Source: Nitrosospira sp. Nsp2
GTDB taxonomy: Bacteria; Pseudomonadota; Gammaproteobacteria; Burkholderiales; Nitrosomonadaceae
DNA: 64,000 nucleotides
Assembly (NCBI RefSeq): GCF_003050965.1
Contig: NZ_QAOU01000003.1
Coordinates: 124,001-188,000, forward strand
Reading direction: 5' to 3'
Below the pieces are notes generated by a model. It had not been told where the DNA came from. It saw nothing but the letters and a program-made list of their open reading frames with translations, and did not search any database. The position numbers were made by a program, and so were the translations under genes. Shown here piece after piece: positions 1 to 64,000 of this stretch (position 1 is the stretch's first letter; every line of letters begins with the position of its first letter).

Positions 1-1
1 G

Positions 2-304
2 TTTGCCCTGCAGTCCTTAGACAAGGGCTATATGATAGCCTATGCTGATCGGGCCGATCCCGGCAAATACGGCATGGGCGCAAAAGGGGGCATGGGCGCA
101 AAAGCGGGAGAGGGAAAATGCGGCATGTCGCTGGCGGACACAAACAAGGACGGAAAGGTCACTAAAGAGGAATTTCTGAAGCATCACGAGATCATCTTCG
201 ACCAGATTGATGCCAATCACGATGGTTCTGTCGACAAAACCGAAGCCGATAATTTCGGGGGGGGAAAGTCGAACCCCGGTTCACCCGCTCCGATGAAGAA
301 GTAA
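2..304 (+). CDS. EF-hand RiPP precursor of an MNIO (bufferin/oxazolin-like) system, 5' end outside window
   Basis: The frame is open to the left edge, so the start and probable signal peptide lie outside; 100 residues are visible. The visible part begins FALQSLDKGYM, then has two GMGAK repeats, then the motif EGKCG with the only visible cysteine (codon at 119-121). Two canonical EF-hand loops follow: DTNKDGKVTKEE (137-172) and DANHDGSVDKTE (209-244), each with acidic ligands at loop positions 1, 5 and 12 and Asn at 3. Known: EGKCG motifs occur in precursor peptides whose cysteines are modified by DUF692/MNIO enzymes in copper-responsive operons. The gene lies 11 bases before such an enzyme. 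Inferred: this is the substrate, a periplasmic metal-binding peptide. An ordinary exported EF-hand protein is the alternative, but the EGKCG motif and the neighbours argue against it. Confidence 0.8.
   Translation, partial: FALQSLDKGYMIAYADRADPGKYGMGAKGGMGAKAGEGKCGMSLADTNKDGKVTKEEFLKHHEIIFDQIDANHDGSVDKTEADNFGGGKSNPGSPAPMKK
71..103 (+). repeat. 15-base direct repeat, period 18, inside the precursor gene
   Basis: The sequence ggcatgggcgcaaaa occurs at 71-85 and again at 89-103. In the reading frame each copy encodes Gly-Met-Gly-Ala-Lys, so the repeat places two evenly spaced methionines just ahead of the EGKCG motif. The identity at DNA level suggests recent in-frame duplication. Confidence 0.85.
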
Positions 305-315
305 CTCGTGGCGCA

Positions 316-1170
316 ATGGAGCCCCTAGGTGTCTCCAGCGTGGGGCTGGGTTTTCGGCAGGAATTGATTCCTGCGCTGAAGAGTCATGTCCCAGCCGTCA
401 TCGATTTTTTCGAGGTCGCCCCCGAAAACTGGATCGGTCTTGGCGGAAGGCATGGGCGTGATTTGCGCAGTTTCACTGAGAGCTATCCATTTGTTTGCCA
501 TGGTCTCTCCCTCTCGATTGGCGGCTCTGCGCCGCTGAACGTAACCCTGTTGCATTCGATTCGTCAGTTCCTGGATCAGCACGGAATTGTTTTATATACA
601 GAACATCTCTCCTATTGTTCTGACGACAGCGGCTACCTGTACGATCTACTTCCAATACCGTTTACCGAAGAAGCCGTAAAATATGTTGCTGCGCGTGTAC
701 GTCAGGTTCAGGATATTCTGGAGCGCCGCATCGCGCTGGAAAATGCCTCGTACTACGTGCAGGCTCCTGTTGCGGATATGAGCGAAATGGATTTTGTTCG
801 TGCGGTACTGACCGAAGCGGATTGTGACCTGCATCTCGACGTTAATAATGTCTACGTCAACAGTGTTAATCACGGCTACGATCCCGTCGAATTTATCCGA
901 GCCATGCCGGCGGAGCGTATCGTTTATATGCATATCGCGGGCCACCATCATGAAGGCGAGAATTTGATCATTGATACCCACGGAGCGAACGTCATTGACT
1001 CCGTATGGACATTATTGGATCAAGCCTATGAAATCCATGGCATAAGGCCCACGTTGCTGGAGCGCGACTTCAATATTCCCCCTCTTGATGAGCTGGTGCG
1101 GGAAATCCAACGCATAGAGGTCACCCAAAGCCAACACGCCAATCAAGGCCATGTCGTCGCCTCTTCCTGA
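316..1170 (+). CDS. bufB: DUF692 / MNIO family multinuclear iron oxidative enzyme
   Basis: A protein of 284 residues with the TIM-barrel DUF692 (MbnB/TglH/BufB) pattern. Candidate metal ligands sit in the expected order: FEVAPEN (about 32-38), CHGLSLS (His62), TEHLSY (His97), LENAS (Glu142), DVNNVYVN (Asp175), MHIAGHH (His206, His210), DTHG (Asp220, His222) and LLERD (Glu249). Known: these enzymes use a di- or tri-iron centre and O2 to oxidise cysteine residues of a peptide substrate, giving oxazolone/thioamide or thiooxazole groups. It follows the EGKCG precursor by 11 bases and overlaps the partner gene by 20 bases, so the three are almost certainly one operon. Inferred: it modifies the single EGKCG cysteine of the upstream peptide. 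Confidence 0.93.
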   Translation: MEPLGVSSVGLGFRQELIPALKSHVPAVIDFFEVAPENWIGLGGRHGRDLRSFTESYPFVCHGLSLSIGGSAPLNVTLLHSIRQFLDQHGIVLYTEHLSYCSDDSGYLYDLLPIPFTEEAVKYVAARVRQVQDILERRIALENASYYVQAPVADMSEMDFVRAVLTEADCDLHLDVNNVYVNSVNHGYDPVEFIRAMPAERIVYMHIAGHHHEGENLIIDTHGANVIDSVWTLLDQAYEIHGIRPTLLERDFNIPPLDELVREIQRIEVTQSQHANQGHVVASS

Positions 1171-1954
1171 GTTTCAACGCTTCCAGTATGCATTCGCCGC
1201 CCATCTCCGCGATCCGTACTCCAGCCCCTGTCCCGTTGGCGTTGAGACGCATCGCATGGCGGTCTACACGAGACTTGTTTACAACAACCTCGAAAGTTTT
1301 CTTCTGCCATGCTTTCCGGTCCTCAGAGAGGTGCTGGGGACGCAGCAGTGGGCGCGACTCGTAAGAAGCTTTCTGGCCACCCATGGCAGCCGCTCGCCTT
1401 TCTTCCGTCAGATTCCGGATGAGTTTATCCAATTCCTTCAAACTGAGGAGGCCGTACCCGCTACTTACCCCCCGTTCTTGCTGGAACTCGCGCACTATGA
1501 GTGGATTGAACTGGTGCTTTCCATATCGAGCCGAGTCCCGGACTGGGAGGCGATTGAACCCGAAGGCGACTTGTTGCTCCATCGCCCCGTACTAAATCCG
1601 GTGCTTGCCAACCTGAGTTATCGCTGGCCGGTGCACCGTATCGGCCAAGGTGAAGTTCAACCCGCAACGACCCACTTGCTGGTATTTCGCGGCCCGTCCG
1701 ACGAAGTGCAATTTACCGAGATAAACGCCTATACTGCGCGCCTGATTAACCTGCTTGAATCTGGCGAATACAGCGGTCAAGCAGCGCTTGAAATAGTCGC
1801 TGAAGAAAGCAACCATCCCATGCCGCAGCTAGTAATAAAGGGTGGACTGGACATTATGCATGACCTGCAGGCACGCGGCGCACTACTGGGGGTAATGAAG
1901 CCAGTGATTTCGCTCCTTGGGGCGCCCCCGGAAACCTGGGACAACCCCGATTAA
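1151..1954 (+). CDS. bufC: DUF2063 family partner protein of the MNIO enzyme
   Basis: A protein of 267 residues matching the two-domain DUF2063 family (MbnC/BufC/HvfC). The N-terminal helical part (about 6-100) carries the usual run of a short FQ start, an RMAVYTRLVYNN stretch and a following FPVLREVLG stretch. The C-terminal part (about 110-255) contains ELAHYEWIEL. Known: in methanobactin and bufferin systems this partner binds the precursor and presents it to the DUF692 enzyme. The start ATG lies 20 bases inside the enzyme gene, which implies translational coupling. No DoxX-type membrane gene follows, unlike many relatives; the next gene is a methyltransferase 40 bases on. Confidence 0.9.
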   Translation: MSSPLPEFQRFQYAFAAHLRDPYSSPCPVGVETHRMAVYTRLVYNNLESFLLPCFPVLREVLGTQQWARLVRSFLATHGSRSPFFRQIPDEFIQFLQTEEAVPATYPPFLLELAHYEWIELVLSISSRVPDWEAIEPEGDLLLHRPVLNPVLANLSYRWPVHRIGQGEVQPATTHLLVFRGPSDEVQFTEINAYTARLINLLESGEYSGQAALEIVAEESNHPMPQLVIKGGLDIMHDLQARGALLGVMKPVISLLGAPPETWDNPD

Positions 1955-1994
1955 GTAAAGCTGCCGGACAGGAGGACGGGGTGAAAACGTTTTG

Positions 1995-2627
1995 ATGAAC
2001 ACCGATTTGCAGGACCTTGGAAAAATTTCCGAGCTAACACTGGCTCGGTACAACGAACGTGCGGACGCATTCTGGGCGGGCACGAAAGATCATGACGTCA
2101 GTCAGAATATCAAGACATTCCTGCAGCACATCAAGCCCGGCTCGCCCCGCACCATACTGGATTTAGGCTGCGGTCCGGGCCGTGACTTGAAAGCTTTTAC
2201 AGAACTTGGCCATATCGCAGTGGGGTTGGAGGGTGCCATACGTTTTGTCGGGATGGCTCGCAGCTATAGCGGCTGCGAAGTATGGCATCAGGATTTTCTT
2301 CGGCTCTTTCTACCGCCCGAGTATTTCGACGGAATATTCGCCAATGCTTCCCTGTTTCATGTTCCCGGTCGCGAATTGCCACGTGTATTAAAGGAACTGT
2401 GGGTCACATTGAAGCCGGGGGGCGTGTTATTCAGCTCCAATCCCCGAGGGAGTAACGAGGAATATTGGAACCAGGGGCGTTACGGCATGTACCACGACAT
2501 CGAGGGCTGGAGACGCTTCATGGGCGATGCAGGATTTGTCGAACTATCCCATTACTATCGGCCTGAGGGGCTTCCGCGCGAACGGCAGCCATGGCTTGCC
2601 AGCATATGGCGCAAAGCGGCTCTATAA
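1995..2627 (+). CDS. class I SAM-dependent methyltransferase
   Basis: A protein of 210 residues with a Rossmann methyltransferase core. Motif I is ILDLGCGPGRDLKAF (about residues 53-67), followed by VGLEGA (motif II), an FDGIFANASLFHV stretch and LKPGGVLF (motif IV/post-I region). The ATG at 1995 is chosen; the in-frame TTG one codon earlier is less likely. A purine-rich GGAGG at 1971-1975 is rather distant. The substrate cannot be read from sequence. It sits 40 bases after the DUF2063 gene on the same strand, so a tailoring role for the RiPP is possible but unproven; many free-standing methyltransferases look like this. Confidence 0.85.
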   Translation: MNTDLQDLGKISELTLARYNERADAFWAGTKDHDVSQNIKTFLQHIKPGSPRTILDLGCGPGRDLKAFTELGHIAVGLEGAIRFVGMARSYSGCEVWHQDFLRLFLPPEYFDGIFANASLFHVPGRELPRVLKELWVTLKPGGVLFSSNPRGSNEEYWNQGRYGMYHDIEGWRRFMGDAGFVELSHYYRPEGLPRERQPWLASIWRKAAL

Positions 2628-2660
2628 AGCGGGGCAAGCACCGGTGCAAACAAATGTGAC

Positions 2661-3851
2661 ATGCCCTTGAAAAAAGACGTGGTAGTGATAGGCGCGGGCG
2701 CGGCGGGAATGATGTGCGCGATTGAAGCGGGAAAGCGGGGTCGCTCGGTGTTATTACTGGACCATGCGACCAGGCTTGCGGAAAAAATTCGTATCTCTGG
2801 TGGGGGTCGGTGTAATTTTACCAATCGCTATGCAGCACCAGGAAATTTTCTTTCACACAATCCGCATTTCTGCCGCTCGGCACTGGCACGCTTCACCCCC
2901 GAGCATTTTATTGCGCTCGTAGATAAGCATAACATTCGCTATCACGAAAAGAAGCTCGGGCAATTATTTTGCGACGACAGTTCCCAGCAAATCATTGAGT
3001 TGCTTCGGCATGAGTGCAACGAGGCGGGAGTGCAATGGCAAATGCCGTGTCGAGTTACGAATGTAACCCGACCCAGCGCTGGCACCCCCGGTTTCATGCT
3101 CGAAACAGACATTGGCGACTTGACGACCGATTCACTGGTGATCGCGACTGGCGGCCTTTCCATTCCCCAAATCGGCTCAAGTTCTTTTGGCTATCGCATC
3201 GCAGAGCAATTCGGGATCAACGTCATGCCGCTGCGGGCGGGCCTGGTGCCTCTGATTTTTTCGGGAGAACAGCTCACCCAGCTTTCAAACCTCGCTGGAA
3301 TTGCCCTTGACGCCGAGATAAGTTGTAACGGCGGCCGTTTCCGGGAAAACTTGTTAATTACGCACCGCGGTATGAGCGGTCCGGCAATATTGCAGATTTC
3401 CAGCTACTGGCGGCAGGGACTCCCCATCCATATCAACTTGTTGCCCGATGTTGACGCAAAAACCTGGTTGTTCGACCACAGGCACTGCCCAGCGCTTTTA
3501 TCCAACGTGTTAACGCAACATTTGCCTCGGCGTTTTGCCAAGGCCTGGATCGATGCATTTACCGGAGTACAGGACGAGCCGATTAATCGCTACGATGACA
3601 AGAGCTTGAAGCGGATCGCCGGGCAATTGCATGACTGGCAAGTCACTCCGGAAGGCACCGCAGGATATAGAAAGGCAGAAGTAACGCTTGGCGGGGTCGA
3701 TACCCGTGAACTCTCATCCAGAACCATGGAGGCGATAAAAGTACTCGGGCTGTTCTTTATTGGTGAGGTGGTGGACGTAACCGGGCACCTGGGTGGATTC
3801 AATTTTCAGTGGGCCTGGGCATCGGGCCACGCTGCGGGCCAATTTGCATAG
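2661..3851 (+). CDS. HI0933/YhiN family NAD(P)/FAD-dependent flavoprotein
   Basis: A protein of 396 residues. The dinucleotide-binding motif VIGAGAAGMMCAIEAG is at about 8-23. The family signature ISGGGRCNFTN is at about 46-56, and a C-terminal FAD-contact region reads GGFNFQWAWASGHAAG. These features define the HI0933/YhiN (BaiN-like) flavoprotein family, widespread in proteobacteria, whose physiological reaction is mostly unknown. The gene follows the methyltransferase after 33 bases on the same strand. It could be cotranscribed with the RiPP genes but is normally found independent of them. Confidence 0.9.
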   Translation: MPLKKDVVVIGAGAAGMMCAIEAGKRGRSVLLLDHATRLAEKIRISGGGRCNFTNRYAAPGNFLSHNPHFCRSALARFTPEHFIALVDKHNIRYHEKKLGQLFCDDSSQQIIELLRHECNEAGVQWQMPCRVTNVTRPSAGTPGFMLETDIGDLTTDSLVIATGGLSIPQIGSSSFGYRIAEQFGINVMPLRAGLVPLIFSGEQLTQLSNLAGIALDAEISCNGGRFRENLLITHRGMSGPAILQISSYWRQGLPIHINLLPDVDAKTWLFDHRHCPALLSNVLTQHLPRRFAKAWIDAFTGVQDEPINRYDDKSLKRIAGQLHDWQVTPEGTAGYRKAEVTLGGVDTRELSSRTMEAIKVLGLFFIGEVVDVTGHLGGFNFQWAWASGHAAGQFA

Positions 3852-3990
3852 TTCAATTCCCAATCCCTGTCGACGCCATATAACGGGCGTTCAGCCGAAT
3901 CGGGGTCGCCGGCAGCGTCTAAGTCAGAATGGCGGCGGACGTCACATGCAGGTGTGACTACTCGGGGCAGAACAACAGAATATTGTTCCG

Positions 3991-5322
3991 TTACAGCACA
4001 TAGCGAGCCAGATCCTCGCTTTGAGATAAGCTGTCGAGGCGAGTATTTACATATTCAGCGTCGATGACCACCGTAGTACCGATGTGTTTTTCGGCATCAA
4101 AAGAAACTTCTTCCAAAAGCTTCTCCATCGCCGTGTACAAACGCCTCGCGCCAATATTCTCAGTTTTTTCGTTGACCGCAAAGGCAATCTCCGCTAAACG
4201 GCGTACCGCTCCAGGTGTAAATTCCAGCTTGGTTCCTTCCGTTTCCAGGAGTGCCTCATATTGGCGTGTGAGACAAGCGTCCGTATTGGTCAGGATTTGG
4301 ACAAAATCGTCTGCGCTGAGGCTCGTGAGTTCGACACGAATGGGAAACCGACCCTGCAATTCGGGAATCAAATCGGAAGGCTTGGCGAGATGAAATGCTC
4401 CGCTGGCGATAAACAGGATGTGATCGGTCTTAATCATCCCATATTTGGTTGAAACTGTGGTGCCTTCCACGAGCGGAAGCAAGTCCCGCTGCACCCCTTG
4501 ACGCGAAACATCCGCTCCGGAAGTTTCCGAGCGGCTGGTTATTTTGTCGATCTCATCAAGAAATACAATCCCATTCTGCTCAACATTTTGCACAGCGAGA
4601 AGCTTCAATTCTTCATCATTAACGAGTTTGGACGCTTCTTCATCGGTGATGAGTTTCATCGCCTCACGAATCCTCAGTTTCCGTGTCTTTTTTCTCTCCC
4701 CCCCCAGATTTTGGAACATGCCCTGGATTTGCGTGGTTAATTCTTCCATGCCGGGAGGAGCAAAAATTTCCATGTGAGTATGTGGTGAAGCCACCTCGAT
4801 TTCTATTTCCTTATCGTTCAGCTCACCCTCCCGTAATTTCTTACGGAACTTCTGCCGGGTAGTGCTCTCCCCATCACTCACTTCGAGCGGGGCGCCCATC
4901 TCTCTCGCTGGCGGCAGTAGCACATCGAGAATGCGCTCTTCAGCGTGGTCTTCAGCACGAGCACGCAATTTTTGCGTTTCCCGCTCGCGCGATTGCTTTA
5001 TTGCCGATTCGACGAGATCCCGTATGATAGAGTCCACATCCCGTCCGACGTATCCCACTTCGGTAAATTTGGTTGCTTCGACCTTGATGAAGGGCGCATC
5101 GGCGAGCTTGGCCAGACGCCGCGCGATTTCCGTCTTGCCGACCCCGGTAGGTCCGATCATTAAAATATTCTTGGGAGTAATTTCCTGCCTTAGCGGGTCC
5201 ATAACCTGCTGTCTGCGCCAGCGATTCCGGAGCGCGATGGCTACGGAGCGCTTGGCTGCTTCTTGTCCAATGATATGCTTATCCAACTCGTGGACTATTT
5301 CCCGCGGGGTCAACTGAGACAT
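3991..5322 (-). CDS. hslU: HslU, ATPase subunit of the HslUV protease
   Basis: A protein of 443 residues, full length for the family. It has an N-terminal AAA+ domain with Walker A GPTGVGKT (57-64), the pore-loop motif GYVGRDV (90-96), an inserted I-domain (about 110-240), Walker B IVFLDEID and a C-terminal sensor-2 region with GARRL. It unfolds substrates and feeds them to HslV in the cytoplasm. Its gene follows hslV on the same strand after 140 bases, a wider gap than usual, and that gap holds a strong hairpin. The stop is followed by 138 bases with no gene before the convergent flavoprotein. Confidence 0.98.
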
Positions 5323-5439
5323 GGCATTAAGGTCTTGTTAAATGGGAGCTGCTAAAAAACTGCAAGCGCGACGGCAGTAAGGACTGTATAACACGCGAGT
5401 CCGGCTTGACCACACCGTGCATGAGCGTGTTCTACTTTA

Positions 5440-5473
5440 TTCTGGAGTGACGCCAGCTGGAATCACTCCAGAA
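5440..5473 (-). promoter_or_regulatory. 11-bp hairpin spanning the hslV stop codon in the hslV-hslU gap
   Basis: Bases 5440-5450 (ttctggagtga) are exactly complementary to 5463-5473, with a 12-base loop. On the transcribed strand the stem begins in the last codons of hslV and includes its TGA. No T-run follows, so it is not a classic terminator. It could tune hslU expression relative to hslV or protect the hslV transcript; both are inference. Confidence 0.55.
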
Positions 5474-5984
5474 CCTCGATAACGAGGTTCTGATTGGTGT
5501 AGATGCACAAGTCGCCTGCGATCATCAGCGACTTCTGGACGACATCTAGCGCCGGCAGACTGGTGTTTTCCAGAAGTGCACGCGCTGCCGAATGAGCGTA
5601 GGAGCCACCACTGCCGATGGCCGCAAGGCCGAACTCTGGTTCAATCACATCACCCGACCCGGTAATTATCAGCGTAACACCCGGGTCGGCTACTACCAGC
5701 ATCGCTTCCAGGCGACGCAGAATTCGGTCCGTTCGCCAATCCTTCGCCAGTTCTACCGCCGAGCGCATGAGATGTCCCTGATGTTTTTCGAGTTTGCCTT
5801 CAAAACGCTCAAACAAGGTAAAAGCGTCCGCGGTTCCACCAGCGAACCCGGCGAGAATTTTCTCGTGGTACAGCCTGCGTACCTTGCGAGCACTTGCCTT
5901 GGCTACCACGGCTCCCAGCGTTACCTGCCCGTCGCCGCCAAGTGCGACTTGACTTCCGCGTCGCACGGAAAGAATGGTTGTCAT
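5463..5984 (-). CDS. hslV: HslV, peptidase subunit of the HslUV protease
   Basis: A protein of 173 residues, the usual length. The N-terminus MTTILSVRR gives a catalytic Thr after Met removal. GGDGQVTLG and ARKVRRL follow, then the family signature [15 protein letters not shown] at about 45-60. It forms the threonine-protease chamber of HslUV. It starts the hslV-hslU pair, read away from xerC. The 122 bases between xerC and hslV contain a minus-strand TATAAT hexamer 43-48 bases upstream of the start. Confidence 0.97.
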
Positions 5985-6026
5985 GATGTTGTGGCGTTGA
6001 TTTTGCGCGTTACAATCGGAGCGGCG

Positions 6027-6032
6027 ATTATA
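6027..6032 (-). promoter_or_regulatory. possible -10 element upstream of hslV
   Basis: A perfect TATAAT on the minus strand lies about 45 bases before the hslV ATG. I see no good -35 hexamer 16-18 bases further out, and no heat-shock-type sigma-32 pattern, so this is a weak call based on the hexamer and its position. Confidence 0.35.
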
Positions 6033-6106
6033 ACGCTGAATTACCTGAAAACCTGCAAATTGTATGATCGGGCGGGCTTCTCTTCAGGCTGAGGCCGGCT
6101 CGTCGC

Positions 6107-7012
6107 TCAACTCTTCTCCTTTTTCCTGGCGCGCGGATGGGCTGCGTCATAGATCCGGGACAAATGCTGGAAATCAAGATGGGTGTAAACTTGAGTGGTA
6201 CTGATACTGGCATGTCCAAGCATTTCCTGTACTGCCCGCAAATCGCCGCTCGATTGCAACAGGTGCGACGCGAACGAGTGCCGCAAAACATGAGGATGAA
6301 CGTTAGTATTTATTCCCTGCCGCACAGCCTGATCTTTCAGCCGCTGAGCAATCGAGCGCCGGCTGATGTTTTTTCCGTATCGAGACAGGAACAACGCGGA
6401 TGCGCCGGCCCTTATCAAGCCTTCGCGCTGCTGTAACCATTCCCGCACAGCCTGGAGAGCCTTGCTGCCGACTGGCACTATCCGGGTCTTTTTGCCTTTT
6501 CCGGTGACGCGCGCGGTACCGTCGGCTAAGCTCAAATCCTCGGGTTTCATGCTGGCAAGTTCAGCCAGCCGCAACCCCGAGGAATAGCACAGCTCGAACA
6601 TTGCTTTGTCCCGCAGCGCCATGGAGTCATCGCCGTTAGAGAACTCGAGGAGTTTCGCGGCCTCGTCGGGCGAAAGGGTATGCGGCAGAGGTTTCGGCGA
6701 CTTCGGCGCCCGGACGCCGGTGCACGGATTGGACCCAAAGCCGTGGTCGCGCGTCAGATACCTGTAAAAGCCCCGCCATGCCGATAGCATTCTGGCTAGG
6801 CTCCTGCCCGAAAACCCGTTCCCATGTAGTTGGGCTGCGAACCGGCGGATATGATGAATTTGGAGCTGATCGAGCGACGTGCTCTGCGAAAGTCTTACCA
6901 GCACAGCAATATCCCGTGCATAGCTATTACAGGTCAGCGGGGACAGGCGTCGTTCGGTTGCCAGATGGGAGAGATAGGCTGACGCAAGTTCCCGGCTGTT
7001 TTCGAGTGTCAT
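6107..7012 (-). CDS. xerC: XerC tyrosine recombinase
   Basis: A protein of 301 residues with an N-terminal SAM-like core-binding domain (about 1-95) and a catalytic domain. The catalytic residues are Arg148 in GLRLAEL, Lys172, His241 and Arg244 in HPHVLRHSF, His267 in LGHASIS, and Tyr276 in TTQVYTHLD. Known: XerC works with XerD at dif to resolve chromosome dimers. Its ATG overlaps the DUF484 stop by four bases, the arrangement dapF-DUF484-xerC seen across proteobacteria, which supports XerC over an integron or phage integrase. Confidence 0.95.
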   Translation of the reverse strand: MTLENSRELASAYLSHLATERRLSPLTCNSYARDIAVLVRLSQSTSLDQLQIHHIRRFAAQLHGNGFSGRSLARMLSAWRGFYRYLTRDHGFGSNPCTGVRAPKSPKPLPHTLSPDEAAKLLEFSNGDDSMALRDKAMFELCYSSGLRLAELASMKPEDLSLADGTARVTGKGKKTRIVPVGSKALQAVREWLQQREGLIRAGASALFLSRYGKNISRRSIAQRLKDQAVRQGINTNVHPHVLRHSFASHLLQSSGDLRAVQEMLGHASISTTQVYTHLDFQHLSRIYDAAHPRARKKEKS

Positions 7013-7692
7013 ACTGACTGGCTTCGGATTTCGTCGTCGTCGCCCTGGTGTCCTAACGAAGCGCTGACAAGTTCGCTCAGCCGCATTAGATAAACTGTTC
7101 CCATTTCAGGATAAAACCGCTGCGGATCTTCGCTTCCCATCACCAGCAGACCAATGGTCTGCTGCGTTCGCAGGGCCACCATGGCAAAAGAGCGCAGACG
7201 AGGGTTATCCTCACCAAACCAGGTACGAATCTCGTCCAAGATGTGGGAACCGCAATACGGATGCAGCAGGCTTTCTGCCAGGATATGAATATCGGTACTG
7301 GTGGGAGTGAGTTCCTGCAGAACGGGATCGTGGCTGGGCATGTTCCACAATCGCAGCACCGTGTGGGGCACGGCGAAACTCTCGCGCAAATTATAGTTTA
7401 AACCATGCAGCAGATCACTCAAGCGGTGGAATTTAAGCAGCGAAACTGCCAACCGGTGCATTTTCTCGGCGATAGCGTCATTCTCTTCGCCGAATCTGAT
7501 CAATTCCGCCAACTTCTCCTGTAAAACGCCATTTTTTTCCCGAAGTGCGGCAATTTGCCGCTCGCTGATCGGAATGGCCCTGCCGCCGTGAGGATCAGGA
7601 AACTGAATCTCTGCCAACATTTCCGCAAAGTCCTCGAAGAACTCGGGATGAGTGCGCAGGTAGTGGGCTACATCTTCCGAACTGAGATTCAT
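7009..7692 (-). CDS. DUF484 family protein
   Basis: A protein of 227 residues from the chosen ATG at 7692 (MNLSSEDVAHYL, the usual family opening). A longer reading from 7758 adds 22 unlikely residues. The N-terminal helix pair, EVAP-free and rich in PEFFEDF and QIAALREKN (coiled coil, about 35-60), precedes a GAF-like domain. DUF484 proteins are conserved between dapF and xerC in proteobacteria; their function is not established. Here the 4-base ATGA overlap with xerC suggests coupled translation. Confidence 0.88.
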   Translation of the reverse strand: MNLSSEDVAHYLRTHPEFFEDFAEMLAEIQFPDPHGGRAIPISERQIAALREKNGVLQEKLAELIRFGEENDAIAEKMHRLAVSLLKFHRLSDLLHGLNYNLRESFAVPHTVLRLWNMPSHDPVLQELTPTSTDIHILAESLLHPYCGSHILDEIRTWFGEDNPRLRSFAMVALRTQQTIGLLVMGSEDPQRFYPEMGTVYLMRLSELVSASLGHQGDDDEIRSQSV

Positions 7693-7860
7693 AGCATTGA
7701 TATTAAGTATCCCGACGAAGTCCTGTGGTCTGGTTGCGGTGGAAATCCATGCAGCCACGGTTTTTGGCTTTTAAGACAAATCGGACTTAAGCCGCTAGCG
7801 GTAATGGTCGATTTTACCAGCAACTCAACCTGCGAGGATTTGTTCAAACCGTTCAAGCTT

Positions 7861-8688
7861 CTATAAATCAATCTCTCCGTCAAATACCGCTACTGCAGGG
7901 CCGCTCATCCAGACGGGACGATTTTCGCCTTCCCAGCATATGCCCAAATCGCCACTGCCAAAGCTGACTTTTACCGGTGACTCTAGCATCCCTCGCTGGA
8001 TACCTGTCACTACTGCGGCACAGGCGCCGGTGCCACAGGAGAGTGTTTCGCCAGTGCCCCGCTCATATACCCGCAAGCGGATATGATGCCTGCCCAGTAC
8101 CTGAAAATATCCTGCATTCACCCGTTGGGGAAAGCGGACATGACCCTCGATCAGTACGCCTTCGGTCAACACGGGAGCCTGATCGATGTCCGGCACCACC
8201 TGTACGGCGTGTGGGTTGCCCATGGATAAAGCGCTGATCTCCACCTGCCTGCCTTCGATATCCAGCGGGTAAGTCAGTGCCCGCTTTTCGGCAATGAACG
8301 GAATATCAGATGGTTCGAACTTCGGCGCCCCCATGTTTACCGTCACTTCGCCATTACGCTCCAGTTTGGGAATAATGAGCCCGGCAAGCGTTTCAACGCG
8401 GATTTCCCGTTTTGCTGTCATCGCATAATCGTGCACATAACGAACGAAGCAGCGCGCGCCATTTCCGCACTGCTCCACTTCTCCGCCATCCGCATTAAAA
8501 ATACGATAACGAAAATCTGCGTCGCCCTCCGCGGTCTCTATCAAGAGGATTTGATCACAGCCAATACCAAAATGGCGGTCGGCCAGAAGGCGCAGTTGTT
8601 CCCGGCGGAGAGCAACCGCCTGATTCACGGCGTCGATGACAATGAAATCATTGCCCAGGCCATGCATTTTAGTGAACCTTAATTTCAT
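7861..8688 (-). CDS. dapF: diaminopimelate epimerase
   Basis: A protein of 275 residues, normal length, starting at [15 protein letters not shown]; the longer open frame upstream is not family-like. The two catalytic cysteines lie in EQCGNGARC (about residue 73) and LSCGTGACA (about residue 218). It interconverts LL- and meso-diaminopimelate for lysine and peptidoglycan synthesis. It is divergent from metK across 189 bases. The 168-base gap to DUF484 is longer than in most relatives and shows no gene. Confidence 0.97.
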
Positions 8689-8877
8689 AATGTACCAGCA
8701 GCAGGAGCGGCGCACACGGGTGGGGGCAGAACGCCTTGGAACAAGTCCGCAGTTCCCACGCCCCACATAGACGTTCCCCAGCCACCGGAACGGCCTCAAT
8801 ATTGTTATTCGTCTTCTTAATAACCGAGTAATTTGGTATTCTACAGGCCTTTTACGACTATAAGCGGGCTGGGCGAC

Positions 8878-10086
8878 ATGAGCGATTATCTTTTTACCTC
8901 CGAATCCGTATCCGAAGGTCATCCTGACAAAGTGGCCGATCAGATCTCCGACTCCATTCTGGATGCAATCCTGGCTCAGGATCCCAATGCCCGGGTCGCC
9001 TGCGAGACCCTATGCAGCACCGGCTTGATCGTGATGTCCGGGGAAATTACCACTGAGGCAAATGTCGACTATATGCAGGTCGCGCGGGCAGCCGTCAAGC
9101 GTATCGGATACGACAGTTCCGACATCGGTTTTGACTACCGAACCTGTGCAGTGCTGACTGCTTTCAATAAACAGTCCCCCGATATCGCCCAGGGAGTCAA
9201 CCGTACGAAAGAAGAGGAAATGGACCAGGGAGCGGGCGACCAGGGGCTCATGTTCGGCTATGCCTGCGACGAAACCCCGCAATTGATGCCCATGCCAATT
9301 TATTATGCCCATCGCCTGATGGAGCGGCAGGCCGAACTGAGAAAGGATGGGCGCCTGCCATGGCTGCGCCCGGACGCGAAGTCGCAAGTATCGGTGCGCT
9401 ACCGCAACGGCAAGGCTCAACGGATCGAAACCGTCGTGGTGTCGACCCAGCATCATCCGGACATTTCCCACGGTCAGATAAGCGAGGCGGTCATTGAGGA
9501 ACTTATCAAACCGGTACTTCCAAAAAACTTACTGACCGCCGAAACGCGTTACCTCATCAATCCCACTGGCCGCTTTGTAGTGGGTGGTCCTATGGGCGAC
9601 TGCGGTCTGACAGGCCGAAAGATCATCGTGGACAGCTATGGTGGTACCGCGCATCATGGCGGCGGCGCTTTTTCAGGCAAAGACCCATCCAAGGTTGATC
9701 GTTCTGCCGCTTATGCCGGGCGTTACGTGGCAAAAAATATCGTTGCTGCCGGTATTGCCAGCAAATGCGAAGTTCAGATGGCCTATGCCATTGGTGTTGC
9801 GCGTCCGGTTTCGTTGATGGTCGATACGTTTGGAACCGGAAAAATTCCGGACGACAAAATCGTCACGCTGATCGAGCAGCATTTTGATCTGCGTCCGCGC
9901 GGTATTATTCACAGCCTTGACTTGCTGCGCCCCATTTATCAAAAAACCGCCGCGTATGGGCATTTTGGCCGGGACGAGCCGGAATTTTCGTGGGAGGCAA
10001 CGGATAAAGCTGCGCAATTGCGCGCCGATGCCGGAATAGAACCCGCGGAGGAGGCCGCAGACGCAATGACAAGTCTTCATGTATAG
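8878..10086 (+). CDS. metK: S-adenosylmethionine synthetase
   Basis: A protein of 402 residues from the ATG at 8878 ([18 protein letters not shown]); the upstream in-frame extension is not conserved. The signatures [12 protein letters not shown] (about 118-129) and [16 protein letters not shown] (about 260-275) are present. It makes S-adenosylmethionine from methionine and ATP. It is followed by an SAH riboswitch and ahcY, then metF, so the genes for making, recycling and remethylating the methyl donor stand together. It is a little longer than the roughly 385 residues typical of the family. Confidence 0.98.
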
Positions 10087-10112
10087 TTTTACCTCAGCTT
10101 TAATCCCTTCCC

Positions 10113-10183
10113 GCGCCGAGGAGCGCTGCAACGGGCACCGTCCCGCGAGGCTCGGCGGGGAAGGATCGCAACAACGGCGCTCG
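10113..10183 (+). promoter_or_regulatory. S-adenosylhomocysteine (SAH) riboswitch upstream of ahcY
   Basis: The element shows the conserved order of the ahcY-type SAH riboswitch. P1 is cgccgag (10114-10120) with ctcggcg (10151-10157). The inner hairpin is cggg (10132-10135) with cccg (10142-10145). The pseudoknot is gagcgc (10121-10126) with gcgctc (10177-10182). The stretches gaggagcgctgcaac and caacggcgctc match the family consensus as I know it. It ends 22 bases before the ahcY ATG, with a GGAGAA Shine-Dalgarno between. Known: SAH binding turns the gene on, so the cell raises AhcY when the toxic by-product accumulates. Confidence 0.92.
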
Positions 10184-10205
10184 TTAATTTTCTGGAGAAA
10201 ATTTT

Positions 10206-11654
10206 ATGAACGCTGTGCTCAGCCCCTCCGCGTCCACTTCCATCCCCGCGGATAATAAATTTACCGATTATAGAGTCGCCGACATGTCCCTTGCAGAATG
10301 GGGACGTAAGGAAATCGCCATTGCCGAAACCGAAATGCCCGGTTTGATGGCATTGAGGGAGGAATACGGCGCCGCCAAGCCCTTGGCCGGCGCGTTAATT
10401 GCCGGTTCCCTGCACATGACTATCCAGACCGCAGTGTTGATTGAAACACTGATCAAACTGGGCGCGCAAGTGCGCTGGGCATCATGCAATATCTTCTCCA
10501 CACAGGACCATGCCGCGGCTGCTATCGCGGCAGCAAACATTCCGGTATTCGCATATAAGGGCGAGTCGCTGGATGATTACTGGGAATTTACCCACCGCAT
10601 TTTCGAGTGGTCCGATGAAGATAGTGCGCCCAACATGATTCTGGATGATGGGGGTGACGCGACGCTGTTGATCATTTTAGGAAGCAGAGCCGAAACAGAT
10701 CCCTCCGTCATTGCCAACCCCACTAACGAGGAAGAACACGCTCTGTTTGCCGCGATTCGGAAGCGGTTGAGCACTAGTCCCGGCTGGTATTCCAGCAGAC
10801 GCGCCAATATCCGCGGCGTGACCGAGGAAACAACTACCGGCGTGCATCGCCTGTACGAGATGCAGAAAAAAGGCGAGCTGCCGTTTCCCGCGTTCAATGT
10901 CAACGATTCGGTGACCAAGTCCAAATTCGACAATCTTTACGGTTGCCGCGAGTCACTGGTTGACGGAATCAAACGCGCAACCGACGTCATGATTGCCGGG
11001 AAGATCGCGCTCGTCTGCGGCTATGGAGATGTGGGCAAGGGCTGCGCTCAATCATTGCGGGGTCTGGGCGCGACTGTATGGATTACCGAAATCGACCCCA
11101 TTTGCGCGCTGCAGGCGGCAATGGAGGGATACCGGGTTGTTACGATGGACGAAGTATGCGATCAGGTGGATATTTTCGTGACCGCCACCGGCAACTTGCG
11201 TGTCATTACTCATGATCACATGCTGAGAATGAAGGACCAGGCCATTGTTTGCAACATCGGCCATTTCGATTCCGAAATAGACATCGCTTCGGTGCAGAAG
11301 TACCAGTGGGAGAATATCAAGCCGCAGGTGGACCACGTCATTTTCCCCACAGGGAGGCGCATTATCGTGCTGGCGAAGGGACGGCTGGTAAATCTGGGCT
11401 GCGGCACCGGGCACCCATCATTTGTCATGTCGACTTCGTTCACGAATCAGGTACTGGCACAAATGGAGCTTTGGCAAAATGGCCCAAGCTACCAGAAGAG
11501 CGTCTACGTGCTGCCCAAGCACCTGGATGAAAAAGTGGCAAGGCTTCATATCGGGAAGCTGGGCGTTAAACTCACCGAGTTGACCGAGGAGCAGGCGAGT
11601 TACCTGAACCTGGATAAGAACGGACCATACAAGCCGGGAATGTACCGGTACTAA
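10206..11654 (+). CDS. ahcY: S-adenosylhomocysteine hydrolase
   Basis: A protein of 482 residues, typical of the longer proteobacterial form. The substrate-binding part includes [11 protein letters not shown] and [10 protein letters not shown]. The NAD-binding Rossmann motif is [15 protein letters not shown] (about 263-277). The C-terminus [10 protein letters not shown] is the conserved NAD-contact tail. It splits S-adenosylhomocysteine to adenosine and homocysteine. The gene is preceded by its own SAH riboswitch and followed by a strong terminator. Confidence 0.98.
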
Positions 11655-11666
11655 TTGCATGCGATG

Positions 11667-11711
11667 GGCGCGCAGCGGACGGCCATATGCCAGTCCGCTG
11701 CGCGCCTTTTT
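11667..11711 (+). terminator. rho-independent terminator after ahcY
   Basis: A perfect 14-bp stem, ggcgcgcagcggac (11667-11680) with its complement at 11693-11706, encloses a 12-base loop and runs into TTTTT at 11707-11711. It lies 13 bases after the ahcY stop and only 14 bases before metF, so metF must rely on read-through or on a promoter within this region. Confidence 0.93.
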
Positions 11712-11724
11712 GTAATTGGCAGAG

Positions 11725-12570
11725 ATGGAATCACAGAAAAAATTCGCCCCCACTTTCAGTTTCGAATTTTTCCCGCCGCAAACAGCGGAGGGAATCGAAA
11801 AGCTGCGCGCGACGCGCAGGCAGTTGGCACAGCTCAACCCTAAATTCTTTTCGGTCACCTTTGGCGCAGGCGGATCGACGCGCGACCGTACCCTCGAGAC
11901 GGTGCTGGAAATCCAGGCGGAGGGTTATACCGTGGCGCCTCATCTTTCCTGCATCGGCGCAACCAGCGACAATATACGCAGCATGTTGCGACAATATCGG
12001 GACCGCGGCGTCCGCCATATCGTGGCCCTGCGAGGCGATTTACCGTCGGGCATGGCCCAAGGCGGAGAATTCCTTTATGCGCGTGAGCTGGTCGACTTTA
12101 TCCGCGCGGAGTTCGGCGACACGTTTCATATCGAAGTGGCGGCCTATCCGGAATACCATCCACAGGCTGATTCAGCCCAGGAAGACTTACGCCACTTCAA
12201 GCAGAAGGTTGAGGCTGGGGCGGATTCCGCTATTACACAATATTTTTATAATGCGGACGCTTACTTCAGCTTCGTTGAGGCATGCGAGGCGATGGGCATC
12301 AATATTCCCATCGTGCCCGGCATCATGCCGATCAATAAATTCTCTCAACTGGCCAGGTTTTCCGACGCCTGCGGGGCCGAAATACCGCGATGGATCAGGA
12401 AAAGACTGGAAGGCTACGCCGATGATAGCGCATCAATACGCGCATTCGGATTGGATATCGTAACTGACGTCTGCGACCGACTGCTAAGCGGGGGTGCACC
12501 CGGTCTGCATTTTTATACGTTGAACTCAGCAGGCTTGACCAGCACAATCTGGCAACGGCTGGGTCTGTAG
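11725..12570 (+). CDS. metF: 5,10-methylenetetrahydrofolate reductase
   Basis: A protein of 281 residues starting MESQKKFAPTFSFEFFPP; the ATG at 11725 is preferred over a TTG three codons upstream. Family landmarks are SFEFFPPQT, FGAGGSTRDRT, HLSCIG, ALRGDLP, EVAAYPEYHPQA and FFYNADAYF. It is a flavoenzyme that makes 5-methyltetrahydrofolate for methionine synthesis. It sits directly after the ahcY terminator. The following 210 bases have no gene; they contain an inverted repeat (12738-12746 with 12755-12763) without a T-run. Confidence 0.97.
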   Translation: MESQKKFAPTFSFEFFPPQTAEGIEKLRATRRQLAQLNPKFFSVTFGAGGSTRDRTLETVLEIQAEGYTVAPHLSCIGATSDNIRSMLRQYRDRGVRHIVALRGDLPSGMAQGGEFLYARELVDFIRAEFGDTFHIEVAAYPEYHPQADSAQEDLRHFKQKVEAGADSAITQYFYNADAYFSFVEACEAMGINIPIVPGIMPINKFSQLARFSDACGAEIPRWIRKRLEGYADDSASIRAFGLDIVTDVCDRLLSGGAPGLHFYTLNSAGLTSTIWQRLGL

Positions 12571-12780
12571 TTAGACCCGTAAGGGGATCAGGCTTTCACT
12601 TATTGACGTTTTCACCCACGTCCGCCATCCTACCTCAGCGGCGAGGCTCGTTACTTTGGTTCACCAGGGAAATGGTGGAGCGCAAAATTCGTTGTTCCCC
12701 TTTTTCCTCTGGCAGCATTCGCGGAAAGCGTAGAACCGAGGAGCGCGGCGTTGAGCGCTCCTCCCCCCGTCCGGTCGGGA

Positions 12781-14022
12781 TCAGGCTGCTTTGGCCGACC
12801 CTTTGCTCTCCACCGGCAACGGATTGGCGGCATAGGTGTGATGCGCCGCTGATTCCGCCGCCCCATGCTCGACCTTCATGCCCATATCGGAGAACACTGT
12901 TTCCAGCGCACCCAGGCACAGCATGACATTTTCCATTCTGCTGGAATAACCCATCAGGCCGAAGCGCCAGATCTTGCCTGCCAAGTCGCCCAATCCGGCA
13001 CCGATTTCGAGGCTATAATCGGCCAGCAGTCTGCGGCGCACCTCTTTCTCGTCAATGCCTTCAGGCACATTGACCGAGTTGAGCTGTGGCAAGCGGGCTT
13101 TTTCTTCGACCAGATATTGCATTCCCAGCGTTTCCAACCCTGCCTTCAGCGCGAGGTGGTTGCGTTGATGCCGTGCCCAGGAGTGTTCCAATCCTTCCTC
13201 GTACAGCATCACCAGCGCTTCGTGCAATGCGTAGAGCGCGTTTGTAGGCGCGGTATGGTGATACGTGCGGGTTGTGCCCCAATACCCGAGCAGCAGGTTG
13301 ATGTCCATGAACCAGCTCTGCACTTTTCCCTTGCGATTCTTGACCAGTTCCACCACGCGCTCGGAGAAGCTGATAGGCGACAACCCGGGAGGGCAGGAAA
13401 GACATTTCTGGCTACCGGAGTAAATTGCATCGATCTTCCATTCATCAACCTTGAGCGGAGACCCACCCAATGACGTAACGGTATCGACGATGGTGAGGCA
13501 GTTGTGGCGATGCGCGATTTCGCAAAGGGTTTTCGCATCGGACAGAGCCCCGGTGGACGTCTCGGCATGTACAAAAGCAACTACCTTCGCGTCAGGGTTC
13601 TGCTTCAACGCGTCCTCCACCTTCTGTGGGTCAACTGGCGCTCCCCACTTATCCTCCACCACCACTGCCGTACCCCCGCAACGCTGCACATTCTCGATCA
13701 TGCGCCCGCCAAATACCCCGTTGCGACACACGATCACCTTGTCACCGGGGCTGACCATGTTGACGAAACACATTTCCATCCCCACCGAGCCGGGGCCCGA
13801 GACCGGGAAAGTCAGCAGATTGGACGTTTGAAAGGCGTACCGCAGCAGGCTCTTCAGTTCTTCCATCATATCCGTGAACACCGGGTCGAGATGGCCGAGC
13901 GTTGGACGCGCCATGGCGGACAAGACGCGTGGATGCGTGTCCGACGGCCCGGGACCCATCAGAGTACGTTGCGGAGGATAAAATGTGCTGATCTTTTTGG
14001 CGGGGCCGAAATGTTGGGTCAT
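12781..14022 (-). CDS. class V aminotransferase, serine/alanine-glyoxylate type
   Basis: A protein of 413 residues. The N-terminal GPGPSDTHPRVL (24-35) and the PLP region are those of the AGAT/SGAT family. The Schiff-base lysine is Lys206 in SGSQKCLSCPPG, and the cofactor Asp is in IVDTVTSLGG (about 178-187). Known: these enzymes transfer the amino group of serine or alanine to glyoxylate. Which donor is used cannot be read safely. The start has an AGGA Shine-Dalgarno. The gene stands alone between metF and rlpA, and with GlcF at 28 kb hints at glyoxylate handling. Confidence 0.9.
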   Translation of the reverse strand: MTQHFGPAKKISTFYPPQRTLMGPGPSDTHPRVLSAMARPTLGHLDPVFTDMMEELKSLLRYAFQTSNLLTFPVSGPGSVGMEMCFVNMVSPGDKVIVCRNGVFGGRMIENVQRCGGTAVVVEDKWGAPVDPQKVEDALKQNPDAKVVAFVHAETSTGALSDAKTLCEIAHRHNCLTIVDTVTSLGGSPLKVDEWKIDAIYSGSQKCLSCPPGLSPISFSERVVELVKNRKGKVQSWFMDINLLLGYWGTTRTYHHTAPTNALYALHEALVMLYEEGLEHSWARHQRNHLALKAGLETLGMQYLVEEKARLPQLNSVNVPEGIDEKEVRRRLLADYSLEIGAGLGDLAGKIWRFGLMGYSSRMENVMLCLGALETVFSDMGMKVEHGAAESAAHHTYAANPLPVESKGSAKAA

Positions 14023-14180
14023 GGTTGATCCTGAGTATGATGGGCTGAGTTTTAATCGATGGAAGCGGCGATTTTATCAAGGGTGATGCGATTTGGCTAT
14101 CAGGGAAGTCGAGCTGATCGTCGTCACTTCGACCTCAAGGGCTAAACCCATGTGTGAAAGTGAATCGCTGCGTCGGGGAT

Positions 14181-15296
14181 TTATCGCGTCAGCAATAACG
14201 GTCGGATGGATAAGCTCTGCGCGATTTTATCGGCTGCCTGCCTGGCCATGGTTTGATCCGGATAAGGTCCGGCATGAACCTTGAACAAGCCATCTTTGGC
14301 AATGATGCCCAGCGCATTGACCGTGGGGAGCTCGGCGCGCATGCGCGCCAAAAAATTATCGGCATTATCGTAGGCGCTGAATGCGCCCAGTTGCAGGTAA
14401 ATTCCCCCTGCGTCTGTTGTGGCGGGTCCTTCCCCGGAACCGGAAACGGTCGTGCCGTATTGCGCCGGTGGGTCAGTGATTTCGAACAAGTCAGGTCCGT
14501 CCTCTTCCTTCTGTTGCTCGGCGGCCGACGACAAGTTTCCTTTTTCCCCGACCGCCGTGACTGTATGAGAAGGTGAGCGTTCGGCATTTGAGGTGCGCGC
14601 GGGCTTCCCGGTGGAACCCGAACCTCGAGCAGAAGCTTGCGCCGCGGCAACCTGCATAGCGGTTGTTGCGCCTGGTAGGATGGTTTCCACTTCCACCCAG
14701 GCACTTCCGCCACCCAGTACGTCGAGTTTGTACGCGGCTGTGTACGAGAGGTCAATAAGCCGTTCCGAGAGAAAGGGCCCGCGATCGTTGACGCGCACTA
14801 CCACCGATCGACCGTTGCGTATATTGGTGACGAGCGCATAGCTGGGTATCGGCAAAGTGGGATGCGCAGCAGTCATCCCATACATGTCGTATAGTTCTCC
14901 GGACGCCGTCTTCAGTCCGTGGTAGCGGCGGCCATACCAGGACGCGATTCCTTTCTCCCGGTATGGCTCGAGGATCGTTCTAGGCGTATACCATTTCCCT
15001 AAAGCGACATATGGCCTCATGTTAGCAGGGCGCAACGGCTCATCGCGGGGGGTAGCATCCGGGATCGAGGCCAGGTCGGGCGGTGGGTTATGGCCCGGGC
15101 CGTCGTCCAGATAATAACCGCCCCGTTTTGCCGCGCTTGAGATGGCGCCGCTGGCGGAAGTGCCTTTCCCCGGCACGTCCCGTTTCAGGACGCTGCCGCA
15201 GCCAGCCAAGAAAATAATGAGGGTGCCCGCGATAATCCGCGTGGACGAGGTCACGCTAGCCGACCACAAATTTGATCCCGGATTGATGTCGTTCAC
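14181..15296 (-). CDS. rlpA: RlpA-like septal ring lytic transglycosylase lipoprotein
   Basis: A protein of 371 residues starting at a GTG (15296) whose GTGA overlaps the rodA stop. It has an N-terminal lipoprotein signal with lipobox LAGC (about residues 30-33). A double-psi beta-barrel domain contains GIASWYGRRYHGLKTASGE and VRVNDRGPF. A Ser/Thr/Ala-rich linker and a C-terminal SPOR domain (about 297-371, starting GIYLQLGAFS) follow. Known: RlpA cleaves denuded glycan strands, and SPOR binds septal glycan. It is the last gene of the mreB-to-rlpA shape operon. Confidence 0.95.
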   Translation of the reverse strand: MNDINPGSNLWSASVTSSTRIIAGTLIIFLAGCGSVLKRDVPGKGTSASGAISSAAKRGGYYLDDGPGHNPPPDLASIPDATPRDEPLRPANMRPYVALGKWYTPRTILEPYREKGIASWYGRRYHGLKTASGELYDMYGMTAAHPTLPIPSYALVTNIRNGRSVVVRVNDRGPFLSERLIDLSYTAAYKLDVLGGGSAWVEVETILPGATTAMQVAAAQASARGSGSTGKPARTSNAERSPSHTVTAVGEKGNLSSAAEQQKEEDGPDLFEITDPPAQYGTTVSGSGEGPATTDAGGIYLQLGAFSAYDNADNFLARMRAELPTVNALGIIAKDGLFKVHAGPYPDQTMARQAADKIAQSLSIRPLLLTR

Positions 15297-16393
15297 GTCT
15301 TCACCAGTTTCGGATGCATTTGTATGCTCATCAAAATACCAAATCCCAGCAGCATTGTCACCATCGAGGTGCCGCCGTAGCTGATCAGCGGCAAAGGGAC
15401 TCCCACCACCGGCAGAATACCGATCACCATGCCGATGTTCACGAAAATATAGGTCGCAAACGTGAGCGTGATCGATCCAGCAATCAAACGGGTAAACTGA
15501 GTTGAGGCATTGGCCGCAATAACCATGCCGCGGGCAATCACCGCGAGGTACAAGAGCAATAGCAGTGAATTACCGACGAGACCGAATTCCTCGGAAAATA
15601 CTGCAAAGATGAAATCGGTGCTTTTCTCTGGAAGGAAGTCAAGATGGGTTTGGGTTCCCTGCTGCCAGCCCTTGCCCAGCGCGCCTCCCGAACCGATGGC
15701 GATGGTGGATTGAATGCTGTGGTAGCCAGCCCCAAGCGCATCCTGCGTAGGGTCAAGCAGGGTCATGACACGACGGCGTTGATAATCGTGCATCATCGAC
15801 CACAGCACCGGTAGGCTACCCAGTCCCGCAACCGCCAACCCGGCCATGATGCGCCAGGAAAGCCCGGTGAGAAACAAGACAAAAAAACCACTCGAAGCAA
15901 TCAACAACGCGGTGCCCAAATCGGGCTGACGCAAGATCATTACGACCGGCAGCAACAGGAGCAACGTTGCGACCGCATAGTCTCTCAGTCGCAACGTGGC
16001 TTCATGCTTGTCAAAATACCACGCCATCATCAGCGGCACCGCTATTTTCATCAGTTCCGAAGGCTGTATGCGCGTTACGCCAATGTTTAGCCAGCGCCTC
16101 GCGCCGTTGTTGATCTCGCCGAACAGCGCAACGCCCAGCAGCAGCAGGAGCCCCGTCATGTAAATGGGCAACGCGATGCGCATGATATGCTGGAGCGGAA
16201 TGTTTGCCACCAGCCACATAATGCTAAGCGCTACCAGCATATTAACCGCCTGATTGGTGACCCGGTTAAGGTTCGCGTCTGTGGCGCTGTACAAAGTGAA
16301 AAGACCGGTCAGCATGAGCAACAGGATACCGCTCAACAGAACCCCGTCAACGTAACGCGTGAGGTAGTGCCAGAGCCGCAGGGGTTTAGTCAT
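15293..16393 (-). CDS. mrdB: RodA, rod-shape SEDS glycosyltransferase
   Basis: A protein of 366 residues from ATG 16393 (MTKPLRLWHYL), whose first eight bases overlap the end of mrdA. It has about ten hydrophobic membrane segments. SEDS-family motifs are visible, including QPDLGTALLI, a LGAGYHSIQSTIAIGSGG region and the C-terminal PLPLISYGGTSM. It polymerises peptidoglycan glycan strands together with PBP2 (the preceding gene). The first-listed alternative start at 16408 would add five residues and a longer overlap. Confidence 0.96.
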   Translation of the reverse strand: MTKPLRLWHYLTRYVDGVLLSGILLLMLTGLFTLYSATDANLNRVTNQAVNMLVALSIMWLVANIPLQHIMRIALPIYMTGLLLLLGVALFGEINNGARRWLNIGVTRIQPSELMKIAVPLMMAWYFDKHEATLRLRDYAVATLLLLLPVVMILRQPDLGTALLIASSGFFVLFLTGLSWRIMAGLAVAGLGSLPVLWSMMHDYQRRRVMTLLDPTQDALGAGYHSIQSTIAIGSGGALGKGWQQGTQTHLDFLPEKSTDFIFAVFSEEFGLVGNSLLLLLYLAVIARGMVIAANASTQFTRLIAGSITLTFATYIFVNIGMVIGILPVVGVPLPLISYGGTSMVTMLLGFGILMSIQMHPKLVKT

Positions 16394-18296
16394 GCTCGCC
16401 CTCCTCATCAGTCTGGGCGACGGGTTTTGCTGCCTCCGCTTCAGGCAGCTTGCCGAGCAGATAGTAGTCCATTACTACCCTTGCGATCGGCGCAGCGGCG
16501 GCGCCGCCATGCCCGCCATTTTCAACGAGCACCGACAGGGCAATTTTTGGATTTTCAGCCGGGGCGTAGGTAATGAACAGCGCGTGGTCGCGATGGCGGT
16601 CCTGTACCTTGCTTTCCACATATTTTTCGCCCTGCTTGATGCCCACCACTTGCGAAGTACCGGTTTTTCCGGCAAAAGTATAGCCGGCGCCAGCGCCGGC
16701 AAGCGCGGCAGTGCCTCCCGGCCGGGTTACGTCCACGAGCGCGTTTTGCACCGCCTGCAAATTACCGGGACTGAGGTCCAGCGTGTATAGCGGATGTGTA
16801 GCGATCTCGCGCAGTACTTCATTGTTGTTGCCCAGGACATTCTTTACCAGATGCGGCCGGAACGCGGTCCCTTTGCCGGCCAGGACCGCGGTCGCGAAAG
16901 CCAGTTGCAGGGGCGTAGTCAAATTGTAGCCTTGACCTATGCCCACGGAGATCGTATCGCCCGCGTACCACTTCTGCTTGTACCGCTTCATTTTCCATTC
17001 CTGGGACGGTAACAGGCCGCTCACTTCGCCATCGATATCGATTCCGGTTTTCTTTCCCAGCCCGAACTGGCCAATGAAGTTGTAGATATTGTCGATGCCG
17101 AGGTCATTGGCAAGCGCGTAGTAATACGTGTCACAGGATACGACCAGAGACTTGTGGAGATCCACGACGCCGTGGCCCCCAGCTTTCCAGTCCCGGAAGC
17201 GGTGCGTGCTGCCCGGCAGACTGAAGTAACCGGGATCATCAATGGAATGTTGAGTTGCGCGTTTCTTGAGCTCCAGGCCAGCCAGCGCCATGAACGGCTT
17301 GAATGTGGAACCCGGCGGGTACAACCCGCGCAATGCACGGTTATTAAGCGGCCGGTCGATGGAATTGTTCAGCAGATCCCAATTTTCCGAGTCAATGCCA
17401 TCGACAAAGAGATTGGGGTCGAAACCGGGTTTGCTGACGAAGGCGAGCACGTCGCCAGTTTCGGGCTCAATCGCAACCAGTGCTCCGCGCCGGTCGCCAA
17501 ATGCCCTTTCCGCCACCTCCTGCAATTTGGAATCGAGTGATAGCGTGAGGTTATTGCCAGAAATCGGAGGTGTGCGGGAGATCACCCGGATCACTCTTCC
17601 GGCGGCGTCGGTTTCCATTTCCTCGAAGCCGGTGATACCGTGCAGCTCATTTTCATAACTCTGCTCGATACCGATCTTGCCCATGTATTGCGAACCGCGA
17701 TAATTGGCCAGCCCGTTGTTGGCCTCCAGTTGCTCCAGATCCTTGTCATTGATACGACCAATATACCCTATGACGTGCGACGCCATTTCCCCCTTGGGAT
17801 ATTGACGGAATAAACGTGCCTTGATTTCAACCCCAGGAAAACGATAACGATTCGCGGCAAAGCGCGCAACTTCAACGTCCGTCAGGCGTGTACGGATGGG
17901 AAGGCTCTCGAATCTCTTGCTCTCGTCCATCAGTTTCTTGAACCGCTTACGGTCACGCGCGGCGATCTCGACCACGGTGGACAACTCGTTAATGAGATCC
18001 TCAAGGTTGGCCACCTTGCTCGGAACAATCTCAAGTGTGTAAGCGGAATAGTTATGCGCAAGCACTTCGCCATTGCGGTCGAATATCAATCCCCGGTTCG
18101 GTACGATTGGCGCGATAGAGATACGGTTGGCTTCCGCCAATGTGTGGTAGTGCTCACGTTGAGATACCTGGAGATAGAAGAAGCGCGCGAACAACACGAG
18201 GAACAGCAACAGCACGAACCCTGCGCTGACGGCGAGCCGCAACTGAAAACGTTGCAACTCGCGCGGATGATTACGAAGCTCTACCGTGCGGCTCAT
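16386..18296 (-). CDS. mrdA: penicillin-binding protein 2 (elongasome transpeptidase)
   Basis: A protein of 636 residues. One membrane anchor lies at about 20-45, and the dimerisation domain contains NRGLIFDRNGEVLAHN. The transpeptidase domain has the SxxK motif STFKPF, the second motif SCDTYYYAL (SxD where most enzymes have SxN, as is usual in PBP2) and KTGTSQV. It cross-links peptidoglycan during cell elongation with RodA. The ATG overlaps the mreD stop by four bases and its own end overlaps rodA by eight, indicating tight operon coupling. Confidence 0.97.
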   Translation of the reverse strand: MSRTVELRNHPRELQRFQLRLAVSAGFVLLLFLVLFARFFYLQVSQREHYHTLAEANRISIAPIVPNRGLIFDRNGEVLAHNYSAYTLEIVPSKVANLEDLINELSTVVEIAARDRKRFKKLMDESKRFESLPIRTRLTDVEVARFAANRYRFPGVEIKARLFRQYPKGEMASHVIGYIGRINDKDLEQLEANNGLANYRGSQYMGKIGIEQSYENELHGITGFEEMETDAAGRVIRVISRTPPISGNNLTLSLDSKLQEVAERAFGDRRGALVAIEPETGDVLAFVSKPGFDPNLFVDGIDSENWDLLNNSIDRPLNNRALRGLYPPGSTFKPFMALAGLELKKRATQHSIDDPGYFSLPGSTHRFRDWKAGGHGVVDLHKSLVVSCDTYYYALANDLGIDNIYNFIGQFGLGKKTGIDIDGEVSGLLPSQEWKMKRYKQKWYAGDTISVGIGQGYNLTTPLQLAFATAVLAGKGTAFRPHLVKNVLGNNNEVLREIATHPLYTLDLSPGNLQAVQNALVDVTRPGGTAALAGAGAGYTFAGKTGTSQVVGIKQGEKYVESKVQDRHRDHALFITYAPAENPKIALSVLVENGGHGGAAAAPIARVVMDYYLLGKLPEAEAAKPVAQTDEEGEHD

Positions 18297-18814
18297 CGTA
18301 CATCGTTATCAGGCCTGGGCTTCTGCGGCATTCTCAATAACGAGGAGAAGAATGGCCACAACAGCGTTCCGGTAATGCTGGGAAGAAAGAAATCGCGACC
18401 TGGAAACTGGGACCCATCCAGAAGTCCGGTTAGAAGCATGATGAATTGACCTGCAAGTAAAATCAATCCTATCTGTGGCGCCTGCTTCCAGACGCCGAAA
18501 ATGCTGAAACGCCGGTGGAACGCCAACGCGACAAATGCCATTACGCTATATGCGAGGGCGTGCTGGCCAAATGTGCTGGCGTTGCCGATATCCGTTAGAA
18601 GACCCATGACGAAGGCCATGCTGATACCGGCACGCTGCGGTTGGTTGATACACCAGTAGAGTATCGCCATGGCTACGAAATCCGGCCATAACGCCATCGC
18701 CAGGCCTTTCAGCGGCAGCAGATTCAGCACTAGCGCCAGCGTCAAGCTGACTACAATGACGGAACCTTTTACCGGCAGAAGGATTTCCTGTTTAGGGTGA
18801 TTAGCGAATGCCAA
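18293..18814 (-). CDS. mreD: rod shape-determining protein MreD
   Basis: A protein of 173 residues with about five to six hydrophobic helices and little else, as expected for MreD. It contains LKGLAMALWPDFVAMAILYW, a pattern typical of the family near the second segment. It is an inner-membrane part of the elongasome. Identification rests on hydrophobicity, length and position: it overlaps the mreC end by 14 bases and the mrdA start by four. Confidence 0.93.
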   Translation of the reverse strand: MAFANHPKQEILLPVKGSVIVVSLTLALVLNLLPLKGLAMALWPDFVAMAILYWCINQPQRAGISMAFVMGLLTDIGNASTFGQHALAYSVMAFVALAFHRRFSIFGVWKQAPQIGLILLAGQFIMLLTGLLDGSQFPGRDFFLPSITGTLLWPFFSSLLRMPQKPRPDNDVR

Positions 18815-19703
18815 CTTTTTCCCGTTTCTTGTTATTGGGCTTCATTTCGATCGCCTCCGCGGGGATCTCGGGAGCCGGCGGCAGCATGGACAGGATCAGC
18901 AGCTGGCGGTTGTTTGCGACGCCGGCAACGGGTATGCAGGTAACCCGGGCAAAGACATAAGTGGGATTCCGCTCTATCTTCGAAACCACCGCAACGGGTA
19001 GCCCGGGCGGATAGACCCCGTCTATTCCCGAGGTTATTAGTGAATCGCCCTCCTGAATATCGGTGTTGCCCGCCATATAACGCAGCTCGAGCGTTGCATC
19101 CTTTCCGGTCCCTGATACGACTGAGCGCAAGCCATTGCGCACGACCTGGACCGGCACCGAATGGTCCTTATCCGTAATAAGCGTCACTTCGGATACCCAC
19201 GGATAGTTGCGGGTAACCTGTCCCACTACTCCGGCATCGTCCACCACGACCTGCCCCGGCTGAATTCCGCTTTGGCTGCCCTTGTCAAGCATGACCTTGC
19301 GGTTAAAGGGGTCGCGTGGAATGTGCAGGATTTCAGCCATGACTGCCTTGCCTTGGACTCGCTGCGCGGCATCCAGAAGCTTGCGCAAATGCACGTTTTC
19401 GGCTTCAAGCGCTTGCAATCGCTGGAGTTGCTCCTGGTCGAAGAGTTTCTGTTGACGGAGTTCCGCGTTCTCCCCGGCCAGTTGGTGCCCGACAAAGAAT
19501 TCGCTTATGTTGTCATAAACCGCGACGGGAATATTAGCGAGCTTCTGAAGGGGATAGATCACCGCAGATAAAACCTGGCGGACTTCGGCTACATACTTAA
19601 ACCGGGTGTCCACGGCCATCAGGATCAATGACAGCATTACGAAAAAGACCAGACGGGCCAGGAGACTGGGGCCGTGCCGGAAAAACTGCGGGGCCGTTTC
19701 CAT
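18801..19703 (-). CDS. mreC: rod shape-determining protein MreC
   Basis: A protein of 300 residues. It has a membrane anchor (about 14-32) and a coiled coil (about 68-110, LAGENAELRQQKLFDQ onward). The beta-rich periplasmic part contains DKGSQSGIQPGQVVVDDAGVVG and a DGVYPPGLPVAVVS stretch. MreC links MreB filaments to the PBP2-RodA complex. ATG 19703 is chosen; a GTG immediately upstream is also possible. It follows mreB after 67 bases. Confidence 0.95.
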   Translation of the reverse strand: METAPQFFRHGPSLLARLVFFVMLSLILMAVDTRFKYVAEVRQVLSAVIYPLQKLANIPVAVYDNISEFFVGHQLAGENAELRQQKLFDQEQLQRLQALEAENVHLRKLLDAAQRVQGKAVMAEILHIPRDPFNRKVMLDKGSQSGIQPGQVVVDDAGVVGQVTRNYPWVSEVTLITDKDHSVPVQVVRNGLRSVVSGTGKDATLELRYMAGNTDIQEGDSLITSGIDGVYPPGLPVAVVSKIERNPTYVFARVTCIPVAGVANNRQLLILSMLPPAPEIPAEAIEMKPNNKKREKVGIR

Positions 19704-19770
19704 CACGTTCCAGGTTTCGCGGTTTCCAAGTCAAGCCTTGTCCGGTCAGGCGCCAACCCGAGTATCCCGT

Positions 19771-20832
<1,062 letters not shown>

Positions 20833-20954
20833 TTACGGAATCCGGTGCAGACGACGATGGTAAAAAGCGCGTGAAAAGAATGCGTCCCTCAGGCGGGCTA
20901 TGATACTCTATTAGCTATTTGAATATAAGGGTTATAAAGGGATTCAACGAGTCA

Positions 20955-21242
20955 ATGTCACTTTCTCTGGATGATGTGAAACGGGTCGCCAGCTTGGCCC
21001 GTATTGAAATTGGCGAGGAAGAAGCTGCTACCGTCCTCGGGCAATTATCGGGTATTTTCAGTCTCATCCAGCAGATGCAGGCGGTGGATGCGACCGCAAT
21101 CGCACCCATGGCGCACGCACAGGATGTGACACAGCGCCTGCGCCCGGATGTGGTGACCGAGACCGATCAGCGCGAGTTGTTCCAATCGATCGCGCCTCAG
21201 GTCCAAGCTGGGCTTTACCTGGTGCCGAAAGTGATCGAATAA
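20955..21242 (+). CDS. gatC: Asp/Glu-tRNA amidotransferase subunit C
   Basis: A protein of 95 residues, the usual size, starting [19 protein letters not shown]; a TTG upstream at 20919 is rejected because the added residues are not family-like. It stabilises the GatA-GatB complex that converts Asp-tRNA(Asn) and Glu-tRNA(Gln) to the amide forms. It is the first gene of gatCAB. A TATGAT hexamer at 20899-20904 is a candidate -10 box. Confidence 0.96.
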
Positions 21243-21323
21243 CACCTGCTTGGACCTGCATCCCCCCTCCCTCCACCTTTCATCCGTGATCTTTCAGGAT
21301 TTGCGTCATTCTGCGAAAAACCT

Positions 21324-22790
21324 ATGTTGAACGCCAGCCTCAGCCAACTGTCCGCGCTGCTCGCCGCAAAAAAAATTTCCAGCGTTGAGTTGACCGCTGA
21401 GTTTTTCAAGCGAGCCCAAGCGCTGAATTCGCACTACAACGCCTTCATTACTCTTTCTGAAGAGACTAGCCTTGCCCAGGCACGTGCGGCTGACAGGCTG
21501 ATCGCATCCGGCGGGGCAAAGCCTCTGACCGGCGTGCCGATTGCCCAAAAGGATATTTTCTGTACGAAGGGGTGGCTCACCACCTGTGGGTCAAGGATGC
21601 TGTCGAACTTCGTTTCGCCCTACGACGCCGGGGTGATCGAGCGTTTCAATGCGGCCGGTGCCGTTAACATCGGCAAGACCAATATGGATGAGTTCGCCAT
21701 GGGGTCAAGCAACGAGACCTCCTTTTACGGACCAGTAAAGAATCCATGGGATATCGCGGCGGTGCCGGGCGGCAGCTCGGGCGGTTCCGCTTGTGCGGTC
21801 GCTGCCCGCCTGGCTCCGGCCGCAACCGGTACGGATACTGGTGGCTCCATCCGCCAGCCCGCGGCTCTATGTGGCATCTCCGGACTTAAACCCACCTACG
21901 GGCTGGCGTCGCGCTACGGAATGATCGCTTTCGCTTCCAGTCTGGATCAAGCCGGACCCATGGCAAAGTCAGCCGAAGATTTGGCATTGATGCTGAATGT
22001 CATGACGGGGTTTGATCCCCGCGATTCGACCAGCCTCCAGCGCGAGCCGGAAGATTACACGCGCGATTTGCAAAAGCCCTTGGATGGTTTACGTATCGGC
22101 CTCCCGAAAGAATATTTTGTTGATGAGATAAGCGATGATGTGGCCCGCGCGGTGGAGGCAAGCCTCGCTGAGTATCGTAAGCTTGGAGCAAAAACGGTTG
22201 AAGTATCGCTGCCCAATACGAGCCTGTCCGTTCCTGTTTACTATGTGCTCGCTCCGGCAGAAGCGTCGAGCAATCTTTCGCGCTTTGACGGCGTGCGGTA
22301 TGGATATCGGGCGCCAGAATACGACGACCTCAACGACATGTACCGCAAAAGCCGCGCTCATGGTTTCGGCGCGGAGGTAAAGCGACGAATCCTGATCGGT
22401 ACTTACGTTCTATCGCACGGGTATTACGACGCCTACTATATTCAGGCGCAAAAACTGCGCCGACTGATCGCGCAGGATTTTGCGGAGGCGTTCAAGCAGT
22501 GCGACATCATAATGGGGCCCACTTCTCCCACCGTTGCTTTTAATCTGGGCGAGAAAAGCAACGACCCGGTGCAAATGTATTTGTCCGATGCCTATACCAT
22601 CGCTGTCAACCTAGCCGGCTTGCCTGGGATGTCGATTCCTGTAGGCTTTGGCAATAAAAACAGGCCGGTCGGGTTGCACATCGTGGGAAATTATTTTTCC
22701 GAAGCGCAGATGTTGAATGTGGCGCACCGATACCAGCTGGCCACGGACTGGCACACGCGTATGCCGGCTGAACCCGGCAATATCGACTAA
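21324..22790 (+). CDS. gatA: Asp/Glu-tRNA amidotransferase subunit A
   Basis: A protein of 488 residues with the amidase signature [20 protein letters not shown] and the downstream [15 protein letters not shown], which supply the catalytic serines. The lysine is in PIAQKDIF (about residue 74-81). It hydrolyses glutamine to deliver ammonia for transamidation of misacylated tRNA. It follows gatC after 81 bases and precedes gatB by 93. Presence of gatCAB implies that at least one of Asn-tRNA or Gln-tRNA is made indirectly. Confidence 0.98.
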
Positions 22791-22883
22791 CTTTTAGTCG
22801 TCAGTTAAGGAGAAGCGGTTTGCCGGGTGGATTTGCTTCGTGACAGTTCAGATACGCGTTCGTAATTAAATGAGGTCCTCTTA

Positions 22884-24362
22884 ATGCAATGGGAAACCGT
22901 GATCGGTCTTGAAGTTCACGCGCAACTCTCGACCCAATCTAAAATATTCTCAGGCGCATCCACAGCGTTTGGCGTCGCGCCGAACGCGGAAGCCTGCGCC
23001 GTGGATCTTGCGTTGCCGGGGGTCCTGCCTGTCTTGAATCGCGGCGCAGTCGAGCGCGCAATCAGGTTCGGGTTGGCGGTAGGGGCAAAAATCAACTCCC
23101 CGTCAATCTTTGCGCGGAAAAATTACTTCTATCCGGATCTGCCCAAAGGGTATCAGATCAGCCAATATGAGCTGCCAGTGGTCGAGGGCGGCACTGTCAC
23201 GTTCCAGGTCGCCGAAACGGAGAAGACGGTCCGCCTCGTTAGGGCGCATCTGGAGGAAGATGCGGGAAAGTCGTTGCACGAGGATTTTCACGGCATGACC
23301 GGCATCGACTTGAATCGTGCCGGAACCCCGTTGCTCGAGATCGTTTCCGAACCTGATATGCGCAGCAGCGCAGAAGCAGTGGCTTATGCCAAAATCTTGC
23401 ATTCGCTGGTACGCTGGATCGGCATCTGCGACGGTAATATGCAGGAAGGCTCGTTCCGCTGCGACGCCAATGTGTCGGTGCGGCCCCGCGGATCCAACAA
23501 GCTTGGCACCCGCTGTGAAATAAAAAATCTCAACTCGTTCCGCTTTCTTGAGAAGGCCATAGATCACGAAGCGAGACGCCAGATCGAGATCATCGAGGAA
23601 GGTGGAATCATTCAGCAGCAAACCCGGCTCTACGATCCGGATAAAGATGAAACCCGAGCCATGCGCAGCAAGGAGGACGCGCAGGATTACCGTTATTTTC
23701 CCGATCCGGATTTGCTGCCGCTCGAAATCTCTGAGAACTGGATTTCGGAAGTGCGAAGCGCGTCGCCGGAATTACCATCCCAGATGCGAAGCCGACTGGA
23801 GCGCGACTATGGACTTTCTTCATATGATTCCGCGACGCTAACCGCTGACCGCGATATCGCAGAGTATTTTGAAGCCGTTGCCCGCAAACTTCCTTCCGAC
23901 CCGAAACTGTGCGCAAATTGGGTGATGGGCGAAACCTCCGCCTATCTCAATGATGAGGGAAGGTCCTTCGATCGTTGCCCACTGTCTCCCAATGAGCTTG
24001 CCCAGCTTTTAACACGTATCAAAGATGGTACGATTTCCGGAAAGATGGCGAAGGAAGTGTTCAGGCAAATGTGGATCAAGCGCAGGGACGAGGCAACGGC
24101 CTGGAAGAGCCGAAACGCGCAAATGGCTGAAAGCCTGGCTGATCAAATTATTGAGTCGCAGGGATTGAAGCAGATCTCGGACTCAGGCGCCCTGGAAAAC
24201 CTGATCGCCGAGGTTATCGCGGCGAATGCAAAATCGGTGGAAGAATTCAAGGCTGGCAAGGAGAAAGCCTTTAATGCCCTCGTAGGGCAGGTGATGAAGG
24301 CCGCCAAGGGAAAGGCAAATCCCACGCAGGTAAACGAGATACTGAGAAACAAACTGAAGTGA
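22884..24362 (+). CDS. gatB: Asp/Glu-tRNA amidotransferase subunit B
   Basis: A protein of 492 residues. It opens [15 protein letters not shown] and carries the signature stretches [32 protein letters not shown] and [12 protein letters not shown]-terminal GatB/YqeY helical domain (about 340-492) binds tRNA. It activates the side-chain carboxylate of misacylated tRNA with ATP. Its end is 63 bases from the convergent pteridine reductase gene. Confidence 0.98.
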
Positions 24363-24425
24363 AGGAGAGTTGGCAGCGGTTTGGTGAAGCGTCAGTTCGT
24401 GGCCGGTTATCTTTCCCGCCAATAT

Positions 24426-25166
24426 CTAAAGGTTCACGCTGCGTCCCCCATCCACCGCGATAATCTGGCCGGTGATATAAGGCGCATCGGCAATCAGGAA
24501 GGCTACGGTTTTCGCGATGTCCTCCGGCTCTCCAGTCCGTTTGAGCAGTGTCCGCCCGATGATATGCTGGCGCGAAGCTTCATCCATCCACTCGCCTTCT
24601 TCAGGCCACAGGATGGGCCCTGGAGAAACTCCGTTCACCCTGACTTCCGGCGCGAGCTCAACGGCGAGTGAACGGGTCAGCGAAGCGAGGCCGCCCTTGG
24701 CGGCGTTATATACCACGTATCGTTTCAGTGGCCACTCAGAGTGGATATCGACAATGTTCACGATGCAGCCTTGCTGCATCCTGAGCTGGGGCGCCGCCGC
24801 TTGCGAAAGAAACAGCGGCGCCTTAAGGTTGCTGCCGATAAGATCATCCCATATGTCCTCTGTGATCTCCCCCAGGGGAGTGGCGAAAAAGCTGGAAGCA
24901 TTATTGACAAGCACGTCCAGTCTGCCGAAGTGGCTCATCGTTTCGTCAATCAAATCGGGTAGCCGATTAATGTCCAGCAGGTCTGCCTGCACGAGCGCAA
25001 CCGAACCGGGGCGGACCTGATCAAGCTCGCTTTTCAACGCCCGCGCATCGTTCGCGGAGGCTCGATAATGGACCACCACGTTTGCGCCCTGCGCATGCAA
25101 GCGTCGACAGGTAGCCGCGCCTACACGCCTCGCCCCTCCGGTGACCAGTATCACTTTCCCTTGCAT
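24426..25166 (-). CDS. SDR-family pteridine reductase (FolM-like)
   Basis: A protein of 246 residues. The cofactor motif is TGGARRVG (about 9-16); the Arg-Arg in place of the usual Gly-Ile is typical of pteridine reductases that use NADPH. NNASSF and the catalytic YNAAKGG (about residue 153) are present. It probably reduces dihydropteridines or dihydrofolate. The start has a strong GAGGAG Shine-Dalgarno. It is divergent from the MidA-type methyltransferase across 107 bases. Confidence 0.9.
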   Translation of the reverse strand: MQGKVILVTGGARRVGAATCRRLHAQGANVVVHYRASANDARALKSELDQVRPGSVALVQADLLDINRLPDLIDETMSHFGRLDVLVNNASSFFATPLGEITEDIWDDLIGSNLKAPLFLSQAAAPQLRMQQGCIVNIVDIHSEWPLKRYVVYNAAKGGLASLTRSLAVELAPEVRVNGVSPGPILWPEEGEWMDEASRQHIIGRTLLKRTGEPEDIAKTVAFLIADAPYITGQIIAVDGGRSVNL

Positions 25167-25273
25167 TGCTATCTCCTCTACACTTGCACACTCGCGAAAC
25201 AGGCGCGACTTTCAATTTCACTAGCGCCAGCTCCAAAAAGAGGCGCTCGATAGTAAAGAGTAGCATAGAGCCC

Positions 25274-26497
25274 ATGCAGCCACTATCACCTCAACCACCG
25301 TTACCGGCACCGAGCCACGCGGCCCTCGAGCATAGTCGCGCGGTGAAGGAGTTGATCAAAGCAGAAATAGCTGGGGCTGGCGGCTGGATTTCGTTTGAGC
25401 ATTACATGAGGCTGGCGTCGTATGCGCCGGGTATGGGTTATTACAGCGGGGGCGCTGCTAAATTCGGGCAGGAAGGCGATTTTGTGACCGCACCGGAAAT
25501 CTCTTCTCTGTACGGTAGAGCCGTGGCACGACAAGCGGCGCAGGTGCTCGGAAACGAGGATAAGGGTGATATTCTGGAATTCGGAGCCGGAACTGGCAAG
25601 CTCGCGCTCGATTTATTGCTTGAGCTGGAAAAACTTGGGTGTTTACCAAGGCATTATTTCATTCTCGAAGTCAGCGCGGAACTGCAACAGCGGCAACAAG
25701 TTTTACTTGAACGCCGGGCGCCGCATCTGGCGGCCAGGGTGATTTGGCTGACGCAATTGCCCGAGCAATTCAATGGACTGATACTTGCCAATGAAGTGCT
25801 CGACGCTATGCCGGTACATCTCGTCCGGTGGCGCGGCTTCCAACTGTTGGAGCGAGGGGTGGAGACAGATGCGGACGAATTCAAGTGGAGCGATCGTCCA
25901 CTGATACAAGGGGAGCTGTTTCAAGCGGCTTCCATCCTACGTCCGTTGGCTGATCTGGAAATGGGAGGCGTCGGCCCCCACCGTGGCAGCGACCGGGGGG
26001 GCGACTATGTCAGCGAAATAAGTCTCGCCGCCCGGCACTTCATGCTCAGCCTGAGCGGAATGCTGAAGCAGGGCGCGATTCTCCTGATTGACTATGGTTT
26101 TGGGCATAACGAGTATTACCACCCGCAGCGTCATCGCGGGACCCTGATGTGCCACTACCGGCATTATGCGCATGATGACCCGTTTTATCTACCCGGCCTG
26201 CAGGACATCACCAGCCATGTGGACTTCAGCGCGATTGCCGAGGTTGCGCACAAAACGGGGCTGGATTTGCTGGGCTATACCAGTCAAGCACATTTTCTCA
26301 TCAACTGCGGCATAACAGAGCTTCTGGCGCAGATCCCCGCCGAGAATGCGAGGGATTATCTGCCACTTGCAAACCAGGTCCAGAAGCTGCTGAGCCCGGC
26401 TGAAATGGGAGAATTATTCAAAGTTATCGCCTTTGGCAAAAATGTTTCCACACCTCTGACAGGATTTGCCAGCGGCGATAAAAGCCGCATGTTGTAG
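25274..26497 (+). CDS. MidA/NDUFAF7-type SAM-dependent methyltransferase
   Basis: A protein of 407 residues from ATG 25274 (MQPLSPQ); the longer frame overlaps the divergent gene's leader and is not family-like. COG1565 landmarks are ISFEHYMRLASYAPGMGYYS, GDFVTAPEIS, ILEFGAGTGKLALDLL (motif I), LANEVLDAMPVH and a late LLIDYGFGHNEYYHPQR. Relatives in mitochondria dimethylate an arginine of a complex I subunit. The bacterial target is not known to me. Confidence 0.92.
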   Translation: MQPLSPQPPLPAPSHAALEHSRAVKELIKAEIAGAGGWISFEHYMRLASYAPGMGYYSGGAAKFGQEGDFVTAPEISSLYGRAVARQAAQVLGNEDKGDILEFGAGTGKLALDLLLELEKLGCLPRHYFILEVSAELQQRQQVLLERRAPHLAARVIWLTQLPEQFNGLILANEVLDAMPVHLVRWRGFQLLERGVETDADEFKWSDRPLIQGELFQAASILRPLADLEMGGVGPHRGSDRGGDYVSEISLAARHFMLSLSGMLKQGAILLIDYGFGHNEYYHPQRHRGTLMCHYRHYAHDDPFYLPGLQDITSHVDFSAIAEVAHKTGLDLLGYTSQAHFLINCGITELLAQIPAENARDYLPLANQVQKLLSPAEMGELFKVIAFGKNVSTPLTGFASGDKSRML

Positions 26498-26655
26498 AAA
26501 ATGCCGGCCAGGCCGCCCATCCTGTCATTGGGAGAAGTCCAGATCTCGCGTCCACTTGTGGTTCAGTTCCTCCCGCTCAGGTTGCTCGTTCGACGTGCTA
26601 TGATTTTAAGAGAAATGCCCGAACAAGTTTCAATCCGAAGTGGAGGAATGATGCC

Positions 26656-27099
26656 ATGACAACGGTTAGGCAATTACTGGAAGGCAAGGGACATGAAGTC
26701 GCAAGCATCGAGCCCGACAAGTCGGTGCATGATGCCATGCAGCTGATGGCTACAAGAAACATTGGCGCATTGCTGGTGCTACAGGATGGAAAAATGGCCG
26801 GTATCTTCACCGAAAGGGATTATTCGCGCAAGGCGTACTTGCTGGATAGGCTTGCGAAGGATATTCGGGTCAGCGAGCTCATGACACCGCAGGTCGCGTA
26901 TGTCAGCCCCGACTATACCGCCGAGGATTGCATGGCACTGGTTACCGAGATGCGCGTACGCCACTTGCCCGTGCTTGAAAACAATAACGTCGTCGGCCTT
27001 GTTTCCATCGGCGATCTGGTCAAGGATTCGATTTCAGGCCAGCAATTTATTATCCATGAACTCGAACGCTATATTTACGGCGTCCGCGGACCGGGTTAG
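26656..27099 (+). CDS. CBS-domain protein
   Basis: A protein of 147 residues made of two CBS domains (about 8-65 and 72-128) and nothing else. Typical motifs are NIGALLVLQDGKMAGIFTER and RHLPVLENNNVVGLVSIGD. Tandem CBS pairs bind adenine nucleotides and act as energy sensors; no partner is visible here. A GGAGG Shine-Dalgarno lies 10 bases before the ATG. It converges on the GDT1-type exporter gene. Confidence 0.93.
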   Translation: MTTVRQLLEGKGHEVASIEPDKSVHDAMQLMATRNIGALLVLQDGKMAGIFTERDYSRKAYLLDRLAKDIRVSELMTPQVAYVSPDYTAEDCMALVTEMRVRHLPVLENNNVVGLVSIGDLVKDSISGQQFIIHELERYIYGVRGPG

Positions 27100-27159
27100 G
27101 CAGCGTAGCGGAGGCTCGGGTATTGCTGCGTTTGCGGCCAGGGGTCGGATGTTCGTGTA

Positions 27160-27726
27160 TCAGGGGAACTCGATCACGCCTGCGAGCGACCACACTCCCA
27201 TCAGCAGGAACAAGGCTGCCGCACCCCAGCGTGTCTTTCTCATATTGATCCGACCGGCAAGCGCCTCTCCAACCCAGACTGCCGGCGCGTTTGCCATCAT
27301 CATACCGAGAGTCGTGCCGAGCACAACCGCCGTCAACTCATCGTAACGCGCTGCCAATGCAACGGTCGCTAGCTGAGTTTTGTCCCCCATTTCCGCCAGG
27401 AAGAAAGCGATGAGCGTGGTAACGAACGCTCCCGCAGCAAATAAAGGCGCATGCTCCTCAAGCGTATCCGGCTTGAGTGCCCACAAGCCGCAACCGATGA
27501 ATGACGCCCCTACTATCCAGTTAATAAAATGAGAAGGAATCATGCTGGCGAGCCATGCTCCCACCGAGGCCGCCAACGCATGGTTGAGCAGCGTAGCGAC
27601 AAAAATACCAGCCATGATCGGATAGGGCCGCCGTAGTTTCGCTGCGAGCACGAATGACAGAAGCTGAGTCTTGTCACCGATTTCAGCAATTGCGACAAGA
27701 ATGGTGGAGGTAAAAAACGCTTCCAC
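27160..27726 (-). CDS. TMEM165/GDT1 (UPF0016) family cation exporter
   Basis: A protein of 188 residues starting at a GTG. It is two homologous halves of three membrane helices, each carrying the signature E-x-GDKT: IAEIGDKTQLL (about 13-23) and LAEMGDKTQLA (about 110-120). Known: family members export manganese or exchange calcium for protons. Manganese export is the likely role in a proteobacterium. I looked for a manganese (yybP-ykoY) riboswitch in the 277 bases upstream and saw no convincing one. Confidence 0.93.
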   Translation of the reverse strand: MEAFFTSTILVAIAEIGDKTQLLSFVLAAKLRRPYPIMAGIFVATLLNHALAASVGAWLASMIPSHFINWIVGASFIGCGLWALKPDTLEEHAPLFAAGAFVTTLIAFFLAEMGDKTQLATVALAARYDELTAVVLGTTLGMMMANAPAVWVGEALAGRINMRKTRWGAAALFLLMGVWSLAGVIEFP

Positions 27727-28003
27727 GATAGATTGACGGTTGCAGACCTGAGGGGCGTGAATTGTAGCGCGATTTGTGCATGAAGGCTGGCCAGATAGAT
27801 CTGCATGAGTTATCGCACTGATACCAGACGTGTGCTCATATTGATGGGCATATTCAATCCCCTATTCTTCAAACAGCCTTGCGAGTAGACTCTTCCAACT
27901 CCCTTGTGGGCGAACTCTATAGAAATGAAGTCGAGTGGGTTTAAACGCCTCTGCCGCTATTTCTGAAAAAAATTTCGGGATTCCCCGCCGGACTTTCGTC
28001 TAA

Positions 28004-29449
28004 ATGAACGGCTCCCACAAAAGTTGGTCTACGCCTACAACGATGAACGCAACTGATCTTCCACCTGACGTTTCATCCGCCTCCGAACGGACCAGCGAAC
28101 GCGCCGAAATAAGCGCCGAAGCTAACCGCTGCGTCGCATGCGGCCTTTGTCTGCCGCATTGCCCCACCTACCGTATCACCTTGTCCGAGGCCGATTCACC
28201 GCGGGGGCGCATTGCCCTCATAGGGGGCGTCATGGGCGGCCGGGTTCCCATGAATGAGCGGTTTGCGCTGCATATCGACCGTTGTCTTACCTGCCGCGCC
28301 TGTGAGGCGGCATGCCCCAATCATGTGCGCTTTGGCCAATTAATCGACAACACGCGTGCGCTGATGGACTCGGAGCGTGATCTCCCTCGAGGAGATCCTG
28401 AGATGCGAAAAGCCGGACTGCAGGGATGGATCAAACGCGAGTTCATCGCTAAACCCGGGCGGCTTGACGCGCTGCGTCCATTTTTGCGTTTTTACCAGCG
28501 CAGCGGCCTGCAAAAATGGAGTCGCAAGTCCGGCATATTCGGCGGAACGGCGCTCGCCGTGCTCGAGGCGCAGCTGCCATTCATCGACACACCGGCTGCT
28601 TCATCCGGCATGGTGGATTCGCGTACCTGGCAGCCCGTTTATCCCGCTGTGGCGGAACCGCGTGGACAAGTCGGCCTCTTTCTCGGCTGTGTCGCCCGAC
28701 TGACGGACGCTATCACGCTTAACGCGGCAATATTGGTACTCAATCGACTGGGTTACACGGTCCATGTGCCGCGCGCGCAAACCTGCTGTGGCGCCTTGCA
28801 TCAGCACAGCGGCGACAGAACCACGGCGAAGCAGCTGGAGCTTCAGAACATTGCGGCCTTCAATGAGTTGAATCTGGACGCGATCCTTAGTACCGCGTCG
28901 GGGTGTGGCGTCCAGCTGCGGGAATACGGTTTATCGTCATTCTTGCAACCGTCCAGCTTACGTTCTCAGGTGCAAGACGACGCAGCTCAGGCCGGGCAAT
29001 CCCGAAGGCCAGCCATAAAATTTTCAGCGAAGGCCATGGACATTGGCGCTTTTCTGGCGGCGGCTGAAGGATGGGATGAGGTAAAACTCGCTCCTTTGCC
29101 GCATAAAATTGCAGTACACGAACCCTGCAGCCTGCGAAATGTACTGCGAGGTTCGGCCCATGCATACGCATTGCTCGCGCGCATCCCAGGGGCGCTGATT
29201 ACGCCCCTGGCGGGTAATGATCAGTGCTGTGGTGCCGCCGGAACATATTTTATTGATCAGCCGGAGATGGCGGCGCCGCTACTGCATGACAAGATGACCG
29301 CGCTAAAGGCGAGCGGCGCGCGTTACCTCGCCACATCCAACGTCGGTTGCGCCATGCACATCGGAAGTGCCTTGCGCCAAGCAGGCTCCGAGATCGAGGT
29401 CGTGCATCCAGTTACTCTGATATCGCGGCAAATGGGTATACAATTATAA
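28004..29449 (+). CDS. glcF: glycolate oxidase iron-sulfur subunit (GlcF-like)
   Basis: A protein of 481 residues. Two 4Fe-4S ferredoxin motifs are present, CVACGLCLPHCP (about 42-53) and CLTCRACEAACP (about 94-105). Two CCG-type domains follow, with TCCGALHQH in the first and CCGAAGTY in the second. This is the layout of GlcF/LutA-type electron-transfer subunits. No glcD or glcE is adjacent, so the partner flavoprotein must be elsewhere. Two starts are possible (28004 or 28043); neither has a clear ribosome site. Confidence 0.88.
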   Translation: MNGSHKSWSTPTTMNATDLPPDVSSASERTSERAEISAEANRCVACGLCLPHCPTYRITLSEADSPRGRIALIGGVMGGRVPMNERFALHIDRCLTCRACEAACPNHVRFGQLIDNTRALMDSERDLPRGDPEMRKAGLQGWIKREFIAKPGRLDALRPFLRFYQRSGLQKWSRKSGIFGGTALAVLEAQLPFIDTPAASSGMVDSRTWQPVYPAVAEPRGQVGLFLGCVARLTDAITLNAAILVLNRLGYTVHVPRAQTCCGALHQHSGDRTTAKQLELQNIAAFNELNLDAILSTASGCGVQLREYGLSSFLQPSSLRSQVQDDAAQAGQSRRPAIKFSAKAMDIGAFLAAAEGWDEVKLAPLPHKIAVHEPCSLRNVLRGSAHAYALLARIPGALITPLAGNDQCCGAAGTYFIDQPEMAAPLLHDKMTALKASGARYLATSNVGCAMHIGSALRQAGSEIEVVHPVTLISRQMGIQL

Positions 29450-29482
29450 CAATTCCGCTTCATATTGCTTACGGGGGACTCC

Positions 29483-30109
29483 ATGCCCAACATCGACAAA
29501 TTCATCATTGGTTTTGACCATGCGCTACGCACATTGCTGACGCCTGCACAAACACTGCGGCCAGTGCCGGGAACTGAATTGCCCGAAAGCGAGTTGAACG
29601 ATTGGGAGAAGCGTCAATCAACCGCCCTGATGCGCGTGAATCACGTCGGGGAGATTTGTGCGCAGGCGCTATATCAAGGACAGGCACTTACTGCGCACGA
29701 TGCGAACGTACAGGAAACGCTGGCACAGGCAGCGCGTGAAGAAACCGAACACCTTGCCTGGACCGAGCGGCGGATTGCTGAATTGAGCGGACGCAAAAGC
29801 ATGTTGAATCCATTATGGTACGGCGGGTCGTTCGCCATCGGCGCGCTGGCCGGCATGCTGGGCGATAAGTGGAATCTCGGATTTCTTGCCGAAACCGAGC
29901 GCCAGGTGGAGTCACATCTGGCTGGACATTTGAAGCGACTGCCGCACAACGATGGAAAAAGCCGCGCCATCGTCGCGCAGATGCAGATAGACGAAGCCGG
30001 GCACGCCACGACTGCGATGGCTCACGGTGGCGCCGAGTTGCCGTCGCCGGTGAAACTGATGATGAAGCTGGGCTCGAATGTAATGACGAGAACCGCCTAC
30101 TGGGTTTAA
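29483..30109 (+). CDS. coq7: Coq7, 3-demethoxyubiquinol hydroxylase
   Basis: A protein of 208 residues. The ferritin-like di-iron ligands are Glu57 (NHVGEICA), Glu87 and His90 (REETEHL), Glu139 (AETERQ), and Glu171 and His174 (IDEAGH). It performs the last hydroxylation of ubiquinone synthesis at the inner membrane and identifies the organism as an aerobic ubiquinone user. ATG 29483 follows GGGGGA by a good spacing, preferred over an upstream TTG. Confidence 0.96.
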
Positions 30110-30140
30110 GCCCGCCGCTGCTCGCCGATAAGTTGCCGCT

Positions 30141-30184
30141 GATCAGTTGTCCCTGTCGTTATCCCGTTTCCCGAACAACTGATC
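30141..30184. terminator. possible terminator hairpin between coq7 and the OsmC gene
   Basis: gatcagttgt (30141-30150) pairs perfectly with 30175-30184 across a 24-base loop, and TTATTCC follows on the plus strand. It sits between two convergent genes. The loop is large and the T-run is weak, so the call is tentative. Confidence 0.4.
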
Positions 30185-30601
30185 TTATTCCTCCACGATC
30201 TCAAAGTCGTGTGTCAGTTCGGCCGTCTTTGCCAGCATTATCGAAGCCGAGCAGTATTTTTCTGCAGAGAGGCTAATCGCCCTCTCAACCTGTCCAGCGT
30301 TCAGTTTTTTTCCTGTCACGATAAAATGAAAGTGAATGCGGGTGAACACCTTGGGTTCCCGAGGGGCTCGTTCAGCTTCGATTTCCACCACGCAATCGCT
30401 GATATCCTGGCGGCCCTTTTTGAGGATCATCACGACGTCGAAGGCCGCGCAACCGCCGGTTCCCATCAGCAACATTTCCATTGGGCGCGGTCCCGAATTC
30501 TTGCCGCCCGCGTCCGGCGGTCCGTCCATCAGCACCGTATGACCACTTCCGGATTTGGCCAGAAAGCTCGCTCCATCCTTCCACTTGATTCGTGCTTGCA
30601 T
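30185..30601 (-). CDS. OsmC family protein (YhfA-like)
   Basis: A protein of 138 residues. The two conserved cysteines are in TGGCAAFDVV (about residue 51) and EKYCSASIML (about residue 116). Length and the RPMEMLLMGTGGC block match the OsmC/YhfA branch. Classic OsmC and Ohr reduce organic peroxides; the YhfA branch is less well characterised. The start follows a GGGAGGGG Shine-Dalgarno. Confidence 0.92.
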   Translation of the reverse strand: MQARIKWKDGASFLAKSGSGHTVLMDGPPDAGGKNSGPRPMEMLLMGTGGCAAFDVVMILKKGRQDISDCVVEIEAERAPREPKVFTRIHFHFIVTGKKLNAGQVERAISLSAEKYCSASIMLAKTAELTHDFEIVEE

Positions 30602-30809
30602 GTGATTCCCCTCCCAAAAGATTCAGTCCCGTAAAAAATGGCAGATGCCACGGTTCCTATCGCGGAACTGGCCAGCGCTTACCTGAAATTCTCCGATTTT
30701 ATCAGCTACCTCCACAAAGAGTGTTTGCGAGTGGCTTGCCTTACAGCACCGGTGGCTCGATTTATCCGGCAGAATAGGTCCGAATGTCATCGTCAATGCT
30801 TCCAGCCGT

Positions 30810-31571
30810 TCACAGCGAGTTCGCGGCTGGCATGAGCCTGTACCACCCCATGCCGATGAGTTCGTGGAAGAATAAATTGCTTTTTTGCAATGCCCCAGCT
30901 GCGGGAATGAGTACAAAAATGTTCGTTTTATGACGCGTTGTGTAGCCGGTAGCCGCGGGGCTGACCTTGAATCCGGCCTGTTCAAACTCTATTGCCGCTC
31001 GGGGCATGTGCCAGGCATGAGTGACGAGCGCGATATGGTGAACACCGTGGTCTTGTAGTATGGCAAAGCTGTTGTAGGCATTCTCACGCGTGTTGCGCGA
31101 AGCGGTTTCGATCCATTTCACCGGGACCTTGAATTCTTGTTCCAGCACGCGCTTCATTTGCGTCGCTTCAGCAGAACCATAGCCAGCAGGGTCGCCGCCG
31201 GTCGCCAATATTGGCTTGCCCGTGTGCCGGTGCAGCCATGCGGCGTAACGGATACGCTCCAGGCTAAATCGCCCCACTGTATTGCTACCATACTCCGGGG
31301 CGTCGTAGTACGTGCCGCCACCCAGCACGACAACGGCCTGGATGTCATTCTCCAGTGCCCTGCGGCTAGGGGTTGACTCCAGTGTCTGCAGAAGGGCGTC
31401 TGCGACGAGCGGGATGGACAGCAAATAAAGCAAAGCCAAAGCGGCTATCACCAGCGACTTGCCAAACCCTGGTCTGCGCCTCAGCAGCAGCACTCCTGCT
31501 GTGCCCAACAGAATGAGATTGAATGGCGGAAGCAGAAACGCGCTTGCCAAGTTGGTCGCAAACCAGCTCAT
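30810..31571 (-). CDS. YdcF/DUF218 family membrane protein
   Basis: A protein of 253 residues from ATG 31571 (MSWFATNLASAFLLPP). Two N-terminal membrane segments (about 10-30 and 37-57) precede a DUF218 domain with AVVVLGGG, ILATGGDPAG, ASRNTRENA and THAWHMPRA. ElyC/SanA-type relatives affect envelope and lipid-carrier homeostasis. The 208 bases between this gene and the OsmC gene show nothing recognisable. Confidence 0.9.
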   Translation of the reverse strand: MSWFATNLASAFLLPPFNLILLGTAGVLLLRRRPGFGKSLVIAALALLYLLSIPLVADALLQTLESTPSRRALENDIQAVVVLGGGTYYDAPEYGSNTVGRFSLERIRYAAWLHRHTGKPILATGGDPAGYGSAEATQMKRVLEQEFKVPVKWIETASRNTRENAYNSFAILQDHGVHHIALVTHAWHMPRAAIEFEQAGFKVSPAATGYTTRHKTNIFVLIPAAGALQKSNLFFHELIGMGWYRLMPAANSL

Positions 31572-31668
31572 GATCAACGCACCCTGAGGGCGCACTTCAC
31601 CGGTATGACGCCAAGTTATGCGTCTCCCCAGCGTTATCGTGCGGCAGCCTTTTTTCCGTGGTTACAAA

Positions 31669-31702
31669 TAAAAAGCCGGCGACATTGCGCCGGCTTTTTT
31701 GT
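31669..31702 (-). terminator. terminator after the cytochrome c gene
   Basis: agccggcg (31674-31681) pairs with cgccggct (31688-31695) around a 6-base loop. A-run and T-run flank the stem, so it can work in both directions; on the minus strand it ends the cytochrome gene and is followed by TTTTTATTT. It isolates that gene from the YdcF-like gene. Confidence 0.92.
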
Positions 31703-31716
31703 GAATCAATTTCAAG

Positions 31717-32028
31717 TTACTTAAGCGTCAGAACCCATGCTGCCAGAACTTTGGCGTTGGCATCGCTAACTTGCGCATTCGGGGGCATCGGTACTGGACC
31801 CCACACGCCGTTGCTTCCTTTCTTAATTTTATCTGCCAGGTATGCTTCGGCTTTCGGGTCATCCTTATACTTGGCGGCAATGTCTTTCAATGCAGGGCCG
31901 ACCAATTTCTTGTCAACAGTATGGCAGTTTGTGCAACCATTGGCTTTTGCCAAGTCCGCGTTTGCTTGCGCGGTGCCCACCATCAACAGGGCTGATGCCG
32001 CAACCATTCCCATCCAGACAGCTCTCAT
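31717..32028 (-). CDS. periplasmic class I cytochrome c (c-551/c-552 type)
   Basis: A protein of 103 residues. A signal peptide (about 1-22, ending AQA) precedes a mature domain of about 81 residues. The haem motif is CTNCH (32-36), and the distal Met lies in VPMPPNAQVSD. Known: small cytochromes of this type carry electrons to terminal oxidases or peroxidases. The ATG at 32028 is chosen because AGGAG lies at the right distance; the upstream GTG falls within the Shine-Dalgarno. It follows the DUF255 gene after 17 bases. Confidence 0.94.
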   Translation of the reverse strand: MRAVWMGMVAASALLMVGTAQANADLAKANGCTNCHTVDKKLVGPALKDIAAKYKDDPKAEAYLADKIKKGSNGVWGPVPMPPNAQVSDANAKVLAAWVLTLK

Positions 32029-32045
32029 ACTCACTCCTTTATCCG

Positions 32046-34145
32046 TTAATTATAGAAAGGGGCCCCTATCTTACCGTGAATTTCGCAGATGCGCAGCAAT
32101 TCATGCACATCCGTAATCGCCGGTAAGCATTTAACGCCGTGGCAGACCCAGGCGTTGACAGTATTATTCACTCCTGCCGGTTTACTCAGACTCAGCGGCA
32201 GATCGATAAGTTCCAAAGGCAACGCAAACACAAGCGTATATGGAGAACCGACCCGAAGCGCGTCCTCCCATTCTTTCAACGCTTGCCCCGGACCACGCAG
32301 GATAACGAGCTGTGGTGGAAAGAGAGATTCCTCATGCGCTGTCAACAGGCTGCAACACGCACTGGGATAACGCGATATCGTGGGATAGAACAAGGCCAGG
32401 GTGCGCTCCGCCGCCTGCAAATAACGGGATTCGCCGAGAATATGTCCTAGCCTTTGCAACCCGGATGCGGCAATCCCGTTGCCGGAGGGTGTGGCATTAT
32501 CATGGCCTGGCTTGGGACGGTGGATCAGTTTTTCATGGTCGTGGCTGGTAAAGAAAAAACCTCCTTCCGCGGGATCTTCAAATTGCTCCAATAACACATC
32601 GGCCAGCGCGACAGCAAATTCGAGATCAGCCCGGCGAAACTCAGCTTGCATCAGTTCCAGCAAGCCATTCAGCAGAAAGGCATAATCATCGAGATAGGCA
32701 TTGAGATGCGCTTTGCCATCCTTGTAGGTCGCGAGCAGGCGATTGTTTTTCCATAGCGTGGTGCGGATAAAATCCACGGCGCGGGCGGCTGATTGAATCC
32801 AGTCGCGGCGACCGAATACCCGCCCGGCGTGCGCCATCCCGTTTATCATCAGCCCATTCCAGCTGGTGAGTATTTTTTCATCACGGCCCGGGCGCGCGCG
32901 TAATTCGCGTTGGCTGAAGAGGCTTTCCTGCGCCGACGCGAGTCTCTGTCGCGCTTCTTCAAGACTGATGCCGACAGCAAGCGCAACGTTGGCAATCGGT
33001 TGCGCAATTTCGAAGTTCCAATGCCTGTGTTCAAAGTTGGGGTGACTCGAAAGCCCATAGTAGAGAGCAACTACGGCATATTCCTCGGAAGGCAGAAGCT
33101 GCGCTACCTCACTGCGCTCCCACACGTAGAACTTGCCCTCCTCACCTTCAGAGTCTGCGTCCAAGGTTGAGTAATAACCTCCACCACTTGTGGCTTTTCC
33201 TGGTTCGTTTCCTGCCGGCGGCTGCATTTCGCGCATGACCCATCGGGCTGTTTCATCGACCACCCGCTCGAACATCGGATCGTGAGTGGCAAGCCAGGCA
33301 TCCGCGTACAGCCGCAGCAGTGGTCCGTTGTCATAAAGCATTTTTTCGAAATGCGGAATACGCCAGTACGGGTCCGTGCTATAGCGGCAGAAGCCCCCGC
33401 CCAGTTGGTCGTAAATGCCGCCTTCGGCCATCTTTTGCAGCGTGAGGGTGGCCATGCGCAACGCGCCATGATTACGCGTGGCAAAGTAACGGCGCAGGCA
33501 GAATTCCAGTTCCGTGGGATGGAGAAATTTCGGCGCTTCGCCAAACCCGCCATTGGTGGAATCGAAGCGGTTCTCCAGTTCCACCAGCGCCTGGTCCAGC
33601 GGTTGCTCTGAAAAAGCGGGGACAGCGGCGCTTTTTGACGGCAGCATGTTCGCGAATGATTTCAGCAGCGAGGTGCCCTGGCGCTCGATATCCGCGCCGC
33701 GAGTATGATAGGCCTCGGCGACGCGCGGCAGCAGGTCGAGAAAACCTGGCAGACTATGCCGCGGCGTTTTAGGGAAATACGTGCCACCGAAAAAAGGCTT
33801 CTGGTCGGGCGTGAGAAACAGCGTCAGAGGCCAGCCGCCGCTACGCTGGGTAAGCATGTAGTGGGCGGTCTGGTAAATCTGGTCAATATCCGGCCGCTCC
33901 TCACGATCCACCTTGATGTTGATGAAGTCGCGGTTCATCGCCGCGGCAACTTCAGCATCTTCGAAGCATTCATGGGCCATGACATGGCACCAGTGACAGG
34001 CCGAGTAGCCGACGGAAAGCAATATCGGCTTGTTGCGCGCGCGCGCGAGCGCCAGCGCCTCGTCCCCCCATGGGTACCAGTCCACAGGATTGTCCACGTG
34101 CTGCAGGAGGTAGGGGCTTGTTTCGCTGGCAAGATGATTGGGCAT
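32046..34145 (-). CDS. thioredoxin domain protein of the DUF255/YyaL family
   Basis: A protein of 699 residues. The N-terminal thioredoxin-like DUF255 domain (about 1-165) carries CHWC (Cys50, Cys53), then FINIKVDREERPD and GGWPLTLFLTPD. The rest is an alpha/alpha-toroid region like glycoside hydrolases (about 190-690). The ATG at 34145 (MPNHLASETSPYL) is the conserved family start; the longer frame is not. The reaction is not established. It is 35 bases downstream of ilvD and 17 bases upstream of a cytochrome c gene. Confidence 0.93.
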   Translation of the reverse strand: MPNHLASETSPYLLQHVDNPVDWYPWGDEALALARARNKPILLSVGYSACHWCHVMAHECFEDAEVAAAMNRDFINIKVDREERPDIDQIYQTAHYMLTQRSGGWPLTLFLTPDQKPFFGGTYFPKTPRHSLPGFLDLLPRVAEAYHTRGADIERQGTSLLKSFANMLPSKSAAVPAFSEQPLDQALVELENRFDSTNGGFGEAPKFLHPTELEFCLRRYFATRNHGALRMATLTLQKMAEGGIYDQLGGGFCRYSTDPYWRIPHFEKMLYDNGPLLRLYADAWLATHDPMFERVVDETARWVMREMQPPAGNEPGKATSGGGYYSTLDADSEGEEGKFYVWERSEVAQLLPSEEYAVVALYYGLSSHPNFEHRHWNFEIAQPIANVALAVGISLEEARQRLASAQESLFSQRELRARPGRDEKILTSWNGLMINGMAHAGRVFGRRDWIQSAARAVDFIRTTLWKNNRLLATYKDGKAHLNAYLDDYAFLLNGLLELMQAEFRRADLEFAVALADVLLEQFEDPAEGGFFFTSHDHEKLIHRPKPGHDNATPSGNGIAASGLQRLGHILGESRYLQAAERTLALFYPTISRYPSACCSLLTAHEESLFPPQLVILRGPGQALKEWEDALRVGSPYTLVFALPLELIDLPLSLSKPAGVNNTVNAWVCHGVKCLPAITDVHELLRICEIHGKIGAPFYN

Positions 34146-34180
34146 GGTTTTACCCCGGCACGGACGAGTCAAGCCGCGCG

Positions 34181-35854
34181 TTAATCCGTCACGGCTCCCA
34201 GACTGGCGGTCGAAACCAGTTTGGCGTACTTGGCGAGGACGCCGCGCGTATAACGCGGCTGCGGTGGTGTCCATTCCGCGCGGCGGCGCGCAAGCTCATC
34301 CTCGGGAACATTGAGTTGCAGCAGCCTTTTCTCGGCATCGATAGTAATTGAGTCCCCCTCGTGCACCAGTGCGATGGTACCGCCAACGAAAGCCTCGGGT
34401 GCGACATGGCCGACCACCATCCCGTACGTCCCCCCTGAAAAACGACCGTCTGTAATAAGACCGACTGAATCGCCGAGACCTTCGCCGATCAGGGCTGAAG
34501 TGGGGGAGAGCATTTCGCGCATGCCTGGACCACCTTTGGGCCCCTCATAGCGGATAACGACCACATCACCCGGTTGGATCTGACGCGCGAGGATAGCCGC
34601 CATGCATGTTTCTTCCGATTCGAAAACCCTGGCAGGCCCGGTAATCTTTGGTGTTTTGACCCCGGTAATTTTTGCCACCGAACCCTCCGTGGAAAGATTG
34701 CCTTTGAGTATGGCGAGGTGGCCCTGGGCGTACATGGGATTGTCCCACTCCCGGATGACGTACTGATCCTTGCGCGGTGCCGACGGCACATCCTTTAGTA
34801 TTTCTGCCACCGTCTCACCGCTGATTGTCACGCAGTCGCCATGCAACAGGCCATGTTCGAGCAGCATCTTCATTACCTGGGGGATGCCCCCGGCTTTGTG
34901 CAGATCGGTTGCAACATACCGTCCGGAAGGCTTAAGGTCGCACAAGACCGGGACTTTGCCGCGTATGAGTTCGAAATCGTCGATAGTCCACGCTACTTCG
35001 GCCGCATGAGCGATGGCCAGGAAGTGCAATACCGCGTTGGTTGAGCCACCGACCGCCATGATTACAGCAATTGCGTTTTCGATGGATTTGCGGGTAATAA
35101 TGTCCCGCGGCCGCAGCTGCTTTCTAATGGCTTCAACGAGCACTTCCGCAGAGCGGGCAGCGCTCTCGCCCTTCTCATCATCTTCTGCGGCCATGGTGGA
35201 AGAGTACGGCAGGCTCATGCCCATCGCCTCGAAAGCCGAGGACATACTGTTCGCAGTGAACATGCCGCCGCAGGAACCGGCGCCGGGACATGCATGACGC
35301 TCGACTTCAAGCAGTTCCTTTTCATCTATCTTGTGCGCGGTATATTGCCCGACCGCCTCGAACGCACTCACAATCGTGAGGTCCCGCCCTTTGTAATGGC
35401 CCGGCTTAATGGTCCCGCCATACACAAAAATCGCGGGGACGTTCATCCGCGCCATCGCGATCATTGCCCCCGGCATGTTCTTGTCGCAACCGCCCACCGC
35501 AATCACGCCGTCCATGCTTTCCGCCTGCACCGCGGTCTCAATTGAGTCCGCAATTACTTCTCGCGAGACCAGCGAATACTTCATGCCCTCCGTTCCCATT
35601 GAAATCCCATCGGAGACGGTAATCGTGCCGAACATTTGCGGCATCGCGCCGGCTTTTTTCAGGGCGTGCTCCGCCCTTAGCGCCAGCTCATTCAATCCCT
35701 TGTTGCAGGGGGTGATGGTCGAAAAACCATTGGCTACGCCGACAATGGGTTTGTCGAAATCTGTATCACTGAAACCGACCGCTCGCAGCATGGCGCGGTT
35801 GGGAGAACGCTGCGCACCCTGGGTAATCGCCCGGCTGCGTTGGTTGTCTGGCAT
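34181..35854 (-). CDS. ilvD: dihydroxy-acid dehydratase
   Basis: A protein of 557 residues, family length. The Fe-S cysteines are Cys50 (TPCNKG), Cys123 (GCDKNMPGA) and the one in [16 protein letters not shown] (about 190-205). It makes the 2-keto acid precursors of valine, leucine and isoleucine. The start has an AGGAG Shine-Dalgarno. It is divergent from lgt over about 300 bases. Confidence 0.98.
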
Positions 35855-36156
35855 GTATGCTCCTAAAAATATCGAAAAACCTGAAGTGCCTCAATTGTCG
35901 AGGATTGAACAAAGGCTTGAATCTCAACCTAGCAGGGAAAGAAAGACCATTCAGAGGCGTCTTTTTCCATGCCCTCTAGGGCGCACGGGATCGCCGTATG
36001 TATAATTGCTCAGCGGCACCAGAAATACATATTCGTTACATCATTCCGGGCTTAAGCCGCATTTAGCCCAAGCCAACAGTATGCAGCCCGCAAGCGGTAT
36101 GACATTTGTCGCTTCACCGGATCAACAGGTATTTTACCTCAAATAAGCGGAAGACC
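35855..36156. other. 302-base divergent intergenic region between ilvD and lgt
   Basis: This stretch must hold the promoters for both genes. It is relatively AT-rich near 36000. I see no convincing sigma-70 pair, no leader peptide of branched-chain residues and no terminator-like attenuator in front of ilvD. The lgt Shine-Dalgarno GGAAG lies at 36149-36153. Confidence 0.5.
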
Positions 36157-37014
36157 ATGCTCGTCCATCCCCAATTCGACCCCATTGCCATCCATCTCGG
36201 CCCGCTTGCGGTCCGGTGGTATGGGCTCATGTATCTGTTGGGATTTGCCCTTTTCATACTGCTGGGTAGATACCGCATCAAGCAGAACCCCAGAGGGGCA
36301 TTTACCACCAACATGCTCGATGACATGCTGTTCTATGGCGTGCTGGGGGTAATTTTAGGCGGACGCCTGGGCCACGTAATATTTTACCAGTTGGGCTATT
36401 ACCTGCAGCATCCTCTCGAGGTCTTTGCCGTATGGCAGGGGGGAATGTCCTTCCATGGCGGGTTCCTCGGGGTGATCACCGCGATGGCAGTGTTGGCGCG
36501 AAAGTATAAGCTGCCGTGGCTGGCGGTAACGGACTTTATCGCGCCGTTGGTACCCTTGGGCTTGGGCGCGGGACGCATCGGAAATTTTATCAACGCTGAG
36601 TTGTGGGGGCGGCCTACCGATGTTTCGTGGGCCATGATCTTTCCAGATGTGGACGCGCTCCCGCGGCATCCATCCCAATTATATGAGTTTGCGCTGGAAG
36701 GGCTGGCCTTTTTTGTATTGATGTGGCTTTATTCGGCGAACCCGAGACCAGTCGGCGCGGTCTCCGGCATGTTCCTTGCCGGCTATGGCGTATTCCGTTC
36801 ATTGGCGGAATTTTTCCGGGAACCGGATGATGGCTTTATGGGCGTGCTGACGTTAGGTATCAGTATGGGCCAATGGCTGTCACTACCCATGATCGTGGCA
36901 GGGGTGCTCATGATCGTTTGGGCTTATCGTACTCGGCCCGCGCCGCCCCCTGGGCGGGAGATTGCGGAAAAAGCGGGCAGACCAGCTGCCGCGCGGAAAC
37001 GGAACCGCCAGTAG
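36157..37014 (+). CDS. lgt: prolipoprotein diacylglyceryl transferase
   Basis: A protein of 285 residues with seven membrane helices. The catalytic region includes [11 protein letters not shown] (about 21-31), FHGGFLGV (about 105-112), the Lgt signature [13 protein letters not shown] (about 146-158) and RHPSQLYEF. It adds diacylglycerol to the lipobox cysteine of lipoproteins such as RlpA and the DUF4156 protein in this window. ATG 36157 is the conserved start. The C-terminal tail is unusually basic. Confidence 0.97.
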
Positions 37015-37020
37015 AAGCTC

Positions 37021-37629
37021 ATGTCCTTGCGCCGTTCCTACACGATCATCGCACCGCTTTACGACGCCTTGCTTGCAACCGCGGGCGGCGGGTTGCGTGC
37101 AGCAAGCCTGGCGCAACTGCCACAGCAAGGGAGCCAGGACATTCTTATCAGCGGTATCGGCACCGGGCTCGATCTCCCTCATCTTCCACCAGGACATGCT
37201 TATACCGGCCTTGATCTCACGGCTGCCATGTTACATAGAGTAAAGCCGCGCATAAGAAATCTTCACATGAACCTGGTCCAGGGCAATAGCATGTCTCTGC
37301 CTTTCGCGGACGAATGTTTCGATCATGTCGTGCTGCATTTGATCCTTGCGATTGTTCCCGATGGACGCGCCTGCTTGCGAGAAACAGCGCGCGTATTGAA
37401 GCCGGGCGGCAGCGTGCTGATACTGGATAAATTTCTCAAGCCGAGTGAGACGGCATGGTTTAGACGAACGTTGAATCTTCTATCCCAGCATCTCGTTACG
37501 CGACTCGATGTCGTTTTTGAAGAAGTGCTGGCTGCTGTGCCGGAATTGAAGAGTGTCAGCGATACGCCGGTCCTGGGCCGGGGCTGGTTTCGCAGCATTC
37601 TTTTGATCAAGGCGGGATCGACCGGATGA
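37021..37629 (+). CDS. class I SAM-dependent methyltransferase, phospholipid N-methyltransferase-like
   Basis: A protein of 202 residues. It opens with SYTIIAPLYDALL, then motif I LISGIGTGLDLPHL (about 42-55), YTGLDLT (motif II), LPFADECFDHVVLHL and LKPGGSVLILD. This layout resembles UbiE-like and PmtA-like enzymes; the substrate is not certain. It lies 6 bases after lgt and overlaps the next gene by four, so the three may be cotranscribed. Confidence 0.85.
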   Translation: MSLRRSYTIIAPLYDALLATAGGGLRAASLAQLPQQGSQDILISGIGTGLDLPHLPPGHAYTGLDLTAAMLHRVKPRIRNLHMNLVQGNSMSLPFADECFDHVVLHLILAIVPDGRACLRETARVLKPGGSVLILDKFLKPSETAWFRRTLNLLSQHLVTRLDVVFEEVLAAVPELKSVSDTPVLGRGWFRSILLIKAGSTG

Positions 37630-38294
37630 GCAGCGTGATCAAGCTCATGCACCGTCTCGCCGTCTCTGGCGCCGGCCTGCTATTAGGGTGCGCCGTCCCC
37701 GTCGCGTGGTCTCTGGACGTGCAAAGCCCCGGGGCAGGCTGGGCCGAAGCCTACCGTACAGGAGAGCTTGTCATTTTTACCAAGGACGTGGAGAAGGGCC
37801 GCAGGATTGTCGCAATCGCCGAGGTGGAGGCACCGCCGGAGGTCATTTTTAATGTTGTCAACGACTTCGAAAATTACCCTGATTTCATGCCGTATGTAAT
37901 CGAATCGCGCGTGCTTAGCCGTAACAACGACAGTGAAGTTGTGGCCTATAACCGGATTGCGCCGCCTTTCGTGAGCGAGCGGGATTATCCTCTGAAGTTC
38001 AGGATGACGCGGGGGACGCCCGCAAACAGCGGCGTGTTCCGCAGCGAGTGGACCGCGCGCCCTGACGCCGAGCCCGAGGTTAAAGGCGTGGTAAGGATCA
38101 GGCTTAACGAAGGCTCATGGGTCGCCGAACCGATCAGTGGAGGTACACGCACGCGGCTCACCTATACGCTTCTGACGAATCCAGGCGGTCTGATACCGGA
38201 CTTTGTCGCCAATATGTCGAACACCGTCGCGATACCCAAGCTCTTCAAGGCTGTAATGACGCGCTCCATCGAGAAAGCGCGTGCGGAGAAATAA
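37626..38294 (+). CDS. exported SRPBCC/START-like lipid-binding family protein
   Basis: A protein of 222 residues. A signal peptide (about 1-30, with a cleavage region near AWSLD) precedes a SRPBCC/polyketide cyclase-like domain, recognisable from VEAPPEVIFNVVNDFENYPDFMP-type sequence and SERDYPL. An alternative reading of the N-terminus is a lipobox-like LLLGC, so lipidation is possible. Function is unknown; the fold suggests binding a hydrophobic ligand at the cell envelope, in keeping with its neighbours lgt and a phospholipid-type methyltransferase. Confidence 0.85.
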   Translation: MSSVIKLMHRLAVSGAGLLLGCAVPVAWSLDVQSPGAGWAEAYRTGELVIFTKDVEKGRRIVAIAEVEAPPEVIFNVVNDFENYPDFMPYVIESRVLSRNNDSEVVAYNRIAPPFVSERDYPLKFRMTRGTPANSGVFRSEWTARPDAEPEVKGVVRIRLNEGSWVAEPISGGTRTRLTYTLLTNPGGLIPDFVANMSNTVAIPKLFKAVMTRSIEKARAEK

Positions 38295-38313
38295 AAAAAA
38301 GGAGGCGTTCTCA

Positions 38314-38658
38314 TTAGATCGCCGAGGCAAAATTGGTCGCGATAGAATAGGGGTGATGCACGCGGGGCCATGGGACATGGCGGCAGGGATCCGGTTTCCT
38401 GATTTCTACCAAAATTTGCGATGAGAGACGAAGCATGGAAAACAACAATAGTGCAAGGGTGCTGGCCAGGATAACTGCGCGCTCTGAGAAAATGACGAGC
38501 TGAGGTCCGTTTTGCTGCGCCATGTAGAGGAAACACGCAAAGAACGCGGTTGCGTCAGCTATCAGCTTTTTCAAAACGAGGCTGACCCGAGCGACTTCAC
38601 CGTTGTTGAAGAGTAGGCAAATGGTTTGGCTATCGATAGCCATATGGGGAGCGCTCAT
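38314..38658 (-). CDS. hypothetical small membrane protein
   Basis: A possible protein of 114 residues with two hydrophobic stretches, ADATAFFACFLYMA (about 34-47) and VILASTLALLLFSMLRLS (about 62-79). The composition is protein-like, but there is no clear Shine-Dalgarno and no recognised family; the start could also be the ATG at 38643. It is the only candidate gene in the 469 bases between the SRPBCC gene and the YnfA gene. Confidence 0.45.
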   Translation of the reverse strand: MSAPHMAIDSQTICLLFNNGEVARVSLVLKKLIADATAFFACFLYMAQQNGPQLVIFSERAVILASTLALLLFSMLRLSSQILVEIRKPDPCRHVPWPRVHHPYSIATNFASAI

Positions 38659-38763
38659 GTGCAGAATGCTTTTGCCAAGGCTTTACCACTTGTTGCGACG
38701 GCGCCCGCAATCAACAGATATCGCGTTACCGGATAGCTGTGAACTGCTTAGGATGGCTAAACA

Positions 38764-39096
38764 GTGTTTGAGCTGAAAACTCTTTTGCTCTTCCTTGCTA
38801 CAGCCATTGCGGAAATCGTGGGCTGCTACCTGCCTTACCTCTGGATCAAGCAGGGCCACAGTGCCTGGATTCTTATCCCGGCCGCCGCAAGTCTCGCGTT
38901 GTTTGCCTGGCTGCTTACTCTTCACCCGACGGCTGCGGGCCGGACCTATGCCGCTTATGGGGGCGTTTATATCTTCACGGCAGTGCTGTGGCTGTGGGCG
39001 ATTGACGGCATCAAGCCTACGGCGTGGGATGTGGCAGGTTCTCTAGTGGCGCTCGCAGGCATGGCGATCATTATGTTTGGGCCGCGACAGGCCTGA
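38764..39096 (+). CDS. YnfA/UPF0060 family membrane protein
   Basis: A protein of 110 residues starting at a GTG, with four membrane helices. Family markers are [38 protein letters not shown] and a final MAIIMFGPR. YnfA is a small-multidrug-resistance-like protein of the inner membrane whose substrate is not firmly known. No in-frame ATG is available upstream. Confidence 0.93.
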
Positions 39097-39243
39097 GCGC
39101 CCCGTCAGACGGGGGTTATGTTGAGAAGTGTCGTAAGATTCAATCGTCAAGAGGTATCTTCCAGGCTGACAATGGTCAAAATTAATTTTTATACACAAAA
39201 TGGTCCGGGCGGACTAAAAACTTGGGATTAGAGGAGAAAGTAT

Positions 39244-39594
39244 ATGATTGCAAAAACGAACATTGCATTGCCAGTTGTTCTGTCAGCCCTTCTTTTGGGC
39301 TGTTCCGCTATTCCTACCACACCGGGAGGAAAGACTGTCGAGCTTGTGACCGAAAAGCCGTCCGGTAATTGCAAGCCGCTGGGCGATGTCGTCGGCTCGC
39401 AGGGGAACTGGTTTACGGGGGACTATACATCCAATAAGAATCTGCTTATTGGCGCCAGAAATGATCTCCGCAACAAGGCGGCTAAAATGGGCGGAAACTA
39501 CGTCTGGGTACAGGATTCAAGTAATACCAATGCATGGGGCAGCAAGGGCACTTCAAATACCACGGTATTAGGCGTAGTCTATCGCTGTGAGTAA
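39244..39594 (+). CDS. DUF4156 lipoprotein
   Basis: A protein of 116 residues. The signal peptide ends in the lipobox LLLGCS (Cys20), so it is a lipoprotein processed by Lgt. The rest matches DUF4156: a conserved NCKPLGDVVGSQGNWFTG block, a KNLLIGARNDLRNKAAKMGGN block and a C-terminal Cys. Function is unknown. The start follows AGAGGAGAAAG. Confidence 0.9.
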   Translation: MIAKTNIALPVVLSALLLGCSAIPTTPGGKTVELVTEKPSGNCKPLGDVVGSQGNWFTGDYTSNKNLLIGARNDLRNKAAKMGGNYVWVQDSSNTNAWGSKGTSNTTVLGVVYRCE

Positions 39595-39674
39595 CGAAAA
39601 GGCCTTGAAGCAAAAATAGCTCTGACCCCATTTGAGCTTGATGTGGCGAGAAACAACGTGCCGGGAACTGGAGC

Positions 39675-40043
39675 ATGTCCACCAAGGTTTACTACAACAG
39701 CGCCTGCCCCGTTTGCAATGCGGGGATCAAGGACCAGCGCCAGCGTATGGAGGCCTGCGGTGTCAAGGATGTTGAGTGGATCGATGTCCATACCCATCCG
39801 GAAGCGGCAAGGGAGGTAGGCGCTCCCTTGGAGCAGGTCCGCGAGCGCTTGCATGTCAAAGCCGAGGATGGCCGGCTCGACATTGGCGCCGACGCCTTCA
39901 CCCGCCTCTGGCTGCAAACGCCCGGGCAGCGCTGGTTGGCGAAACTGTTGCGGTTGCCCGTCCTCAGACAGATCACATATCTAGCCTACAATGCTTTTGC
40001 CAAATTGCTCTACCATTGGAATCGTGCCAAGGGACATTGGTAG
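39675..40043 (+). CDS. DUF393 (DCC family) thiol-disulfide oxidoreductase-like protein
   Basis: A protein of 122 residues with the family motif YYNSACPVCNAGI (about 6-18), a thioredoxin-like CxxC. It then has DIGADAFTRLW and a C-terminal hydrophobic region. DCC proteins are predicted thiol-disulfide oxidoreductases without a known substrate. A GGAG lies upstream of the ATG. The gene stands between a lipoprotein and a small DUF2795 protein. Confidence 0.9.
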   Translation: MSTKVYYNSACPVCNAGIKDQRQRMEACGVKDVEWIDVHTHPEAAREVGAPLEQVRERLHVKAEDGRLDIGADAFTRLWLQTPGQRWLAKLLRLPVLRQITYLAYNAFAKLLYHWNRAKGHW

Positions 40044-40243
40044 ACAAAGGCCATCCCCAGTCCGGCCACAGGCAGAATTTTCCCGCTGTCGTCTGACTTC
40101 AACGCTATTGTGGAAGCAATGGCGGTAGGTGCTTTTGCACACAGCTGATATGTGGTCTATCCTGAAATTCAAAGGAAAATCTCGAATGATCTTTGAGTTC
40201 TAGCTGAATCCCATCCATGAACTAACCAATGAAGGGAGGACCT

Positions 40244-40438
40244 ATGGCGACAGTTAACCCTATTCAAGTACAAAAATTTTTGGCCGGCATGCATTACCCG
40301 GCGAAGAAAGACGAAATTGTGAAGCACGCGAAATCCAAGGGTGCCGACGACAAGGTAGTGCAAACACTCGAGCAACTACCAGAGGAGAGCTTTCAGACGC
40401 CTGCGGATGTCAGTAAAGCAATCGGCCAAATTGAGTAA
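40244..40438 (+). CDS. DUF2795 small protein
   Basis: A protein of 64 residues with a very good Shine-Dalgarno (GGGAGGA). The sequence VNPIQVQKFLAGMHYPAKKD and a helix-rich C-terminus match DUF2795, a small family often linked with stress or DNA-related contexts but of unknown function. It lies in a run of small single genes before the glycosyltransferase region. Confidence 0.88.
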   Translation: MATVNPIQVQKFLAGMHYPAKKDEIVKHAKSKGADDKVVQTLEQLPEESFQTPADVSKAIGQIE

Positions 40439-40503
40439 TTTCCCGGATGGGATCTCTCTAAGCGAGTCGAGACGGTATATCGGCGAGATGACGAAAGCGA
40501 GAA

Positions 40504-41673
40504 TTGATTATCCCGAGTGACTTGAGCCAGCGCTTGCTGGGTGGGACGCCGCACAAGATTGCCGTTCTGCATGCCAAGGCACTGGGTGACCTTATTGTCA
40601 CCTTGCCGGCGTTGGGAGCGATCAAAGCAACGTACCCTGACGCCGAGTTAACGCTGCTGGCAAGGCCTTGGGCAAAGGAATTTCTATCCGCGCGCCCCTC
40701 GGCCGTTGATAGAGTGATCAGTGTACCCCAACTCGCTGGGGTCAACGATGAGAGTGCGGTTGCAATGAAAGATCGCGCCGCCTGCGTGGGACAAGCGGCT
40801 CAATCAACCGCTGTAGAACAGTTCTACAAGGCAATGCGGGCGGAAAAATTTGCAGTTGTTATACATCTGCAAGGCGATGGTAAAGCGGTTAATCCGTTTA
40901 TTAACAGGCTCGGGGGGGGCCTCACGGTAGGACTTCGCAATCAAGGTGCGGAGCCCATCGATCGCTTTATTCCTTATGTGCATTACCAGAGTGAAATTCT
41001 GCGCAATCTGGAGGTGGTCGCTTTGATTGGGGCGCGTACGACGCGATTGGAACCTCAGGTTGAGGTTACAGAAACAGATGAGCAAGAAACGGCTGTCGTT
41101 AGAGAAATCATTAAAGGAAAGCCCTACGTCATCATGCATGCTGGCGCTGATGACCTTCGCAGAGTCTGGCCAGCAGCGAAATTCGCCACCTCGGCTGATG
41201 AGCTTATAGAAGCGGGGTATCAGGTTGTTCTAACAGGCACGCCAAAAGAAGAAGAGATCGTAACAAGCGTGATGCAGGCAATGAAGCGTGCCGCGATCCC
41301 CTGCACTTCGCTTGGACTTGGCGGGTTAGCGGCGCTTTTACGGAAAAGCTCGCTCGTCATCAGCAACGATACGGGACCGCTCCATTTGGCGCGGGCAGTC
41401 GGCGCGCAGACAATCGGGATTTTTTGGGCGCCCAACGTGCTTAACTGGGGGCCCTTGACCCGGAACAATCATCGTCTGGCAATAAGCTGGCAACTTGAAT
41501 GTCCCAACTGTGGAACCAAGCCGATTTCACCCTGGCCATTTCAGCCGATAACAGACCACTGCGAGCATTCCTGCTCATTTGTTGAGAGCGTGCCAGTCGC
41601 AGAGGTCCTTAATTTTGCGGCGGAATTATTGCCGCCGGAAGAAGCTACCGTGCGTTTTCGACAAAGCTACTGA
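40504..41673 (+). CDS. glycosyltransferase family 9 (ADP-heptosyltransferase-like)
   Basis: A protein of 389 residues. The N-terminal AVLHAKALGDLIVTLPALGA (about 19-38) and the C-terminal SNDTGPLHLARAVG are the hallmarks of GT9 heptosyltransferases. The start must be TTG at 40504 (or 40522): a stop lies in frame just upstream and there is no ATG near. Late cysteines (CPNCGTKPIS and CEHSC) could bind a metal. It is the only plus-strand glycosyltransferase of the region. Its last 29 bases overlap tail-to-tail with the next gene. Confidence 0.9.
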   Translation: MIIPSDLSQRLLGGTPHKIAVLHAKALGDLIVTLPALGAIKATYPDAELTLLARPWAKEFLSARPSAVDRVISVPQLAGVNDESAVAMKDRAACVGQAAQSTAVEQFYKAMRAEKFAVVIHLQGDGKAVNPFINRLGGGLTVGLRNQGAEPIDRFIPYVHYQSEILRNLEVVALIGARTTRLEPQVEVTETDEQETAVVREIIKGKPYVIMHAGADDLRRVWPAAKFATSADELIEAGYQVVLTGTPKEEEIVTSVMQAMKRAAIPCTSLGLGGLAALLRKSSLVISNDTGPLHLARAVGAQTIGIFWAPNVLNWGPLTRNNHRLAISWQLECPNCGTKPISPWPFQPITDHCEHSCSFVESVPVAEVLNFAAELLPPEEATVRFRQSY

Positions 41674-42595
41674 CAACCCCCTGCCACTCACCCGCGAATC
41701 GTTCTATATTAAAACGGCGACGAGCATACGCTCTGGCATTTCGGCTCAGCTGCTGGGCATGCTCGGGGTAATCTATCAGATAGCGCATTCGCTCGATTAG
41801 CTTGTCCACATCTGTTTCAACATAGCCGGTTTCACCGTTTTCAACCGTCGCTGCCATTTCCGTGGTAGCGAGCCCCAGGATCGGTACCCCAGTCATCATT
41901 GCTTCGCAAACCGATAAACCCAGGCTGGTATAGCGAATTGGATTAAAGAAGAAACGGTATCTTGCTACGAAATATGGGAGCGCGTCATGTGGCACTTCAC
42001 CCAGGCCGCCAAGGTCGGCGGCTCCCATTCCTACCAGGTCCAGAGGGATCTGTGCTCGGATCTTCTCGAATACATCCAGTCCCAAACGGCGGCCGCGTTT
42101 CCGTATATTATTTACCACCACGATGCCTTTCGGATGCTCACCGGAATATCTCACGTCCTCCGGAACAATTACGCCATGATTGATGACCGTCGTCGGGGTC
42201 CGGTTACTGTCCCACATCAAGCGGTTAAAATCGGTGACGTGAACCAGCAGTATCGAAGGATCGTCCACCCAATGCCTGGTGTTGGTGGGATGTTCCTGCG
42301 GTGGATCGTGCTCAAGATAGATTTTCGGGAGGCGGCGCTGACGTTCCGACAATATTTCGTGCTGGTCAACCTCGTAATTTTTGCGGTGTTGAAAAAGTAT
42401 CAGGTCAAAATCATGATCCTTCACCTGGCCGACAGGGATATCGTGCACGTTGCTCCCCCAGTCAAACCCAGGCAGCCGGCCGCCATAACCTTCGCCCTCT
42501 CCTTTCGGTAGTAAAAATTCAAACGGGGCCTGGGTAAGGTAATACAGATAATTACCATGAATATGCCAGGTAAGAACCCGTAATTTAGTTTGTAT
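41645..42595 (-). CDS. glycosyltransferase family 4, no standard start codon
   Basis: Read from an ATA at 42595 the protein has 316 residues. The C-terminal half has GT-B features: a [20 protein letters not shown] stretch followed by MMTGVPILG, the usual family nucleotide-sugar region. The N-terminus reads [15 protein letters not shown], which looks like a genuine family opening, so the gene extends well beyond the first standard start, a GTG at 42448. An in-frame TGA lies just upstream, and between it and 42448 there is no ATG, GTG or TTG. GAGGAG sits 6-9 bases before two ATA codons. The gene begins within the end of the upstream GT9 gene (overlap about 11 bases). Confidence 0.82.
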
Positions 42596-43601
42596 TATGA
42601 GTCTCTCCTCTCTGGTTCAGTAATGCTTTAGTGGCAAGGATAGCTGCTTCAGGCGTCCTGACAGCGCTTCCCGCTATAACGCGATGTCGAACTTGTTGGA
42701 GTGGTGCCCAAATCAACGGGTCGGTAGTTGTAAAGACGGTCACGCTTGGCGCGCCAACTGATACCGCTAAATGTGCAACCCCGGTGTCATTTGCGACAAC
42801 TGCCCGGCTACCTTTTATAAGAGCCGCGAGTGTTCCGATATCAGTTTTACCCGCCAGATCAATCCCCGCGCCTGTCATTTTTTGCATTACCGCTTGCGTC
42901 AGCGGTTTTTCCTGCCTTGTGCCGGTCAAAACAACTTGCAAGCCTTGCTCTATACAACTGTCTGCAACCGCGGCAAAATGTTCTACAGGCCATGGCTTTG
43001 CAGAAATGGCTCCAGCATGTACACAGGCATACGGCCCGAGGCTAACGGATGAATATTCTTCCAACGCCAGTAATTTTTCATAGTCCGTGTCGAATAATGG
43101 AAAGTCCATGGCTTTATCATCATGAGGGATGCCTAGAAACTCAAGCAAATCGAGGCTTTTCAGCAACTCAGGCTGCTCCGCTGGATATGACAGAAAGAAA
43201 TTCTGGTTAGGCCGGTATGCTTCCTTACTCGCGAATCCCGCCACTACCCTCCCGCCGAAAAGGGACACGAGAAGGTTCGATACGTTGCCTTTTCCGTGCA
43301 TTTGCAAAACCAGGTCGTATTTTCGCTGTTGCATGCCGGATAGAAAGGCAGGGACGTCCTCGGCCCGGAATCGGTTTTCCGGCAGGCCGGGAAAACCCGG
43401 AAATTCGATAAAATTGTCAATGTAATGAGCGTAGCGCTTTACAAGCTCTCTATTCCAGGGGAGGCCGACATAATCGATCACCGCCTGCGGGAACGCTCTC
43501 CGGATAGCTTTCAAGGCGGGCGTAAACAACAGGAAGTCACCCAGCTTCAGCGCGCGGAAGATCGCGATTTTTTTTATGGGGAACCCGGTCACCTGAGCCA
43601 T
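42585..43601 (-). CDS. glycosyltransferase family 9 (ADP-heptosyltransferase-like)
   Basis: A protein of 338 residues. The N-terminal [20 protein letters not shown] (about 12-31) and the C-terminal [19 protein letters not shown] are GT9 hallmarks. [18 protein letters not shown] is the middle nucleotide-sugar region. It probably transfers a heptose from an ADP-heptose donor in the cytoplasm. It is followed directly by the GT4 gene. A plus-strand YbhB gene separates it from the rest of the cluster. Confidence 0.93.
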
Positions 43602-43730
43602 AGTGTTCTTCGTGATTCCCGTTTACGGTTTCGCTTGGCCGTCCGGTAATCCATGCGAGGCGGAATCCATTCTGACGAAAACTGTGCCTTCAACCATATA
43701 TCGGCCATTCCATTAGGAAAGGAGTTTTTC

Positions 43731-44189
43731 ATGTTTATTACCAGTCCTGCATTTCCAGCTCATGCCCATGTCCCCACTGCCTACACCTGCAACGGAGAAA
43801 ATATAAGTCCCCCTCTCGAGTTCGGCGATATTCCGCCACGAACCAAAAGCCTCGTTCTTCTTGTGGAAGACCGCGACGCCGCCCCGAATCCTTGGATCCA
43901 CTGGCTTGTTTTTAATATTCCCCCGACAACAACGTCCGTTCCTCCCGGTCATATCCCTGAGGGTGGCACCGAGGGTATTGCCAATGGCGGAACCCACGGG
44001 TATGAGGGTCCTTGCTCCAAGTATTTCAGTGGCGTCCACCATTACTACTTTCAGATATTTGCTCTCGATACTTTGCTTGACCTGACCGCAAAAGCGGATA
44101 AAAAACAGGTAGTAGCAACTATGCAGGATTATATTGTGGGGTCCGCGACGCTCCTCGGTCTTTGCGAAGGAACAAAAGCTGAATCATAA
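43731..44189 (+). CDS. YbhB/YbcL family (PEBP/Raf kinase inhibitor-like) protein
   Basis: A protein of 152 residues from ATG 43731, which follows GGAAAGGAG; the longer frame is not family-like. PEBP markers are AYTCNGENISPPLEF, LLVEDRDAAPNPWIHWLVFNI and the late GVHHYYFQIFALD. Bacterial members bind small anionic ligands, with function unclear. It lies against the strand of the glycan cluster and is probably unrelated to it. Confidence 0.92.
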   Translation: MFITSPAFPAHAHVPTAYTCNGENISPPLEFGDIPPRTKSLVLLVEDRDAAPNPWIHWLVFNIPPTTTSVPPGHIPEGGTEGIANGGTHGYEGPCSKYFSGVHHYYFQIFALDTLLDLTAKADKKQVVATMQDYIVGSATLLGLCEGTKAES

Positions 44190-44255
44190 ACTCCCGTTTC
44201 AGGAGGGTATACCCAAAGCTGGGCGCGCAGTTTCCCGTATCAATAGAACATCGGC

Positions 44256-45047
44256 TCACGCCTGCCTGAAGCAAGGAAGATAGGCCTCGACCATTTGGGT
44301 CGAGCCGGCTATAACGCCTTCTGAATCCATTGTCCAATCCCTACCTCCATAATCAACTACTTTTCCTCCTGATGCTCTAACCATACAGATACCCGCGACC
44401 ATATCCGATAGCTTGGTGGAAGGACGGAAGAACAAATCGAGCCTTCCCACAGCTACCTCTGCCAGAGATAGAGCGGGTGCCCCAAAAATCTTCGCTGCGC
44501 GGGCTCGTTCCAACACTCGCGCAAGTTGCTGCAGTGTCTGCGGACGGGTTTCCATTCGCGAAGAAAAATCGAGGGCGACAATAGCTTTCGCTGGGTCGAC
44601 TTGAGTGCGTGCTAATGCAGCCTCTCCGTTCACTCTTACTTGCTCACCTTCTTGGGCGCTGTATAAGGTTGCGTGTATTGGATCATAGATGACCCCGAGG
44701 ACAGGTTTTCCGTCACGGAGCAGTCCAATCGAGACAGCAAGAAGCGGAGGATAGCCGCTCATATTTTCTGTTCCGTCAAGTGGATCAACAATCCAGTGGT
44801 CGCCGTGGTGGGAAATATCACCGCCGCCTTCCTCTCCATAAAACCCGCACGCATATATTTTCAAAAGCCCTTCTTTCAACAGCTGTTCAGACTCCTTGTC
44901 AGCATCGGTCGCTACCTGCCGCACAGATTTAAATACATTTGCGACTCCCCGCGAATAGTGGCGCTTAACGATCTCACCCGCGCTCACTGCTATTTTCTCT
45001 ATTTTTTCAATCAATCTCGTCGTCTTCAGGGAATTGTCGTTAAACAC
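44256..45047 (-). CDS. inositol monophosphatase-family sugar/nucleotide phosphatase
   Basis: A protein of 263 residues starting at GTG 45047. Metal-binding motifs of the family are GEEGGG (about 71-76), WIVDPLDGTENMSG (about 85-98) and a late LSDMVAGICMVRASGG, where Asp replaces the usual WD pair. It resembles IMPase and CysQ (3'-phosphoadenosine 5'-phosphate phosphatase). The position after the GT2 gene by 58 bases suggests a sugar-phosphate substrate of the cluster, but the sulfate-pathway role is not excluded. Confidence 0.87.
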   Translation of the reverse strand: MFNDNSLKTTRLIEKIEKIAVSAGEIVKRHYSRGVANVFKSVRQVATDADKESEQLLKEGLLKIYACGFYGEEGGGDISHHGDHWIVDPLDGTENMSGYPPLLAVSIGLLRDGKPVLGVIYDPIHATLYSAQEGEQVRVNGEAALARTQVDPAKAIVALDFSSRMETRPQTLQQLARVLERARAAKIFGAPALSLAEVAVGRLDLFFRPSTKLSDMVAGICMVRASGGKVVDYGGRDWTMDSEGVIAGSTQMVEAYLPCFRQA

Positions 45048-45105
45048 GCCATGATTGCTCTCATCTTTTCGTGCCAGAAGGTATCAATAGAGCGTTCTCG
45101 CAGGT

Positions 45106-45912
45106 TTACAGAGCCAGCTCCCTTGGAATGTCAAAATTTCGGTTCGTCACGGTCGTCTGTACTTCTTGATGATAAGCTCCGGATGGGATAAGACCGCACC
45201 CCCCATAGCGTTTCATGACTCTCAGTTGGGCGAGCACATCTTCTCCAGCATGCTCTTCCGGTACGTCTCTCCAAAATTCAAATCCGCCGGTTGCGCGCAG
45301 TTTTACAGTGTCATACAGTACGCAGCCACCGACCCAGGCCACCTTGTATTTTTTTTGCATATCTGGAGTGAGTCGTAATTTTTCCTGAATATGGAGGATA
45401 TTCGCTGCATTGTGCAGCGCGTAGCGCTGCCATCCTGAACCCCCGGGAGTGATGAATTCCGGTTCAACCGGTCCCTCCCATAACTCGATTGCCTCTTCCT
45501 GCGGCCGATAGTCCTCATTGAATGACATTCCGATCAGCGCTTGTCCCACAAATCCAATCTGTTCTTCCCCGAGGGCCTGTGACATATTGCCGACGACAAA
45601 AGGCTCCAGCAAAACGTCATCATCGAGATAGAGGCAGTACGGGGACTCGGCAGAGTCCAGCAAAAATTGACGTTGCTGAGCCATGCCGCGCCTCGGGGAG
45701 TTGGATAATTGACGCACCGGGTGCCCTTTTTTCTCCAGTAACCTGATTGCTGTTTGGACGGAAGAATCGTGATAAACGAGTGCGCTATCGCTCTGGTCGG
45801 AAATGACGACGGTAAAATCGCGGAACTGCTGAAAACAAAGTCCGGTGAGGGTGACCGCAAGAGCACCGGGCCGGTTATAAGAGGGAATCAGCACAGTTAT
45901 TCGCTCTCGCAT
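45106..45912 (-). CDS. glycosyltransferase family 2
   Basis: A protein of 268 residues with a GT-A fold. It opens VLIPSYNRPGALAVTL (about 7-22), has the nucleotide and metal site YLDDDVLLEPF (about 94-104), and the acceptor region includes VAWVGGCVLYD and EEHAGEDVLAQ. It probably extends a surface glycan with a second sugar. The start overlaps the preceding GT9 gene by 16 bases. Confidence 0.92.
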   Translation of the reverse strand: MRERITVLIPSYNRPGALAVTLTGLCFQQFRDFTVVISDQSDSALVYHDSSVQTAIRLLEKKGHPVRQLSNSPRRGMAQQRQFLLDSAESPYCLYLDDDVLLEPFVVGNMSQALGEEQIGFVGQALIGMSFNEDYRPQEEAIELWEGPVEPEFITPGGSGWQRYALHNAANILHIQEKLRLTPDMQKKYKVAWVGGCVLYDTVKLRATGGFEFWRDVPEEHAGEDVLAQLRVMKRYGGCGLIPSGAYHQEVQTTVTNRNFDIPRELAL

Positions 45913-46982
45913 AACTCATCCCTTACCAGTTCATTAACCGCTGTCGTAATCGCCTGAGGCGAAGCCCGAGGTGCGGATACTTCCGGGAAAGACTGAAGCA
46001 GCCGGTTCTTCGTCCGCAGTTCCGGGCGTACTTCAAAATAGAGCACGCGGTTCAATACCTTCCACGGCGTGTGCTGAGGGTTGGTTTTTGCATATAGCAC
46101 CACGACGGGCGTTCCGACGGCGGCAGCAATATGGACGGGGCCGGTATTATTCGAAATTAAAACCGGCGCAGCCGCGATCAACGCGATAAGTTCTGCAACT
46201 GATAATTCGCCCGCCAGGTTAACTGCGCCGTCGCCGAGCCGATGGGCAATTTCGCCAACATAACTTCGCTCGCTGCTGCTACCCGTAAGGACAACCTTGT
46301 GACCTTGTTCCATGAGCGAGCGGCACGCGGTTATATACTCATCCGCAGGATAGCGGCGCTTTTCTTCACTTACCCCGGCGTGAAGCACGAGCCATTGCTT
46401 ATCCGTACGGATCCCAAGTGCAACTAACTTGGCCTGAATTGTTTGCCGGCTTTCTTCCGAAACCTGGAGCGACAGTGCTGTATCCGACGTCGCTCCTCCT
46501 ACCGTTTCGACCAGCTCGAGCTGTCGTCGAACCTCATGAACAATGTAATCCAGCGGCTCCTTATCAGGTAACCAGTGGCTGATGAGCTGATACGGATTCT
46601 CGCGGCAGTAACCGAGCACGGCTTTGATACCTGCCTGATAGCACAGCATGGCCGCAGGCAATGGATTCTGGCTATATGACGTAAAAATCGCGGCTGCGTC
46701 AAACCGCCTGCTTCTCAACTTATCGGCGAGCGCCAGCAATTGTTGCTCCCCATTGATTTCGTCCGTTTTAACCCACGGGACATCAAACGAGATAATTGCG
46801 TCCACCTCCCGTATAAAGGGAGCGACGGTTGCCCCTGCGCTGGATGTCAGCAGGGTTATTTGCCTGCCCAAAGCAGATTGTTTCAACGCCCGAATTGCGG
46901 GCTGGCTCATCAGCACATCGCCCATATTATCAAGACGCACACATAGTATGTTCTTGTAATTCCCCCAGGCATCAGAGAACAT
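45897..46982 (-). CDS. glycosyltransferase family 9 (ADP-heptosyltransferase-like)
   Basis: A protein of 361 residues. GT9 features are ILCVRLDNMGDVLMSQPAIR (about 12-31), LVLHAGVSEEKRRYPADEY and ISNNTGPVHIAAAVGTPVVV. It starts 14 bases after hldE, the enzyme that makes the activated heptose, which supports an ADP-heptose donor. It is one of three GT9 genes in 6.5 kb; at most two would be expected for a plain inner core. Confidence 0.93.
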   Translation of the reverse strand: MFSDAWGNYKNILCVRLDNMGDVLMSQPAIRALKQSALGRQITLLTSSAGATVAPFIREVDAIISFDVPWVKTDEINGEQQLLALADKLRSRRFDAAAIFTSYSQNPLPAAMLCYQAGIKAVLGYCRENPYQLISHWLPDKEPLDYIVHEVRRQLELVETVGGATSDTALSLQVSEESRQTIQAKLVALGIRTDKQWLVLHAGVSEEKRRYPADEYITACRSLMEQGHKVVLTGSSSERSYVGEIAHRLGDGAVNLAGELSVAELIALIAAAPVLISNNTGPVHIAAAVGTPVVVLYAKTNPQHTPWKVLNRVLYFEVRPELRTKNRLLQSFPEVSAPRASPQAITTAVNELVRDELCESE

Positions 46983-46996
46983 GGTTCGCTTTCTGA

Positions 46997-48472
46997 CTAT
47001 GCGGTTTGCGTATCAAGACTTTTAATTTTCAAAATGATGTTCGTTGTCGACCGATCTTGGACAAAAGGCATGATTTCGATTTTTCCACCATAGCCCAGTA
47101 CCACGGGCGCTTCGGGCAGGTTGTCGACAGTGTAATCGCCGCCTTTTACATACAGATCAGGCTGAATAACCTCGAGCAGGCTTATAGGCGTGTCTTCCTC
47201 GAAAGACGTCATGAATGTCACTGACTCCAGCCCGGATAGGATGCGGATACGTTCACTTAAATTATTGATGGGCCGGTTGTTTCCTTTCAGACGTTTGATA
47301 CTTGCGTCGGAGTTCAGACCTAATACCAGGGCATCGCCTAGCGTCCGAGCCTGGTCGAGGTAGGTAACATGCCCACTGTGGAGCAGATCGAAACACCCAT
47401 TGGTAAATACGATGCGCCGGGCCTCTTTTCTCAGATGATCGATGCGGTTTTTTAATTCTTGCCAGTCATCAGTATATTTACTGCCATTCCCCAGGTAATG
47501 ACTCAACTCGCTCTTCGTACAGGTAGCAGTGCCGGATTTTTGTAGTATGACCACAGCAGCCGACTTGGCGATCTCGCCGGCAACTTCGATGGATGCACCG
47601 CTTGCCAACGCAAGGGTGAGAGCGCCCACATACGTATCACCGGCGCCGGCAGCCTTGGTGTTCTCCACCGGCTTTGAGAAGGTACGGTAGGGTTCTTTGC
47701 CGTGCTGAAACAGCAGCGCGCCCTCAATATCAAGCGTGGCCGCGACATACTTCGTTCCTGTTTTTTTCAAAAGCCGCTGGCCATGGCGTCTGATTTGCTC
47801 AGACCGCTTGCCGCTTGCGGCTGGTTCGGTGATTGCAAGGAGTCTCACAAGTTCCTGGTAATTGGGTTTTGCAACCGTGGCCCGCAGGTGGCTATATTTA
47901 TCAAGGGACTTTGCATCAATTACTAAAATACTTTCCTTTTTGTGTTGCAAAGCGCCAAGGGCGCCAATGACCTTATCGGTCAAGATGCCATAGCCATAGT
48001 CCGACACAACGACGGCATCAACCCGGTGAAAGTTGTTTTTCAGATTGCCGATGACCTGCCGCTCGTAGTCAGGGTGTATTGCTTCGGTCGTGCCGGAGTC
48101 GAAACGCACGAGCAGTTGATTACCCGCAGTTACCCGTTGTTTAGTAATTGTCCGGCGCACCGGATCGCTTAAAACGAGCGAAGTATCGAGACCATGGCCA
48201 GCGAGCGCATCTTTTAGCAGTTTGGCCTCGTGATCGCTCCCCACAACGGATATATAGTGAACTTTGGCACCTAACTGCGCCAGATTCGCGGCGGTATTCG
48301 CGGCTCCTCCCGGCACTGTTTTGACGTCTCTGATATCGACTATTGGAACGGGCGCCTCTCTGCAAATCCGGTCGGCGGAGCCATCCATATAAACATCAAG
48401 CATGGCATCTCCAATCACCAGTACACTTAAATTACTGAAGTGATTGATAGTGGCAAGGTAATCGCCATTCAT
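46997..48472 (-). CDS. hldE: bifunctional heptose kinase/ADP-heptose synthase
   Basis: A protein of 491 residues with both domains. The PfkB-like kinase part (about 1-325) has VLVIGDAMLDVYMDG, VPGGAANTAANLA and the catalytic AAGAGDTYVGAL. The nucleotidyltransferase part (about 350-491) has TNGCFDLLHSGHVTYL and a SERIRIL stretch. It phosphorylates heptose 7-phosphate at C1 and later adds AMP to heptose 1-phosphate. The start has an AGGAG site. The 142 bases upstream show a small stem (48574-48579 with 48588-48593). Confidence 0.95.
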   Translation of the reverse strand: MNGDYLATINHFSNLSVLVIGDAMLDVYMDGSADRICREAPVPIVDIRDVKTVPGGAANTAANLAQLGAKVHYISVVGSDHEAKLLKDALAGHGLDTSLVLSDPVRRTITKQRVTAGNQLLVRFDSGTTEAIHPDYERQVIGNLKNNFHRVDAVVVSDYGYGILTDKVIGALGALQHKKESILVIDAKSLDKYSHLRATVAKPNYQELVRLLAITEPAASGKRSEQIRRHGQRLLKKTGTKYVAATLDIEGALLFQHGKEPYRTFSKPVENTKAAGAGDTYVGALTLALASGASIEVAGEIAKSAAVVILQKSGTATCTKSELSHYLGNGSKYTDDWQELKNRIDHLRKEARRIVFTNGCFDLLHSGHVTYLDQARTLGDALVLGLNSDASIKRLKGNNRPINNLSERIRILSGLESVTFMTSFEEDTPISLLEVIQPDLYVKGGDYTVDNLPEAPVVLGYGGKIEIMPFVQDRSTTNIILKIKSLDTQTA

Positions 48473-48614
48473 ACTGTCTCCTTTTGCCTGAGCCTCGTTA
48501 ACACCAGGAACCAGGAATCCCCGATCAGCTGAATCTGATAAATAGCCAATTCAACCGCACCGTTGATGGCAAGAGGCGCGCACCATTGCGCCTAAGATGC
48601 GCCCCACTTCGCGG

Positions 48615-49241
48615 TTATGTTGTTGAGGTAGGACATGCCTCTTCGTTTTTTGGCGGATGTATCCGATTAGTGACATCACTCTTGACGAAGCCCGTCGCAG
48701 GTCCGCAAATAACCTGCGCTGCTTCCGTCCACGCTTCGACCGAGTATTCAGGTTGCCTGTAGGCACCCTTCACCCATTCGGTTTCGTTGCCGTCATCGAA
48801 ATGAACAGTACGGCAGCCGGCACGATTACCGGCTTCGATGTCATGCAGGATGTCCCCAATCATCCATGAAATCCGGGGCTCGATGGAATGGTCCTTCGTT
48901 GCTCTCAAAATCATTCCCGGCATTGGCTTACGGCATCCGCAACCGTCGCTCAGCTCGTGAGGACAGTAATAAAATGCATCCAATTTCACGCCGTATGCCG
49001 CAAGCAAGGTCTGAATTTGCACGTTAACAGGCAGCAGATCATTTTCTTTGAACAAGTTTCGGGCAATCCCTGGCTGATTGGAGATGACGATCAGCTTATA
49101 TCCCTCGTTTTTCAAGTGGCGAAGCGCTACGCCGGCTCCCGGCATAAGCTGGATATGCCGGGGATCAACGTTGTACGGCACGTCGCGAATAAGCGTTCCA
49201 TCTTTGTCTATGAATACGGCGCCGCCGACTTCTACGGCCAT
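48615..49241 (-). CDS. gmhB: D-glycero-D-manno-heptose 1,7-bisphosphate phosphatase (GmhB-like)
   Basis: A protein of 208 residues of the HAD-IIIA class. The nucleophile motif is FIDKDGTLI (about 10-18), ISNQPGI follows, the zinc-binding loop is CPHELSDGCGCRKP (about 92-105) and the last motif is MIGDILHDIEAG. It removes the C7 phosphate between the two HldE steps. A C-terminal extension of about 40 residues goes beyond the usual domain. It overlaps the SDR gene by ten bases. Confidence 0.9.
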   Translation of the reverse strand: MAVEVGGAVFIDKDGTLIRDVPYNVDPRHIQLMPGAGVALRHLKNEGYKLIVISNQPGIARNLFKENDLLPVNVQIQTLLAAYGVKLDAFYYCPHELSDGCGCRKPMPGMILRATKDHSIEPRISWMIGDILHDIEAGNRAGCRTVHFDDGNETEWVKGAYRQPEYSVEAWTEAAQVICGPATGFVKSDVTNRIHPPKNEEACPTSTT

Positions 49242-49963
49242 GAAGTTTCCCTCATCGGGAGCACCATGACCTCGGGGATCACCGTTTCATCTGGCTGCGT
49301 CAGCACAAAGTGTACGGTTTCGGCCACATGCTTGGGATCTTGGAGAACATTTGGATCAGTCTCGGGGAATCTCTCCAGGATAAAGGGTGTACGCATGCCG
49401 CCAGCAACCACGGAGGTCACTTTTATATTGTCCCGTCGGGCTTCGGCATGCAGAGAGTGGCCAAACCCGAGCAGACCCCACTTGCTTGCATGATAGGCAG
49501 TTGCTTCGGTCCAGGCTCGCTTGGCTGCCGTAGAGGTAATATTGACAATGTGGCCCTTACCTCGACGCTTCAAGAATGGATAGACGGCTTTCGACAGGAG
49601 AAAAGGTCCTCGTAGATTGACGTCGAGCACGCGGTCCCAATCAGCAATCGTTAAATCTTCAATAGAAAGCGTCGTATCTGTGCCCGCATTATTGATCAAG
49701 ATATCGATTTGCCCGTGTTCCACCAAGATGCTATCGACTGTTTGCTGAACGTGATGCTCGTTACTGACATCCAGCACATAGGCATAAGCACTGCCACCTG
49801 CTTCCCTGATCGCCCGGGCTACGTTTTTAACCTGCTCTTCCTTGATATCACAGCCACAGACAACTGCGCCCGCTGCGCCGAGCGTGAGTGCAATCGCCTC
49901 GCCCAGCCCCTGACCCGCGCCGGTGACAATAACCACTTTATCCGCAACGCTCTGTCTATTCAT
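49232..49963 (-). CDS. classical short-chain dehydrogenase/reductase in the heptose cluster
   Basis: A protein of 243 residues. The cofactor motif is [11 protein letters not shown] (about 13-23), with NNAGTD, catalytic Ser in NITSTAA and YHASKWG (about residue 158). It is a classical, not extended, SDR and therefore not the HldD epimerase. It sits between the GT4-GmhA fusion and gmhB with overlaps on both sides (8 and 10 bases), so it very probably acts on the same sugar. The substrate is unknown. Confidence 0.9.
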
Positions 49964-51896
49964 GCGACATTTTCCCCTTGTTGACGGACTTCACAGATGG
50001 GCGAGTCAGCTGGAATTGCATCATTGAACAATCTTCCGGTACTTTGACGATATTCAGTTCATCCGCCATGATTTGCTGTTCTATCAGGTGGCTCAGAACA
50101 TGGACGACGTGGAGCTGAACTTCCTGAATACGCGACGTTTCGTTTGACGGGACGATAATGTTCACATCGGTCAATTCCGCAGCGGGGCCGCCGTCTTTGC
50201 CGAGCAGGCCGATACAGAACATTTCTCGCGTTCGAGCCGCCCGGATTGCGTTGACGAGATTGGGTGACCGGCCGCTCGAACTAATTACCACCAAAACATC
50301 GCCTGGCCGGCCATGCGCCTCGATCTGCCGGGCGAACACCTCATCAAAGCTGAAATCGTTTGCCCACGCCGTTACAAATGTCGTATCCGCCGTAAGCGCC
50401 ATTACGGGCAAGCCACGCCGGCCGTCAGCCTCAAACCTGCCGACGAGTTCTGATGCAAAGTGTTGAGCTTCAGCGGCGCTACCCCCATTACCGCAAACGA
50501 GCATCTTTCCCCCGCGCGCAAGCGAGCGGTAAATAGCCTGAGCCGAGTCGAGGGTGGCCAGACGTATTTTTCGCCTGGATTTTTTTATGGTTTCAATTAA
50601 TGACTCGAACGAATCGTCAATGTATGAAAGGGGATCATCCTCGCCGTCCGTCCGTAACGGACTGAGGGTCGCAATTCGCTCGTACATGTTGGCGGTCAGG
50701 TGCGTTGCCTTCATCCAGGTGAGGTTCTCGTTCACATGACGAATCGCGTTTTCCTTGAAGTAAGTCATTAGCGTATTGCTGCTCAACAACTCAATGATGC
50801 GCTGGGCGAGCACCGCAGGGTTGTTGGGGGGAACCAGAAAGCCGGTCTTGCCATCGATGACGGTTGATTTAATACCGCCAACATTCGACCCGAGCACTGG
50901 GGTCCCGCAGGCCATGGATTCAAGCGGCGTGATACCGAATGGCTCATACCATGGCGTAGTTGCGAATACATCCGCGGCACTATAATAATAATGCAGCATG
51001 TTGCGCGAACGGCGGCCGACAAAGGTTACGACGTCGCCTACGCCCTCCCCATCGGCGAGTTTTTGCAGGCGTCCGATTTCAGGGGTGATTTCAGGATCGG
51101 GTTCCTCCGATTCGCCGCCTACAACCAGCAAGCGTGCCTTGAAGCTATGCTCCCGCCGCATATGGGCAAGAGCCTTTATGACGTTATCGATTCCTTTGCG
51201 TGGAACTAGGCGACCGAGTTGGAGGATGATCTTTTCCTTTGGGTCAAGGTTTAACGCCATGCGCGCGAACAGCTTATCAACCGGGTAAATCTCATCCGAT
51301 CGGAAGCCGTTAGGAATAATCGTTATTTTGTGGGGGTCAGCCTGATAAAGATTAACCAGGTCGTCGCGATCCTGAGGACATAGCGCCACGATTTGGTCGG
51401 CCTCCGCTAATACCCGTTCTTCGATCGCAAAACCTTCATCCGGGAACCAGTCATTCTTCCCTTGATGGAGGCGACGTACCTTCGCCAGTGCGTGCAACGT
51501 GACGATGAAGGGAATGCCTATTTTCTGCTTTATATCAGCCGCCACCTGGGCAGACATGAAGAAGTGGGCATGTATAAGTTTGTAGGGGTTATTTTCCGCT
51601 TCAATAAAGCTCAGCATGTTTCGGGTGAAGGCTGGCATATGCGGGAGCAGCTTCTCTTTGGGAAGAGACGTCAGTGGACCGGCCTCCACGTGAACGATTC
51701 GTACCCCGCTCCGCCAGTTGACGATCTTTGGCACCCTCTGGTCGTCCCAGCGAGTGAAAACGTCTATTTTGTAACCTATGGCCGCCAGATGTTGGGCTAA
51801 TTCGGCGACCGCAATGTTCTGCCCGCCAGTGTCGACCCCCCCGATGGCAGCTAGTGGTGAGGCATGCTCACTTATAAGCGCTATTCTCTTCTTCAT
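49956..51896 (-). CDS. fusion of GT4 glycosyltransferase and GmhA-like sedoheptulose 7-phosphate isomerase
   Basis: A protein of 646 residues in two parts. Residues 1 to about 415 are a GT-B glycosyltransferase, with GGVDTGGQNIAVAELAQ (20-36, as in sucrose-phosphate-synthase-like enzymes), QLGRLVPRKGIDNVI (226-240) and EPFGITPLESMACG (318-331). Residues about 430-646 are a SIS domain with the GmhA signature GNGGSAAEAQHFASELVGR (469-487), ANDFSFDEVF, SSSGRSPN (539-546) and a C-terminal HVVHVLSHLIEQQ helix. GmhA makes heptose 7-phosphate from sedoheptulose 7-phosphate. It heads the minus-strand cluster and supplies its first step. No frameshift or stop lies at the junction. Confidence 0.93.
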   Translation of the reverse strand: MKKRIALISEHASPLAAIGGVDTGGQNIAVAELAQHLAAIGYKIDVFTRWDDQRVPKIVNWRSGVRIVHVEAGPLTSLPKEKLLPHMPAFTRNMLSFIEAENNPYKLIHAHFFMSAQVAADIKQKIGIPFIVTLHALAKVRRLHQGKNDWFPDEGFAIEERVLAEADQIVALCPQDRDDLVNLYQADPHKITIIPNGFRSDEIYPVDKLFARMALNLDPKEKIILQLGRLVPRKGIDNVIKALAHMRREHSFKARLLVVGGESEEPDPEITPEIGRLQKLADGEGVGDVVTFVGRRSRNMLHYYYSAADVFATTPWYEPFGITPLESMACGTPVLGSNVGGIKSTVIDGKTGFLVPPNNPAVLAQRIIELLSSNTLMTYFKENAIRHVNENLTWMKATHLTANMYERIATLSPLRTDGEDDPLSYIDDSFESLIETIKKSRRKIRLATLDSAQAIYRSLARGGKMLVCGNGGSAAEAQHFASELVGRFEADGRRGLPVMALTADTTFVTAWANDFSFDEVFARQIEAHGRPGDVLVVISSSGRSPNLVNAIRAARTREMFCIGLLGKDGGPAAELTDVNIIVPSNETSRIQEVQLHVVHVLSHLIEQQIMADELNIVKVPEDCSMMQFQLTRPSVKSVNKGKMSHE

Positions 51897-52553
51897 ATTT
51901 TTTCCGGCTATGGTGAGGCCGGCCTTGTTTGTACTTGCGAGATATAGAAGTCGCTAGAACCCCGGTTGACACCTTCAGTTGGGCCGAGGCCGTCGTCCCT
52001 TTAGGCATCGTCTCAGGTAACTTTCCGAGATATGAAAAAATGTTCGTTCTCATCCTTAAGTAAAAACAAATTAATTCAGACGTTCCTGTCCAGTCTGTTC
52101 GCCGGCGCACCAAGTCTTCAGGTTGGTTTGGACGCGGCGGTGTTGATAATCAACTGGACACAACGCAGCGTCTCAACTGCGGTCTTGCCCGCTATGGAGG
52201 TTAAAAGTGAGTTTTTGGGTGCCGGGGCAAGGCCTTATCGGCCTTTATTGTTTTGCTGAGCTAACCGAGCGGGTGCACAAAAACTGGATGCTTCCGGGAA
52301 GGGGATGATTGCAGGTCAGCACCGCATTCTGGTGATGTAAAACGTTGCGATTGAAGGTGAGGTGCTACCCGGCCGCGACAGTGTGCGGGCGTCGGGCTGT
52401 GGATTCGAATCTTATGGCGTTCGAGCACCGATGACCTGCGGGTTCGATAAGAAGTCGTTCTGGAGAAGACCGGCTGACATGTCCGTTTTTTATTGCACGG
52501 CGGAGCGGTGGTTCCCGGGTATACAGGAGGGCAATGCAACGGCTAGATACATT
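51897..52553. other. 657-base region without a convincing gene
   Basis: Between the GT4-GmhA gene and pyrC I find no ORF that looks like a protein. The longest candidates (52032-52259 plus, 52261-52539 minus) have no family features. A TTGACA hexamer at 51966-51971 has no fitting -10 box. A terminator-like hairpin lies at 52229-52254. The region may carry the promoter of the glycan cluster, an untranslated RNA or decayed sequence. Confidence 0.5.
52229..52254 (+). terminator. possible rho-independent terminator in the gene-free region
   Basis: aaggcc (52229-52234) pairs with ggcctt (52240-52245) around a five-base loop, followed by TATTGTTTT. There is no annotated plus-strand gene upstream for about 8 kb, so if real it would end a short non-coding transcript. 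Confidence 0.4.
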
Positions 52554-53591
52554 TCATCCGTCAAGCAGTTTCCACGTTACGCTGTTCCCCGCCCGGAGCG
52601 GGATTAACGCATCTCCCCCAAATTCCAAATGCGTGGGAACGTTCCATTTTTCTTTTTTTAAGCTGATGCTGCCCTCATTACGCGGCAGTCCGTAGAAGGC
52701 GGCGCCATGAAAGCTGGCAAAAGCCTCCAGCTGGTTAAGCGAGCCCGCTTGTTCGAAAACCTCCGCATAGAGTTCTATCGCCGCATGAGCGGAGTAGATG
52801 CCTGCACAGCCGCAACCAGTTTCCTTCGCCGATCTTGGATGGGGAGCGCTATCGGTGCCCAGAAAAAATTTCGGGTTGCCGCTCGTGGCGGCTTCAACCA
52901 GTTTTTCGCGATGGGTTTCACGCTTGAGTACCGGGAGGCAATAATGGTGAGGATTAATGCCATTCTGAAACAGGGCATTGCGATTCAGCAGCAGGTGATG
53001 AACGGTAATGGTCGCGGCGACATTAACCGATGCCCCTCTCACAAACTCTACCGCTTCCCCGGTAGTGATATGCTCGAACACAATTCGGAGATTTGGAAAC
53101 CGTCTCGTAATGGGGATCAGCACCCGGTCCAGGAAAATTTTTTCCTTGTCGAACACGTCCACTTCAGGGTCCGTAACTTCGCCGTGTACCAGTAGCGGCA
53201 TGCCGGTCTCTTCCATTGTTGCAAGGGTCCGGTAGCACTTGGCAATGTCGGTCACTCCCGCGTCCGAGTTGGTGGTTGCACCAGCGGGATAGAATTTCAG
53301 GCCATGTATTGCACCGCTTTTACGGGCATGAATGATTTCCGATGGCGGCGTGTTATCGGTAAGATAGAGCGTCATCAGAGGCGTGAAATGCAGGCCCTGG
53401 GGCAGCGCGTCGAGGATACGCGCGCGATAGGCAACCGCCATCTCCGTTGTCACCAACGGCGGTTTGAGGTTGGGCATGACAATAGCGCGGGCAAAGCGCC
53501 GGGCGGAGTCCGGCAGCACGGCGCGAAGTTGCGGCCCGTCCCGCAAGTGAAGATGAAAGTCGTCCGGGCGAGTGATCGTTAGTGTGGTCAA
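52554..53591 (-). CDS. pyrC: dihydroorotase
   Basis: A protein of 345 residues, the size of the class II PyrC enzyme. Metal ligands are seen in RPDDFHLHLRDG (about 8-19), GLKFYPAGATT (carboxylated Lys, about residue 99), LLVHGEV, FEHITT and LGTDSAPH. It closes the pyrimidine ring. The TTG at 53591 gives the conserved opening LTTLTITRPDD; the only alternatives upstream are also non-ATG. Confidence 0.95.
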   Translation of the reverse strand: MTTLTITRPDDFHLHLRDGPQLRAVLPDSARRFARAIVMPNLKPPLVTTEMAVAYRARILDALPQGLHFTPLMTLYLTDNTPPSEIIHARKSGAIHGLKFYPAGATTNSDAGVTDIAKCYRTLATMEETGMPLLVHGEVTDPEVDVFDKEKIFLDRVLIPITRRFPNLRIVFEHITTGEAVEFVRGASVNVAATITVHHLLLNRNALFQNGINPHHYCLPVLKRETHREKLVEAATSGNPKFFLGTDSAPHPRSAKETGCGCAGIYSAHAAIELYAEVFEQAGSLNQLEAFASFHGAAFYGLPRNEGSISLKKEKWNVPTHLEFGGDALIPLRAGNSVTWKLLDG

Positions 53592-53802
53592 ATGTGGCCC
53601 TGGCAGATGTAACCGAATACCCAATCCAAACAAAACTAAGCACTGTCGGGGGATTACGTGTTGCTCTGGCTGAATGTTTCGCAGGTACGTCGCAGTGAAA
53701 CATCATCCGATATCCAACGGGACCGGATCGGACGGGGGAAGTATTCTTTCGTGCGAAGCTTGTCAGAGCGACGTCTACCCTATTTTGACGCCCCCTTTTC
53801 CG

Positions 53803-54981
53803 CTAATCCGAAATGCGGCCCATAAGGGTGTCGCTGGTATGAACAGCTTTTTCAGCTATTAGCTCAGTGGCGGCGGCGACCTGTCCCCAGGTATTCCAGA
53901 GCAGCACACCGCGAACGCGCCCTTCACGTAGGTAATAGATCACACCTTTGCGAAACGGCTCCTTCCAGTCTTCAACAACATCCAAGCTGGAATCGAGTTC
54001 TCCCACGGCTTCGTAGCCTAAATCGAACAGGTCGGAATAAAAGAAAGGTAGATGAAGGTAAGCGTTTGATTCTCCGGCCATGTTCCGTCCGGCCATCTCG
54101 CCCATCGTATTAGCATTGTCCTCATGTTCAACACGCATGGGTTTATCCAGGAAGGCATTGTAGAAATTCGCCACATCGCCCGCTGCGTAGATGTCCTGAT
54201 CGCTGGTGCGCAGAAGTGCATCCACAACTACGCCATTATCAACCTTAAGGCCAGCCTCTGCCGCCAACTCGATATTGGGTTGTATCCCCAGGCCGGCCAC
54301 AATCCCGTCGCCGGATAATTCCGTCCCGTTGCCGGTAGTAACGATCGTTTTGTTGCCTTCGGTCCGCACGGATTTTACCGTTTCTGTCGTATGCAGCGTG
54401 ATACCTTTTTCCCGATAATAGGAATTGAGGAACTCAACCAGAGGTGCCGGGTAAACCCGTGAGCCTAGTCCATTTTCCGGGAACACCATCGTGACCCGTT
54501 TATTGTTCATTGCAAGCGCAGCCGCAGTCTCGGAACCGATGAAACCGCCGCCAATAACAATGAAATCGAGGCCGCGTTCGCTCAGTTCCCGCAACTTCCG
54601 ATAGTCATCCGCCGTCCTGAAATAAATGATGTTGCTGTTGAAATCGGGAAAGCGCCGGGGACGCCCACCTGTAGCGAGCAAGAGCTTCTCATACGTGTAA
54701 GTATTTCCGACGTCATCGGTTGCCATCTTTTTTTTTGCGTCGAGAGCGACTATTTTCTTGCCGAGGTGGATGGCGACGTTGAGACCGTGCTCGTTACGCC
54801 AGATAGACTCATACGGACTGCCTTTCCATAGCGCCTTGGTCAGCGGAGGGCGATCATAAGGCGGGTGCCGTTCCTCGCAGATCATCGCGATAGCCCCATT
54901 CTGGTCAATTTTACGAATGCCGTGAACAGCAGAATCGGCCGCCATCCCACCACCAACGATGAGGTATTTGTGATGTTTCAT
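53803..54981 (-). CDS. FAD/NAD(P)-dependent oxidoreductase, ferredoxin/rubredoxin reductase-like
   Basis: A protein of 392 residues. The FAD-binding motif is YLIVGGGMAADSAV (about 6-19), PPYDRPPLTK follows, the NAD(P)-binding motif is FIVIGGGFIGSETAAALA (about 140-157), and DIYAAGDVANF marks the second FAD contact. A C-terminal reductase domain is present. It resembles ferredoxin reductases of dioxygenase systems and AIF-like proteins; the electron acceptor is not encoded nearby. The start has a GGAAGAA site. Confidence 0.92.
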   Translation of the reverse strand: MKHHKYLIVGGGMAADSAVHGIRKIDQNGAIAMICEERHPPYDRPPLTKALWKGSPYESIWRNEHGLNVAIHLGKKIVALDAKKKMATDDVGNTYTYEKLLLATGGRPRRFPDFNSNIIYFRTADDYRKLRELSERGLDFIVIGGGFIGSETAAALAMNNKRVTMVFPENGLGSRVYPAPLVEFLNSYYREKGITLHTTETVKSVRTEGNKTIVTTGNGTELSGDGIVAGLGIQPNIELAAEAGLKVDNGVVVDALLRTSDQDIYAAGDVANFYNAFLDKPMRVEHEDNANTMGEMAGRNMAGESNAYLHLPFFYSDLFDLGYEAVGELDSSLDVVEDWKEPFRKGVIYYLREGRVRGVLLWNTWGQVAAATELIAEKAVHTSDTLMGRISD

Positions 54982-55327
54982 GATTCTTCCTTTTTAAACG
55001 CACCGGAGAGCGAGGTCGGAATGTGCCAATGATAACATTCGGGAAACGTTAAATATCTGTTCTAAGGGTTGTTTTGCCAGCTGAGGAACTCTGAACGGGG
55101 GTATCCCATCCAACGCCAGTAGCTCTAGTGGAATCTGTCTCATTTTATGAGATTTCCTTTGAGACAATTCGGCACAGACACGAGAATAGCTGGCGGCGGT
55201 GTATAGCGGCGCTGCCCGCACAGATGCAAAACAGGCGCCTCATCTTTATTCACAAAGCTTGTGCCAGTATATAATGGGTTCCTCTACTAATTCAAAATTA
55301 AGACTGGGCACGGCCCGAAAGTAAGAG
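54982..55327. other. 346-base intergenic region between divergent genes
   Basis: No protein-like ORF is visible. On the plus strand TATAAT at 55270-55275 lies 53 bases before the next start; TTCACA at 55249-55254 is a possible -35 box but at a short 15-base spacing. I see no hairpin with a T-run. Confidence 0.45.
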
Positions 55328-55984
55328 ATGAATGAAGCGAAAACCGAAACGGGAGCGCTGCCGATAGACATTTGTGTGCAGCATGCACGCGAGATACTCG
55401 CTTCCCAGCTTCCGCAAATAAAGGACAAGGGCTACGACTTCGCGCCGCCCTTCAGGCAAATGACTATACAGTTGTATCTCGTGGGGGTGATGTGGAGATG
55501 CGGTGAAAGCCTCAAATTGCCGATTGATGCGCGCGATCACGCTTTTCAGGCGCTTGAGTCAATGCTGATCAGCGACGGCATGTCTAAAAAGGAAGCACAA
55601 AAACGGATTGCATTTTTGAGCAGCATGTCCAGAGTCGACGGGGGAGCGGACACGCTGGCCGTATCTGCGGGCTACGAGGCAACGCGGAATGACGCCAGCA
55701 TGGTGTCGGTATTTGACGAGTACAGGCATGAAACCAAGGTTTCCGGCGCGTTGTGGCGCCTTTTCGAACGCGGCAAGAAGATAATGTTTATTGGTGGGGC
55801 AGCGGCAGCCGTCGTCACGATCTGGGCAGTCACGATTTTTCTTCCAAAAACCGAGGGAATCGACATACTTGCAGCCGGACTGCTGGCCGCCGCCCTGGTT
55901 GTCATTCCGACATTTCTAGTCGGGTTATTGATTTATAGATCGAAGATAAAGAAATCAGATCCGCCGGCCTCCTCGCCCTTGTGA
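55328..55984 (+). CDS. unknown protein with two C-terminal membrane helices
   Basis: A protein of 218 residues that I do not recognise. The N-terminal 140 residues are soluble and helix-rich, with CVQHAREILASQLPQIKDKG and a stretch resembling a dose of paired helices (SDGMSKKEAQKRIAFLSSM). Two membrane segments follow at about 150-172 and 178-202, and the tail is basic then Pro/Ser-rich. The gene is monocistronic with a candidate -10 box. It could be a membrane-anchored sensor or structural protein; nothing in the sequence decides this. Confidence 0.75.
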   Translation: MNEAKTETGALPIDICVQHAREILASQLPQIKDKGYDFAPPFRQMTIQLYLVGVMWRCGESLKLPIDARDHAFQALESMLISDGMSKKEAQKRIAFLSSMSRVDGGADTLAVSAGYEATRNDASMVSVFDEYRHETKVSGALWRLFERGKKIMFIGGAAAAVVTIWAVTIFLPKTEGIDILAAGLLAAALVVIPTFLVGLLIYRSKIKKSDPPASSPL

Positions 55985-56108
55985 TCGCGGCAAACGCCTG
56001 TATGCCAAATTAACCCGGCCTCGGCGATTCGGAGCGCACGGATTCATCCTCTCTGGGCGCCTCCTTGGGCGAATCGATTGCACGTTGCGCAAGGGGTTAG
56101 CGGTGAGG

Positions 56109-56137
56109 GTGAAAGCGGCGAACGGACAACGTATAAT
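56109..56137 (+). promoter_or_regulatory. sigma-70-like promoter for folD
   Basis: GTGAAA (56109-56114, four of six matches to TTGACA) and a perfect TATAAT (56132-56137) are separated by 17 bases. The predicted start of transcription is about 37 bases before the folD ATG. Confidence 0.55.
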
Positions 56138-56180
56138 TGTCTGTTTTTCCTCTCAAGGTTATTGACCCGCCTAAAAACTA

Positions 56181-57038
56181 ATGAGTGCGAAAATCATGGA
56201 TGGCAATATGCTTGCCAGAGAAATGCGGGCCGAATGGAAGGGCCGGGCTCAGCATCTGGCGGAAAGAGGCATGCAGCCGGGCCTGGCGGTAATCATTGTA
56301 GGTGATGACCCCGCTTCTCGCATATACGTGCGCAACAAGGCCAAGGCATGCGGCGAAACCGGAATATATTCAGAGATACATAAATTTCCCGACAGCGTGA
56401 GCCAGGATGATGTCATCCAGCGTATTCAGGAATTGAACGGGGACACCCGGATTCACGGCATTCTGGTGCAGTTGCCGCTCCCCCCCCACTTCGAAAGCGT
56501 CAAGGTATTTGCGTCCATTGCAGCGGAAAAGGATGTGGATGGGTTTCATCTTTCCAACGTGGGCGCGCTTGCGACCGGCAATGCCGTTTTCCCGCCATGC
56601 ACGCCTCATGGGGTGATGCATCTATTGAGGAGATACGGGATTCCAATCGAGGGGCAGCACGCGGTAGTGGTGGGCCGCAGCAATATAGTCGGCAAACCGA
56701 TGGCGTTGATGCTCTTGCAAAAAGGCGCGACCGTCACCATCTGCACATCTAAAACGCGCGACCTCGCCGCACATACGCGCCGTGCCGATATCCTGGTGGT
56801 TGCGGCGGGAAAGCCGCGAATGATTACTGCCGACATGGTTAAGGTGGGCGCGACCGTGATCGACGTGGGCATCAACCGTCTCCCTGATGGCAGGCTCACG
56901 GGAGACGTAGACTTCGATTCTGTCAGCGAGAAAGCAGGGCACATTACCCCTGTTCCTGGCGGGGTAGGACCAATGACAATAACCATGTTACTGTGCAATA
57001 CCATCGAGGCTGCGGAGCGTGCTCAAGCACGGAACTAG
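56181..57038 (+). CDS. folD: bifunctional methylenetetrahydrofolate dehydrogenase/cyclohydrolase
   Basis: A protein of 285 residues, family length. FolD signatures are [14 protein letters not shown] (the catalytic Lys about residue 53-58), [12 protein letters not shown] and [16 protein letters not shown], followed by [16 protein letters not shown] and the C-terminal [15 protein letters not shown]. It supplies formyl- and methylene-folate for one-carbon metabolism, feeding MetF. The start codon is ATG 56181. Confidence 0.97.
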
Positions 57039-57092
57039 CTGCAGCTTAACGGGTGAATCAGGCAAGTTCAAAAAATTTCGAGACCATGAAAC

Positions 57093-59762
57093 ATGGAACC
57101 CATACCCGACATAGACCCGTCTGAAACCCAGGAATGGCTGGATGCGCTGGAATCCGTGCTAACACACGAGGGGACAGAGCGGGCTCATTATCTGCTGGAA
57201 AGGCTGGTTGAAAAGGCCCGCCGTTCGGGTGCGTACCTTCCCTATAGTGCGACCACAGCCTATATCAATACGATTCCACCGGGCAAAGAAGAACGCTCGC
57301 CAGGCAATCACGCGCTTGAGCACCGGATACGGTCCTATGTCCGCTGGAATTCGATGGCGATGGTGCTGCGTGCAAACAAAAACTCCAATGTGGGGGGCCA
57401 TATTGCCAGCTTTGCGTCTGCCGCGACACTGTATGACGTCGGCTATAATCACTTTTGGCACGCCACCTCGAAAGATCATGGAGGCGATCTCGTATTTGCC
57501 CAGGGGCATTCTTCACCCGGACTTTACGCCTACGCTTTCCTCCTGGGCGAACTGACGGAGGAACAACTCAATAATTTCCGCCAGGAGGTTGAGGGCAAAG
57601 GCTTGTCGTCTTATCCCCACCCGTGGCTGATGCCTGATTTTTGGCAATTTCCTACTGTATCGATGGGCCTGGGCCCGTTGATGGCAATTTACCAGGCGCG
57701 TTTCATGAAATATCTGGACAGCCGTGGTCTTGTCAAAACTCAGGGGCGCAAAGTATGGGCCTTCATGGGCGACGGGGAAATGGACGAACCGGAGTCTATG
57801 GGCGCGATCTCGCTGGCGTCCCGCGAAAATCTGGACAATCTGATTTTTGTCGTTAACTGCAACCTTCAGCGTCTTGACGGACCGGTACGCGGCAATGGAA
57901 AGATAATTCAGGAACTCGAAGCCGCTTTTCGCGGAGCGGGCTGGAACGTCATCAAGGTGATCTGGGGTTCATACTGGGATCCGTTACTGGCAAAGGATAC
58001 CAAGGGATTGCTACAGCAACGCATGATGGAATGCGTGGATGGCGAATACCAGACTTTCAAGTCGAGAGATGGCGCCTATGTTCGGGAACACTTCTTCGGA
58101 AAATACCCGGAGCTGCTGGAGATGGTTGCCAACATGTCGGACGATGACATCTGGCGATTAAATCGTGGCGGTCATGATCCGCACAAGGTTTATGCTGCTT
58201 ATTCGGCCGCTTCAAAACATACCGGGCAACCGACCGTCATTCTGGCCAAGACGATCAAGGGTTATGGCATGGGCGAGGCGGGAGAGGCCCAGAACATTAC
58301 CCATCAGCAGAAGAAGATGGGGACCACTTCCCTTAAAGCCTTTCGCGATCGCTTCGGTCTCCCGATAGCGGACGATATCATCGACGACATGCCGTATTTG
58401 AAATTCGACAAGGATTCCCCTGAATTTGTGTACATGCACCAGCGGCGGCAGGCCCTGGGAGGATTCCTCCATCGGCGCCGACGCAAGGCTGAAGCGTTGC
58501 AAGTACCGCCGCTCTCAGCCTTCGAGACGCTGCTCAAGGCTAGTGGCGAGGGCCGCGAATCTTCCACCACCATGGCATTCGTGCGCATACTGAATGTCCT
58601 GGTAAAAGACAAGAATATCGGTAAACGGGTGGTGCCCATCGTTGCGGACGAATCGCGCACCTTTGGCATGGAAGGCATGTTCCGCCAGTTGGGGATCTGG
58701 TCTTCGACGGGACAACTTTATACGCCGCAGGATGCCGATCAACTCATGTATTACAAGGAGGACAAGAACGGGCAGATCCTGCAGGAGGGCATCAACGAGG
58801 CGGGAGCCATGTCCTCGTGGATGGCTGCCGCAACCGCTTACAGCACCCACGGTGTGCAAATGATACCGTTCTATATTTTTTACTCCATGTTCGGTTTTCA
58901 GCGGGTGGGGGACCTGGCGTGGGCAGCGGGGGATATGCGTTGCCGCGGGTTTTTGATGGGTGGAACTGCGGGACGTACGACGCTGAATGGTGAAGGATTG
59001 CAGCATGAGGACGGCCACAGTCATCTGATCGCCTCAACCATTCCCAACTGCATATCCTACGACCCCACGTTCGCATACGAAGTCGCTGTCATTATCCGAG
59101 AGGGCCTGCGTCGTATGTATGAGGTCCAGGAAGATATTTATTATTACATTACTGTCATGAATGAAAACTATCCCCATCCGGAAATGCCCGCAGGTGCGGA
59201 GGAGGGCATACTAAAAGGGATGTATCTGTTCCACGAGCGTAGCCCGGCGGGCAAGGCCGATGCCGGGCGGAGAGTTCAGTTGCTCGGTTCCGGTACGATT
59301 TTGCGCGAGGTGATCGCTGCAGCGGAAATTCTTGAGAAGGAATACGGCGTTACAGCCGATATCTGGAGCGTCACCAGCTTTAACGAATTGAGAAGAGAAG
59401 CATTGGATGTAGCTCGATGGAACCTGTTGCACCCGGCAGCACCGGCGAGGTTGTCCTATGTTGGCGCCTGCCTGAAAGACCGCGCCGGGCCGGTAGTCGC
59501 GGCTACCGACTATATGAAGGTTTTCGCCGACCAGATACGTGAGTTTGTGCCAGGGCGATATAAGGTCCTGGGTACAGATGGCTTCGGGCGTTCGGACACG
59601 CGGCAACGGTTGCGGCAGTTTTTTGAAGTCGATCGCTATTACGTTACCGTGGCGGCGCTTAAAGCCCTGGCGGAAGAAGGCAGTATTACGGCTGAGACGG
59701 TGGAACAGGCGATAGCCAAGTTTGGCATTGATCCAGATAAGCCCAACCCGGTGACGGTCTAA
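57093..59762 (+). CDS. aceE: pyruvate dehydrogenase E1 component (homodimeric type)
   Basis: A protein of 889 residues, normal for the single-chain E1. The thiamine diphosphate motif is GDGEMDEPESMGAI (about residue 226), ending in the NCNLQRLDGPVRGN block. A transketolase-like central part and a C-terminal domain follow. It decarboxylates pyruvate and acetylates the lipoyl group of E2. It follows folD after 54 bases and precedes aceF by 228 bases. No lpd gene (E3) is in the window. Confidence 0.98.
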   Translation: MEPIPDIDPSETQEWLDALESVLTHEGTERAHYLLERLVEKARRSGAYLPYSATTAYINTIPPGKEERSPGNHALEHRIRSYVRWNSMAMVLRANKNSNVGGHIASFASAATLYDVGYNHFWHATSKDHGGDLVFAQGHSSPGLYAYAFLLGELTEEQLNNFRQEVEGKGLSSYPHPWLMPDFWQFPTVSMGLGPLMAIYQARFMKYLDSRGLVKTQGRKVWAFMGDGEMDEPESMGAISLASRENLDNLIFVVNCNLQRLDGPVRGNGKIIQELEAAFRGAGWNVIKVIWGSYWDPLLAKDTKGLLQQRMMECVDGEYQTFKSRDGAYVREHFFGKYPELLEMVANMSDDDIWRLNRGGHDPHKVYAAYSAASKHTGQPTVILAKTIKGYGMGEAGEAQNITHQQKKMGTTSLKAFRDRFGLPIADDIIDDMPYLKFDKDSPEFVYMHQRRQALGGFLHRRRRKAEALQVPPLSAFETLLKASGEGRESSTTMAFVRILNVLVKDKNIGKRVVPIVADESRTFGMEGMFRQLGIWSSTGQLYTPQDADQLMYYKEDKNGQILQEGINEAGAMSSWMAAATAYSTHGVQMIPFYIFYSMFGFQRVGDLAWAAGDMRCRGFLMGGTAGRTTLNGEGLQHEDGHSHLIASTIPNCISYDPTFAYEVAVIIREGLRRMYEVQEDIYYYITVMNENYPHPEMPAGAEEGILKGMYLFHERSPAGKADAGRRVQLLGSGTILREVIAAAEILEKEYGVTADIWSVTSFNELRREALDVARWNLLHPAAPARLSYVGACLKDRAGPVVAATDYMKVFADQIREFVPGRYKVLGTDGFGRSDTRQRLRQFFEVDRYYVTVAALKALAEEGSITAETVEQAIAKFGIDPDKPNPVTV

Positions 59763-59990
59763 GAGATCGGCTGGGAACGCAAAATATGTTGGGCCGCTGC
59801 ACACCCCCGGTCTGGGTATTGGCTGAAGCGCTTGAGATGCATAGCTCACTCCCGCGCAGGGTCGCCACGGTTTAGCGGGGATGAGGCGCCTGAGAGTAAA
59901 ATAAGTGCGGTGATCTTCTGACCCGTCCCAGCACCCCGTGGCTATCTCGACGAATTGGCAAGTATCGTAAACAGAATTGAGGGAAGAGGC

Positions 59991-61340
59991 GTGGCAGAAA
60001 CCAAACAGGTATTAATTCCCGATATTGGCGACTTTAAAGACGTCCCCGTGATAGAAGTATTGGTAAAGGCCAGCGATGCGGTGGAGGCGGAAGATCCATT
60101 GGTTGTGCTTGAATCAGACAAGGCGACGATCGAAGTACCTTCGCCCTTTTCCGGCGTCATAAAAAACATATCTGTAAAAGTGGGTGACGAGGTTTCAGAG
60201 GGTACACTCGTTTTGGAGATGGAAGTCGCCCCTACGGGCAGTGCCGTATCGGCTGAACAGGTCGCTCCCACCCAGGTTTCCTCGTCACCCCAGCCCGAGC
60301 CCCAGCGATCTCTCACCGCAGCCGAGAGTTCCCGTCCTGCTCCTCGCCCAGTCGCTGAGGTGTCGAATTCCGCTCCAGCTTTATCCCCCCTCCGCCAACC
60401 CGCAGGCAACTTGTCGTCACCGGATGAAGCCATGTTGGCAAAGGCGCACGCCAGTCCGGCAGTGCGGCGTCTCGCGAGGGAACTCGGCGTAAACCTTGGC
60501 CTGGTCAGAGGTACGGGACCGAAACAGCGGATACTAAAGGAAGACGTACAGGCTTACGTCAAAGCGGAACTCTCCCGGCCGCGTGGCGGCAACGGCACTG
60601 AGCTTAATCTGCTACCGTGGCCCGATGTCAATTTCGCCAAATTCGGGCCCGTCGAGTTGCGATCCTTGTCGCGTATAAAAAAAATGGCCGGAGCCAATTT
60701 GCATCGTAACTGGGTAATGATCCCGCACGTCACCCAATTTGATGAGGCCGATATTACGGAGTTGGAGTCATTACGCAAGGAATCCAACGAATCAACGAAG
60801 GAAGATGGCGTAAAGGTGACGATCCTTGCGTTTTTGATGCGAGCGTCGGTAGCCGTATTGAAAAAATTTCCTGAGTTCAATGCTTCACTTGCGAGCGATG
60901 GGGAAAACCTGGTGGTCAAGAATTATTACCATCTCGGATTCGCGGTCGACACGCCGAATGGGTTAGTGGTGCCAGTGATTCGGGACGTAGACCAAAAAGG
61001 GGTAATCGCTATTGCGAAGGAAATGGCTGACCTGGCGGGACTGGCCCGTGAGGGCAAGCTCAAGCCCGTCGACATGCAGGGGGCAAGCTTTACTATTTCC
61101 AGCTTGGGAGGGATTGGCGGCACTGCATTCACACCCATCATCAACGCGCCGGAAGTTGCTATCCTTGGGGTATCCCGGAGCAGCATGAAGCCGGTCTATC
61201 ACGATGGGGAGTTCGTCCCTCGTTTAATACTGCCATTATCTCTGTCTTATGACCATCGTGTGATTGATGGCGCGACTGCTGCGCGCTTCACTACTCATTT
61301 GGTCGAGGTCCTTGCGGATATGCGGCGAGTGCTGTTGTGA
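59991..61340 (+). CDS. aceF: dihydrolipoamide acetyltransferase (E2 of pyruvate dehydrogenase)
   Basis: A protein of 449 residues with start GTG 59991 (MAETKQVLIPDIGDF), which follows GAGGGAAGAGG; a TTG at 59955 is the alternative. One lipoyl domain carries the modified lysine in ESDKATIEVPSP (about residue 44). A Pro/Ser-rich linker (about 80-145) precedes the E1/E3-binding domain (SPAVRRLARELG). The catalytic domain ends with SLSYDHRVIDGATA. Many relatives have two or three lipoyl domains; this one has a single domain. Confidence 0.96.
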   Translation: MAETKQVLIPDIGDFKDVPVIEVLVKASDAVEAEDPLVVLESDKATIEVPSPFSGVIKNISVKVGDEVSEGTLVLEMEVAPTGSAVSAEQVAPTQVSSSPQPEPQRSLTAAESSRPAPRPVAEVSNSAPALSPLRQPAGNLSSPDEAMLAKAHASPAVRRLARELGVNLGLVRGTGPKQRILKEDVQAYVKAELSRPRGGNGTELNLLPWPDVNFAKFGPVELRSLSRIKKMAGANLHRNWVMIPHVTQFDEADITELESLRKESNESTKEDGVKVTILAFLMRASVAVLKKFPEFNASLASDGENLVVKNYYHLGFAVDTPNGLVVPVIRDVDQKGVIAIAKEMADLAGLAREGKLKPVDMQGASFTISSLGGIGGTAFTPIINAPEVAILGVSRSSMKPVYHDGEFVPRLILPLSLSYDHRVIDGATAARFTTHLVEVLADMRRVLL

Positions 61341-61403
61341 CCTTCGACTGTCTTGGAAGAGGCGGGCAGTTCCGCTGTTCCGCGGCTCCCACATCGCAGC
61401 GCA

Positions 61404-62075
61404 ATGCATAGCTCTGAATGTTCGCTTGTCGGAATTTTTGGCGGAACCTTTGACCCCGTACACTTTGGTCATTTGCGAGCAGCCGAAGAAATTGGCGAAT
61501 TAGCCGGTTTGCGGGAAGTACGTTTTATTCCTGCGGGGATGCCTCGTTTACGCGCCAACCCTGTCGCAGCAGTTCATCATCGTGTGGCAATGATTCAACT
61601 GGCGATCGAGAATAATCCCAGGTTCAAGCTGGACGAGCGCGAAGTTCAGCGGCAGGGGACAAGCCGGAGCGTCGAATCGCTGCGAGAAATGAAGCAGGAG
61701 TTGAATGGGGTCGGGCTGTGTTTCATTACCGGTGCTGATGCTTTCACTAAACTGGCCGAGTGGCACAGTTGGCGCGACCTTTTCAAGCTATGCCATTTCA
61801 TTGTTGCAGCCCGCCCCGGGCACGCCTTAACGAAAAGCCGCGATGAGCTGCCGGGGGAGCTAAAGGAAGAGTGCGCAGCCCGCTGGGTTACCAGCGTGGA
61901 CAGCCTCAGACAGACTCCCAGTGGTTTGATTTTTGTGGCACCGACCACCTTGCTGGATATCTCTGCCACAACCATTCGCGAGCGCGTGGCTGCAGGGAAA
62001 AGCCTTCGTTATCTGATTCCAGATGCCGCTCTAAATTATATTGCTGCAAATCACCTGTATTCGGAAGAACTATGA
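61404..62075 (+). CDS. nadD: nicotinate-nucleotide adenylyltransferase
   Basis: A protein of 223 residues. The nucleotidyltransferase motif GIFGGTFDPVHFGHLR (about 10-25) and the late ISATTIRERVAAGKSLRYL define NadD. It makes deamido-NAD+ from nicotinate mononucleotide and ATP. ATG 61404 is chosen because the conserved part begins ten residues later; the earlier frame lies in the aceF trailer. It overlaps rsfS by four bases (ATGA). Confidence 0.95.
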   Translation: MHSSECSLVGIFGGTFDPVHFGHLRAAEEIGELAGLREVRFIPAGMPRLRANPVAAVHHRVAMIQLAIENNPRFKLDEREVQRQGTSRSVESLREMKQELNGVGLCFITGADAFTKLAEWHSWRDLFKLCHFIVAARPGHALTKSRDELPGELKEECAARWVTSVDSLRQTPSGLIFVAPTTLLDISATTIRERVAAGKSLRYLIPDAALNYIAANHLYSEEL

Positions 62076-62545
62076 CCCTTGCCAAACTAGTAAAAACCGT
62101 TGTGGCCGCGCTTGAAGAAATCAAGGCACGAGATATCGAAGTGTTGGACGTTCGAAAAATATCCACGCTATTCGACCGCATGATTATTGCCAGTGGCGAT
62201 TCTTCCCGCCAAACAAAGGCGATTGCGAATAACGTGGCGGAAAAGGTCAAAGCAGCGGGAGGTTCGGTTTATGGCCTGGAAGGGGAAGAAACTGGGGAGT
62301 GGATTCTGGTAGACCTGGGGGACGTGCTGGTGCATGTCATGCAGAGTACCGCGCGTGCGCACTACAACCTGGAAGAACTGTGGGCGGAGGCAAAAAAAAT
62401 AAAGCGCGCAACTGCATCCGCTCCAGGCGCGAGAAGTCTGACATCAAATTCCGGGGAGTCCAGCAGAACTCCAGTTCAAACGGCGCCCAAAGTGAGAACA
62501 GGCAAGGCCCGCGGATCCCAATTGGATCCGGAAGCGGAGGACTGA
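62072..62545 (+). CDS. rsfS: ribosomal silencing factor RsfS
   Basis: A protein of 157 residues. The RsfS domain (about 1-115) includes IEVLDVRKISTLFDRMIIAS, SSRQTKAIANNV and a GEETGEWILVDLGDVLVHVM-type block. It binds ribosomal protein uL14 and blocks subunit joining in stationary phase. A tail of about 40 low-complexity, basic residues extends beyond the usual end. It overlaps nadD by four bases and is followed by rlmH after 11. Confidence 0.95.
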   Translation: MTLAKLVKTVVAALEEIKARDIEVLDVRKISTLFDRMIIASGDSSRQTKAIANNVAEKVKAAGGSVYGLEGEETGEWILVDLGDVLVHVMQSTARAHYNLEELWAEAKKIKRATASAPGARSLTSNSGESSRTPVQTAPKVRTGKARGSQLDPEAED

Positions 62546-62556
62546 GCAGTTGTACT

Positions 62557-63027
62557 ATGAAATTCTTCATTTGCACAGTTGGACATAAAATGCGGCCATG
62601 GGTCGAAGCCGCGTTTCAGGAATATGCGCAGCGTATGCCCCATGAGGCTGCAATTGAACTGATTGAAATCAAGCCTGAGAAGCGCGGAAGCGGTAAAAGT
62701 GCGGAACAATTGCTGGCTGCCGAAGGCGCCCGTATACGGGCGGCTATACCACCGAGGTGTCGTATCGTGGCAATGGATGAACGTGGCAGCCAGTGGACGA
62801 CCGCCATCCTGGCGGATTCCATTACCAAATGGATGAAGAACGGTGGTGACACCGCTTTTCTCATCGGCGGCGCAGACGGGTTGGATCCCCGTATCAAGAA
62901 TTCCGCTGACGAGATTTTCGCGTTATCGGCCCTGACGCTGCCGCACGGGTTCGTGCGCATACTGTTGGCGGAGCAGTTGTATCGCGCCGTATCGCTTATC
63001 AAAGGGCATCCTTATCACCGGGCATAG
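62557..63027 (+). CDS. rlmH: 23S rRNA pseudouridine-1915 N3-methyltransferase
   Basis: A protein of 156 residues, family length, of the SPOUT class. RlmH landmarks are LIEIKPEKRG, VAMDERGSQW, FLIGGADGLD and LTLPHGFVRILLAEQLYRA, with the C-terminal GHPYHRA. It methylates the pseudouridine in helix 69 of 23S rRNA. It is the third gene of nadD-rsfS-rlmH-maf-rng. Its stop is in the same frame as maf, 10 codons upstream of the first possible maf start. Confidence 0.97.
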   Translation: MKFFICTVGHKMRPWVEAAFQEYAQRMPHEAAIELIEIKPEKRGSGKSAEQLLAAEGARIRAAIPPRCRIVAMDERGSQWTTAILADSITKWMKNGGDTAFLIGGADGLDPRIKNSADEIFALSALTLPHGFVRILLAEQLYRAVSLIKGHPYHRA

Positions 63028-63057
63028 AGCCACGACCCTGGGTACTTCGAAGAGGAC

Positions 63058-63690
63058 CTGGACATCATAACGCTTCGTCCAAATTGGATTTACCTTGCTT
63101 CTCGCAGTCCGCGACGACAGCAACTGCTATCACAGATTGGCGTTAACTTCGAGGTTCTATCGCTGCGCGAAGCCTCGCCCCGGATAGCGGATGTGGACGA
63201 AACACCGCTGCCCGATGAAATCCCGTTGGACTATGCCCGGCGTATTGCACTGGTAAAGGCTGAGATGGGGCGGCTCCGGCTAGTCCAACGGGGATTCCCC
63301 GATCGTCCGGTGCTTGCGGCGGACACGGCAGTAGTGCTAGGCAAGCGTATTCTGGGAAAGCCAGCAGACCCCGCTCATGCGAAGGAAATGCTGGAGACAC
63401 TTTCGGGGCAGACCCACCACGTATTAACCGCAGTCGCGGTGGCTGCCCAGACTGGGGTACAAGTGCGCACATCGACGACCATGGTTGAGTTCCGCAATAT
63501 CACCGAAAGGGAAATACGCGCATACCTTGCATATAGCGAGGCGCAAGATAAGGCTGGCGCGTATGCGATCCAGGGAAGGGCGGCAGTTTTTATCTCCGCC
63601 ATTTCGGGTAGCTACAGTGGGGTGGTAGGGTTGCCGCTATTCGAAACAGCGCAGTTGCTGGAAGAATATGGAATACGCCTTTTTACCTGA
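63058..63690 (+). CDS. maf: Maf-family nucleoside triphosphate pyrophosphatase, non-standard start
   Basis: A protein of about 207-210 residues. The family opening WIYLASRSPRRQQLL begins about ten codons after a CTG at 63058. ETP-like catalytic stretches are LAADTAVVLGKRILGKP and SGSYSGVVGLPLFET. The frame is closed upstream by the rlmH stop at 63025-63027, and between that stop and a GTG at 63193 there is no ATG, GTG or TTG. CTG (63058), ATC (63064) and ATA (63067) are the candidates; AGAGGA at 63051-63056 best fits the last two. The protein hydrolyses non-canonical or selected nucleoside triphosphates. Confidence 0.85.
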   Translation: MDIITLRPNWIYLASRSPRRQQLLSQIGVNFEVLSLREASPRIADVDETPLPDEIPLDYARRIALVKAEMGRLRLVQRGFPDRPVLAADTAVVLGKRILGKPADPAHAKEMLETLSGQTHHVLTAVAVAAQTGVQVRTSTTMVEFRNITEREIRAYLAYSEAQDKAGAYAIQGRAAVFISAISGSYSGVVGLPLFETAQLLEEYGIRLFT

Positions 63691-63715
63691 GTTGTACTAA
63701 TGCACGGCAAATTTT

Positions 63716-64000
63716 ATGAATAGTGAAATTCTCGTCAATGTCACGCCGCAGGAAACGCGCGTTGCGGTGATCGAGCAAGGTGCCGTGCAAGAGTTGCATA
63801 TAGAGCGCACCAGCAGCCGGGGCATAGTGGGGAATATTTACAACGGTCGTGTCATCAGGGTGCTGCCGGGAATGCAATCAGCCTTTGTCGATATCGGACT
63901 TGACCGGGCCGCCTTCCTTCACCTTGCAGACATCTGGAGGGTGCGCCAAGGCGAGGATGCGGGAAAGCCTATCGAAAGATTGCTGCATGAAGGGAAGAAC
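63716..64000 (+). CDS. rng: ribonuclease G, 3' end outside window
   Basis: The first 95 residues are visible. They open MNSEILVNVTPQETRVAVIE and contain the S1-like region GNIYNGRVIRVLPGMQSAFV and DIGLDRAAFLH, the opening of the RNase E/G family; the short N-terminus without a long extension fits RNase G. It processes 16S rRNA 5' ends and decays some mRNAs. The order maf-rng is the same as in many proteobacteria. Confidence 0.93.
   Translation, partial: MNSEILVNVTPQETRVAVIEQGAVQELHIERTSSRGIVGNIYNGRVIRVLPGMQSAFVDIGLDRAAFLHLADIWRVRQGEDAGKPIERLLHEGKN

What the first reader, a model, noticed from the sequence alone, without database searches (positions are those of the whole stretch)
2..1954. 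MNIO RiPP operon whose precursor joins an EGKCG motif to two EF-hand loops
Seen: a peptide with one EGKCG motif and two complete calcium-type EF-hand loops, followed at 11 bases by a DUF692 enzyme and, with 20-base overlap, by a DUF2063 partner. Known: DUF692/DUF2063 pairs modify cysteines of EGKCG-type precursors in copper- or gold-responsive bufferin/oxazolin operons. Inference: this product would keep a folded calcium-binding domain beside a modified soft-metal site, which I do not know as a characterised arrangement. It could be a calcium-gated or calcium-stabilised periplasmic metal buffer.
Basis: partly seen in the sequence, partly recalled or inferred. Interest (0 to 1): 0.85.

Follow-up and report, generated by a model that had tools for sequence, protein, structure and literature searches.

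The report
Calcium-binding protein with modifiable cysteine
A soil nitrifier has a small exported protein that joins a calcium-binding domain to one cysteine that two neighbouring enzymes probably turn into a metal-binding ring; the arrangement is already described in print, but relatives that lost the enzymes also lost that cysteine, which supports the link.

Summary
The window cuts the precursor: the gene starts 113 bases to the left (GTG, 138 aa, signal-peptide-like start, one Cys in EGKCG, two EF-hand loops), followed by an HvfB-type MNIO (DUF692) and HvfC partner (DUF2063). The arrangement is not new: Antoine et al. 2025 (PMC12452194) call it 'Buf_EGKCG|EF-hand_5' and compare it with EfhP of P. 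aeruginosa, a calcium-binding protein whose gene is predicted operonic with DUF692/DUF2063 genes. New here is a natural experiment in the same bacterial family. In genomes with an HvfB-type enzyme, 73 of 73 extracted chimaeras keep Cys six residues before EF loop 1; in a sister genus without it, 7 of 7 have Tyr. There the EF part stays under purifying selection while the leader-like NPF...AYAD segment relaxes, and one genome keeps hvfC relics beside the gene. Against: G411 (99% complete) keeps the Cys with no MNIO found. This is one clade, so one or two events. Best reading: Cys78 is the MNIO substrate and the EF pair a separately selected calcium module. The modification, copper binding and calcium gating are untested. 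Known kind, moderate interest.

The parts
2..304 (+). Precursor (HvfA-like EGKCG/EF-hand chimaera), 3' part; the gene begins 113 bases left of the window (L002:7888-8304)
2..34 (+). Window part of the leader-like NPFALQSLDKGYM segment (it starts just left of the window); recognition role inferred
   Evidence: conserved in type B of the genus, relaxed where HvfB is missing
110..124 (+). EGKCG motif; Cys78 codon at 119-121, proposed MNIO target
   Evidence: Cys/Tyr tally
137..172 (+). EF-hand loop 1, DTNKDGKVTKEE
209..244 (+). EF-hand loop 2, DANHDGSVDKTE
316..1170 (+). HvfB-type MNIO (DUF692), 284 aa
   Evidence: PF05114 354.6 bits, NF003818 431.1 bits over cut-off; PDB relative 3bww, E 4.3e-75
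1151..1954 (+). HvfC-type partner (DUF2063 plus NGO1945_C domain), 267 aa
   Evidence: PF09836 86.6 bits, NF050145 266 bits over cut-off; PDB relative 3dee, E 7.8e-18

Best explanation
An HvfABC-type operon of the Buf_EGKCG|EF-hand chimaera kind. In the cytoplasm HvfC and HvfB bind the unfolded precursor, probably through the NPF...GYM segment after the signal peptide, and convert Cys78 with the preceding Lys into a 5-thiooxazole. Low cytosolic calcium would keep the EF pair unfolded, so that the chain stays modifiable and fit for Sec export; outside, the EF pair folds on calcium and holds one modified soft-metal ligand beside calcium site 1. Shown here: gene order, domains, and loss of the Cys together with loss of the enzyme. 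Inferred: the modification and its chemistry, the recognition segment, metal binding, and calcium-triggered folding.
For: Operon and family scores. Cys at -6 from EF loop 1 in 73 of 73 chimaeras from HvfB-positive genomes, Tyr in 7 of 7 of sister genus g273, which lacks HvfB-type MNIO. hvfC relics next to the Tyr copy in G394. EF part constrained without the enzyme, leader-like segment relaxed. In print (passages only): EGKCG peptides carry 5-thiooxazoles and bind copper (PMC13097082); decalcified EfhP is poorly folded and calcium folds it (PMC9132961).
Against: G411 (99% complete) keeps Cys at -6 with no PF05114, NF003818 or PF09836 match; G407 (80% complete) keeps a Cys at -7. The losses are one clade, one or two events. 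In a FonA variant every single Ala change ahead of the core was tolerated (PMC13097082), so no single leader residue was essential there. The AlphaFold2 model was unusable. One Cys gives no multi-site chelation.
Confidence: 0.55

Rival explanations
1. It is chiefly an EfhP-like periplasmic calcium sensor or signalling protein; the modified Cys adds a metal or redox input, and the protein is not a metal buffer.
For: EF part kept under selection without Cys or enzyme; only one Cys in the mature part; EfhP precedent (PMC4053335, PMC9132961, PMC11559002; passages).
Against: No signalling partner is known in this genome; multi-Cys tandem copies in 10 of 22 congeners fit metal binding.
Confidence: 0.25
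2. Enzyme loss and Cys loss in g273 are unrelated results of genome reduction, so they say nothing about the substrate.
For: g273 genomes are 1.0-2.0 Mb; a single clade, one or two events; G411 keeps Cys without the enzyme.
Against: The leader-like segment relaxes too while the EF part does not; hvfC relics lie beside the gene in G394.
Confidence: 0.12
3. HvfB/HvfC mainly modify another precursor in trans, and the Cys of the adjacent gene stays free.
For: Multi-Cys A genes in congeners; an orphan C paralogue in this genome (L037).
Against: In this genome the B gene is the only precursor beside the enzyme, and the other profile match found is C, also one-Cys; the B Cys is kept in 22 of 22 B loci.
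Confidence: 0.08

Closest known systems
[quoted passage not shown] 2025, PMC12452194; example WP_187711723.1)
   Same: Short EGKCG domain without 17-residue repeats, two EF-hands, N-terminal hydrophobic segment, gene before MNIO and DUF2063 genes (section 15 and passages)
   Different: No difference of kind found; this one has a single EGKCG. I did not see how many EGKCG copies the paper's chimaeras carry. 'Nitroso' does not occur in its main text
EfhP (PA4107), Pseudomonas aeruginosa
   Same: Two EF-hands, predicted periplasmic, predicted operonic with DUF692 and DUF2063 genes, EGKCG repeats (passages)
   Different: Four EGKCG repeats reported for EfhP (PMC11559002), one here; sequences were not aligned here
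Oxazolin (HvfABC) and fontiphorin, 'captophorins' (PMC13097082)
   Same: HvfB/HvfC-type enzymes and EGKCG motif (passages)
   Different: They have EGKCG repeats, fontiphorin seven 5-thiooxazoles; here one EGKCG plus an EF-hand pair
Buf1 (DUF2282) bufferin operons
   Same: Signal-peptide precursor, MNIO and DUF2063 gene order
   Different: Different precursor; the window MNIO is under the BufB cut-off (275.4 against 310)

Membership tests
Buf_EGKCG|EF-hand_5 chimaera | EGKCG motif ahead of two EF-hand_5 domains | tested here: met
   (one EGKCG)
Buf_EGKCG|EF-hand_5 chimaera | N-terminal hydrophobic segment / Sec signal peptide | tested here: met
   Hydropathy 1.64 and 1.60 over residues 6-24 and 11-29 and a VNA-A end by eye; no signal-peptide program was run
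Buf_EGKCG|EF-hand_5 chimaera | Gene next to MNIO and DUF2063 genes | tested here: met
HvfABC / captophorin | HvfB and HvfC equivalogs | tested here: met
   NF003818 431.1 over 360; NF050145 266 over 142
HvfABC / captophorin | Repeated EGKCG motifs | tested here: not met
   One Cys in the whole protein
HvfABC / captophorin | 5-thiooxazole on Cys and copper binding | not testable with these tools
   Needs mass spectrometry and titration
BufB bufferin maturase | NF050167 over its cut-off | tested here: not met
   275.4 bits, cut-off 310
EfhP-type calcium sensor | Two canonical EF-hand loops | tested here: met
EfhP-type calcium sensor | Calcium binding with a change of fold | not testable with these tools
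   AlphaFold2 model pLDDT 48.3, not usable
Lanmodulin | NF053806 over its cut-off | tested here: not met
   19.2 bits, cut-off 135; 6mi5 matches only over residues 79-119 at E 7.5e-5

The most novel reading that the evidence does not exclude
The modified Cys lies in what should be the entering segment of EF-hand 1, so one thiooxazole and one calcium site form a coupled unit: calcium folding after export positions or exposes the soft-metal ligand, or metal binding tunes calcium affinity. The product would be a folded protein with one ring rather than a peptide chelator, and HvfB/HvfC would read an NPF...GYM segment placed after a Sec signal peptide.
Probability: 0.25. Interest if true: 0.75.

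Novelty: new member of a known kind. Interest (0 to 1): 0.48.

Why it matters
In the passages I read, EF-hand chimaeras are assigned as MNIO substrates by motif and gene neighbourhood. Joint loss of the enzyme, the target Cys and the leader-like segment, with the EF pair kept, is evolutionary evidence that the Cys is the substrate and that the calcium module has a use of its own. It offers a short one-Cys protein from a nitrifier in which to test whether EfhP-like calcium proteins are also thiooxazole proteins.

Tried and rejected
AlphaFold2 on the window part of the precursor with four relatives gave mean pLDDT 48.3; no fold search was made. A fixed six-residue gap from Cys to EF loop 1 is not universal outside the family: of 7 MNIO-adjacent EF chimaeras in the class sample 4 have it and 3 have 8 or 9; of the orphans with EGKCG and EF-hands L116 has 6, L117 8, L128 10 and L122 16, all four in genomes with an HvfB-type gene elsewhere. 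Lanmodulin and XopAW models score far below cut-off. No Rfam family and no sigma-70 consensus upstream. Searching the genome with the two conserved upstream blocks gave one exact copy of each, plus one three-mismatch match to the first on another contig, so no regulon. The MNIO genes of G392 and G393 were considered as cognate and rejected: a DUF2282-like gene precedes each; for G392 it was confirmed (PF10048 83.4 bits, cut-off 22.4) and its MNIO part fits BufB better than HvfB (231.1 against 155.7 bits, both under cut-off, 200-aa part only); the G393 pair was judged by likeness to G392. Limits: the tree has 81 rows because one row of G003 was lost to a name collision; Cys loss is one change on the best tree with support 59/79 and in 60% of 200 bootstrap trees. 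In one search N-terminal segments were compared without gaps and synonymous sites are near saturation. Loci were chosen, not random: 59 different class loci from the capped list, most with leader similarity (one region was fetched twice); in g2 the nine stronger full-length hits were tallied, while other EF-hand hits read (L192-L194, L198, L204-L209; no EGKCG) were left out. My EF pattern misread five loci (L019, L020, L022-L024); one search counts them with a corrected pattern.

Full report
What is there. The window starts inside the first gene. Read leftward in its own genome, the precursor is 138 aa, L002:7888-8304: a signal-peptide-like start, an NPFALQSLDKGYM segment, a Gly/Lys/Met-rich stretch, EGKCG with the only Cys, and two canonical EF-hand loops. 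An HvfB-type MNIO and an HvfC-type partner follow; PDB relatives are 3bww and 3dee. To the left lies dksA on the other strand, 466 bases away; two frames of 83 and 84 aa in that gap hold no EGKCG. The genome has one PF05114 gene.

What is known. Antoine et al. 2025 (PMC12452194; outline with abstract, section 15 and passages seen) describe EGKCG domains fused to two EF-hand_5 domains, link them to MNIO genes, and suggest roles in calcium homeostasis or signalling as with EfhP. EfhP's gene is suggested to be operonic with DUF692 and DUF2063 genes (PMC4053335, passages); EfhP binds calcium with Kd 13.7 uM and is poorly folded without it (PMC9132961, passages) and is said to hold four EGKCG repeats (PMC11559002, passage). 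EGKCG peptides carry 5-thiooxazoles and bind copper (PMC13097082, passages). So the finding belongs to a described kind. Nitrosospira with MNIO gave 0 papers. EF-hand with bufferin gave 247 papers, because the term also matches 'buffering'; of the 10 listed one, PMC12452194, is of this field. In the listings I saw no title or abstract start about loss of these enzymes; that is not a full search.

Relatives. 23 of 23 genomes of the genus match the precursor. Three types can be told apart: B, one Cys in the mature part, directly before hvfB, in 22 genomes; A, several Cys with or without EF-hands, in tandem before B in 10 of 22; C, away from any MNIO in the stretches read, with one or a few Cys and often Gly/Tyr-rich repeats. 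In G019 the gene before hvfB is A-like. Short A copies in G002, G017 and G021 have no EF-hands, so the two modules can come apart both ways. At class level 128 of 369 genomes match the profile at E 1e-6, plain EF-hand proteins included; of 61 matching ORFs in the 59 loci that I took, 38 are MNIO-adjacent and 7 of these 38 have EF-hands.

Natural experiment. In the family 97 of 125 genomes have a PF05114 gene. Among extracted EF chimaeras, those of genomes with an HvfB-type enzyme have Cys at -6 from loop 1 in 73 of 73 (g1 54 in 23 genomes, g2 7 in 7, g274 12 in 8). In sister genus g273 the position is Tyr in 7 of 7 (7 of its 8 genomes; no EF chimaera was found in G392). Six of these 8 genomes have neither PF05114 nor PF09836; G392 and G393 have both, but as a divergent MNIO behind a DUF2282-like precursor at another place. 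In G394 the Tyr-bearing gene is followed at about 95 bases, on the same strand, by two hvfC fragments (E 0.001 and 2e-8), and tblastn at E 1 finds no hvfB in the 12 kb taken. Against this, two g2 genomes without an MNIO match keep a Cys: G411 at -6 (99% complete) and G407 at -7 (80%). On the tree the g273 rows fall with type B (100/99), and the loss needs one change on the best tree, two being possible.

Selection. Mean pN/pS of the EF part is 0.102/0.723 in g273 (21 pairs) and 0.086/0.660 in g1 type B (229 of 231 pairs, near-identical ones left out); for the NPF...AYAD segment it is 0.410/0.566 and 0.224/0.781. So without the enzyme the EF part stays constrained while the segment after the signal peptide is relaxed. 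The Gly at position 6 of loop 1 is changed in 5 of 7 g273 copies, but also in 5 of 22 enzyme-bearing B copies.

Mechanism. Modification in the cytoplasm, Sec export, calcium-triggered folding outside, and one soft-metal ligand beside calcium site 1 is my best reading. Only the anatomy and the linked losses are shown; the rest follows from the cited chemistry and from inference. An EfhP-like sensor is the main rival. Control of expression is unknown: two conserved blocks lie upstream, one exact copy of each in the genome.

Noticed in passing
L002:7682-7700 and L002:7847-7863 (left of the window): Two conserved non-coding blocks before the precursor: CACGAATTCTTGCAGAATT (GAATTC-N5-GAATTC), whose core is exact in 12 of 22 B loci, those without a tandem A gene; and TTGTGACATAATATTTT just before the ribosome site, core exact in 19 of 22. 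Regulator unknown.
   Followed up: partly
L037 (own genome C5:61167-61562, minus strand): Orphan one-Cys paralogue (type C) with YGEKKDGYG repeats and two EF-hands, beside a DUF-like ATPase frame and no MNIO; congeners carry similar copies.
   Followed up: partly
L215 and L216 (genomes G392, G393): Buf1-like operon (DUF2282-like precursor, divergent MNIO, DUF2063), and a separate protein with a leader-like start resembling a Spy/LTXXQ periplasmic protein (name recalled, not tested).
   Followed up: partly
L192-L194, L198, L204-L209 (g2 genomes): His-rich exported EF-hand proteins without EGKCG, weakly matching the chimaera profile; a separate family that may bind metals.
   Followed up: no
L220 (G002:C10:513159-513794): Second, divergent MNIO-like match inside a 497-aa open frame in one congener.
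   Followed up: no
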